34,725 bases of DNA, from IMG/VR virus record IMGVR_UViG_3300024262_000123, positions 1-34,725 of that record; one strand, written 5' to 3'. Within the stretch, counting starts at the first letter, position 1. Each line of letters begins with the position of its first letter. The notes below the pieces were generated by a model. That model searched no databases, had not been told where the DNA came from, and saw only the letters and a program-made list of their open reading frames with translations. This document shows positions 1-34,725 of the stretch, one piece after another. This DNA comes from a virus. The position numbers and the translations under genes are program-made.

Positions 1-107
1 GTGAAGTATTAAAAAGTAAACAAAGATTATTGAAAGAAAATCTGAAAGTGGGAGATTATATTAATACCGAAGAATATATAGTCAAAATAATTGGTAAGGA
101 AAATTAA
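1..107 (+). CDS. C-terminal end of an unidentified protein (partial)
   Basis: An open frame enters from the left edge and ends at TAA 105-107, directly abutting the ATG at 108. The 34 visible residues are lysine- and glutamate-rich (RLLKENLKVGDYINTEEY is readable) and show no recognisable motif. It is the last part of the gene upstream in the same operon. The family cannot be assigned from this tail. Confidence 0.6.
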   Translation, partial: EVLKSKQRLLKENLKVGDYINTEEYIVKIIGKEN

Positions 108-530
108 ATGGAAGGAATAGAAAAATCATTACCACAAACTCAATCAGCCCACACTCTAAAAATGATGATCAAACAGTTAAGGACAGGAGAGATTGACTTG
201 GAAGAATATCTTATAAAGTGTGCCTACTGGGGAATGAAAACTTTAGACGATATATATTTTAGGTCTTTACCTTCAAGATCCTTGGAGATAATAGAGTATG
301 AACAACTATCCTGGTCGAAGAAAAATAGGTTAACACATGATTTTTTTACGGATCACCCAGCAATAACAAGATATTACGACCAAAAGAGATGGATTGGAAT
401 AATGAATGAAACCAGCCTGTATAAATTAGAAGATATTAAAAAATATTTACCGGAAAGTGAGATAGAAAATCATAAAAAGTTAGATAAAAGAATATTGGAC
501 TTTAAAATGAAAATGGAGGGGATTAAATGA
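108..530 (+). CDS. Hypothetical early protein, 140 aa
   Basis: The ATG lies next to the upstream stop and follows TAAGGA at a usable distance. The protein is charged, mainly helical in character and has no signal peptide or membrane segment. It contains an aromatic, basic stretch (HPAITRYYDQKRWIGIMNE) in its second half. I do not recognise the family. Its stop overlaps the start of the next gene (ATGA), so the two are probably translationally coupled in an early operon. Confidence 0.7.
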   Translation: MEGIEKSLPQTQSAHTLKMMIKQLRTGEIDLEEYLIKCAYWGMKTLDDIYFRSLPSRSLEIIEYEQLSWSKKNRLTHDFFTDHPAITRYYDQKRWIGIMNETSLYKLEDIKKYLPESEIENHKKLDKRILDFKMKMEGIK

Positions 531-679
531 AATTAAAAGTGGGAAATGAAAAAATTAAAGGACTTAGCAATCCGGTTAAAAAAGCAGAAGAAACTAACGA
601 GTGGGGCTGGTGGGCGCTGTTTGGTGTAATAATCCTCATGGAAATTCTGTTTGCATTAAAAGTATTAGGGAAGATATAA
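527..679 (+). CDS. Small single-pass membrane protein, 50 aa
   Basis: The ATG overlaps the preceding stop as ATGA and GGAGG lies just upstream (515-520). The N-terminal half is polar and basic. Residues about 26-46, beginning EWGWWALFGVIILMEILF, form one hydrophobic helix with an aromatic belt. This suggests a small inner-membrane protein of unknown role. It is shorter than a usual ORF cut-off, but the coupling and ribosome site support it. Confidence 0.6.
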   Translation: MKLKVGNEKIKGLSNPVKKAEETNEWGWWALFGVIILMEILFALKVLGKI

Positions 680-681
680 AC

Positions 682-891
682 ATGAAAAAATATAAAATAT
701 ATGCTCATAAATTGTATAGTCCTAAAGATATAGAAAGAAGGATGGGGATAAAAGAGGAAAAGATAATAGCCTTACTCGAGAGGGAAAGAACAAAGGGTAT
801 CCTCGGTAGAAAAATATTAGGGTTTTGGTATATCCGGGGGAAACAGGTAATAGAGATTCAAAAATTATTGAAGGATAAAAAAAGTGGCTAG
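682..891 (+). CDS. Small helix-turn-helix DNA-binding protein, 69 aa
   Basis: The start chosen is the ATG at 682, two bases after the previous stop, because upstream in-frame codons lie inside the preceding gene. The sequence LYSPKDIERRMGIKEEKIIA (about residues 11-30) has the layout of a winged or MerR/excisionase-type helix-turn-helix, followed by FWYIRGKQVIEIQKLL, which fits a wing and closing helix. It probably binds DNA as a small regulator or excisionase-like factor. The family call is from pattern only. The next gene's GTG start at 884 lies inside its end. Confidence 0.65.
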   Translation: MKKYKIYAHKLYSPKDIERRMGIKEEKIIALLERERTKGILGRKILGFWYIRGKQVIEIQKLLKDKKSG

Positions 892-1405
892 GATAGTATT
901 CATAGGCGCGAAACTGGAAGATTGGCTACCAAAAAAGGGTAAAAAAGAAAAGACTCCGGAGAAGATACTATATAAGGAACTGTCCGATTTATGGTCTTTA
1001 CTTATTAAAGAGATCTACGGTTTTGTAAGTCTGGGATATTATCGGTGTGAAAAATGCGGAAAAATATTCAGATCAGGAAAGGGAGCCGGAACCGGAAAAG
1101 GCGTAAGATCACATCATATAATTGGCAAAAGAAATGGGAATGTTCGTTGGGACCTAAGAGATGGGAGTCCTTTGGATTCAGGTTGCCACACTATGAATAT
1201 AGATTCGGCACATCAGGACCGGAGCGCATTTTTAAAGATAATGATTGAGAAAAGAGGCCAAAGATGGTGGGACGGATTACAGAAGAGAGCAGGCCGGAAA
1301 GGAGGAAGCAAGAAATGGACCTTGAGACAAATGGAGAACAGAAAGAGGAGATTCAAGAAACTACTCAAGAAATTACAGACGAAGCATTTACCAACCACCA
1401 GCTAA
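884..1405 (+). CDS. HNH-type nuclease, NinG/Rap-like recombination endonuclease
   Basis: The 173-residue protein starts at a GTG overlapping the previous gene. It has a zinc knuckle C55-x2-C58, a catalytic-type H77-H78-I-I pair, R88-W-D90, a second C101-H102 and H110. This order (CxxC, HH, GCH, AH) is that of phage HNH nucleases found next to replication genes, such as the lambda NinG (Rap) group, which cut branched recombination intermediates. The C-terminal 45 residues are strongly basic, suited to DNA binding. The HNH assignment is strong; the NinG-type role is inferred from size and location. The last 91 bases overlap the next gene in another frame. Confidence 0.75.
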   Translation: MARIVFIGAKLEDWLPKKGKKEKTPEKILYKELSDLWSLLIKEIYGFVSLGYYRCEKCGKIFRSGKGAGTGKGVRSHHIIGKRNGNVRWDLRDGSPLDSGCHTMNIDSAHQDRSAFLKIMIEKRGQRWWDGLQKRAGRKGGSKKWTLRQMENRKRRFKKLLKKLQTKHLPTTS

Positions 1406-1803
1406 TTATAAAAATTAAGCAATCCATAACTAAAGATTTCTGGAATCTGGCCATAATGTTAAAGATAAATCGGGACCGGAAATATTATAATATTCTGGGT
1501 TACTCGACATTCGAGGAATATCTAGGCACTCCGGAGATTAGTTTGAGTAGAGGGTATGTATTCAAGCTAATCAAAAATTATGAGTTATGGGTACAAAAAT
1601 ATAATGTATCTCCTGCGAAACTTCAGGGAATAGATGCCGAGAAATTATATCTTACCGGGATAGTGGCCACCAAAGAAGATTACGAAGAATGGTTAGAAAG
1701 AGCAAGAGTTTTGAGCCGGTCCGATATAAGAGGCCTGATCAAAGGGGAAGAGTATGAGTATTGGGTCAAGTGTCCTCAATGTGGGTACAAGTGGCAGCCA
1801 TGA
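1315..1803 (+). CDS. Hypothetical phage protein with C-terminal CxxC knuckle
   Basis: The start at 1315 is chosen because AAAGGAGGAAG sits about 8 bases upstream; an earlier in-frame ATG at 1264 lacks such a site. The 162-residue product has an acidic N-terminus and a helical core with GYSTFEEYLGTPEISLSRGY, a pattern I associate with phage early proteins of unknown function. It ends in CPQCGYKW, half a zinc knuckle. It overlaps the upstream nuclease gene by 91 bases and its stop overlaps the next start. Confidence 0.7.
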   Translation: MDLETNGEQKEEIQETTQEITDEAFTNHQLIIKIKQSITKDFWNLAIMLKINRDRKYYNILGYSTFEEYLGTPEISLSRGYVFKLIKNYELWVQKYNVSPAKLQGIDAEKLYLTGIVATKEDYEEWLERARVLSRSDIRGLIKGEEYEYWVKCPQCGYKWQP

Positions 1804-2144
1804 CAGCAGACAAAGAATATTTTCAAAAGTATTTTCAGGTTCATAAAAAAGAATATCGAAGAAGATATATACAATGGAATAAAGATAATCCCGAGGCAGC
1901 AAAAGCAATAAGCAAAAGGTATCGAGAAAAGAAAAGAAAAAAGTCTATAAACAAAAGTGATTATGGGAAAATACCCTTAGAAGAATTATATATTAGAGGA
2001 TATGGTAAGAGTCTTAGAAAGACAAAAGATGATGTTACTCATATCAGACACAAAAAAAGGATGTTCTGTGTAGACTGCCTCGATTATAAAACAAGAGAAT
2101 GCCCTGGTTGGGATAGATGTAAATATAAAGAAGAGATATGGTAG
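1800..2144 (+). CDS. Basic zinc-knuckle protein, 114 aa
   Basis: The ATG at 1800 overlaps the preceding TGA, so coupling decides the start. The first 60 residues are very basic and aromatic (QVHKKEYRRRYIQWNKDNPE), resembling the K/R-rich repeat region seen in front of phage HNH domains. The C-terminus carries four cysteines (MFCVDCLDYKTRECPGWDRC) that could bind one zinc. No nuclease HNH triad is visible, so I call it a nucleic-acid-binding protein of unknown role. Confidence 0.65.
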   Translation: MTADKEYFQKYFQVHKKEYRRRYIQWNKDNPEAAKAISKRYREKKRKKSINKSDYGKIPLEELYIRGYGKSLRKTKDDVTHIRHKKRMFCVDCLDYKTRECPGWDRCKYKEEIW

Positions 2145-2173
2145 AAAAATAAACAAGAAAGGAGGTTAAATAA

Positions 2174-2584
2174 ATGGTATCTCAAAAAGAAGTAGATTTT
2201 ATGAGTATGGAAATTGATGCTTGGAAACAACAAACTGCTACATTAGTAAAATTAGTAAATACTACTGAAAGCAAGTATGAAGCAAGAGGCAAGTCTCTAA
2301 ATAAATTGTGGGAAAGAGGAAAAGAACTACAAAAAGAAGTTGCTACACTACAAAAATTCTGTGGCCGGATAACTTTGAATTTAGCTAAATTAGAACTTGA
2401 AAACAGAATAATTGTAATACCAGCTAATAAGCAAATAGGATGTGAACCTAAACAATTCTTAGTTAGAGACATCGTAAGGCAATTGATTAATGTAACTGGT
2501 TATGATTTAGAGTTTAATGTATTGCAAAAGAAGTTTTTTGGTCCGGTAAATTTAGCAATGACCGGGGAAGAAATAAAGAAATAA
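2174..2584 (+). CDS. Hypothetical coiled-coil protein, 136 aa
   Basis: A strong AAAGGAGGTTAAATAA leader precedes the ATG. Residues about 10-80 are alternating charged and hydrophobic, fitting a coiled coil (KLWERGKELQKEVATLQKF). The C-terminal part is mixed alpha/beta with no motif I know. It is the last gene of the left rightward operon and is followed by a strong terminator six bases on. Confidence 0.7.
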   Translation: MVSQKEVDFMSMEIDAWKQQTATLVKLVNTTESKYEARGKSLNKLWERGKELQKEVATLQKFCGRITLNLAKLELENRIIVIPANKQIGCEPKQFLVRDIVRQLINVTGYDLEFNVLQKKFFGPVNLAMTGEEIKK

Positions 2585-2590
2585 AAAAAG

Positions 2591-2620
2591 AGGCGGAGAT
2601 TTATTTCTCCGCCTTTCCTC
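2591..2620. terminator. Bidirectional rho-independent terminator
   Basis: AGGCGGAGA pairs perfectly with TCTCCGCCT across a 6-base loop. The right side continues TTCCTC and the left side is AAAAAAAG, so the leftward transcript ends in a clean U-tract. It separates the converging early rightward operon and the leftward accessory operon. Confidence 0.85.
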
Positions 2621-2677
2621 ATAGTTTTCAGATTTTATATATATTGCTCAAATTTTATATAACCGCAAATTAAACAG

Positions 2678-2851
2678 TTATTTTTTTTCATCATCCACCA
2701 ACTTTATTTTATTCCAACCTCTTCTCGGGATCTTCCAATCAACACATATTTGACGGATCCGTTCATAGGTAACATCGTATATTTTAGCAATTTCCCGGAG
2801 AGATTTTGTTTTTACCAGTTCCCTCAATTCACTTTTTTTTATTACCTTCAT
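2678..2851 (-). CDS. Small helix-turn-helix protein, 57 aa
   Basis: Read on the minus strand from ATG at 2851, with GAGGTGA 8 bases upstream and the preceding gene's stop only four bases away. The middle, SLREIAKIYDVTYERIRQIC, is a classic helix-turn-helix of the sigma region 4 or resolvase type (first helix LREIAKIY, turn DVT, recognition helix YERIRQIC). The protein is little more than this domain with a basic tail. It is the last gene of the leftward operon and may regulate it or other phage genes. Confidence 0.75.
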   Translation of the reverse strand: MKVIKKSELRELVKTKSLREIAKIYDVTYERIRQICVDWKIPRRGWNKIKLVDDEKK

Positions 2852-2855
2852 ACAA

Positions 2856-3068
2856 TCACCTCGTTTTTAGATTTTTTAGCTGCACGATTCTATTATGAGC
2901 ATAACCTAGCAAATGCCAGACCGGATTCTCCGGGATCTGATTATCGGGAATAATCGAAACCGCGGTTACTCTCCGGCCAAACCGATCAAACAAACCTTCT
3001 TGTATATTAATTATAGCACCCTCAGCCTTAATATGATAGGTTCTTTTGTGTAATTTTGTGATTTGCAT
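2856..3068 (-). CDS. Hypothetical protein, 70 aa
   Basis: The minus-strand ATG follows AAAAGGAGGTACAAATA. The sequence is beta-rich in appearance (TYHIKAEGAIINIQEGLFDR) with no cysteine cluster or membrane segment. The family is not recognised. It sits 15 bases downstream of the SWIM-protein gene and four bases before the next start, in the leftward operon. Confidence 0.65.
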   Translation of the reverse strand: MQITKLHKRTYHIKAEGAIINIQEGLFDRFGRRVTAVSIIPDNQIPENPVWHLLGYAHNRIVQLKNLKTR

Positions 3069-3083
3069 TATTTGTACCTCCTT

Positions 3084-3500
3084 TTAATAATAGCATTTAA
3101 CAATTTCATTTACTTTTTTTAAGGTCCATACAGCATTTAGATTCCTTATTTCTTTTATTTCTTTCCACAAATAACCGTATTTTGCCATCGTGTAACAGAT
3201 AAGAGCTTCCATTTTATAATCATAAGGTTCTATACTGATCAGTGGGATTAAGAGTTTATTCTCTTTTTCTTTGTAAGTGGGTTTTTCCACCATTGCTAAA
3301 ATATATTCAGGTTTTTTAAATGTTTTTTCAATTTCGTATAGGTCAGGATTTAATTTTACTCTTATTATATGTTTGCATTCTAACCGGCGAAACTTCCAGG
3401 CCGGACAGGAACAACCCCACTTATTTTTATCCGACAGGGCAACCACATAATTACCATTGCCATTTTCGCTTTCGACTTTCCATTTTTTGATCCATTTCAT
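3084..3500 (-). CDS. SWIM zinc-finger protein, 138 aa
   Basis: The N-terminal 50 residues hold a SWIM signature: C30-x-C32 in KWGCSCPAWKFRRLECKHII, then C42-x-H44. SWIM fingers (CxCx(n)CxH) bind zinc and mediate DNA or protein contacts; in bacteria they occur in SNF2-linked proteins and in mobile elements. Residues 51-138 are helical and charged with no enzyme motif, so this is a stand-alone SWIM protein. It has a perfect AAAGGAGG leader. Its place between an LPD29 protein and an HTH protein suggests a role in early takeover or in countering host defence; that is inference. Confidence 0.8.
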   Translation of the reverse strand: MKWIKKWKVESENGNGNYVVALSDKNKWGCSCPAWKFRRLECKHIIRVKLNPDLYEIEKTFKKPEYILAMVEKPTYKEKENKLLIPLISIEPYDYKMEALICYTMAKYGYLWKEIKEIRNLNAVWTLKKVNEIVKCYY

Positions 3501-3516
3501 TATTAATTTACCTCCT

Positions 3517-3732
3517 TTAAAAAAATTTTAACTGACAATTATCCTCATCAAAAACCCCCTCTCTTTTCTCAAAATTTACAAATCCGCATGGTTCCCTGGT
3601 GATCACATACCACCGGTCCAGCTCTTTCTCTTCATTCTTGCCTAAAAATCTCATTGAAAAAGCTGCATGATTCAGGCCGGTTCTTTTAAATTTATCATCG
3701 ATAATACTTTTAAGATACGATATTGCAGTCAA
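3517..3732 (-). CDS. Hypothetical protein, 71 aa, TTG start
   Basis: The gene begins at a TTG with GAAAGGAGG at ideal distance on the minus strand. The product is soluble and mixed alpha/beta (GKNEEKELDRWYVITREPCG) with one cysteine pair far apart. No family is recognised. It follows a 160-base gap that holds hairpins and lies directly before the SWIM gene. Confidence 0.6.
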   Translation of the reverse strand: MTAISYLKSIIDDKFKRTGLNHAAFSMRFLGKNEEKELDRWYVITREPCGFVNFEKREGVFDEDNCQLKFF

Positions 3733-3748
3733 TTTAGGCCTCCTTTCA

Positions 3749-3892
3749 TATTTTTAACGCTCCAGGATTGCGTACAAGCGACGAATTTAAAGCAAGGCTT
3801 ATGATTGTACCTTGCTTTTGCTTTACATAATTCAAGTAATCACAACCCCGGGGATTGTCTCTCTTGCGAAACAACGCCCGGAGTTCTGACTG
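3749..3892 (-). other. Gap after the LPD29 gene: hairpin, palindrome and in-frame open extension
   Basis: Between the LPD29 stop and the next gene the minus strand stays open in the LPD29 frame for 48 sense codons after the TAG (QSELRALFRKRDNPRGCDYL at the start) and ends at TGA 3746-3748, next to the following ribosome site. The same stretch holds a near-palindrome around CCCCGGGG (3842-3858) and a 7-bp hairpin AGCAAGG/CCTTGCT (3791-3816). It could be a readthrough tail, the remains of a longer gene, or a regulatory RNA gap. Confidence 0.4.
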
Positions 3893-4306
3893 CTACAGGA
3901 ATTTATTAACTAGTTCCCTATGTACTGCCATACTTGCCCACATACCAAGTTTATTAAACCAAGCTTGATCGTTTTCTATTTCAATATCATATTTAGCCGC
4001 TAATTCTTCTTTTGTCTTTTGCCAAACTCCAGGGCTGATACTTCTTTGAACCATAACGTATTTTGCAGTCGGTCCGGTTTTATTATAGTCATAATTATAC
4101 ATATCTGTCATACCATCGAATGATCCAGCTTCGTATTTATTGACTATTTTCCTAATTTCATCGTCCGGTACTCCGTCAGTATAATCTATATCAACAGAAT
4201 TACCGCCTGCAAAAGACTCCGACCTTACCGAGAATTTAATTCTAGGAAACTTTTCTTTTAATTCTTTTCTTATCAATTTCGCTACTTGTGCATGATCGCT
4301 TAACAT
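3893..4306 (-). CDS. LPD29-domain protein, 137 aa
   Basis: The pattern KEKFPRIKFSVRSESF, then SVDIDYTDGVPDDEIRKIV and GMTDMYNYD, matches what I know of the LPD29 domain (large polyvalent protein associated domain 29). LPD domains were described in polyvalent proteins of phages and conjugative elements, often with anti-restriction modules; their biochemical activity is unknown. Here the domain stands alone. The minus-strand ATG follows AGGAGGGTTAATTAA. The gene is second in the leftward operon. The TAG stop is followed by an open in-frame stretch (see the adjacent entry). Confidence 0.75.
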   Translation of the reverse strand: MLSDHAQVAKLIRKELKEKFPRIKFSVRSESFAGGNSVDIDYTDGVPDDEIRKIVNKYEAGSFDGMTDMYNYDYNKTGPTAKYVMVQRSISPGVWQKTKEELAAKYDIEIENDQAWFNKLGMWASMAVHRELVNKFL

Positions 4307-4359
4307 TTAATTAACCCTCCTATTAATATTTTAGTATCAGTCTAAAATAACCTTAATAA

Positions 4360-4382
4360 ACTCCACCTATAAGAGATGGAGT
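4360..4382 (-). terminator. Leftward terminator or attenuator
   Basis: On the minus strand ACTCCATCT pairs with AGGTGGAGT (one G-U pair) around a five-base loop and is followed by TTATT. It sits between the 45-aa gene and the LPD29 gene, so it would lower rather than fully stop transcription into the rest of the operon. Confidence 0.6.
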
Positions 4383-4390
4383 CTATAAAG

Positions 4391-4528
4391 CTATTCTGGA
4401 TAATAAATAGAATCTGCAACGGATCTTAAATCACGTTCTAACTCTTCAAGAGTATAATCTTTGTACTCTTGCAAATTTCGTAAAATATCTTCTAGTCTTG
4501 ATTGAATTTTCTTTTTTTGTTCTGACAT
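4391..4528 (-). CDS. Small acidic helical protein, 45 aa
   Basis: The minus-strand ATG follows TTAGGAGGATTTAAAG. The product (begins MSEQKKKIQSRLEDILRNLQ) is one or two amphipathic helices with a strongly charged surface and ends IYYPE. It has no family I can name. It is the first gene behind a near-perfect promoter and is followed by a hairpin, so it should be the most abundant product of the leftward operon. This position and size are typical of phage host-modulating or anti-defence peptides, but nothing in the sequence proves that. Confidence 0.7.
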   Translation of the reverse strand: MSEQKKKIQSRLEDILRNLQEYKDYTLEELERDLRSVADSIYYPE

Positions 4529-4567
4529 CTTTAAATCCTCCTAACTCTTTGTTTTTAAGCCTATCCT

Positions 4568-4596
4568 AATATAACACAATTTAACCTAATTGTCAA
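4568..4596 (-). promoter_or_regulatory. Strong leftward sigma-A-type promoter
   Basis: On the minus strand there is a perfect TTGACA (4596-4591), a 17-base spacer ending TTGTGT, and TATATT (4573-4568); the spacer end gives a TGn extended -10. It faces the 45-aa gene 40 bases away and should drive the whole leftward operon. Confidence 0.85.
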
Positions 4597-4668
4597 GATA
4601 TATTTTAATGCAAGAGATAAAAACCTTTTACCATTGAAGATAAATTGAAATTATGCTATAAACCGGCT

Positions 4669-5259
4669 ATGAAAAAGAAACAGATCCCTCAATCAAAAAT
4701 AAAAGAAGAATTAATACAAGAACCAGAGAGAGAAGAGAAGAGGAAAGTAGGTCGGCCTTCGATTTTGACTCCTGAGCTGAAAACTAAGCTAATTAAGCTA
4801 TTTGGGAAACATTTTTTTATCGCGATCGTTGCATCAAAGGCAGGGATTTACCGGCAGCAGATTTATGAATGGATAAGGGAACAGAAGAATTTCCAGACAG
4901 ATGTTACGCATGCGCAAGGCAAGTGGATTGCACAACAAATGGATCTATTAAGAAAATACGCCAAAGACAAGCGAGAAAAGGACTGGCGCGCCTTAAAATA
5001 CTTACTTTCAATAGCAGATGCAGAGTTTAACGATAAGAAATTCCTCCGGGAAGAGCCAGGAAAGCGGGAATCTACCCAGATCACCATCATTATCAACCGG
5101 AAGGATCTCGAAACATCAAAAATAGAGGCCTCAAAAACAATAGGAGAAAGCAAACTTGAAGAAGAACCGGTCTCATTAATACTATTTAATGAGGAAAAGA
5201 AGGAGAAAAGAGGAGAGAAGAGGCAAAAAGCAATATCGGGAGAAGCTGAAACCCTGTAA
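4669..5259 (+). CDS. terS: Probable terminase small subunit
   Basis: The product is about 196 residues. KRKVGRPSILTPELKTKLIK introduces a helix-turn-helix (AIVASKAGIYRQQIYEWIRE, about residues 50-70), followed by a helical segment with KDWRALKYLLSIADAEF. This is the layout of small terminases, whose N-terminal HTH binds the packaging site and whose core oligomerises. The C-terminus is charged and likely disordered. Neither possible start has a good ribosome site; a TTG at 4645 in the same frame is an alternative. Location 1.6 kb before the large terminase and next to direct repeats supports the call. Confidence 0.65.
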   Translation: MKKKQIPQSKIKEELIQEPEREEKRKVGRPSILTPELKTKLIKLFGKHFFIAIVASKAGIYRQQIYEWIREQKNFQTDVTHAQGKWIAQQMDLLRKYAKDKREKDWRALKYLLSIADAEFNDKKFLREEPGKRESTQITIIINRKDLETSKIEASKTIGESKLEEEPVSLILFNEEKKEKRGEKRQKAISGEAETL

Positions 5260-5276
5260 TTATAAGGGTTTTAGCT
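5244..5276 (+). terminator. Terminator-like inverted repeat after terS
   Basis: AGCT-G-AAACCCT pairs with AAGGGTTT-T-AGCT around GTAATTAT. The stem overlaps the terS stop codon. The U-tract is short, so it may act as a weak terminator or as a 3-prime stabiliser of the terS message. Confidence 0.55.
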
Positions 5277-5518
5277 TGGTATAGTCCTATAATTAACATT
5301 ATGTAAAGTAAATTTTGAGCTTGATTTGAGCTTGATTTGAGCTTGAGCTGAGGCCGGACCTCGAGCTTGAATTGATTGATTAATTTTTTTGGAGCAACCA
5401 CGCAAAGGCAGGGGTGGGGGGTCGCCGGATTTCTTTCTTAAATATATATCCCGGTAGCCCTGTCCTAAATGCTACGCATGAAGCTTTTTCAGAGAAAAGT
5501 CTTGAAAGGAGGTAAATC
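5277..5518. repeat. Non-coding candidate packaging site (pac/cos) with 11-bp iterons
   Basis: No gene is seen in these 242 bases. Three head-to-tail copies of TTGAGCTTGAT lie at 5315-5346, with a degenerate fourth at 5362-5372. An imperfect hairpin AGCTGAGG-ccgga-CCTCGAGCT spans about 5344-5367. A GC-rich patch, CAGGGGTGGGGGGTCGCCGG, at 5409-5428 stands out in the AT-rich background. Iterated sites beside a small terminase gene are typical of TerS-binding pac sites, and GC-rich patches with GTCG are common at cos sites. The last 50 bases hold the leader of the next gene. Confidence 0.5.
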
Positions 5519-5710
5519 ATGGATAAATCTAAAGAATATATAAAAAATGAAGAAGAATTAGGAAGATTAGAACTAAAAGCTAGAATCAAAAAGTTGGAAG
5601 ACCAAGTTAAAGTTTTGGAAGTCCTATGTAACATCTATGCCAAGAGTATGGGAGTAAAAATCGAAAGACTTCCTGGCGATGGTAGATTAATAGTTATTTC
5701 ACAGATATAA
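5519..5710 (+). CDS. Small coiled-coil protein, 63 aa
   Basis: GAAAGGAGGTAAATC precedes the ATG. The first 45 residues form a heptad-like coiled coil (LKARIKKLEDQVKVLEVL), followed by a short beta tail. The role is unknown. It starts a run of six small genes between the two terminase genes and has a leader (AATGCTACGCATGAAG, then AAGTCTTGAAAGGAGG) repeated 440 bases further on. Confidence 0.65.
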   Translation: MDKSKEYIKNEEELGRLELKARIKKLEDQVKVLEVLCNIYAKSMGVKIERLPGDGRLIVISQI

Positions 5711-5722
5711 AAGGAGGTTGAT

Positions 5723-5890
5723 ATGTCAATAAGTATATATCTAATGAGGTTATTAATTGCATTTTCTTTTGGTACTGCTATATTTATTAATATTTTAGGG
5801 ATGTTTCACATGAGATTAACTATAGTAATACGCATTTTAACAATTATAGTATTTTTGGGTAGTGGTTTGATGTTATGGGTGATTAAATAA
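5723..5890 (+). CDS. Small membrane protein with two helices, 55 aa
   Basis: AAAAGGAGGTTGAT precedes the ATG, 12 bases after the previous stop. Two hydrophobic helices (about residues 5-27 and 32-54) are joined by a short loop MFHMR. It is a likely integral membrane protein of unknown role, too small and not charged enough at its end to name as a holin. It belongs to the small-gene run before terL. Confidence 0.65.
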   Translation: MSISIYLMRLLIAFSFGTAIFINILGMFHMRLTIVIRILTIIVFLGSGLMLWVIK

Positions 5891-5959
5891 GACGTACCTC
5901 TTCCTCAAAATGCTACGCATGAAGAAAATTAAAAAAAGTCTTGAAAGGAGGCAAAAACA

Positions 5960-6061
5960 ATGGAAAATATAGGTTGGGGAACTATTCCTTTGGTGCTATT
6001 TATAGTCATTATAGGAATTGGTTTAGGAATAGGTTACTTTTTCGGAAAACGCAAAAAATGA
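5960..6061 (+). CDS. Tiny membrane protein, 33 aa
   Basis: CTTGAAAGGAGGCAAAAACA precedes the ATG. Residues 7-28 form one glycine-rich hydrophobic helix (IPLVLFIVIIGIGLGIGYFF) with a basic tail GKRKK that would face the cytoplasm. The role is unknown. Its leader copies that of the gene at 5519. Confidence 0.6.
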   Translation: MENIGWGTIPLVLFIVIIGIGLGIGYFFGKRKK

Positions 6062-6131
6062 AACTGTTGTAAACAAAGGGCAAATTACCAACCCTGCACC
6101 GGTGGGGTAAAAATATGAAAGGAGGAATATC
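6062..6131 (+). promoter_or_regulatory. Repeated hairpin leader, copy 1
   Basis: GTAAACAAAGGGCAAATTACC is followed by a hairpin with arms TTACC and GGTAA (inside CAACCCTGCACCGGTGGGG), then ATGAAAGGAGG. The same arrangement recurs at 6464-6532. The hairpin ends about 13 bases before the ribosome site, so it may protect the message or set translation of the next gene. Confidence 0.5.
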
Positions 6132-6290
6132 ATGGAAAAGGTTAAAGAGAAAGAAATTACTTACGAAGATTTAGAAAATAAAACTAAAAAAGAACTTAAA
6201 ATTGCACTTGAACATGGCCACAATGATAATTATGTTAATGCAAAAAATTTATCAGAAACGTTAGTAAATATACTCAAAAGATTAAGGTGA
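6132..6290 (+). CDS. Small hypothetical protein, 52 aa
   Basis: GAAAGGAGGAATATC precedes the ATG. The protein is highly charged and helical (begins MEKVKEKEITYEDLENKTKK) and ends in a basic helix. No membrane segment or motif is present. It is a soluble protein of unknown role in the small-gene run before terL. Confidence 0.6.
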   Translation: MEKVKEKEITYEDLENKTKKELKIALEHGHNDNYVNAKNLSETLVNILKRLR

Positions 6291-6322
6291 ATAAGTCAAG
6301 AAATTCTCGAAAGGAGCTGTAA

Positions 6323-6463
6323 ATGAGTAAAATAAACTGTTTGAAGTGTCTAAATAGAACTTTAGACTGGTATTGTGCTGCAGCACATCATGAAGGGGGA
6401 TTTTTAAAGAAGATAGAAAATAAGAATGTTGTGCCAAAATGGTGTCCGAAGCTGAAAAAATGA
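6323..6463 (+). CDS. Small cysteine/histidine protein, 46 aa
   Basis: CGAAAGGAGCTGTAA precedes the ATG. C6-x2-C9, C18, H22-H23 and C41 are spaced like a single zinc site (INCLKCLNRTLDWYCAAAHH, then WCPKLKK). It may be a zinc-ribbon-like peptide; the partner is unknown. The preceding leader again has AAGTC-AAGAAA-CGAAAGGAG, similar to the leaders at 5500 and 5940. Confidence 0.6.
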   Translation: MSKINCLKCLNRTLDWYCAAAHHEGGFLKKIENKNVVPKWCPKLKK

Positions 6464-6532
6464 AACCCTTATAAACAAAGGGTAAATTACCAGTCTCCCA
6501 TGGGGCTGGTATACGCATGAAAGGAGTTAAAG
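6464..6532 (+). promoter_or_regulatory. Repeated hairpin leader, copy 2
   Basis: ATAAACAAAGGGTAAATTACC repeats copy 1 with few changes. The hairpin is stronger here: TACCAG pairs with CTGGTA, with CCC/GGG inside. It is followed by TACGCATGAAAGGAG, which also joins the TACGCATGAA motif seen at 5473 and 5915. Confidence 0.55.
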
Positions 6533-6907
6533 ATGGATGAATATGATGTTCTTTTATATGATATTAATAGGGAAAAGAGAGCGAAAGAAGAAAAGAAGTT
6601 TTGGAGAGGCAAAAAATGGAATAAGAAGCAACTGGAAAAGTTAGAAAAGCAGATGGAACCACCTTTGCAGATAAACATGATTAAAAGTGGTCAGGAGATC
6701 CAAAGGGAGCAGATGAGAAGACAAATGGGTTTGACCGATACAGAAGGGATAACCATAACGGAAGAAAATCTTAAAAAACTCATGGCTGATCTGTCGAGAT
6801 CCATATCTGCAAAAGGTGTTATATATTTAGAAGGTGTATTTTATAAAGATTTTACGCATTTCTGTAGTGCCTTGCTCGAAAAATATTTTACTAAGGAAAT
6901 AAATTAA
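6533..6907 (+). CDS. Hypothetical protein before terL, 124 aa
   Basis: ATGAAAGGAGTTAAAG precedes the ATG. The first half is extremely basic and acidic in blocks (KKFWRGKKWNKKQLEKLEKQ); the second half looks globular (EGITITEENLKKLMADLSRS). It ends one base before the terL start, so the two are probably co-translated. An accessory packaging role is possible from position only; the sequence gives no family. Confidence 0.65.
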   Translation: MDEYDVLLYDINREKRAKEEKKFWRGKKWNKKQLEKLEKQMEPPLQINMIKSGQEIQREQMRRQMGLTDTEGITITEENLKKLMADLSRSISAKGVIYLEGVFYKDFTHFCSALLEKYFTKEIN

Positions 6908-6908
6908 A

Positions 6909-8300
6909 ATGTCCATAGAATTTGATTTCCAGGAAGAACGTGAGCGCATCACCTTTACAGAAAAACAACTTGTTGCCCTGAGGATACTTAATAAAAAGGG
7001 TGTCCGAGGTCTATTATTTGGCGGGGCAAAGGGCGGAGGAAAATCAGTACTCTTATGCCGGTATGCCTGGCTATATTGCAAGTCGATCATTAAATATTTT
7101 AATATACCGGTTTTAAGAAGTCCTATACCATTGGGATTTTTAGGGAGACTTCAGGGAGTTGATTTTGATGATACCACACTGGAGAGCTGGAAAGAATACA
7201 TACCGGAAGAAGATTATAAGATTAAAGAAAAAAATAAAGAAATTATCATTGAGAATAGAGTTAAAATTCAGTATGGTGGATTAGATAATAAAAAAGTGGT
7301 TAAAAAATTTAATAGTGCCAATTATGGTTTTTTCGGTCTGGATCAGGCCGAAGAAATTGAAGAAGATAAACTAACCGAGCTAAGATTGACCCTTAGAAGA
7401 AACATAGGTGGAATTCCTCTGCCATTTAAAGAACTCTATACCGCCAACCCAGCGGACTGCTGGCTGAAGGATGAATTTGTCTTAGGCCACAATAAGAGAT
7501 TTGTTTTTCTTCCTTCCTTGCCTTCAGATAATTCCTTCTTGCCTTCCGACTACGTCGAAAACATGGAATACACCCTGCGTAATAGACCGGAATTGTTAAA
7601 AGCTTATCGTGATGGTTCCTGGGATATATTGGCCGGGGCGGATATTGTAATACAGGATAGATGGATTGATAGGGCGAATGAAAACAAGTTTCATAAGCCG
7701 ATAAGAAGAGTTATTGTGTGTGATCCTGCAAAGTACGGAGACGATGAGACCGTTATCTATGGTATGGAAAATACCAAGATATTAAAACCACCCCGGATAT
7801 ACGGTAAAAAAGATGAGTATTACACCGCCAATGAAATGGAGAACATGGGTTTAGATTTTAAACCTTCACTTTATATAATCGATGGTATAGGAATAGGTAG
7901 CGGAGTAGCCTCCATATTAAGTAATAAGGGATTACCTGTTTTAGTTATAATGAGTTCAGAGAAGCAGGAATCCGGAGTTCCTAAACAATTTTTAAACCGG
8001 AGGTCACAGATATGGTGGTATGCCGGTCAGCAATTCGGTGATAATGAAGTGGAGTTACATCACAAAGATCAGGAATTAAAAAGACAGCTTACCGTTCCCC
8101 GATATACTTACAAAGGCGATAAATTTATGATCAGGTCAAGGGATGAGATTAAAAAAAGTTATGGCCGGTCTATTGATAGGGCAAGTGCTTATGTTATGGG
8201 AATTTGGGGACTGCAGTACGCAGAGGAAGAAGCACCGGAAGCTAGGCCGGAAGACTTTTTTACTGAGGAAGATTTGGGTGCTGGTTTTATGTCGGCGTAA
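6909..8300 (+). CDS. terL: Terminase large subunit (ATPase and nuclease)
   Basis: The 463-residue protein has the full motor layout. Walker A is GGAKGGGKS at residues 38-46, the Walker B-like region is FFGLDQAEEI (141-150), and a coupling motif TANP is at 178-181. The RNase H-like nuclease has D272 in VIVCDPAKYGDDE, D325 in LYIIDGIGIG and D423 in SIDRASAY. It pumps DNA into the procapsid at the portal and cuts the concatemer. It works with the small terminase and portal encoded nearby. Length is normal for the family. Only the strategy (cos or pac) is not decided by the sequence. Confidence 0.95.
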   Translation: MSIEFDFQEERERITFTEKQLVALRILNKKGVRGLLFGGAKGGGKSVLLCRYAWLYCKSIIKYFNIPVLRSPIPLGFLGRLQGVDFDDTTLESWKEYIPEEDYKIKEKNKEIIIENRVKIQYGGLDNKKVVKKFNSANYGFFGLDQAEEIEEDKLTELRLTLRRNIGGIPLPFKELYTANPADCWLKDEFVLGHNKRFVFLPSLPSDNSFLPSDYVENMEYTLRNRPELLKAYRDGSWDILAGADIVIQDRWIDRANENKFHKPIRRVIVCDPAKYGDDETVIYGMENTKILKPPRIYGKKDEYYTANEMENMGLDFKPSLYIIDGIGIGSGVASILSNKGLPVLVIMSSEKQESGVPKQFLNRRSQIWWYAGQQFGDNEVELHHKDQELKRQLTVPRYTYKGDKFMIRSRDEIKKSYGRSIDRASAYVMGIWGLQYAEEEAPEARPEDFFTEEDLGAGFMSA

Positions 8301-8361
8301 ATAATTTTGCTTGCTAAAAGACCTCTTTTATGATAAAATATTCATAAAGGAGGGGATAAAT

Positions 8362-8829
8362 ATGTTTGATAGAAAAAAATATATTAAAAAATATATGAAG
8401 CAATGGAGAAAAAATAACCCTGGATATGGAAAAGAATATCACGAGAAATGGGAGAAAAATAATTCCGAACATATAAAAGAATACAAAAAGAAATGGTATA
8501 AGGATAATTTCGAACATATAAGAAAAATTCGGAGGCAACGATATTTAAGAGACCGTGAAAAAGAATTAAAGTATGCGAAACAATGTCGTAAGGAAAAAGT
8601 ACAATATGTCCAGGATTATAAACTTTCCAAAGGGTGTTCTCTTTGCGGATATAATAAGAATCCGAGATTTTTAGGTTTTCATCATCCTGATGATAATAAA
8701 GAATTTAATGTTTCAGTTTCTGGTATGAGTTTAGAGAGAATTAAAAAAGAAATAGGTAAATGTATTCTTCTTTGTGTAAATTGTCATTCAAAATTACCTC
8801 GAAAAAAGAGAATAGTTGACAAAAATTAA
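8362..8829 (+). CDS. HNH homing endonuclease, 155 aa
   Basis: The ATG at 8362 follows AAAGGAGGGGATAAAT; earlier in-frame codons lack a site. The N-terminal half has about three imperfect repeats of a K/W-rich unit (EYHEKWEKNNSEHIKEYKKK), a DNA-binding arm. The C-terminal half is an HNH domain: C-x2-C in CSLCGYNKNP, FHHPDDNKEF, and CILLCVNCHSK. Such genes are mobile and spread by cutting homologous sites lacking them. It sits between terL and portal, a frequent site for such insertions. Confidence 0.85.
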   Translation: MFDRKKYIKKYMKQWRKNNPGYGKEYHEKWEKNNSEHIKEYKKKWYKDNFEHIRKIRRQRYLRDREKELKYAKQCRKEKVQYVQDYKLSKGCSLCGYNKNPRFLGFHHPDDNKEFNVSVSGMSLERIKKEIGKCILLCVNCHSKLPRKKRIVDKN

Positions 8830-8844
8830 AAAAAGGTGTAATAA
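8816..8844 (+). promoter_or_regulatory. Putative promoter inside the HNH gene end
   Basis: TTGACA (8816-8821) is followed after 17 bases by TAATAA (8839-8844). It overlaps the HNH stop and would start transcription just at the next small gene, 8850, and the structured RNA after it. AT-rich background raises the chance of a false match. Confidence 0.45.
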
Positions 8845-8849
8845 TAAAA

Positions 8850-8999
8850 TTGTTAAAATCAAAATCAGATGAAGTTATAAAAAAAATAATTATTAAACTA
8901 AAAGAGATTTTAGAAGAAAATCCTGATTTTACTGGCTCAGTTAATATCAATTTCTGTTTAGGTGGTATAAGCAATATATATAAAAAAGAAAAAGTTTAA
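8850..8999 (+). CDS. Small DUF2292/YezD-like protein, 49 aa
   Basis: The start is a TTG with AAGGTG 9-10 bases upstream. The protein has a helix (KKIIIKLKEILEENPDF) followed by GSVNINFCLGGISNIYKKEK, a layout I recognise from short YezD-type (DUF2292) proteins, where a helix precedes a GSVTI...GxIxxIE hairpin. The function of that family is unknown. It is shorter than a usual ORF cut-off, but helix and hairpin are convincing. Confidence 0.6.
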   Translation: MLKSKSDEVIKKIIIKLKEILEENPDFTGSVNINFCLGGISNIYKKEKV

Positions 9000-9025
9000 C
9001 TTGCAGAGGTCATGCACAAAACGTT

Positions 9026-9076
9026 CCACCCTGCTGATAAGGGACCAGGGGTCCCTTCGAGAGATAGGCAGGGTGG
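9026..9076 (+). ncRNA. Structured RNA element upstream of portal
   Basis: An outer stem of nine perfect pairs (CCACCCTGC 9026-9034 with GCAGGGTGG 9068-9076) encloses an inner perfect hairpin GGGACC-agg-GGTCCC (9041-9055). The GC-rich, nested design is unlike the AT-rich surroundings and must fold stably as RNA. It stands 65 bases before the terminator at 9142. Candidates are the sensor part of an attenuator, a processed leader, or a small RNA made from the promoter at 8816. Confidence 0.6.
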
Positions 9077-9141
9077 TCAAAAAAGAATATATAATTTAAA
9101 GAGACTGCTCTAAAGAAGTCCTATAAGGAAAACTCTGAAGA

Positions 9142-9181
9142 AGCTCTGATAACGGGAAACCGTTTTTCAGGGCTTTTTTTT
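9142..9181 (+). terminator. Intrinsic terminator or attenuator before portal
   Basis: AGC-CTGA-ACGG, GAAA tetraloop, CCGT-TCAG-GCT is followed by eight T. It ends five bases before the portal ribosome site GGAGA, inside the late gene block, so late transcripts must read through it or start after it. No promoter is visible between it and the portal gene. Confidence 0.8.
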
Positions 9182-9194
9182 ATTTGGAGAAAAA

Positions 9195-11051
9195 ATGGTA
9201 AAAACGATAACCGAAGAAGAAGAAAAAATAAGATCATCAGATTCTGAAGAATCGGAAACTGCTTTAGTTAGTAAAATGGAAAAGTTTAACCAGGAAGCAG
9301 AGGAAGGGAATGCCAGTTGGGTAGATAGGGCTATCAAAAATTATGACTTTTATTGCGGGAAGCAATGGAGTCCGACAGATTTAGCCAAGTTGAAAAAAGA
9401 AAGAAGACCTGCCCTTACCATTAACCATATCTTACCTACAATCAATCTTTTATCGGGGATGGAAAGAGAAAATAGAAATGATATCAATGTATACCCCAGA
9501 AAAGGCGGAAAACAAGCTGTAGCTGATGTATTCACCGGACTATCTAAACATTCTATGGATCTTTCTAACGGTGAATTTGAACAATCTATGCAGTTTTTAG
9601 ATGGTGGAATAGGGGGAAAAGGCTGGATAGGCCTAGATATCTCTTATGAAAAAGACCCCATTAATGGAGATATCGTAATAGAAAGAAATTCTTCGTTTGA
9701 TATAAAAGAAGATCCCAATGCTAAAACCTACGACCTGAATAAATCCGCTAAATATATAATCCGTTATTACTGGGGAGACAAAGAACAGGCTTACTTGCTC
9801 TATCCTAAAAAAGCGGAAGATTTAGGAAAATACCTGGAAAGTTATAGCGGTCAAGACGCTTTTGAAATTAATCCAACAAAACAGACTGATACTGATATGT
9901 TAAGACCTTCTAATTATCGTTACCGCATAAAAGAAACCTGGTGGAAATCCTACAAAAAACAATTATTCTTGATTGATAAAACCAATCTTATGTTTATCCC
10001 CGTTCACAAGTCTCAGGAACCGGTTTTAGAGGCACTCCTCACCAAAGACCGGGAAATGGCAGAAAAAGAAAAAAGACCATTAAAATATAACACTACTTCC
10101 CGAATAATCCCGGTTATGAACGTAACTACTACTCTGGGAGATATTGTTTTAGAAAATATCGAAGATCCCTTCAGCGGTTTAACTTTATTCCCCTACATAA
10201 GATTCTGCCCTTACTGGTCAGATGGTTACATCTTTGCGGTGGTAGATAATTTGATATCTCCCCAGGAAGAAATAAACAAGACCTCTTCCGGGATATTACA
10301 TATGTTGAATAGAACCGCTAATACCGGTTGGCTCAATAAAAAGATCGGCGGAGCAATTATGAAAGTTTTGGAAACCTTCGGCTCAAAAGCAGGAATAGTA
10401 ATCGAATATGTAGACACTCCACCTACAAAAATTGAACCCAATAAATTACCTGCCGGACATTTTACCCATAAACAGGATGCAGTTAATAACATCAGGATGA
10501 TATCCGGTTTAAATACCGCCAGCAGGGGCGAAGGGGCCAAAGAAGAATCTGGTATAGCCATGCTCCGAAGGCAGAAACAGGGAGCGGTTATATCAGAAGT
10601 AGTTTTTGATAATTATAAATTCACTCAACAGATTTTTGGTGAAACCTTAATAGAATTTATCAGACATACCAACGTGTATTCTCCGAGTGAAATAGCCGAG
10701 ATATGTATTGAAGAAAAAATGAAGATAGATCCCAATCAGTTAGCTCAGGCAATACGTTCATTTAGAGTTGGCCACTATGGAATTAAAGTTTCTTCTAGAC
10801 CTTCTACTCCGACTATAAGATTGGCCAACTTTGAAATGTTAGCTAGACTGGCTGAATCTGGATTCCCGATCCCAATAGATATTTTGTTAGAATCTATGGA
10901 TATACCACGTAAGGAAGAGATGATTCAAAGAGTCAAAGCCCAGCAAGAACAACAACAGCAAATGGCTCAACAACAAGCAGCTCAAGGCAGACAACCTAAA
11001 GGCAAAGCGTCTGCTCCGAAGCAACAATCTCTCGTAGGACGTGCAATGTAA
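9195..11051 (+). CDS. Portal protein, P22-like family
   Basis: The 618-residue protein resembles P22-type portals: an early WVDRAIKNYDFYCGKQW, then RRPALTINHILPTINLLSGM and ERNSSFDIKEDPNA, typical of the family core. A long helical region and a Q-rich tail (KAQQEQQQQMAQQQAAQGRQ) follow. The portal is the dodecameric ring at one capsid vertex through which DNA enters and leaves; it docks terminase, scaffold and connector. GGAGA lies five bases before the ATG. Length is somewhat below P22 (725). P22-like portals fit a podovirus. Confidence 0.85.
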   Translation: MVKTITEEEEKIRSSDSEESETALVSKMEKFNQEAEEGNASWVDRAIKNYDFYCGKQWSPTDLAKLKKERRPALTINHILPTINLLSGMERENRNDINVYPRKGGKQAVADVFTGLSKHSMDLSNGEFEQSMQFLDGGIGGKGWIGLDISYEKDPINGDIVIERNSSFDIKEDPNAKTYDLNKSAKYIIRYYWGDKEQAYLLYPKKAEDLGKYLESYSGQDAFEINPTKQTDTDMLRPSNYRYRIKETWWKSYKKQLFLIDKTNLMFIPVHKSQEPVLEALLTKDREMAEKEKRPLKYNTTSRIIPVMNVTTTLGDIVLENIEDPFSGLTLFPYIRFCPYWSDGYIFAVVDNLISPQEEINKTSSGILHMLNRTANTGWLNKKIGGAIMKVLETFGSKAGIVIEYVDTPPTKIEPNKLPAGHFTHKQDAVNNIRMISGLNTASRGEGAKEESGIAMLRRQKQGAVISEVVFDNYKFTQQIFGETLIEFIRHTNVYSPSEIAEICIEEKMKIDPNQLAQAIRSFRVGHYGIKVSSRPSTPTIRLANFEMLARLAESGFPIPIDILLESMDIPRKEEMIQRVKAQQEQQQQMAQQQAAQGRQPKGKASAPKQQSLVGRAM

Positions 11052-11155
11052 TGCCATATAAAGATAAAGTTAAATATTTCCCTACCAGAAGGGTGAAAAT
11101 CTGGAATAACCCTCACTCCGAGGGACGAAAGGAGGCGAAAATACATGGAAATTAA
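11051..11155 (+). CDS. Possible small basic protein, 34 aa (doubtful)
   Basis: An ATG overlaps the portal stop (TAATG) and opens a 34-codon frame (begins MPYKDKVKYFPTRRVKIWNN) ending inside the scaffold gene. It could be a coupled leader peptide whose translation crosses the CCCTC/GAGGG hairpin, or chance. No family is recognised. Confidence 0.3.
   Translation: MPYKDKVKYFPTRRVKIWNNPHSEGRKEAKIHGN
11110..11124 (+). promoter_or_regulatory. Hairpin CCCTC-ACTCC-GAGGG before the scaffold ribosome site
   Basis: A five-pair stem with loop ACTCC ends four bases before AAAGGAGG of the scaffold gene. The capsid gene has the same arrangement (CTTCACTCCGAAGG). The loop CTCC can pair with GGAG of a ribosome site, which suggests control of scaffold and coat translation. 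Confidence 0.45.
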
Positions 11156-11891
11156 GGAAGAAGGGCAAGAAACCCAAGATAAAGTTAAAGAAGAAAAGAC
11201 CTATAGCGAAACTGAACATAAGGGAGTAATTAGTGATTTGCAGAAAGAGAGGCAACAACGCCACGATTCAGAATTTAAGTTTTCACAATCTCAGGCTCAA
11301 CTGGAATCTCTCAGAAAAGAGAATGAAGAATTAAAAAGGAAGTCTGAAGAGAAAGAAATCAAAAAATCTGTAATCGAAGGCGAAGACGGAGATATCCTGA
11401 CTAAAAAAGATGGTAGAGAGATCGAATCAAAAGTTATGACCAGTATTGATAAAGCACAAAAATTGGTAAAAGAAAGGGACGACAAAGAAAGATTGGATGC
11501 TAATTACCAAAAATCTCTTACCGCTGCTCAAACTAAATATGCAGATAGAAAAGATATAGGTTTGGATTTTGAAACAGTTCGTCAGGCTGCTCTCAGAAGA
11601 ATTGGCGGTAGAAAATACAAACAACTGGACATTTATACTTCTGATAACCCAGGTGAAGAACTTTATAAAGAAGGTTTAGAAGACCCTGAAATGAAAGAGA
11701 AACTTGCATTAGTCAAGAACGAAAAAATCCTTGATGACATGGGAAATCGTAAGGTAGACAAGAAGGGCTTAACCGGCGAAACGAAGCAATATGGCTTCCA
11801 TTTCTATACTATTGACGAAGTTGCTGCCATGAAACCGGAAGAAGCCTTAAAAGTAAAACCAGACATAGATAAATCTATGTTGAAGTGGTAA
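11145..11891 (+). CDS. Probable scaffolding protein
   Basis: The 248-residue, highly charged protein has a long predicted coiled coil (about residues 30-115, e.g. SQAQLESLRKENEELKRKSE) and a C-terminal part with basic helices. There are almost no cysteines or aromatic clusters in the N-terminal half. Scaffolds of P22-like phages have this look and always sit between portal and coat genes, as here. They guide coat assembly and leave the procapsid. AAAGGAGGCGAAAATAC precedes the ATG. Identification rests on position and composition, not on a sequence motif. Confidence 0.7.
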   Translation: MEIKEEGQETQDKVKEEKTYSETEHKGVISDLQKERQQRHDSEFKFSQSQAQLESLRKENEELKRKSEEKEIKKSVIEGEDGDILTKKDGREIESKVMTSIDKAQKLVKERDDKERLDANYQKSLTAAQTKYADRKDIGLDFETVRQAALRRIGGRKYKQLDIYTSDNPGEELYKEGLEDPEMKEKLALVKNEKILDDMGNRKVDKKGLTGETKQYGFHFYTIDEVAAMKPEEALKVKPDIDKSMLKW

Positions 11892-11982
11892 AAATCCTAA
11901 CTGAGAGGAACTCAGGCAATACTTCACTCCGAAGGTAAAAGGAGGGCAAACATAAACAAATAATAAGAAAGGAGTGAGTTAA
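11892..11982 (+). promoter_or_regulatory. Capsid-gene leader with two hairpins and an anti-SD loop
   Basis: Two hairpins are present: CTGAG-AGGAA-CTCAG and CTTC-ACTCC-GAAG. TCACTCC (11924-11930) is a perfect complement of the coat ribosome site GGAGTGA (11971-11977). An extra GGAGGG lies at 11941 without a usable start. This could hold coat translation back or time it. Confidence 0.5.
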
Positions 11983-12858
11983 ATGTCTATAAGAGACGCA
12001 ATACCTGTAATTTTTGCGGCAACATTACTTCAAGAATTAAAGAACAAACTCGTATTTGGTAAGATTGCTTTCAAAAAGCACAGCGGAGAAATAAAAGAAA
12101 AAGGCGATAGGATAAAACTAAAAGGCTATGGTGGAGTAACCATCAATGATTATAACCCTGGTGACCCAACCTGGGATGCAGCACATCCAAACGGTATTAC
12201 TTACGAAACACCCGAAGCTGCTGCTATGTTCCTGGACGTTGACCATGCTAAGGATTATGGTATCAAGTTACACGACATTACAGAATTACAAAGTGATCCT
12301 GCTGCTCGAGAACATTACGCCAAAGAAGCTGGTTATGGATTGGAACAGGAAGTAGATAAATATATTGCTGGTTTATATACCCAGTCAGCATTCGGAAGTT
12401 ATGTTTTAAAACATACTGGAATGACTACTGCTCTTATAACCAGTTATATAGGCGAATTATGGAATTCTTTAAACGCTGTAAATGTAGAGAAAAAGTTTTT
12501 AACCATACCTCCATGGGTTGCTTTGAAATTACTACTTGCTGGTATCCTTAATGCTGATGACTTAAAAGGCGAACTCAAAAATGGTTTTATTGGCAGGGTA
12601 TTACAGTTTGATATGTATATGTCAAACAACTGTCCTGCTTTAGTTGCTGCTACTGCTGGACGCAGACGTAATATCATTATGTCTGGTTCTTACCAATCAA
12701 TTGCCTTTGTCGATCAGATGACCGAATCCGAAAGTCTTCGTTCACAAGGATACTTCGCTGACCTTATCAGAGGACTTCACGTTTGGGGTGCAAGAGTAGT
12801 TAAACCAAAAGAGTTATTCTACCTCGATTTAGAAGAAGCACCTGAGACTACGATTTAA
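11983..12858 (+). CDS. Major capsid protein (HK97 fold)
   Basis: The 291-residue protein begins MSIRDAIPVIFAATLLQELK, followed by FKKHSGEIKEKGDRIKLKGY and VTINDYNPGD, a pattern typical of coat proteins that follow P22-like portals: N-arm, then a beta strand pair GD-x-IK. DQMTESESLRSQGYFADLIRG and the HVWGARVVKPKEL end fit the A-domain and final strand of the fold. It forms the capsid shell. GAAAGGAGTGAGTTAA gives a strong ribosome site, identical to that at 13823. Confidence 0.85.
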   Translation: MSIRDAIPVIFAATLLQELKNKLVFGKIAFKKHSGEIKEKGDRIKLKGYGGVTINDYNPGDPTWDAAHPNGITYETPEAAAMFLDVDHAKDYGIKLHDITELQSDPAAREHYAKEAGYGLEQEVDKYIAGLYTQSAFGSYVLKHTGMTTALITSYIGELWNSLNAVNVEKKFLTIPPWVALKLLLAGILNADDLKGELKNGFIGRVLQFDMYMSNNCPALVAATAGRRRNIIMSGSYQSIAFVDQMTESESLRSQGYFADLIRGLHVWGARVVKPKELFYLDLEEAPETTI

Positions 12859-12874
12859 AGTTAATTGTTAATAT

Positions 12875-12895
12875 GAGGGGCTTTTATAGCCCCTC
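12875..12895 (+). terminator. Hairpin after the capsid gene
   Basis: GAGGGGC pairs perfectly with GCCCCTC around TTTTATA, 17 bases after the coat stop. There is no U-tract, so it more likely stabilises the coat message or terminates partly than stops transcription. Confidence 0.55.
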
Positions 12896-12926
12896 TGAAA
12901 TATGAATAGGAAAGGAGATAAAAATA

Positions 12927-13532
12927 ATGCCTTACGTAAAAACTGTAGCTACTAATACTACTTTGGCAAGAGAAGTCATTAAAGTAATAGCGAATATGGC
13001 TGCAACCGCTGCTGGTAAACTGGGAGCATTATCCGCCACTTTTGTTCATAATGCGTCAGCCGCAGACCATATAACCGGAACTGGGCTTGAAGCATTTGTA
13101 GCAGATACAAAAATAAAAGTTGTCGGATCAGTCAGTAATGATGGAATCTATACCATTGCTTCCAAAACAACCAATGATATTACCTTGATAGCAACTGATG
13201 TTTTAGTTAGTGAAGGACCTACTGCCACCGTTTCGATATTAGGTATAGAAGAGTTTGTGATTACACCAACCAGGAGAAACGAACAAACAGTCATTGCCAT
13301 AATGTATACCACAGATACCGGTGTGACTTTTAGTTTGGCGCCTGGTGCTTTTTGGGCTGCTGGTGTAGCTTTAACCGGAGCTGTAACCATAACATTACTC
13401 AATTTGTTATCTGTAGAGACTGCTAAGTATCTACAGGCTGATGGGACAATGATATTGACCTTAATCCCTGTAGTTAACAAAGCACTTCTAACTGATCACG
13501 TTGCCGAAGTAGGTTTAGTCGAATTACCATAA
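12927..13532 (+). CDS. Head protein with Ig-like shared module
   Basis: The 201-residue protein lies directly after the coat gene, with AAAGGAGATAAAAATA before the ATG. Residues 37-106 form a beta-sandwich-like module (ATFVHNASAADHITGTG, then GSVSNDGIYTIASKTTNDIT) that recurs in the tail protein at 15697. The flanking parts are beta-rich and alanine-rich without motif. Position suggests a decoration or head-completion protein. The module is found in phage structural proteins; its exact function is not known to me. Confidence 0.65.
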   Translation: MPYVKTVATNTTLAREVIKVIANMAATAAGKLGALSATFVHNASAADHITGTGLEAFVADTKIKVVGSVSNDGIYTIASKTTNDITLIATDVLVSEGPTATVSILGIEEFVITPTRRNEQTVIAIMYTTDTGVTFSLAPGAFWAAGVALTGAVTITLLNLLSVETAKYLQADGTMILTLIPVVNKALLTDHVAEVGLVELP

Positions 13533-13540
13533 AAGAAAAA

Positions 13541-13569
13541 GAGGGAGGACTTTTGTCTTCCCTCTTTTT
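13541..13569 (+). terminator. Intrinsic terminator after the head-protein gene
   Basis: GAGGGAGGAC pairs with GTCTTCCCTC (10 bp, one G-T) around TTTT and is followed by TTTTT. It sits within the late block, between the head gene and a NUMOD3-tailed gene that may have been inserted. Confidence 0.8.
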
Positions 13570-13582
13570 AAAAGGAGAAAAT

Positions 13583-13834
13583 ATGCTTTTTTATAGTGTA
13601 GAGAAAAATCTTGTGGTAAATAGCAAGAAAACAAAGAAAATAATAGCTCGATTTAAGGATGGAATATTTGAAACTGATGACCCTATCTTAATTGATAAAT
13701 TAAAACCATATTTTAAACATAGAGAAAACCCACAAAATAAAAAGAGAGGGAAAACATTTGAAGAGATATATGGAAAGAAAAGAGCAAAAGAAATGAAAAG
13801 AAAAATAAGTAAGACTCTGAGAGGAGTGAGTTAA
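13583..13834 (+). CDS. Small head-associated protein with NUMOD3-like tail, 83 aa
   Basis: AAAAGGAGAAAAT precedes the ATG at 13583. The N-terminal part (IIARFKDGIFETDDPILIDK) resembles short phage proteins encoded next to coat genes. The C-terminal part, KTFEEIYGKKRAKEMKRKIS, followed by KTLRG, resembles the NUMOD3 DNA-binding unit of homing endonucleases. It looks like a head gene whose end has been replaced by, or joined to, a homing-endonuclease fragment. It has no HNH domain. Function is uncertain. Its 3-prime end carries the ribosome site of the next gene. Confidence 0.55.
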   Translation: MLFYSVEKNLVVNSKKTKKIIARFKDGIFETDDPILIDKLKPYFKHRENPQNKKRGKTFEEIYGKKRAKEMKRKISKTLRGVS

Positions 13835-14197
13835 ATGTCAAAATCCAGTCAAGAAATTGCAGTTATAGCACTGGGAGCAAGTCAATCCCAGGCTATAAGA
13901 AAACCCGGTTACACTATTGTAGGGATTATAATGCCTGCTGCCTGGACTGCTGCCGATATTACTTTTCTAGTATCGAATAATCCGACAACCGGTTTTGTTA
14001 AATTGGTACAGGCAAGTGATGAAGCAGAAATAACTTCAAAGGCAAGTGCAAGTGAGTCTATTGTCTTTAATGGAGCTATTAAAGAAGCATTGGCTTTAGG
14101 AGTATACTTTAAAATTCGTTCTGGGATAGCAGCCACACCAGTTAACCAAACCGCCGGAGCAAACTTAACTATAATCTTTGAGGAAAAAGGGAAGTAA
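13835..14197 (+). CDS. Hypothetical structural protein, 120 aa
   Basis: The start is set by GAGGAGTGAGTTAAATG, overlapping the previous stop. The protein is beta-rich with strong alternation (YTIVGIIMPAAWTAADITFL, then GVYFKIRSGIAATP), like a small beta-sandwich or stopper. It contains no cysteine. It lies among head genes, so a virion component is likely; I cannot name the family. Confidence 0.6.
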   Translation: MSKSSQEIAVIALGASQSQAIRKPGYTIVGIIMPAAWTAADITFLVSNNPTTGFVKLVQASDEAEITSKASASESIVFNGAIKEALALGVYFKIRSGIAATPVNQTAGANLTIIFEEKGK

Positions 14198-14201
14198 TTT
14201 T

Positions 14202-14393
14202 ATGCCTTATCGTTTAAGCAAATTAAAAACTGGCAAAAAAAAATTTGTGATGAAGAGTTTAAGGACCGGGAAAATTTATCATTATAGCACTGCTGCGGCT
14301 CGGAAGAAAGCTATGAAAATACATCATGCCTTTGCCCACGGATGGAAGCCGACCGGGAAAGCTAAAAGAAAAACCAGAAAAAAAAGAAGATGA
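14202..14393 (+). CDS. Very basic small protein, 63 aa
   Basis: The ATG at 14202 follows GGAAAAAGGGAAGTAATTTT. The protein is about one third lysine and arginine (begins MPYRLSKLKTGKKKFVMKSL) and ends in a run of K/R. It has a TGKIYHYSTAAARKKAM core, resembling short virion proteins that carry a Y-x-V-x-N-x-TG...S-K pattern. It probably binds nucleic acid or another virion protein. The role is unproven. Confidence 0.6.
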   Translation: MPYRLSKLKTGKKKFVMKSLRTGKIYHYSTAAARKKAMKIHHAFAHGWKPTGKAKRKTRKKRR

Positions 14394-14397
14394 TTAA

Positions 14398-15075
14398 ATG
14401 ATAAAAGGTAGTCATCATAGCGAAGAAGCAAAGGAAAAGTTAAGTGAATCATTAAAAGGCAATAAAAATCGTTTAGGCATTCCTTGTTCAAAAGGAGCAA
14501 AAAGAAATATAAGTGAATCTCTTTTGGGGAATAAAATATGTCTTGGTAGAATACTTTCTGAAGAAACAAGAAATAAAATAAGTAAAGCACATATTGGGAA
14601 AAAATTATCAGAGGAAACAAAAATAAAAATGAGGGGTCATGTATCTTGGAATAAAGGCAAAAGTCTATCGGAAGAAACAAGAAAAAAAATTAGTGAAGCT
14701 CTTAAAGGCAAAACTTCTTGGAATAAAGGGAAAATATACTCTCAAATATCTGGCTCGAATCATCACAATTGGAAAGGTGGAATAAGTTCTTTAGTCAGAA
14801 AAATAAGAACTTGTTTCCAATATCGTCAATGGCGTTCTGATATTTTTACTCGTGATGGTTTTGTTTGCCAAAAATGTGGGAAGAGAGGTTGTGGTGAATT
14901 GAATGCTCATCATATTAAAAGTTTCTTTAATATTCTACAAAGATATGAAATTACAACATTTGAAGAAGCTTTAAAATGTGAAGAATTATGGAATATTAAC
15001 AACGGCATAACTTTATGTGAAAAATGCCATAAAGAAACTTATAAAGGAGTGAAAAATATTGATCCTCAAAAGTGA
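14398..15075 (+). CDS. NUMOD3-HNH homing endonuclease, 225 aa
   Basis: Residues 5-105 hold about five NUMOD3 repeats (SEETRNKISKAHIGKKLSEE, SEETRKKISEALKGK), a DNA-recognition array typical of GIY-YIG and HNH homing enzymes. The C-terminal HNH domain has FVCQKCGKRGCGELNAHHIK and ITLCEKCHKETYKG. It would nick or cut DNA to copy itself into related phages. It starts five bases after the previous stop, has a weak ribosome site, and overlaps the connector gene start at 15059. It is the second HNH gene in this phage. Confidence 0.9.
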   Translation: MIKGSHHSEEAKEKLSESLKGNKNRLGIPCSKGAKRNISESLLGNKICLGRILSEETRNKISKAHIGKKLSEETKIKMRGHVSWNKGKSLSEETRKKISEALKGKTSWNKGKIYSQISGSNHHNWKGGISSLVRKIRTCFQYRQWRSDIFTRDGFVCQKCGKRGCGELNAHHIKSFFNILQRYEITTFEEALKCEELWNINNGITLCEKCHKETYKGVKNIDPQK

Positions 15076-15685
15076 ATTAATTTCTGTGGTGAACGAAACT
15101 TTAAAAAGAAAATATACTGTTGACGGAACGGACTTGGATGCAAAAATTACTTCTGTGTTAAAAGATTTATCTAAGAGAGGGAATTTCCTAACCGAAGAAA
15201 GCACAAGAAAAACTATTGCTAATCGGCCTTATTATTCAATGCCTGATCATTATAAAGACCGGCTGTTGATAATGCTTGATGATTATTACCCTCTTGAGTG
15301 GGAAACCTTCAAGAAGTATCAGGAAGAACGTTCTTTGAGTCCTGATAATACGGATTATCCTCAAGCGTTTAGCAAGATGAATAAATTCTATTACTTGAGA
15401 CCGACTCCTGATTCGGATGATTATACCATCAGGCAATTTTTTGCCTATTATCATCCTGAAAAGATAATTGTAGATGAGACAGAATATAAAGCCTGTGATT
15501 ATATACTTTTTAATGATATTTACCGTAAAGCTATTGAGATGAGATTGCTTTGGGAAGTGGCTTCAGGTTTAGGAAGGTTTAAAGATGCTCAAGAGTATAT
15601 GACCTACTATATAAAGGACGAAGTGCCAAGTTTATTAAACAACATTGATGAAGACCCGACAATTTGCGATTATCCCGAAGATTAA
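15059..15685 (+). CDS. Head-to-tail connector (adaptor) protein
   Basis: The start is TTG with AAAGGAGTGAAAAATA, inside the end of the HNH gene. The 208-residue, mainly helical protein has a long first helix region (SELISVVNETLKRKYTVDGT), a beta-hairpin part with FYYLRPTPDSDDYTIRQFF, and a C-terminal helix pair. Such connectors dock under the portal in podoviruses (T7 gp11 type). The length and position after the head genes support this. Confidence is moderate because the family diverges widely. Confidence 0.65.
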   Translation: MILKSELISVVNETLKRKYTVDGTDLDAKITSVLKDLSKRGNFLTEESTRKTIANRPYYSMPDHYKDRLLIMLDDYYPLEWETFKKYQEERSLSPDNTDYPQAFSKMNKFYYLRPTPDSDDYTIRQFFAYYHPEKIIVDETEYKACDYILFNDIYRKAIEMRLLWEVASGLGRFKDAQEYMTYYIKDEVPSLLNNIDEDPTICDYPED

Positions 15686-15696
15686 GGAGTAAAAAA

Positions 15697-17010
15697 ATGG
15701 ACAAACAATCTTTTGGTATATTTGCCACTATCGGAGGATTAAAGAAGGATTTTCCGGTAGTCTTAATTTCTAATGTTTTTACTCCTGACAATTCAAATAT
15801 TTTACTTAAAGACGGAAAAATAATTCGGAGGAAGATGAGAGAGAAAAATCTAATAGATGGTGTAGGGGCAAAAGTACGGACTACTGACGAAAATCCTATT
15901 ATTCACTATCATACTTTTATAAAGAGGTCTACTGGCGCGCAATATTTACTTGGCTTCACCAAAGCTCACATCTATTGTTGGGACTGGGATGCTAAAGAGT
16001 GGGTTCTAAAATGGACTAATCATAATATATCTGTAAGTACCATATCATTTACTCATAATGCAGCATCTGCTGATACCATAAACGATTCTGGAAACGGTTT
16101 TGTAACTGCTGGGTTTGTAGAAGGAGACAAGATTACCGTTACGGGCGACAGTGATAATAACGGAGATTATACCATTGATGCCGAAGTTGTTGCGGGAGTT
16201 ATTACTCTTATCGCTAGTGATACCTTAACCACCGAAGCAGCAGGGGATTCAGTTACTATCGTTGCTAATTGTGAGAATTGGGAAACGGGAAGTTATAACG
16301 ATAAGGTTATTGCTACTAATGGTATAGACTTTGTCTTAGCTTGGACTACTTCAGGTGATTTTGCAGCTTTAGATACTGCAACTGGTATTGAATATGAAAC
16401 TGGTAAATTCTTAACTAAAGCCAAACATCTAACTATTTATGAGAGCTTTCTTATCTTGGGATACACCTATGAAAATGGAAATTGGTATCCCCAGAGATTT
16501 AGATGGAATGCCATCGGACAAGAAACCGAATGGATAGCTGTTAATTCGGGCAGTACCGAAGTGGGGAAGTCTGACTTCATAAAGGGTTTTGGGAAATATC
16601 AAGGACTTTTAATTGTTTTTAAAGCAGAAAGTTATTATAAATATTGGTTAACCGCTGATACCGTTCTTGTTTTTAATGGAGTTTTTATCTCAATGAAAAT
16701 CGGGTGCAGGTGTGGCAAATCAATTGTAAATGATAGTAAGGGAAGATTATACTGGTACGCCTCTGATGGTACTTTTAAGGAGATTTCAACAGGAACAATC
16801 TCTCAACCGATACAAACCGATATCGTTGATTTAATATACCAAACTTCAGTAGAAAAGATGAGAAGTGAATTTATAGATTTAACCGAAGAAGTTTGTTGGG
16901 CTGTTCCAGTAGGTAATGTTTTAAATAATAAACTTTTAACTTTCAAAGAAGGCAAATGGGGAAAGGTAGATATGGCAATTCCAGCGTTTGGAGGTTATTT
17001 AGAACCATGA
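15697..17010 (+). CDS. Tail nozzle or stopper-like protein with Ig-like module
   Basis: The ATG at 15697 follows TTAAGGAGTAAAAAA. The 437-residue, beta-rich protein carries, at about residues 116-190, a second copy of the module in the head protein at 12927 (ISFTHNAASADTINDSGNGF, DSDNNGDYTIDAEVVAGVIT). The rest has WD/YxxW-like strands (IYCWDWDAKEWVLKW, GRLYWYASDGTFKEI) in a propeller-like arrangement, as in T7 gp12-type nozzle proteins. It ends at ATGA overlapping the next gene. A short-tail component is likely. Confidence 0.6.
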   Translation: MDKQSFGIFATIGGLKKDFPVVLISNVFTPDNSNILLKDGKIIRRKMREKNLIDGVGAKVRTTDENPIIHYHTFIKRSTGAQYLLGFTKAHIYCWDWDAKEWVLKWTNHNISVSTISFTHNAASADTINDSGNGFVTAGFVEGDKITVTGDSDNNGDYTIDAEVVAGVITLIASDTLTTEAAGDSVTIVANCENWETGSYNDKVIATNGIDFVLAWTTSGDFAALDTATGIEYETGKFLTKAKHLTIYESFLILGYTYENGNWYPQRFRWNAIGQETEWIAVNSGSTEVGKSDFIKGFGKYQGLLIVFKAESYYKYWLTADTVLVFNGVFISMKIGCRCGKSIVNDSKGRLYWYASDGTFKEISTGTISQPIQTDIVDLIYQTSVEKMRSEFIDLTEEVCWAVPVGNVLNNKLLTFKEGKWGKVDMAIPAFGGYLEP

Positions 17011-18803
17011 GTATATTAATTTTAAGACCTAACGCAAATGGTAGAAATGCTATCGTTGACAGTAAACCTAATCCCCCAGCTTGGAGTTGCGTTGATGATG
17101 TTTCGCCAGATGAATATAGCACTTACCTTAGAAATTGTCTTGGTTATGCTTTAAGTGCTTCATTCCTTCTTCCAAATCACTCTTCCAGTGTAGGCGGAAC
17201 TATCAATTCTATTAAAATTTACTATCGCACTTTCGGAGATGAAACACACCCTCACGAAAGTCCTTATTTTTACATAGGTAGTAGTATATATTGGGGGACA
17301 GAGGTTGACCAACAATTCTCTTGGGTAACAAAATCCCAGACCTGGACTACCAGTCCTAAAACAAGTTTACCCTGGACTTGGGAAGAGATAGATGACCTGG
17401 AAATAGGGGTTTATATGGACAAGCCAGAATGTTATCTTCATTGCTACATTACCCAAATATATGTGGAGATTGATTACGAAGCTATCCCAGTTGTTTCCTC
17501 TGTAGCAACCTCATTAATTGAAGAAACTACTGCCACAGGAAACGGAAACATCACCGCTACAGGAGATTCTTCGGTTACTAAACGTGGAGTATGTTATAAC
17601 ACGACAGGTAATCCTACGGTAGCGGACAGTATAGAAGAAGATACACCTGGTCCCTATTCGACAGGTGCTTTCTCGAAGAATCTTACGGGTTTAACTCCCG
17701 GACAGAAATATTACATCAGGGCTTATGCTTATAATTCCGAAGGATACGGATATGGAAGCGTTCTAACTTTTACCACTAAACCTAATCCACCTACCGCTTT
17801 GGCGTGTGCAGTAATCAGTAGCACCCAAATTAACCTCACTTGGACTAAAGGAACTGGTGCAGAAAAGACAATGGTTCGGAGGAAGATAGGAAGTTATCCT
17901 ACTTCGCCGACAGACGGAGATGAAGCATACTACGGTACTTTGGTAGCCTATAGTGATGACGACCTCGCAAGATATACTCATTACTATTATCGAGCTTGGT
18001 CTTTTAAGACTGACGCACCTAATTCGGGTTGGTCTGACGCTTATTCGTCAGACGATGATTCTACTCCTGCCGAATTAGCAACCATACTTACTCATGACGC
18101 AACAGGAATTTTACAAAATCAAGTAACGGGTAACGGAGAAATAACCGATACAGGTGGAGTTGATGTTACTGTAAGAGGGTTTAAGTATGCCTTAACCAAA
18201 GACCCTTTAAATGATGTCCATGAGGAGGATGGAACTTACGGGATTGAAGAATACGATTTAATTATATCCGATTTACAAGCTAATACCGAATACTGGTATT
18301 GTGCTTATGCTGTAAACTCGATAGGAACTGCTTATGGTGAGTGGGTTAAGTTTCAAACTCCTGCTTCGAGTGTTATTCCTACGGGAACAAAAATAAATAT
18401 ATGCAGTGATAATTCGGGATACACCTATGAACTTAATAAATCTTTAACTGATGACGGGGAGTCTTACGAATCTTATTTTGTGTTATCTACAGACCTGGCA
18501 CAAAAGCAAGGATTACATTTTAATAAAAGATTGGAGGATTTATTTTCATATTTTGAAAAGAAAGATTCGGGAACTTGTAAAATCTATGTCAAATGTGATA
18601 ACGAAGCAGAATGGCAATATGCAGGGGAGATTTCTATGACCGGAGATGAGGATATTATTATTAAACATCTTCCAAGTGATAATGAGGATATCAGCGGAGA
18701 TGTAGATTTCTTTGCGAAGACATACTTAATAAAATATGTCTTCCAAAATGACTTTGAGTTTATTGGTTTAGTAACCGAGGCTATCCCAGAAGGAGAAAGA
18801 TAG
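17007..18803 (+). CDS. Tail protein with fibronectin type III domains
   Basis: The 598-residue protein starts at an ATGA overlap. Residues 1-165 are a jelly-roll-like domain (IYYRTFGDETHPHESPYFYI). Three Fn3-like domains follow at about 168-258, 259-350 and 355-455. The first and third are alike (GLTPGQKYYIRAYAYNSEGYG; LQANTEYWYCAYAVNSIGTA), showing internal duplication. The C-terminal 140 residues form a separate beta-rich part. Fn3 domains on phage tails usually mediate surface contacts, so a receptor- or polysaccharide-binding accessory is likely. Confidence 0.65.
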   Translation: MSILILRPNANGRNAIVDSKPNPPAWSCVDDVSPDEYSTYLRNCLGYALSASFLLPNHSSSVGGTINSIKIYYRTFGDETHPHESPYFYIGSSIYWGTEVDQQFSWVTKSQTWTTSPKTSLPWTWEEIDDLEIGVYMDKPECYLHCYITQIYVEIDYEAIPVVSSVATSLIEETTATGNGNITATGDSSVTKRGVCYNTTGNPTVADSIEEDTPGPYSTGAFSKNLTGLTPGQKYYIRAYAYNSEGYGYGSVLTFTTKPNPPTALACAVISSTQINLTWTKGTGAEKTMVRRKIGSYPTSPTDGDEAYYGTLVAYSDDDLARYTHYYYRAWSFKTDAPNSGWSDAYSSDDDSTPAELATILTHDATGILQNQVTGNGEITDTGGVDVTVRGFKYALTKDPLNDVHEEDGTYGIEEYDLIISDLQANTEYWYCAYAVNSIGTAYGEWVKFQTPASSVIPTGTKINICSDNSGYTYELNKSLTDDGESYESYFVLSTDLAQKQGLHFNKRLEDLFSYFEKKDSGTCKIYVKCDNEAEWQYAGEISMTGDEDIIIKHLPSDNEDISGDVDFFAKTYLIKYVFQNDFEFIGLVTEAIPEGER

Positions 18804-18983
18804 ATGGCTGAATTTTTAAAAACACCAAAAAATTTAATCTTACCAGATGTAGAAAAGATAAAAGATCCAGAAGCAAAAAAAGTGTGTGAAGAATACAATA
18901 AAGCCTTCAATGAATTGGTAATTGCTGTATATTCAGACTTTTCATGGCTTCATAAAAGAATCTACGATTTGGAGCATCCATAA
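18804..18983 (+). CDS. Small hypothetical protein, 59 aa
   Basis: The ATG directly follows the previous stop (TAGATG), with AGGAGAAAGA upstream, and the stop overlaps the next start (TAATG). The protein is helical and acidic (EEYNKAFNELVIAVYSDFSW), ending in LHKRIYDLEHP. It is a common kind of small tail-region protein; the role is unknown. It is below usual ORF cut-offs but is flanked tightly on both sides. Confidence 0.65.
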   Translation: MAEFLKTPKNLILPDVEKIKDPEAKKVCEEYNKAFNELVIAVYSDFSWLHKRIYDLEHP

Positions 18984-19480
18984 TGGAGAAAGAAAATAAA
19001 GAAAAGGAAGAAAAGAAAAGGAAAATTAAACCAAATGAAATCTATATTATAAATAAATTAAATTTTGCTGATCAAGCTAAAGTATTGGCTAAGATATGTA
19101 TGACTTTGAAATTTGCCAAAAAAGAACCGATGGATCCAGATATATTCATAGAAAATACTACTAAAGCTTTAGCTTTCAATCGTTGCATTATATTAGTTAC
19201 TTTCGATGAAAAGATGGAGTTAAATAGTTGCGTTGTATTACTTCTAAATAATAATCGTTTTAAAGGAAAAATATTATGGATCGATTGGGCCTGGAGTGAT
19301 GGTAAAGATTTAAAATTAGGATTAAAAGTTTTTAAAAAAATAGAAGAATTAGCCCAAATATTAAAAGCCGATAGAATCGCTGGAGCTATGACCAGAGGGT
19401 TTAGGGCTGTTTCAAAAAAATATGGCTTCAAGGAAGCCTATCGAGTTATTGAAAAGGAAGTGAAAAACAATGTGGAATAA
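18983..19480 (+). CDS. GNAT-fold acetyltransferase-like protein, 165 aa
   Basis: The N-terminal 17 residues are lysine-rich. The rest resembles a GNAT fold: an N-terminal helix, a strand pair with CIILVTFDEKMELNSCVVLL, ILWIDWAWSDGKDLKLGLKV in the acetyl-CoA-binding region, and FRAVSKKYGFKEAYRVIEKE as the final strand-helix part. The usual Q/RxxGxG/A loop is replaced by SDGKDLKLG. Similar proteins lie in podovirus tail regions. An enzyme role is uncertain; it may act on an internal virion protein. Confidence 0.55.
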   Translation: MEKENKEKEEKKRKIKPNEIYIINKLNFADQAKVLAKICMTLKFAKKEPMDPDIFIENTTKALAFNRCIILVTFDEKMELNSCVVLLLNNNRFKGKILWIDWAWSDGKDLKLGLKVFKKIEELAQILKADRIAGAMTRGFRAVSKKYGFKEAYRVIEKEVKNNVE

Positions 19481-20309
19481 ATTTAAAAGAATTTTAAAAA
19501 ATGCTTTGTTTTTTCCAGTTCTTATTGCTTTTGCAAGCAAAGGACATTATGAGGAAGATGAGCCGCCAGAACTGCTTGAAACAGAATATACCGACCCTGC
19601 TATGGAGAAATTAGCAGAATTGATGGGTAGGGATGTCACTCTTCCGACTGTAGATTTGCCTAAATTGTCTGATGCAGAAAAGAAACTGGTAGATTTTGGA
19701 ACTAATATTATACAAAAGATGATGGGAGCAGGAACCCCTGAACCTTATGAGATTGGTTTGGAGAAGATAAAAAGTGTATTAGGTGGAGAATATAATCCAC
19801 TTACCTCTCCTTATTATAAAGGACTAAAGGAAGAGGCAGCCAGATTTGAAGAACAAGGCATAAGCGATATAAGACAACGCAGTCAATTGGGTGGAATGCT
19901 TTATAGTGAACCGGCAATGGGAGCAGAAGCAGAATTTAAGGGAATATTAGGAACTGGATTGACTAAAGAATTAGGGAGACTTTATGAGTCAGATATAAAT
20001 AGACAAACCAGTATGATACCTCAATTATTAGGTTATGCTGGATATGAGTCTTCTTTACCAGGACAAAAAATAGAAACATTAAAAAGCTTTGCACCAATGG
20101 CAGGACAGGAAAGAGATATTGCTACCAAACAGGCTTTAGCTGATTGGCAGGTAGGGACTCAACAGGAATTATTCCCATTCCAATACCAAGCACCTATTGC
20201 ACAATATATGGCTGATTGGGGTAACTGGTACCAACCTACACAAACCTATCACCCTGGATTCTGGGATTATGCTGGCGGTATTCTCGGTGGCATTGGTTCA
20301 ATATTATAA
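19470..20309 (+). CDS. Internal virion (ejection) protein, 279 aa
   Basis: It overlaps the GNAT-like gene end and has GGAAGTGAAAAACA before the ATG. The N-terminus has a short hydrophobic patch (LKNALFFPVLIAFASKG) like a membrane anchor. The middle is acidic and helical with Gly/Ala/Pro turns (GISDIRQRSQLGGMLYSEPA), and the tail is aromatic and glycine-rich. Podovirus ejection proteins of this size, encoded after the tail genes, enter the cell ahead of DNA. The assignment rests on position and composition. Confidence 0.5.
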   Translation: MWNKFKRILKNALFFPVLIAFASKGHYEEDEPPELLETEYTDPAMEKLAELMGRDVTLPTVDLPKLSDAEKKLVDFGTNIIQKMMGAGTPEPYEIGLEKIKSVLGGEYNPLTSPYYKGLKEEAARFEEQGISDIRQRSQLGGMLYSEPAMGAEAEFKGILGTGLTKELGRLYESDINRQTSMIPQLLGYAGYESSLPGQKIETLKSFAPMAGQERDIATKQALADWQVGTQQELFPFQYQAPIAQYMADWGNWYQPTQTYHPGFWDYAGGILGGIGSIL

Positions 20310-20321
20310 GGAAGTGATTTT

Positions 20322-21872
20322 ATGAGAGTATTACAATTTCCTTCACAATATCGGCAAGGTGAAGCTCCTTACGATATTTTTAAAGATCGAATGGCCGCGA
20401 TAAGTTCTATTACGAATGGAATAAAAAATATAATCGCTAATAAATTTATCAATAAACAAAACACTATGATTGCCGAACAGATTCAGAATGAAATTGATAA
20501 GCAGAAAGCTATTGATTTATCTAATTTGATTTTGAGTGATCCACCGGATGAAATTTATCCGGCTAATCTTGAAGATACGATAGGTCAGTTTATAGATAAA
20601 TTTTCTATGGGCCCGATGGCACAAAAAGAAACCATGATGGGAAATTTGCCTTCTCCAACTCCCCAAGTTGGTATTCCTAGTGGCGTAATTCCAACTGGTA
20701 CACTTCCAGGTGTAACTCCTGCACCAAGTGGTATAACTCCAACTATGGGTAGAACTCCAACTCCAGGTGTAACTCCAACTGCACCAACGGAGGAAGCAAT
20801 GGTACCAAAGGATGATATTTATCGAATATATAATGCAGTAAAAGAATTGCCGACTGATCAGATAACCTGGGATAACGTTTATAAAAAAATGACTGAGAAT
20901 AAACCTTTCTGGATGGGGGCTACAGATTCAGAAAAATTTGTATTAAATCAGATGATGGAACAGGTAAAAGACCCCAGATCTAAGTTAGCAAGTGATATAA
21001 ATTTATCTAAATTAGTGAAGGAAGCTTTCTATCCGGAGGAAGAGAGACCTGGTAAATATCCCTATACCCGTGAAGAAGTACTTGAATATGAATCTTTAAA
21101 AGAAGCTGGTAAACCTGATATAAAATCTATTTTAGCAAACATTCCCGAAGGATTTGAGTTAAGTAGTATTAATACTTCTACTGCTGGGACAACATCTTTT
21201 TCTTATAAACCAAAAGATACGACTACCGTTTGGGAGTTTAATACTTACGATGAGGCACAAGAATTTGCCAGGACACATCCACAAGAAGGATTTATTCCTA
21301 AAATAGAAACCAATAAACAAGGATTTGATGTGAACTGGTATCAGAAAACTGGAACTACCATAAAACCACCTACTATATATGAAGCCAAAGCTATAGAAGA
21401 AACTCTTATGAATAATGTAGAAAGTATGAGTGATATGGCTTACGAATTAGATAAATTAAAATCTCAAGGTAAGGACACGAGTTTTTATGAAACAAAAGAA
21501 TATTATGCAAAATTAATGAAGAAAAAATATGATGAAGCAATGGATGTTATCAAATATTGTACACAGGGTATAAAAAGCGATAAAGAAGTTGATGAAGATG
21601 AACTTAATTACAAAGAGACTTATCAAGAATGGTACGAAAAACTTAAAAATTATGACCAAGAATATTTCAATGTAACAGGTAAACATTTATTAGAAGAAGA
21701 ATCAGAAATAGCAAAAACAGGAGAAACTAACAAAATCTTAGAATTAGCTAAAGAAATGATTGCAGAAAAAAAGTCATTAGAAGATCTTGACCTTGATAAA
21801 GTAAAGTCTATGGGAATTGATATAGAGGAACTTAAAAAAACATATATGAAACTTTATTTAACAAATAGATGA
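20322..21872 (+). CDS. Internal virion protein with Pro/Thr-rich linker, 516 aa
   Basis: AAGGAAGTGATTTT precedes the ATG. Residues about 110-156 are a disordered repeat of the type GVTP/TPTP (PTPGVTPTAPTEE is readable). The C-terminal two thirds are mostly helical and acidic with a coiled-coil-like end (LELAKEMIAEKKSLEDLDLD). The stop overlaps an ATG of the next gene. Size, low-complexity linker and context fit a second ejection protein, but no family is recognised. Confidence 0.55.
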   Translation: MRVLQFPSQYRQGEAPYDIFKDRMAAISSITNGIKNIIANKFINKQNTMIAEQIQNEIDKQKAIDLSNLILSDPPDEIYPANLEDTIGQFIDKFSMGPMAQKETMMGNLPSPTPQVGIPSGVIPTGTLPGVTPAPSGITPTMGRTPTPGVTPTAPTEEAMVPKDDIYRIYNAVKELPTDQITWDNVYKKMTENKPFWMGATDSEKFVLNQMMEQVKDPRSKLASDINLSKLVKEAFYPEEERPGKYPYTREEVLEYESLKEAGKPDIKSILANIPEGFELSSINTSTAGTTSFSYKPKDTTTVWEFNTYDEAQEFARTHPQEGFIPKIETNKQGFDVNWYQKTGTTIKPPTIYEAKAIEETLMNNVESMSDMAYELDKLKSQGKDTSFYETKEYYAKLMKKKYDEAMDVIKYCTQGIKSDKEVDEDELNYKETYQEWYEKLKNYDQEYFNVTGKHLLEEESEIAKTGETNKILELAKEMIAEKKSLEDLDLDKVKSMGIDIEELKKTYMKLYLTNR

Positions 21873-21880
21873 GGGGGGAA

Positions 21881-24800
21881 ATGGGAATACTTGATTTAGT
21901 TTTAAAAAAAGAAGAAGAAAAAAAGAAACTTGGTAGTCAATTTGGTGGAAATTGGGGGCTTTCTGATTTACTAAAAGAGACCCAAAAAAAAGAAATTGTC
22001 CCTGAAGTTAAAGCAGAAGCAAAGGCCGAAGGTGGCACAAAACTTGAAGAGCCAAAAAAGGAAGAACCAAATCCATTTGATACTCTTAACGAATCCATTT
22101 TAAAAAATTATAAGCAATCTCAAAGTCTAACCAAGAAACTGGAAGCATACCAAGCAGAGTATGATTATGCTCCGAACAATATTAAGCCTTCTATTGCTGC
22201 TAATTATAATAAATTAGCTAAAGAAAATAATGATTTAGTTAAACAATTACAAATTGATATTCTTAAGAGAGACCAGATGATTACTACCATAAATAAAACT
22301 AATTTTATGAAATATAAACAATTAACCGGATTGCCTGGCGAAGCAGGATATAAAACACTTTTGCCCGAGCCAAAAAAACCTGAAGTGCCTTCTTCTCAAT
22401 TTGGTATTCATGAACTCAACAAACCTGAACAGATAGGTAAAGTCCAGAAGGGTGTTATCGGTGCTTTTGGAACGTGGGAAGCTAAAAAGAGGACTATGCC
22501 TGAATTGCAGAATGTAGAGGATTTTGGTAATGAAGTGTTTAAGCAGGGTGATGAAAGAAACCAAATAGCTTATATACAAGAAGCATTAACAGGAATACCA
22601 AAAGAAGAAACTTTAAAGGATTTACAAGCTAATTGGGATAAGTTTAAAAATATTAATCCTGATATAGATGAGAGAACCTGGAAAGAATATTACAAACAAG
22701 AGGGATTTTGGAAAACTTTAATAACCGGACCAAGTAAAGGCAAATATGATGAAGCCATTAAACTTCGTAACCAATTAATAGATATAGCACAAAAGGTATC
22801 AGAGCCAGGAGCTGATATAATTGGTCAGTTAGGCTGGTCTGGTATGGTTATTATGATGGGTGCGCAGGCAGTAGGCGCTATTTATAAAGGCGGTATGGTA
22901 GTTGAGAATAAAGTAATTAAGGGCGAGAAATTACAGCAGGCAGTTAAGAGAATACAGGAAGCATATATAAAAGAAACAGGCAAGTTTAAATCATCATTAA
23001 GTCAAAATGATTTTAGATTAGCACAATCTTTAAACCAGACCTTAAAACAATATGGTAAAGAAATATTTCCCTTACAAAGTGTCCAAGTGCCTCAAGAAGT
23101 GTTTATGGGGCAAGCAGGGCATATTACTAATTTAGTTAAGATTATACAAAATGCAGGCAAATTAACACCTGATATCGCTAATCAATTAAAAGTAATGAAT
23201 CCTGTTGATACTGCATTAGTATTTGAAGAATTGAGTCTTGCTTCACCGGCCATTGCTGCAAAGGTAGCTTCTCAATTTGTAGAGCTTATGCCTCAAAAAA
23301 TAACCAAGATACCGAAAGCACCAAAAGCTGGGGAGGGAATGACTCCGGAGGAATTAGAACAGCTTGAAAGATTAAGAGAAGCGAAGATTATACCGAAGGA
23401 AGAAATCGAACCCACCGAAGCAGAATTAAAAGCAATAGAAGAAGCACCTTTACCTAAAGAAAAATTGGAGGTAGAAATTCCAAAAGCCAAAATGTTGCCC
23501 GAAAAAGGTAAAGAAACAATTAGAGGAATTGATTTTGAAAAAAATCCCGAAGTTTATCAGGCAGTTGCTAAAGCAGATGACATAATAGAAAAATCTAAAT
23601 TAAATATAAAACCGACTCTTCCAGAAATTGATATTGCTATCAAAGAATTATTAGATGTTATGAAGGATACTACTTTATCAGAAAAACAAACAAAGGTAAT
23701 TGATGATGCAATAGAAGGAATAAGCGTAGTTAGAAAAGAAATTGTTTCGCCTGCTAAACCAACCGAATATACAAAAGTAGAAGTTCCAAAAGCAAAAATG
23801 CTTCCGGAAAAAGAAAAACCGATGGTAGAACCTGAAGAAATGGAAAAAGTAGAAAAGGAACCTACTCCGGAAGAGATAAAGTCAGTTTTTATGGAAGAAG
23901 GAAATTTAGATACTACCACGAAAAACAGGGAAATCTTCTATGAAAAATATAACGATGTTTATGTTGAAACTAAAGAGGGTTATGACAAATTAATAGATGA
24001 AAAAGTAGCAGATTTAAAAGAAGAAGGCTTTAAGGGAGTAGATAGGGGCGGACTCAAAAGAGACGAGGAAGGAAAGGTTATCGGAGCTTATCCTGCTGTA
24101 AGTGAAAATCCTAAATGGTATAGAGATTTTTATGCACGGAATAACAAAGCACCGACCAATAAGGATTTAAAAGAAATAGCAATAGAACAATTATCAAAAG
24201 GATATACGGAAGATTATGGAGAAATACCCGCTAACCCAATATTTAATAAACTCCAGGCACAATTGGAAAGTTACGAAACTATATTAGCCGATGTTAAAAG
24301 TGGTAATTATTCTTTTGAAACCCCTAAGAATATAGATAAACTTAATAATAAATTAAATGAATTAAAAGGGGAAAATAAAAAGATTACTAAAGAATACGAA
24401 ATTAAATTAAGAAACCAGATAACCGAAAGTAACAAAATATATGGCCAATTAACAGAAGAATTAAATAAACAGAAAAAAATAAGTACCAAAGAGGATATTA
24501 AGAAAATAAAGGATTTGGAAACTGAGAAATTAAAGACAGGAAAAAACATTGAAAATTTAAAGGCAAAGTTAAAAGAGATTAAAACCAAAGTTATTAAACC
24601 AATACCCAAAAGTATTAAAACAAAGATAAGAGAAATTACCGGACAAGTCCCTCAAAAAATAGAGATAGCCGAAAATGAAATCTTAAAACTTGTTTTAAGA
24701 GGTGAAGCAAAGGGAGCAAGAAAAGCATTTTCAGAAGGTAAGAAGGCAGGTATATTTACCCAGAAAGAAAAATTTGCCGAAGTAGTAGGAAGAGCAAAAG

Positions 24801-27343
24801 AGAGAAAAGCAGTAAGAACCGAAATAGGCAAGATAAAAGATATCCTTCAAAAGAATAAATTAAGAGAGTTGAGACCTGAAAGACAAAAAGCCATAAAGAA
24901 TATTATTGACGAAATGGATATAAAAAAGATGACCGAAAAGACTAAAAGGAAATTAACTTCACGTCTTAATTATATTAAAGATAATCCGGATAATCAGATA
25001 CCACCAGAGAAAATTGCCGAGTTAGAAAGATTAAACAAGAAACCTATTTCTGATTTTACTTCTGAAGATATTGCCTTAATTAAAGATGCTATTCTTCACG
25101 AAATTAATTTAAACAAACTAAAAAATAAAATCATCTTTGGTAAGGAAATAAGAGAAGCCGCGGGAGAATTAAAAGAAGCAAGAGGAAATGTCTTAAAAAG
25201 CAAGAAAATTGCAGAAGACGAAAACTCTATAGATAGTAGCAAAGCAGAAAATATGACTATTCTGAAAAGGATTAAAAACTTTTTTAATATAGACAGTTTT
25301 AATCCTGAAGTAATCTGTGAAGAATTAGACAATGAAGACCACGGAGTAATAATGAAATATGTCTTTAAGGGAATAGATAATGGAATAACCGATAAAGAAA
25401 GAATCAAACAAGAAACAGATATCTGGTTCCACGAAGAATTAGGGAAAATAGATATAACAAATTGGAGTAAGTCTTTTCAATTAAATAAGGAAGATATAGA
25501 TTTTCAAGAGGTTAAATTAAGTGATGATAAAATCCTGAAAATTACTAAAGGCGAAAGAATATCATTTTTATTGCATGAAAAGAATGAGAAGAACTTAAAT
25601 CATTTATTAAGTGGTGGCTTTAGATTCTCTGATAATATAGCATACAAACATAGAATAAACGAAGAAGATTTAGATATAATTACAAATAGTGCCACTCCAG
25701 AAGAAATTAAAGTAGCAGATATTTTATGGAAATTTTTTAACGAAAAAATAAAACCAGAATTAAATAAAACTTCTATGGAATTAAACGGCTGGGAAATTGC
25801 CACCGAAGATAATTATTATCACATAAGAACGGTAGCTTTAGATCGTATTAGAGACGCTTTAAAAGCACAGAGAACCTTTGATAACAAAACATTAGAAGGT
25901 ATGGGGATCTTTAAAGAGAGAATTAATGCTAAAAATGCCCTTATTATCGAAGATGCCTTTAGCGCTGCTTTTAAACATTTAGAAGCAACTTCTTCTTATA
26001 TCGGGTTAGCTAAACCTTTAAGATATGCTAAATTATTATTAGAAGATACGGAATTTCAAGAAAATGTTATGAAAGCATATGGGAAAGACTATCTAAAGAA
26101 TCTTAAAAGGTATCTAAAAGAAATAGAAGATGACAGTATTAATTTAGATAATGCAGATAAGTTAACCGTTGAACTAATTAATAAATTAGATTCTGCAATA
26201 TTGGGATTACATCTATTTGTTGCCTTTAAACAACCTGTGTCATATCTTATTGCTACTACCGAGATGGAAGCAAAATACTTACAAGAGGCAATATATATGA
26301 AAACTGATTTTGAAGAAATCAGCAAATATTCGCCTCAATTGGGACAAAGGATAAAAGGTTTTATTTTTAGAGAACTTGGAGAATTAGGAAATGTAGGTAA
26401 AACGAGACAATTCTTTTTACATAAATCACCATTAAATAGTAAATTATTAAGTGGAATCCAAAAATTAGACTCTTTTACTATAGGTAAAATATGGAATGCT
26501 GCGAAATTAGAGATAAAGGATAAATATCCAGATTTATCGGGAGAAGAATTTTTTAATAAAGTTACTGAAAGAGCAGAAGAAGTTATAAGAAGAACACAAC
26601 CTACCTGGCACCCAAAGGATAGGTCAGAGGTAGGTAGAAGTAAGAGTATATGGATGAGGTTACTTACAAAATATACCTCACAACGTAATAAGAATAGGAT
26701 AGCATTGAAAAGAGCCACTTTAAAATATAATAGAAGCGAACATACAGCTAAAGATAAAACAGATTTGTTAAAGCGATTTGCAACAATATTAATAGCAAAC
26801 GGATTAATTATTGAAGCCATAAATGAATTAAGAAGAAGAGCTTATGGCCATGAATCAAGAAGTGTCTGGCAATATATAGTAGCCTCAATAGGGACTACTT
26901 TAAGCACTTTTTATCTCATTGGTGATTTATTTAGTTCTTTGGCGAGTAAGATACAAAAAGGAACTTATGCGGGATATGATACTGGGAATATTGTTTCAAG
27001 CTATATGGATAATGCTATTGATGGTTTGGCGGAACTCGGTAGGACATTAGATCAATTAAAAACCAGAGAAAGGTATAAATCAGGTAGTAGAAAAGGTGAT
27101 TTGAAGTATAAAACAACAGCTTTAAGAGCATTAGACAAAAATGCTTCTTCTGTATTAGCACTTAAGGGGATACCTTATGACAATATAAGAAGATTAGTAA
27201 TGGGTATTTGGAAGATGGCTGGAGATTGGGGGGAAACTAAACCTACAAAATTTAAAAAACCTGAAATATTGAAAACACCTGGAATATTTAAAAAACCTTC
27301 AATCTTAAAGAAAGTAGGTAAGCCTAAGGTTTTAACAAAATAG
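21881..27343 (+). CDS. Giant internal virion protein, about 1820 aa
   Basis: It is by far the largest gene. The ATG at 21881 has GAGG six bases upstream; one four codons earlier (21869) overlaps the previous stop but has no site. Residues 1-60 are a charged, low-complexity tail. A 14-residue unit PKAKMLPEKGKE occurs twice, near residues 535 and 638. Long helical and coiled-coil regions follow, then segments such as DNYYHIRTVALDRIRDALKA that resemble the large polyvalent protein (LPD) family of phage giants. A hydrophobic segment near residue 1670 (YIVASIGTTLSTFYLIGDLF) could cross the membrane. No transglycosylase motif was seen. Confidence 0.6.
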   Translation: MGILDLVLKKEEEKKKLGSQFGGNWGLSDLLKETQKKEIVPEVKAEAKAEGGTKLEEPKKEEPNPFDTLNESILKNYKQSQSLTKKLEAYQAEYDYAPNNIKPSIAANYNKLAKENNDLVKQLQIDILKRDQMITTINKTNFMKYKQLTGLPGEAGYKTLLPEPKKPEVPSSQFGIHELNKPEQIGKVQKGVIGAFGTWEAKKRTMPELQNVEDFGNEVFKQGDERNQIAYIQEALTGIPKEETLKDLQANWDKFKNINPDIDERTWKEYYKQEGFWKTLITGPSKGKYDEAIKLRNQLIDIAQKVSEPGADIIGQLGWSGMVIMMGAQAVGAIYKGGMVVENKVIKGEKLQQAVKRIQEAYIKETGKFKSSLSQNDFRLAQSLNQTLKQYGKEIFPLQSVQVPQEVFMGQAGHITNLVKIIQNAGKLTPDIANQLKVMNPVDTALVFEELSLASPAIAAKVASQFVELMPQKITKIPKAPKAGEGMTPEELEQLERLREAKIIPKEEIEPTEAELKAIEEAPLPKEKLEVEIPKAKMLPEKGKETIRGIDFEKNPEVYQAVAKADDIIEKSKLNIKPTLPEIDIAIKELLDVMKDTTLSEKQTKVIDDAIEGISVVRKEIVSPAKPTEYTKVEVPKAKMLPEKEKPMVEPEEMEKVEKEPTPEEIKSVFMEEGNLDTTTKNREIFYEKYNDVYVETKEGYDKLIDEKVADLKEEGFKGVDRGGLKRDEEGKVIGAYPAVSENPKWYRDFYARNNKAPTNKDLKEIAIEQLSKGYTEDYGEIPANPIFNKLQAQLESYETILADVKSGNYSFETPKNIDKLNNKLNELKGENKKITKEYEIKLRNQITESNKIYGQLTEELNKQKKISTKEDIKKIKDLETEKLKTGKNIENLKAKLKEIKTKVIKPIPKSIKTKIREITGQVPQKIEIAENEILKLVLRGEAKGARKAFSEGKKAGIFTQKEKFAEVVGRAKERKAVRTEIGKIKDILQKNKLRELRPERQKAIKNIIDEMDIKKMTEKTKRKLTSRLNYIKDNPDNQIPPEKIAELERLNKKPISDFTSEDIALIKDAILHEINLNKLKNKIIFGKEIREAAGELKEARGNVLKSKKIAEDENSIDSSKAENMTILKRIKNFFNIDSFNPEVICEELDNEDHGVIMKYVFKGIDNGITDKERIKQETDIWFHEELGKIDITNWSKSFQLNKEDIDFQEVKLSDDKILKITKGERISFLLHEKNEKNLNHLLSGGFRFSDNIAYKHRINEEDLDIITNSATPEEIKVADILWKFFNEKIKPELNKTSMELNGWEIATEDNYYHIRTVALDRIRDALKAQRTFDNKTLEGMGIFKERINAKNALIIEDAFSAAFKHLEATSSYIGLAKPLRYAKLLLEDTEFQENVMKAYGKDYLKNLKRYLKEIEDDSINLDNADKLTVELINKLDSAILGLHLFVAFKQPVSYLIATTEMEAKYLQEAIYMKTDFEEISKYSPQLGQRIKGFIFRELGELGNVGKTRQFFLHKSPLNSKLLSGIQKLDSFTIGKIWNAAKLEIKDKYPDLSGEEFFNKVTERAEEVIRRTQPTWHPKDRSEVGRSKSIWMRLLTKYTSQRNKNRIALKRATLKYNRSEHTAKDKTDLLKRFATILIANGLIIEAINELRRRAYGHESRSVWQYIVASIGTTLSTFYLIGDLFSSLASKIQKGTYAGYDTGNIVSSYMDNAIDGLAELGRTLDQLKTRERYKSGSRKGDLKYKTTALRALDKNASSVLALKGIPYDNIRRLVMGIWKMAGDWGETKPTKFKKPEILKTPGIFKKPSILKKVGKPKVLTK

Positions 27344-27364
27344 GAGAGATTTTTAAAATGATTA

Positions 27365-27487
27365 TCAATCTTTCCAATTTTCTTTATCAAATTCCTTAGA
27401 TTCTTTATCTTTTTCATTTTGCCAAATGAAAAAACCTATTATATAAAAAATTGTGGTAAGCCAAAAAGCTATATTATGAGGATTCAC
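27365..27487 (-). CDS. Small membrane protein, 40 aa, in the moron operon
   Basis: On the minus strand a GTG start follows GGAGGCGGTTAGT, a near copy of the leader of the lipoprotein gene (GGAGGTGGTTAGT). Residues 5-23 form one membrane helix (NIAFWLTTIFYIIGFFIWQ) with an acidic and lysine-rich tail. It lies 38 bases downstream of the lipoprotein gene and the two probably act together in the envelope. Confidence 0.65.
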   Translation of the reverse strand: MNPHNIAFWLTTIFYIIGFFIWQNEKDKESKEFDKENWKD

Positions 27488-27525
27488 ACTAACCGCCTCC
27501 TGATAATATTTTAAAAGGAATTGAA

Positions 27526-27993
27526 TTAACCTTTAATAAAAATGGTAGTTCCTGAAGCGGAATTAAACTCGCAAGACCAACCAAATGCTTGAAACCAAGT
27601 TCCGCTTCCCATGATATCGTTAATAGCACATTCAAAACAAAAGGCAGTATTTACAATCGCACCACAGGGTTTCTTATAACTACCGTAGATATATGCGGTG
27701 ATAACAGAGTTTTTAAATGTTCCGTAACCTGTATTCCATTCGATAAATGGCTGACCAATAATGTGAAAATTATAAATAGTAAGCGAACCAGAATTATCAG
27801 CAATATTACATTTTGCGGTTGTAACTGCACCAATGTCAAATAAAGGAGTATCAGTAAATGTAGTGGTATTAGTCGCTTTCCAGTTACCAGATAAATTAGT
27901 TGCAGGTGTGGTAACACCACCGCAACCGGATAGAAAGATAGTAAAAATTAAAAATAAAATTATAATTTGGAGAATTTTACTTGAAAATTTCAT
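27526..27993 (-). CDS. Lipoprotein, likely lysogenic-conversion (moron) gene
   Basis: The start is the ATG at 27993 with AGGAGG eight bases upstream. A signal peptide (IIILFLIFTIFLSGCGG) ends in a lipobox L-S-G-C with cysteine 24. The mature part of about 130 residues is beta-rich (GNWKATNTTTFTDTPLFDIG), with four further cysteines that could form disulphides. It is anchored to the outside of the cell membrane. It runs against the late genes and has its own promoter. Phage lipoproteins of this kind often change cell adsorption (superinfection exclusion); that is inference. Confidence 0.75.
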   Translation of the reverse strand: MKFSSKILQIIILFLIFTIFLSGCGGVTTPATNLSGNWKATNTTTFTDTPLFDIGAVTTAKCNIADNSGSLTIYNFHIIGQPFIEWNTGYGTFKNSVITAYIYGSYKKPCGAIVNTAFCFECAINDIMGSGTWFQAFGWSCEFNSASGTTIFIKG

Positions 27994-28014
27994 ACTAACC
28001 ACCTCCTAAAAAAG

Positions 28015-28043
28015 TATATAGCACAAAATTAGGCAAATGTCAA
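28015..28043 (-). promoter_or_regulatory. Leftward promoter of the lipoprotein operon
   Basis: On the minus strand TTGACA (28043-28038), a 17-base spacer ending TTTTGTGC, and TATATA (28020-28015) with a TGn extended -10. The spacer is alike that of the promoter at 32273 (TTGCCT and TTTGTG). It stands 22 bases before the start codon. Confidence 0.85.
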
Positions 28044-28059
28044 TAGGAGTAAAGTAAAA

Positions 28060-28293
28060 ATGAGTGATTGGAATAAAGTAGAAAAAGAAAAAGAAGATTG
28101 GATAAAAGTCGAAAAAGATAAAAATGATTGGGGCAAAGTAGAAAAGGAAAAAACAGATTTTACAAGAGTGGACAAAACCGATGTGGGTTGGCTTGTAAAT
28201 GGCTGGCTTATATTTGGTTGGCTTTTAAGTTCTTTTTGGGGAATAGTAAGTAAATTATCAAATGGATGGGAAAAAGTAAATAAGGAGGATTGA
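28060..28293 (+). CDS. Tryptophan-repeat protein with hydrophobic C-terminus, 77 aa
   Basis: ATAGGAGTAAAGTAAAA precedes the ATG. Residues 1-40 are four imperfect 10-residue repeats of the form DW-x-KVEKEK (SDWNKVEKEK, EDWIKVEKDK, NDWGKVEKEK, TDFTRVDKTD). A tryptophan-rich hydrophobic stretch follows (VGWLVNGWLIFGWLLSSFWG). Repeat proteins of this sort (W/K/T repeats) are encoded in phage tail regions and are thought to bind near the host receptor complex. The gene precedes the tailspike and overlaps its ribosome site. Confidence 0.65.
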   Translation: MSDWNKVEKEKEDWIKVEKDKNDWGKVEKEKTDFTRVDKTDVGWLVNGWLIFGWLLSSFWGIVSKLSNGWEKVNKED

Positions 28294-28295
28294 AA

Positions 28296-30473
28296 ATGGG
28301 AGTAAAAACTTTATATGAATATTTTTATAAGCTCAAATACGGGGACAAAGGCATAGATAAGGCGACTTTAGTTAATGACTGTTTAGATGTGGCAGACGCA
28401 CAGATAAAAGCAAATAAAGATGGCTTAACAGGAATACATACACAGGGAACAGACCAAGGTCTTGATACTGGTGGCGAAAATGCTGTTGTAGTTGCAGATG
28501 TTAAAGACGCAGTAGATAAAAAACATGCTCAAAATACTGATACAGATTTAGACGCAACCTTTAAGACAACCTTTGTAAAGAAAACAGATATAGTCAATGT
28601 TTTAAGTGATATTACATCTCCTGGTGCAAATATAGAGGACGCAGTAACTAAGAAACACGCAAACACTTTAGACCATGCACAAAATACCGATACCGATTTA
28701 GACGCTACATTTGAAGCGACTCTTCGTTATAGTAATATCGTCAAGTGTGCCGATTATGACCACCCCGATGACGCTATTACCGCAATCGACACAGTAAACA
28801 AAACCCTACTCGTAACCGAAGCCGAAACTTGCGATATTAACTTCACTGTACCTGCAAATGTATCAGTTAAATTTGAACGTGGTGGGAAGTGGACGATTAA
28901 TACTGGAATTACAGTTACTTTTAATGGACAGATTGATGCTGGTTTGTGGCAGATATTTGAATATGTGGGAACTGGAATATTGATAGGTAGTGCACAGATA
29001 GACCGAATATTCCCAGAATGGTTTGGTGCTAAAAGAGATGGGACTACAGATGATAGTGTAGCAATACAAAATATGCTTGATTATGCAATAGTGTGTAAAA
29101 AAATGATATCCTTTACTGCTGGAACTTATGTATGTACTAACTTAAAATTAAAAGCAAACGGGGATAATGGTTTAATTCAAGGTGGTGGAATGGAGCGAAC
29201 AATTTTAAAAAACAATGCCGCCACTCCAATTTTAACCGACAATGGGCAGACTTATTTAAGAGTTACAATAAAAGATATAGGACTTTCGGGAGCTACTGGA
29301 ACAGGAGAAGGAATGAAATTTACTGCTCAAGTATATATGTCTACCTTTGAAAACATTTATGGACAAACTGGTGGAAGTTTCATAGATATTAGAAATGAGA
29401 ATAGTTGCCTTTTTACCAATATACAAGCCTACTCTCTTGATAGTGATGTTCTTGTGATACAGGGGGGAAATACCACAACGCTAATTAATTGTTATGTTCA
29501 TGGTGTTCCAGCAGGAAAATGTGGTTATAGAATTTATGGTAGTCCCACTATGATTAGTTGTAATGGGATTGATGGTGAAACTACTGACCAATATTGGGGA
29601 ATATTTGGAGCAACAATAGGAGAAGATGGGTTCACTCTATATGCTCACCCTACCCTTATTAATTGTAATATAGAAAATGCTTTCATTGGAATTAGATTTA
29701 AAACAGATTCTTATGCTCAATTTATACGTTGTACTATTGTTGCCCCTGCTCTTCAAAATATGATTGCATTATATTATGATTATAATACTAATTCCCCAGA
29801 AACTTTTTCAACAATTACCTTTAATAAGCAAGGTGGAACGTGGGCAAATGGATATCCTATACATTGTAAGGGTAATGCACCATTTTTGAAAATTGGTCAA
29901 ACCCCAGATTATACATATTGGGATAGTAGCGTTCCCGTAGCTTATACAGTTTACGGTATTGGGCAAGACAGTGGTTATTTAAAGAGAAATATAAAAATTA
30001 ATAACCCAATATTTACCACCCCAACATTAGGTGTGGCAAGTGCAACTTCTATAAATTTTGGAGATAATGCTTTGGCTGCTTATAAGACAGGAGAGTGGAC
30101 AATAGGAATATCCTTCAATGGTGGGACAACAGGGATAACTTATAGTGCAAACACAGGATATTATACAAAAATAGGTAATATAGTAACCATAAGTGGACAT
30201 ATGGTATTAACATCAAAAGGTACATCTATAGGAGACGCTTACATTACGGGTCTTCCATTCACATTAGTAAATAATGTTGCTGGGGAAGTTTCAGTATCGT
30301 TAAGTTTCAAGGGTATAACATTTGCAAATCAATTAATTGGGAAAGTTGTGAAGAATACAATAACTATAGCCCTACAAGAAGTTACAGAAGCAGGAGCAGT
30401 AACAAATTTAACAAATGCAGATTTTGCAAATGATAGTTATATTAGGCTTAATTGCACATATAGATGTCAATAA
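28296..30473 (+). CDS. Tailspike or tail fibre with beta-helix
   Basis: The ATG at 28296 has TAAGGAGG seven bases upstream. Residues 1-140 include a repeated unit (KKHAQNTDTDLDATF, twice) and look like a particle-binding N-terminus. The signature FPEWFGAKRDGTTDDSVAIQ near residue 238 opens a right-handed beta-helix of the pectate-lyase 3 type, reaching about residue 560. The C-terminal 125 residues contain YTKIGNIVTISGHMVL, a fibre end domain. It binds and perhaps degrades surface polysaccharide. Catalytic residues cannot be named without a structure. Confidence 0.85.
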   Translation: MGVKTLYEYFYKLKYGDKGIDKATLVNDCLDVADAQIKANKDGLTGIHTQGTDQGLDTGGENAVVVADVKDAVDKKHAQNTDTDLDATFKTTFVKKTDIVNVLSDITSPGANIEDAVTKKHANTLDHAQNTDTDLDATFEATLRYSNIVKCADYDHPDDAITAIDTVNKTLLVTEAETCDINFTVPANVSVKFERGGKWTINTGITVTFNGQIDAGLWQIFEYVGTGILIGSAQIDRIFPEWFGAKRDGTTDDSVAIQNMLDYAIVCKKMISFTAGTYVCTNLKLKANGDNGLIQGGGMERTILKNNAATPILTDNGQTYLRVTIKDIGLSGATGTGEGMKFTAQVYMSTFENIYGQTGGSFIDIRNENSCLFTNIQAYSLDSDVLVIQGGNTTTLINCYVHGVPAGKCGYRIYGSPTMISCNGIDGETTDQYWGIFGATIGEDGFTLYAHPTLINCNIENAFIGIRFKTDSYAQFIRCTIVAPALQNMIALYYDYNTNSPETFSTITFNKQGGTWANGYPIHCKGNAPFLKIGQTPDYTYWDSSVPVAYTVYGIGQDSGYLKRNIKINNPIFTTPTLGVASATSINFGDNALAAYKTGEWTIGISFNGGTTGITYSANTGYYTKIGNIVTISGHMVLTSKGTSIGDAYITGLPFTLVNNVAGEVSVSLSFKGITFANQLIGKVVKNTITIALQEVTEAGAVTNLTNADFANDSYIRLNCTYRCQ

Positions 30474-30485
30474 GGAGATGAGGTA

Positions 30486-30827
30486 ATGGATCCAATAGAA
30501 TTAGGAAAAGCAATAGCTGAATATGGAACTCCAATTATAACGGCAGTCTTATTAGTCTTGGTAGTAGGCTTAGTATGGTATTTTGTAAAGCGACAGACTA
30601 AGAGGGAGGATAAGCATGATGAAGAACGGACCAAAAGACAAGATAAGCGTGATAAAGATCAGCAAGAAGAAAGGGATTATTATAGAGGATTAATAAAAAA
30701 TGATCTACATAAGAACGTTGACTTGAATAACCAGAGCATAGTATTACTCAAAGATATCGGCGAGAATCAAAATAAATTGTGTAAATTAATAGAAAGTGTT
30801 GATAGGAGAATAAACGGTAAAAAGTAG
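30486..30827 (+). CDS. Holin-like membrane protein, 113 aa
   Basis: AAGGAGATGAGGTA precedes the ATG. One N-terminal membrane helix (TPIITAVLLVLVVGLVWYFV, about residues 15-34) is followed by a long, highly charged coiled-coil tail (KREDKHDEERTKRQDKRDKD). BhlA-type and other single-pass holins share this shape, and the gene precedes the endolysin by nine bases. It would let the endolysin reach the wall. A spanin-like role is the alternative. Confidence 0.6.
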   Translation: MDPIELGKAIAEYGTPIITAVLLVLVVGLVWYFVKRQTKREDKHDEERTKRQDKRDKDQQEERDYYRGLIKNDLHKNVDLNNQSIVLLKDIGENQNKLCKLIESVDRRINGKK

Positions 30828-30836
30828 GTGATAAAA

Positions 30837-31295
30837 ATGTTAGGAGATCTTTCAACTAACTTCTATTCGTATGAATTTAGATGTCCTTGTCCTAAATGTA
30901 AAAAGAAGAAGGTAAGAGTAAGTAGCTTATTATTATTTAAACTAGAAATGTTAAGGTCTGATCTTGGCAATGAACCTATATACATAAACAGCGGTAATAG
31001 ATGTCCTGAATACAATAGAAACATAGATGGGTTTCCTACTTCCCCACACATTCCTAACCCGGATGGTGAAGCTGCTGATATAAAGATGATAGAGTTAGAT
31101 CCTATTGATATTGGGTTGGCAGCCGAGAAAATTGGAGGGATGAGAATAGGGATAGGGACCAACTTCGTTCATCTTGATGTGAGGAAACCTAATCCTAGTA
31201 AGTATTGGATCTATGAAAATGACATCATATATTCAGGAAACATAGAAAACGAAAGTCTATTAAGGTTTTATCAGATTATAAAAGAAGGAAAATAG
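30837..31295 (+). CDS. Endolysin: M15 family L,D/D,D-peptidase
   Basis: The ATG at 30837 has AGGTG six bases upstream; a GTG nine bases earlier lacks a site. The 152-residue protein is a minimal M15 peptidase. Zinc ligands are H71 and D81 in SPHIPNPDGEAADIK and H112 in FVHLDVR; the substrate region is INSGNRCPEYNRNIDG. Usually the first motif is SxHxxGxAxD; here three residues are inserted between H and G. CxCxxC at 16-21 is an extra. It cuts stem-peptide cross-links and causes lysis with the holin. Confidence 0.85.
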   Translation: MLGDLSTNFYSYEFRCPCPKCKKKKVRVSSLLLFKLEMLRSDLGNEPIYINSGNRCPEYNRNIDGFPTSPHIPNPDGEAADIKMIELDPIDIGLAAEKIGGMRIGIGTNFVHLDVRKPNPSKYWIYENDIIYSGNIENESLLRFYQIIKEGK

Positions 31296-31298
31296 ATC

Positions 31299-31442
31299 GT
31301 GGATACTAAATTAATCATTAGAATTGTTATATTAATTATTTGCTGTATCCTGGCTTTCTTGATACCACTTGCTCCTCCTGGGGAGATTATTATTCAAGAT
31401 GATAGTTGTGATGATGAAGTTTGTCCACCACCGGGAGAATAG
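31299..31442 (+). CDS. Small membrane/secreted protein, 47 aa
   Basis: The start is GTG, three bases after the endolysin stop. A hydrophobic N-terminal segment (IIRIVILIICCILAFLIPLA) is followed by an acidic, cysteine- and proline-rich tail DDSCDDEVCPPPGE. The shape is like an Rz1-type spanin or a small membrane-anchored peptide, and the lysis-cassette position fits. GAAGGAA is a weak upstream site. Confidence is moderate. Confidence 0.5.
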   Translation: MDTKLIIRIVILIICCILAFLIPLAPPGEIIIQDDSCDDEVCPPPGE

Positions 31443-31470
31443 TTGCACTAAAAATAAATTTGACTATACT
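31443..31470 (+). promoter_or_regulatory. Putative promoter after the lysis genes
   Basis: TTGCAC (31443-31448), a 16-base spacer and TATACT (31465-31470). It would serve the two small genes 31495 and 31611. The stretch GACTATACT recurs at 31932, in a second promoter region. Confidence 0.4.
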
Positions 31471-31494
31471 ATTGTCGAAAGGAGATGAAAAATA

Positions 31495-31575
31495 ATGGGA
31501 CGTTTAATATTTGGTTTTGTAGCAGCACTGTTTGGTGTATTTATAGCATGGGTAAACGGTTGGATAGAGTTTTAG
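31495..31575 (+). CDS. Tiny membrane peptide, 26 aa
   Basis: AAAGGAGATGAAAAATA precedes the ATG. The peptide MGRLIFGFVAALFGVFIAWV is one membrane helix. It may be a holin-like or toxin-like peptide. The clear ribosome site supports it despite its size. Confidence 0.5.
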   Translation: MGRLIFGFVAALFGVFIAWVNGWIEF

Positions 31576-31610
31576 AAAAAGAAATAAAATAAGAAAGGAA
31601 GGTGAAATAT

Positions 31611-31772
31611 ATGCTATTAGAATTATTAAAGAAAATTATATCAACGATCTCTCCACAGTTGAGAGAATATATCAAGGATATGCTAACTAAAATGGAAGCT
31701 AAAGCCAAAGAAACAGATAATCCATTAGATGATGTTTTAGTTTTAGTTTTGAGAATATTATTTAACGTTTAA
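31611..31772 (+). CDS. Small amphipathic protein, 53 aa
   Basis: GAAAGGAAGGTGAAATAT precedes the ATG. The protein is helical and amphipathic (LLELLKKIISTISPQLREYI), with an acidic end and a hydrophobic last segment VLVLVLRILFNV. It lies at the end of the late block, before the multi-hairpin terminator. The family is unknown. Confidence 0.6.
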   Translation: MLLELLKKIISTISPQLREYIKDMLTKMEAKAKETDNPLDDVLVLVLRILFNV

Positions 31773-31786
31773 AAGGATGATCAACC

Positions 31787-31856
31787 GCCTATTGAAAAAG
31801 ATAGGCACTTCCGCACAACCAGACCTCAACATCAAAATCACGGTCGAGAACGTGAT
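31787..31856 (+). ncRNA. Two hairpins preceding the late terminator
   Basis: GCCTAT-N8-ATAGGC (31787-31806) and ATCACG-N8-CGTGAT (31837-31856) are perfect hairpins in a GC-rich stretch unlike the flanks. With the terminator next to them they give a roughly 110-base structured 3-prime end, possibly a small RNA of the late transcript. Confidence 0.45.
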
Positions 31857-31866
31857 CACCTCCAAG

Positions 31867-31900
31867 GCCATCTGGCCTGACCAACCAGGTGGCTTTTTTT
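31867..31900 (+). terminator. Strong late-operon terminator
   Basis: GCCATCTGG pairs with CCAGGTGGC (one U-G pair) around a nine-base loop and is followed by TTTTTTT. It closes the late block before the control region. Confidence 0.9.
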
Positions 31901-31908
31901 ATTTTATT

Positions 31909-31931
31909 TTTTTATTAGTAAATGCTATAAT
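31909..31931 (+). promoter_or_regulatory. Extended -10 promoter
   Basis: TGCTATAAT (31923-31931) is a perfect extended -10 (TGn-TATAAT). No good -35 is seen (TTTATT at 31903), which extended -10 promoters tolerate. It lies 45 bases before the gene at 31976. Confidence 0.6.
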
Positions 31932-31975
31932 GACTATACTTTTTGTAATTAAATAAAAAGTGGAGGGTGGCAGGG

Positions 31976-32266
31976 ATGCAAATTAAGAAAGAAGATGTTA
32001 TATCTTTTGAAATGGTCATTGTATTCTACTACAAAGGTTGTGAAGTCACACTAAAAAAATATAATCACATTACCACTATAAAAATGGTCGGATTGTCGGA
32101 TTTAGGAAATTTATTGATAGATTCTCAAACATTTATAAAAAAATCTGGGGATGAATTAATTATTCAAGATGTTAAAAATGAAATAAGGAACATTGAAAAA
32201 GTTTATAAGACTGTTACAAACAAAGAATATGGGAATCATGATAATTTTTATTTTAAAAATATTTAA
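31976..32266 (+). CDS. Hypothetical protein, 96 aa
   Basis: GGAGGGTGGCAGGG gives the ribosome site for the ATG at 31976; an upstream in-frame GTG at 31967 overlaps it. The protein is alpha/beta (FEMVIVFYYKGCEVTLKKYN) with a charged C-terminus. No family is recognised. It ends just before the promoter of the HTH gene, so it may be a partner or a regulated neighbour of that gene. Confidence 0.6.
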   Translation: MQIKKEDVISFEMVIVFYYKGCEVTLKKYNHITTIKMVGLSDLGNLLIDSQTFIKKSGDELIIQDVKNEIRNIEKVYKTVTNKEYGNHDNFYFKNI

Positions 32267-32272
32267 AAAGAT

Positions 32273-32301
32273 TTGACAATTGCCTTTTTTTGTGATAACA
32301 T
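32273..32301 (+). promoter_or_regulatory. Promoter of the leaderless HTH gene
   Basis: TTGACA (32273-32278), 17-base spacer with TTGCC and TTTTTTTGTGA, then TAACAT (32296-32301) with TGn before it. Only six T separate the -10 from ATG 32308, so the transcript should start at or next to the A of the start codon. Confidence 0.75.
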
Positions 32302-32307
32302 TTTTTT

Positions 32308-32529
32308 ATGAAAAATATCCAAGAAGTCAAAACTAATATTAATACCATAATTAAGTTAGTAAAAAATACAGATTTAAAATATAAAGATGTAGCTGAAACC
32401 TTAGATGTAGATATCGGAACTCTTTCCCGGTGGGTACAGGGGAAACATATACCTACTAGGGTTTATCATAAAAAAATCGCTGAGATTGCGAACTTTTACA
32501 AAAAGATGAAAATAGATAAAACATTATAG
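32308..32529 (+). CDS. HTH transcription regulator, repressor-like, 73 aa
   Basis: Residues 25-47 form a canonical helix-turn-helix (YKDVAETLDVDIGTLSRWVQ, then GKHIP), as in XRE/Cro-type proteins. Flanking helices are basic. It is only the DNA-binding domain, without a C-terminal oligomerisation or cleavage domain. The message appears leaderless, as for lambda cI from PRM. It sits between late genes and a new rightward operon, the usual place of a lysis-lysogeny switch. Whether it is repressor or Cro-like cannot be told. Confidence 0.75.
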   Translation: MKNIQEVKTNINTIIKLVKNTDLKYKDVAETLDVDIGTLSRWVQGKHIPTRVYHKKIAEIANFYKKMKIDKTL

Positions 32530-32557
32530 GACGTTCGGTAATCTTTAATTTTTAAGT

Positions 32558-32635
32558 GTTTTTAGGTATTACTTTACATAAGATATAATATAGGCGGTTG
32601 CCTATGACATAAAATTATGTAAAAACCCTAAAAAC
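32558..32635. repeat. Large compound inverted repeat (candidate operator, ori or att)
   Basis: Nested arms: GTTTTTAGG (32558-32566) with CCTAAAAAC (32627-32635), TTTACATAA (32573-32581) with TTATGTAAA (32615-32623), and ATAGGC-ggtt-GCCTAT (32590-32605) at the centre. TATAAT (32584-32589) lies between the second and third arms. The three pairs share one axis within a few bases. Possible roles are a regulator-binding site, a replication origin, a recombination site, or the fold of a small RNA ended by the next terminator. Confidence 0.6.
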
Positions 32636-32653
32636 GAATAGAAATTATTCAAA

Positions 32654-32693
32654 AGATCGGACGTCACTATGATGTGATGCCCGGTCTTTTTTT
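32654..32693 (+). terminator. Intrinsic terminator after the inverted repeat
   Basis: AGATCGG and CGTCAC pair with GTGATG and CCGGTCT (two wobble pairs) around TATGAT, then TTTTTTT. It would end transcripts coming from the HTH gene or from the TATAAT in the inverted repeat, just before the ribosome site of 32715. Confidence 0.85.
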
Positions 32694-32714
32694 ATTTTGA
32701 AGGAGGTGAAAAAT

Positions 32715-33215
32715 TTGAAAAGTGAATTTGGTAAAGGTTTAGTAGTCAATTTAGTTAAGTTTGGTGAGCATTATTCTAATGATATGTGGGGAAGGATTAG
32801 ACATATTATCTTTTATCAATCTAAAACAAAAGAAGAAAGGGATTTAATAATATCTGACAATCCACCACCCGAACAAAATTATGGATATGAATTGAAAAAT
32901 GATATTAAACTTTTTCTTAAATGTGAATACAAGATATATGGCAATTTTGAACAAGGAATATCACATCTGATTACACTTTGGGCTAATGGAGCAACAGACC
33001 ATTTATATGAGATTGAAGCTCCAAAAGGAAAAGAATGGAATAAAATCAGGAAATTAGTAGAAGAATTGAAAGATAAAGGTTTGTCTATGGGGCATGGATT
33101 TACAAATAAAATATATGTCTATGATGATGTTTTGGAGTTATGGGATTTAACTAAAAAAATATGTATTCTGATTGATAAAAAAATAGGTTTAAAACCCGAT
33201 TGGGGAAATTTTTAA
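32715..33215 (+). CDS. Hypothetical protein, 166 aa, TTG start
   Basis: AAGGAGGTGAAAAAT precedes the TTG at 32715; an earlier in-frame TTG lies in the terminator. The protein is compact alpha/beta with many aromatic and His residues (VKFGEHYSNDMWGRIRHIIF, LITLWANGATDHLYEIEAPK). It could be an enzyme-like or binding domain, but I do not recognise it. It begins the right-hand rightward operon and shares TAATG with the next gene. Confidence 0.65.
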   Translation: MKSEFGKGLVVNLVKFGEHYSNDMWGRIRHIIFYQSKTKEERDLIISDNPPPEQNYGYELKNDIKLFLKCEYKIYGNFEQGISHLITLWANGATDHLYEIEAPKGKEWNKIRKLVEELKDKGLSMGHGFTNKIYVYDDVLELWDLTKKICILIDKKIGLKPDWGNF

Positions 33216-33463
33216 TGAGAAAGATAATAAAAAATTTTATTCCTACATATTGGTCTAATCAAATGCTTTATAGGTTGAGAGAAGAAGGTAAAGCAATTGA
33301 AAAAATTAAGAAAGCCAACCTTACCGAAGAAGAAAAAATTAATGCTATATTGCTTATCTACAATGGTTTATATAAAGGTGCCTACATTTATATCCGAGGT
33401 TGCCAGGAGTTTGCGCGGACGGGGAAATGTGGAACTCATACGATTGCAGATATGGAATTATAA
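33215..33463 (+). CDS. Hypothetical protein, 82 aa, possibly truncated by a stop
   Basis: The ATG at 33215 overlaps the preceding stop. The first 60 residues are helical and charged (YRLREEGKAIEKIKKANLTE). After about residue 60 base composition shifts to GC-rich, and the protein reads RGCQEFARTGKCGTHTIADM before a TAA. The frame then stays open for 62 more codons in good protein-like sequence. Either this gene is broken by the stop, or the tail is a separate gene. Confidence 0.5.
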   Translation: MRKIIKNFIPTYWSNQMLYRLREEGKAIEKIKKANLTEEEKINAILLIYNGLYKGAYIYIRGCQEFARTGKCGTHTIADMEL

Positions 33464-33652
33464 ATTGCCTGCCTTGTGGCCGAAAAGCCTGAACAGTTTA
33501 ACAGGTGTGGTTACGGTACGCCCTACAGCACTACTGTCAGGGCAGGTAATTTTAGAGGTTCGGCGGTTTTTTACGCGGACCCGAGATTTGTTAATGTCAG
33601 GCCTTCGCAAGGTTGGGTTAAGGTTTTTGCCAAGACTTTGGATCTTAATTAA
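33464..33652 (+). pseudogene. In-frame continuation after the TAA: broken or separate gene piece
   Basis: Codons 33464-33649 continue the same frame and read IACLVAEKPEQFNRCGYGTP, then FRGSAVFYADPRFVNVRPSQ and KVFAKTLDLN. The GC-rich base use resembles the last part of the preceding gene and not the AT-rich surroundings. A GTG at 33476 could start a short protein but has no ribosome site. I take it as one gene split by a nonsense codon, possibly acquired by transfer; readthrough is an alternative. Confidence 0.45.
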
Positions 33653-33677
33653 AGGACCTAAACGGAGGCTTGATTAA

Positions 33678-34079
33678 ATGGAGGTAATGATGTCAAGTAG
33701 GTCAAAAGAAATTGAAAAATGTCCTAATGTTAACTGTGCAGCCCCTGTATGTCCACTGGATCCTATGAAAGAAATTTGTATCTGGTTTCCGAATGAAGAA
33801 GTCTGCAGAAAAAATTTTCCTCCGCAATGGGTCAAGAACCAAAAAAAGATACAAAAAAAGGATGGGAATCCCGATAATTATTACACTTTTCGGATGCTTT
33901 CACAAAACTGCCAAATCAGAAAGGGGATAATCGGAATCATTCCTGAGGGTATAGGTTATACCTCCGTAAAAACAAGAGAAAAAATTTGGCTAAAAGGACA
34001 TCCTATTAAGAGAATCTTGAGCGAAAAAGAAAAAGAAGTCTTAAGAGAAAGATTTAAGAAGAATATCCGAAGGAAATAG
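33678..34079 (+). CDS. Cysteine-cluster protein, 133 aa
   Basis: ACGGAGGCTTGATTAA precedes the ATG. The first 45 residues contain six cysteines (CPNVNCAAPVCPLDPMKEIC, then VC) able to bind zinc or an iron-sulphur cluster. The rest is basic and helical, ending in a K/R-rich tail. The combination suggests a nucleic-acid-binding or small redox protein. No family name is justified. Confidence 0.6.
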   Translation: MEVMMSSRSKEIEKCPNVNCAAPVCPLDPMKEICIWFPNEEVCRKNFPPQWVKNQKKIQKKDGNPDNYYTFRMLSQNCQIRKGIIGIIPEGIGYTSVKTREKIWLKGHPIKRILSEKEKEVLRERFKKNIRRK

Positions 34080-34190
34080 CCAAAAATGAAAATTATAAGT
34101 GCTTATCTTCGAGTCTACAGCATTTGATGATAAGAGGATAGGGGATCATACCATAAGGTTTAAACTTTCGTAGAAAAAGGGGGTGAGAAA

Positions 34191-34337
34191 TTGAAAAAGG
34201 AAAAGTTAGAGCAGTTAAAAGTAGTTTTTAAATTAATACTTGATAGTTATGAAGTCATTGGGAGTTGGAATGTTAAAGAAATAGTTAATAAGCTAGTCTA
34301 TGAAGTGAAAATCAGGGGAACTGATAGAAAAGAATAA
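34191..34337 (+). CDS. Small helical protein, 48 aa, TTG start
   Basis: AGGGGGTGAGAAA precedes the TTG. The protein is helical (KLEQLKVVFKLILDSYEVIG style, then WNVKEIVNKLVYEVK) and charged at the end. The role is unknown. The 111 bases before it hold no gene; they contain a weak hairpin CTTATC/GATAAG around 34100-34135. Confidence 0.55.
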   Translation: MKKEKLEQLKVVFKLILDSYEVIGSWNVKEIVNKLVYEVKIRGTDRKE

Positions 34338-34355
34338 TAAAGGGGGTGAAAAAGA

Positions 34356-34604
34356 TTGTCATTAGTAGATAATTTTATGTCTCAAGTTATAGATTTAGAC
34401 GAGAAAGAGAAAGAAGAGACAATATTATTTCTGGCTAAAGCTTTACTTTGTGAAAAAGATAATGATTTCGTAAAAAAGATTTCCCAGAAAGTTTTATTAG
34501 TCGTATTGCCTTTTCTAACAGATGTGGCCACAAATATTATAAAAAAGAGAGGAGGTGAAAAAATTGAAAGTGTTGGAATTGGAAAAGAATCTAAAAAAGT
34601 ATAA
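34356..34604 (+). CDS. Hypothetical protein, 82 aa, TTG start
   Basis: AAGGGGGTGAAAAAGA precedes the TTG. The N-terminal half is an acidic helix (NFMSQVIDLDEKEKEETILF); the middle has a hydrophobic segment (VLLVVLPFLTDVATNIIKKR) of borderline membrane character. No family is recognised. The next gene's ribosome site and start lie inside its end. Confidence 0.55.
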   Translation: MSLVDNFMSQVIDLDEKEKEETILFLAKALLCEKDNDFVKKISQKVLLVVLPFLTDVATNIIKKRGGEKIESVGIGKESKKV

Positions 34605-34725
34605 AGATACGGAAACTGATATCGAAATACTTGAGAGAAAAAATGAAAAGTTGTGTGCCGAGAATAACATCGAAATTAGAAAGTTGGAAGAAGAAAGAAA
34701 CAAAATAGAACTCTTATTAGAAGCA
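34564..34725 (+). CDS. Coiled-coil protein, partial at the window edge
   Basis: GAGGAGGTGAAAAAA precedes a TTG at 34564, and the frame stays open to the right edge (54 codons). The visible part is one continuous coiled coil (KVLELEKNLKKYKDTETDIE, then KLEEERNKIELLLEA). It overlaps the previous gene by 41 bases. The rest of the gene lies outside the window, so its role cannot be judged. Confidence 0.55.
   Translation, partial: MKVLELEKNLKKYKDTETDIEILERKNEKLCAENNIEIRKLEEERNKIELLLEA

Follow-up and report, generated by a model that had tools for sequence, protein, structure and literature searches.

The window analysed here is the whole of a 34,725-nucleotide stretch of viral DNA (positions 1 to 34,725 of IMG/VR record IMGVR_UViG_3300024262_000123). 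A gene for a small repressor-like protein is followed in it by a block (32546-32690) made of a long imperfect palindrome and then a strong intrinsic terminator, and beyond the block by the early genes. The features of this region are the following (plus strand unless stated).

32308..32529, + strand: HTH protein, repressor/Cro-like, 73 aa, directly on the XerD side of the proposed attP; a 73% identical homologue lies beside attP in the relative G003
32530..32547, + strand: antiterminator-like segment just 3' of the HTH stop codon, complementary to the 5' arm of the terminator (fold of the truncated transcript)
32546..32647, no strand assigned: imperfect palindrome, four nested arm pairs around the proposed attP, z about -6 (RNA) and -5.2 (DNA)
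32546-32554 / 32639-32647: fourth, outermost arm pair, TAATTTTTA
32558-32566 / 32627-32635: next arm pair inward, GTTTTTAGG / CCTAAAAAC
32573-32581 / 32615-32623: middle arm pair, TTTACATAA / TTATGTAAA
32590-32595 / 32600-32605: inner arm pair, ATAGGC / GCCTAT
32571..32598, + strand: dif-like XerCD site of 28 bp, proposed attP
32571-32581, + strand: its XerD arm, ACTTTACATAA
32582-32587, + strand: its core, GATATA
32588-32598, + strand: its degenerate XerC arm, ATATAGGCGGT
32615..32623, - strand: second, inverted XerD-like half site, TTTACATAA on the minus strand; counterpart CTTTACATCA in G003
32651..32690, + strand: intrinsic terminator, stem and T run, between attP and the early-side gene; homologous terminators in relatives
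32715..33215, + strand: first gene beyond the XerC arm, with a probable TTG start after AAGGAGGTG; distant homologue in L121

The original prediction had described three nested inverted repeats sharing one axis, with TATAAT between the arms and a strong terminator behind them. The three arm pairs are indeed there, and a fourth lies outside them; their centre is near 32597, and the axes agree to within about 1.5 nt rather than exactly. TATAAT is present at 32584-32589, and the terminator folds far better than its shuffles (z -7.0). Against dinucleotide shuffles the whole block reaches a z of -7.6 and the palindrome alone -6.1, none of 500 shuffles being as good; folded as DNA, the palindrome still has a z of -5.2. 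Upstream, a promoter-like TTGACA-17-TAACAT at 32273-32308 ends 6 nt before the HTH start codon, a position that suggests a leaderless repressor mRNA.

The original prediction overlooked that the left half of the palindrome contains a recombination site of the dif type. Relatives were collected in IMG/VR with the terminase and the endolysin as baits; the HTH protein and the 165-aa downstream protein, used as baits in the same way, brought up no relatives, and no direct DNA relative of the window was found among deposited phages. When the relatives are compared, conservation is confined to about 35 bases in the left half of the block, with the consensus ACTTTACATAAGATATATTATAGGACGT, and the conserved segment has the 11 + 6 + 11 layout of a dif site. 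The arm pattern occurs, at three mismatches or fewer, in 13 of the 24 related viral records (control: 0). The reverse complement of the consensus, with a GATATA core, agrees at 24 of 28 positions with the dif of B. subtilis.

To what chromosome such a site belongs can be read from the GTDB genome collection. Searched for the two arms around a core of any sequence, it gave 70 loci in many phyla, one copy per genome, as is to be expected of a chromosomal dif. In Atribacterota, ACTTTACATAAGATATATTATAGGACGT is found as exactly one copy in 12 of 50 genomes (three mismatches or fewer), the core GATATA being invariant, and a reversed-pattern control had zero matches in the same 50 genomes. In several of them dif adjoins one and the same gene. 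The GATATA core is also present in a few other phyla. The window site matches this dif at 25 of 28 positions: the XerD arm (11/11) and the core (6/6), 17 positions together, are identical, and the degeneracy is confined to the XerC arm, with three mismatches (8/11). A match to dif with at most three mismatches would be expected by chance in the window about 1.1e-6 times. In addition, the XerD-arm variant ACTATACATAA of phage L023 is that of three host genomes. From the sequence of the site, the host of the window phage is likely to be an uncultured Atribacterota of the deep sediment.

Atribacterota have the enzymes as well. Their XerD scores above the NCBIfam cut-off and is encoded beside a purine nucleoside phosphorylase gene, and an XerC-type partner is encoded beside topA; one of two XerC-type proteins scores just below the NCBIfam XerC cut-off. 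Near the host dif loci (L151-L156), a TTCTCCGAACACC-like motif recurs about 40 bp from dif, on the XerC side, in several Atribacterota, and a similar motif, GTGTTCGGGG, flanks attP in phages.

A search for a host-junction match had been proposed, and the match was found in relatives of the window. In L024 the 83 bp from dif to the contig end are 96% identical to an Atribacterota dif with its right flank (E about 1e-35); in L122 the first 107-118 bp or so are 85% identical to an Atribacterota left flank with dif (E about 1e-30); and at the contig end of L017, 97 bp are 90% identical to another Atribacterota dif with its left flank (E 1e-32). Each of these junctions has Atribacterota chromosome on one side of dif and phage on the other. 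The record of L024 is a tailed phage, with terminase (terL), portal, major capsid, neck and tail genes, as is that of L122, with a tape measure and other tail genes. The three records belong to other tailed-phage lineages than the window, with which they have in common the site and, in L024 and L017, a lysis module. For the portal/terminase lineage of the window itself no junction was found, and its terminase is unmatched in the 50 Atribacterota genomes. More generally, 6 of 11 records have the site no more than 120 bp from a contig end (p about 1e-10), which is expected if assemblies break at the integration point. An unbroken arrangement is seen in G003, a record of 45,712 bp (about 45.6 kb) whose 127-bp identical ends mark it as a complete genome, either circular or terminally redundant. 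Its terminase, portal and HTH protein are 84%, 79% and 73% identical to those of the window, and its site, placed as in the window between the HTH repressor-like gene and the early genes, is flanked by phage genes left and right.

The att function, which the original prediction had listed among its options beside a small RNA and a compound operator, is strongly supported by the dif-like XerCD site in the block and by the relatives that are joined to the host chromosome at dif. We consider it very probable that 32571-32598 is the attP of an integrase-less temperate tailed phage, a mimic of the host dif that is used by the XerCD of the host. An IMEX integrates at the host dif through catalysis by XerC and XerD, and is further recognised by the lack of an integrase of its own, by a dif-like site with both arms and a host-compatible core, and by a host with XerC and XerD. 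Junctions at dif come here from the related tailed phages L024, L122 and L017. Tyrosine and serine recombinases of Pfam (PF00589, PF00239) are absent from the window, which is a fragment, and from the complete relative G003; 32571-32598 is a site of the kind described, and Atribacterota encode both proteins. No tRNA that could be an att target is present in the window.

Host XerC and XerD, which we infer to perform the recombination for the window phage, would bind to both attP and the chromosomal dif, bringing the two into synapsis; strand exchange across the identical GATATA core would then insert the circular phage at dif. The product on the repressor side would be an intact dif, made of the phage XerD arm and the host XerC arm. 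In the L024 junction, ACTTTACATAAGATATATTATAGGACGT is followed by host DNA, that is, a perfect dif is found on that side. On the early-gene side, the host XerD arm and the degenerate XerC arm of the phage would form a weakened site. Under such an asymmetry, the intact dif would keep dimer resolution working after insertion, while the weak second site would hinder casual excision. The terminator would stay with the early genes and insulate them against transcription from outside.

Other readings of the site have to be weighed against attP. The phage might use it as a Xer multimer-resolution site (cer/psi-like) for a circular genome, without integration, the lysogen being plasmid-like. Xer-type sites are apparently retained in such phages for purposes besides joining dif: a second one, near terL, has a non-host core (TGTTAA) and is kept in relatives, and the complete relative G003 would suit a circular state. 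However, a resolution site has no need of the host core, to which that of attP is identical, and it is at this site that related phages pass into host DNA, so that we regard pure resolution as very unlikely. The recombinase could also be the phage's own rather than host XerCD. Small tyrosine recombinases of 197-200 aa are encoded in the relatives G004, G008, G076 and G078, one of them about 1 kb from its dif-like site, and a phage enzyme could act at dif-like sites in some of these phages. Yet neither the window nor G003 has such an enzyme, in G008 it lies some 13 kb from the site, and the arms of the site are the Xer arms of the host; we give this explanation very little credence for the window. 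The palindrome brings to mind the attP(+) of CTXphi, in which two inverted dif-like sites form a hairpin (PMC3089051), and here the recombining site could arise in a folded single strand or cruciform by pairing between the XerD arm and the second, inverted arm; in the fold, the core is largely unpaired and the XerC-side stem is paired. Against such folding, the double-stranded form of the site makes a good dif by itself, its core having the canonical 6 bp where that of CTXphi is longer. Genomes of tailed phages are also dsDNA, and the second arm, limited to the window and G003, is absent from L022 and L023; we hold this version to be highly improbable. An attP(+) of the CTXphi type with two complete inverted dif-like sites was rejected, the second arm being a XerD-like half site only.

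Two readings concern RNA. A small RNA of the kind first proposed, started inside the block, could draw on the TATAAT at 32584 and on the terminator at 32651-32690. But no promoter-like site was found within the block, TATAAT overlaps both the conserved Xer core and the XerC arm and is not kept in relatives, and no Rfam family matches the block at gathering score, all of which leaves this option extremely unlikely. Under relaxed Rfam settings, L20_leader alone came up, as a chance match (E 0.79; 19.7 bits, the cut-off being 58.7). The block may in addition work as RNA in another way, compatible with attP: the segment after the HTH stop codon would act as an antiterminator against the terminator and control read-through into the early operon. 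In a 3'-truncated transcript, 32530-32547 pairs with the 5' arm of the terminator, and the complementarity recurs, with differing sequence, in G003, L013, L022 and L023. The complete transcript, however, favours the terminator as the more stable fold in both the window and G003, the comparison comprises only five sequences, and the att function would be left intact by such a switch, which we hold to be doubtful. If it existed, its two halves would come apart on integration at attP, and the antiterminator would be possible in the circular phage only. An attP embedded in a transcriptional switch, in which XerCD integration parts the pairing segments and expression of the early operon senses the integration state, is a model that we find rather improbable. 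We infer a possible role for the extra palindrome, with its inverted second XerD-like arm and its antiterminator-like pairing with the terminator.

The second Xer-type site mentioned above lies far from attP.

5282..5309, - strand: second Xer-type site, ACTTTACATAA / TGTTAA / TTATAGGACTA, between the TerS-like gene and terL

It occupies the same place in L002, L005, L006 and L009, with varied cores, and is degenerate in G003. Since its core is mismatched and incompatible with the host dif, it may serve multimer resolution. Beside it, at 5313-5350, are direct repeats of about 12 bp (GAGCTTGATTT), with a similar arrangement in relatives; the site and the repeats together possibly function in multimer resolution or packaging. 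Other dif-like arrays were noticed in viral contigs: in L121 (76 kb), several dif-like TTTACATAA motifs are clustered next to the site at positions 1-250, and L115 (3300001336_000016, 40 kb) has two directly repeated dif-like sites, at 7337 and 7401, 64 bp apart. The tyrosine recombinases of 197-200 aa in L027, L028, L172 and L173 consist of the catalytic part only.

On the early side, a structured RNA is predicted at 33598-33670 (+ strand; CAGGCCUUCGCAAGGUU...ACUUUGG...AAGGACCUAAACGGAGGCUUG), just upstream of the ORF at 33678. A further 7 related viral contigs contain it, 14 of the 30 predicted pairs being changed on both sides, and it has no match in Rfam; it is a candidate for a new phage RNA family. 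The region 33.4-33.65 kb was also considered as the variable repeat of a DGR, which was unsupported, part of it being this conserved structured RNA leader.

Known systems close to this one include the IMEX of the VGJphi type, filamentous vibriophages that insert as dsDNA at dif via host XerCD (PMC5357621). VGJphi shares with the window a single dif-like attP in double-stranded DNA, the lack of its own integrase and insertion at the host dif, but the window belongs to a tailed dsDNA phage of about 45 kb; the VGJphi core differs near XerD, whereas the window core is fully identical to that of the host dif and the XerC arm is degenerate. A degenerate arm in a dif mimic is also known from the GGI of Neisseria and from TLCphi, where it leads to one intact dif and one weakened site (PMC5357621). 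There it is the XerD arm that diverges, in contrast to the XerC arm here, and element type and host differ. With the attP(+) of CTXphi the window shares inverted dif-like arms that can fold into a hairpin around the core, but the window phage has no ssDNA genome, and its second arm is incomplete and not general in relatives. The tailless dsDNA phages Jorvik and NO16, with a dif-like attP, and the dif-integrating gokushoviruses are also proposed users of host XerCD; unlike the window phage they are not Caudoviricetes, and their hosts are proteobacterial. Tailed plasmid prophages such as Bacillus phage B83 are, like the window phage, tailed and tied to Xer biology, but they encode Xer recombinases and stay plasmids, whereas no such enzyme was found in the window, whose site matches the host dif.

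In the open literature we found no precedent for a tailed phage that integrates at dif through host enzymes, although one may exist in subscription journals. Candidate tailed-phage precedents in papers proved to use ordinary integrases. Hijacking of host XerCD and dif has so far been described, in that literature, mainly for filamentous, micro- and tailless phages and for genomic islands, not for tailed phages. A group of tailed, apparently integrase-less phages in an uncultured phylum would widen the XerCD/dif strategy. The dif-mimic attP connects these phages with Atribacterota, and accounts for the non-temperate label that tools based on integrases would give them. Through the matching cores, other temperate phages without an integrase could be recognised by a simple computation, namely a search for a mimic of the host dif.
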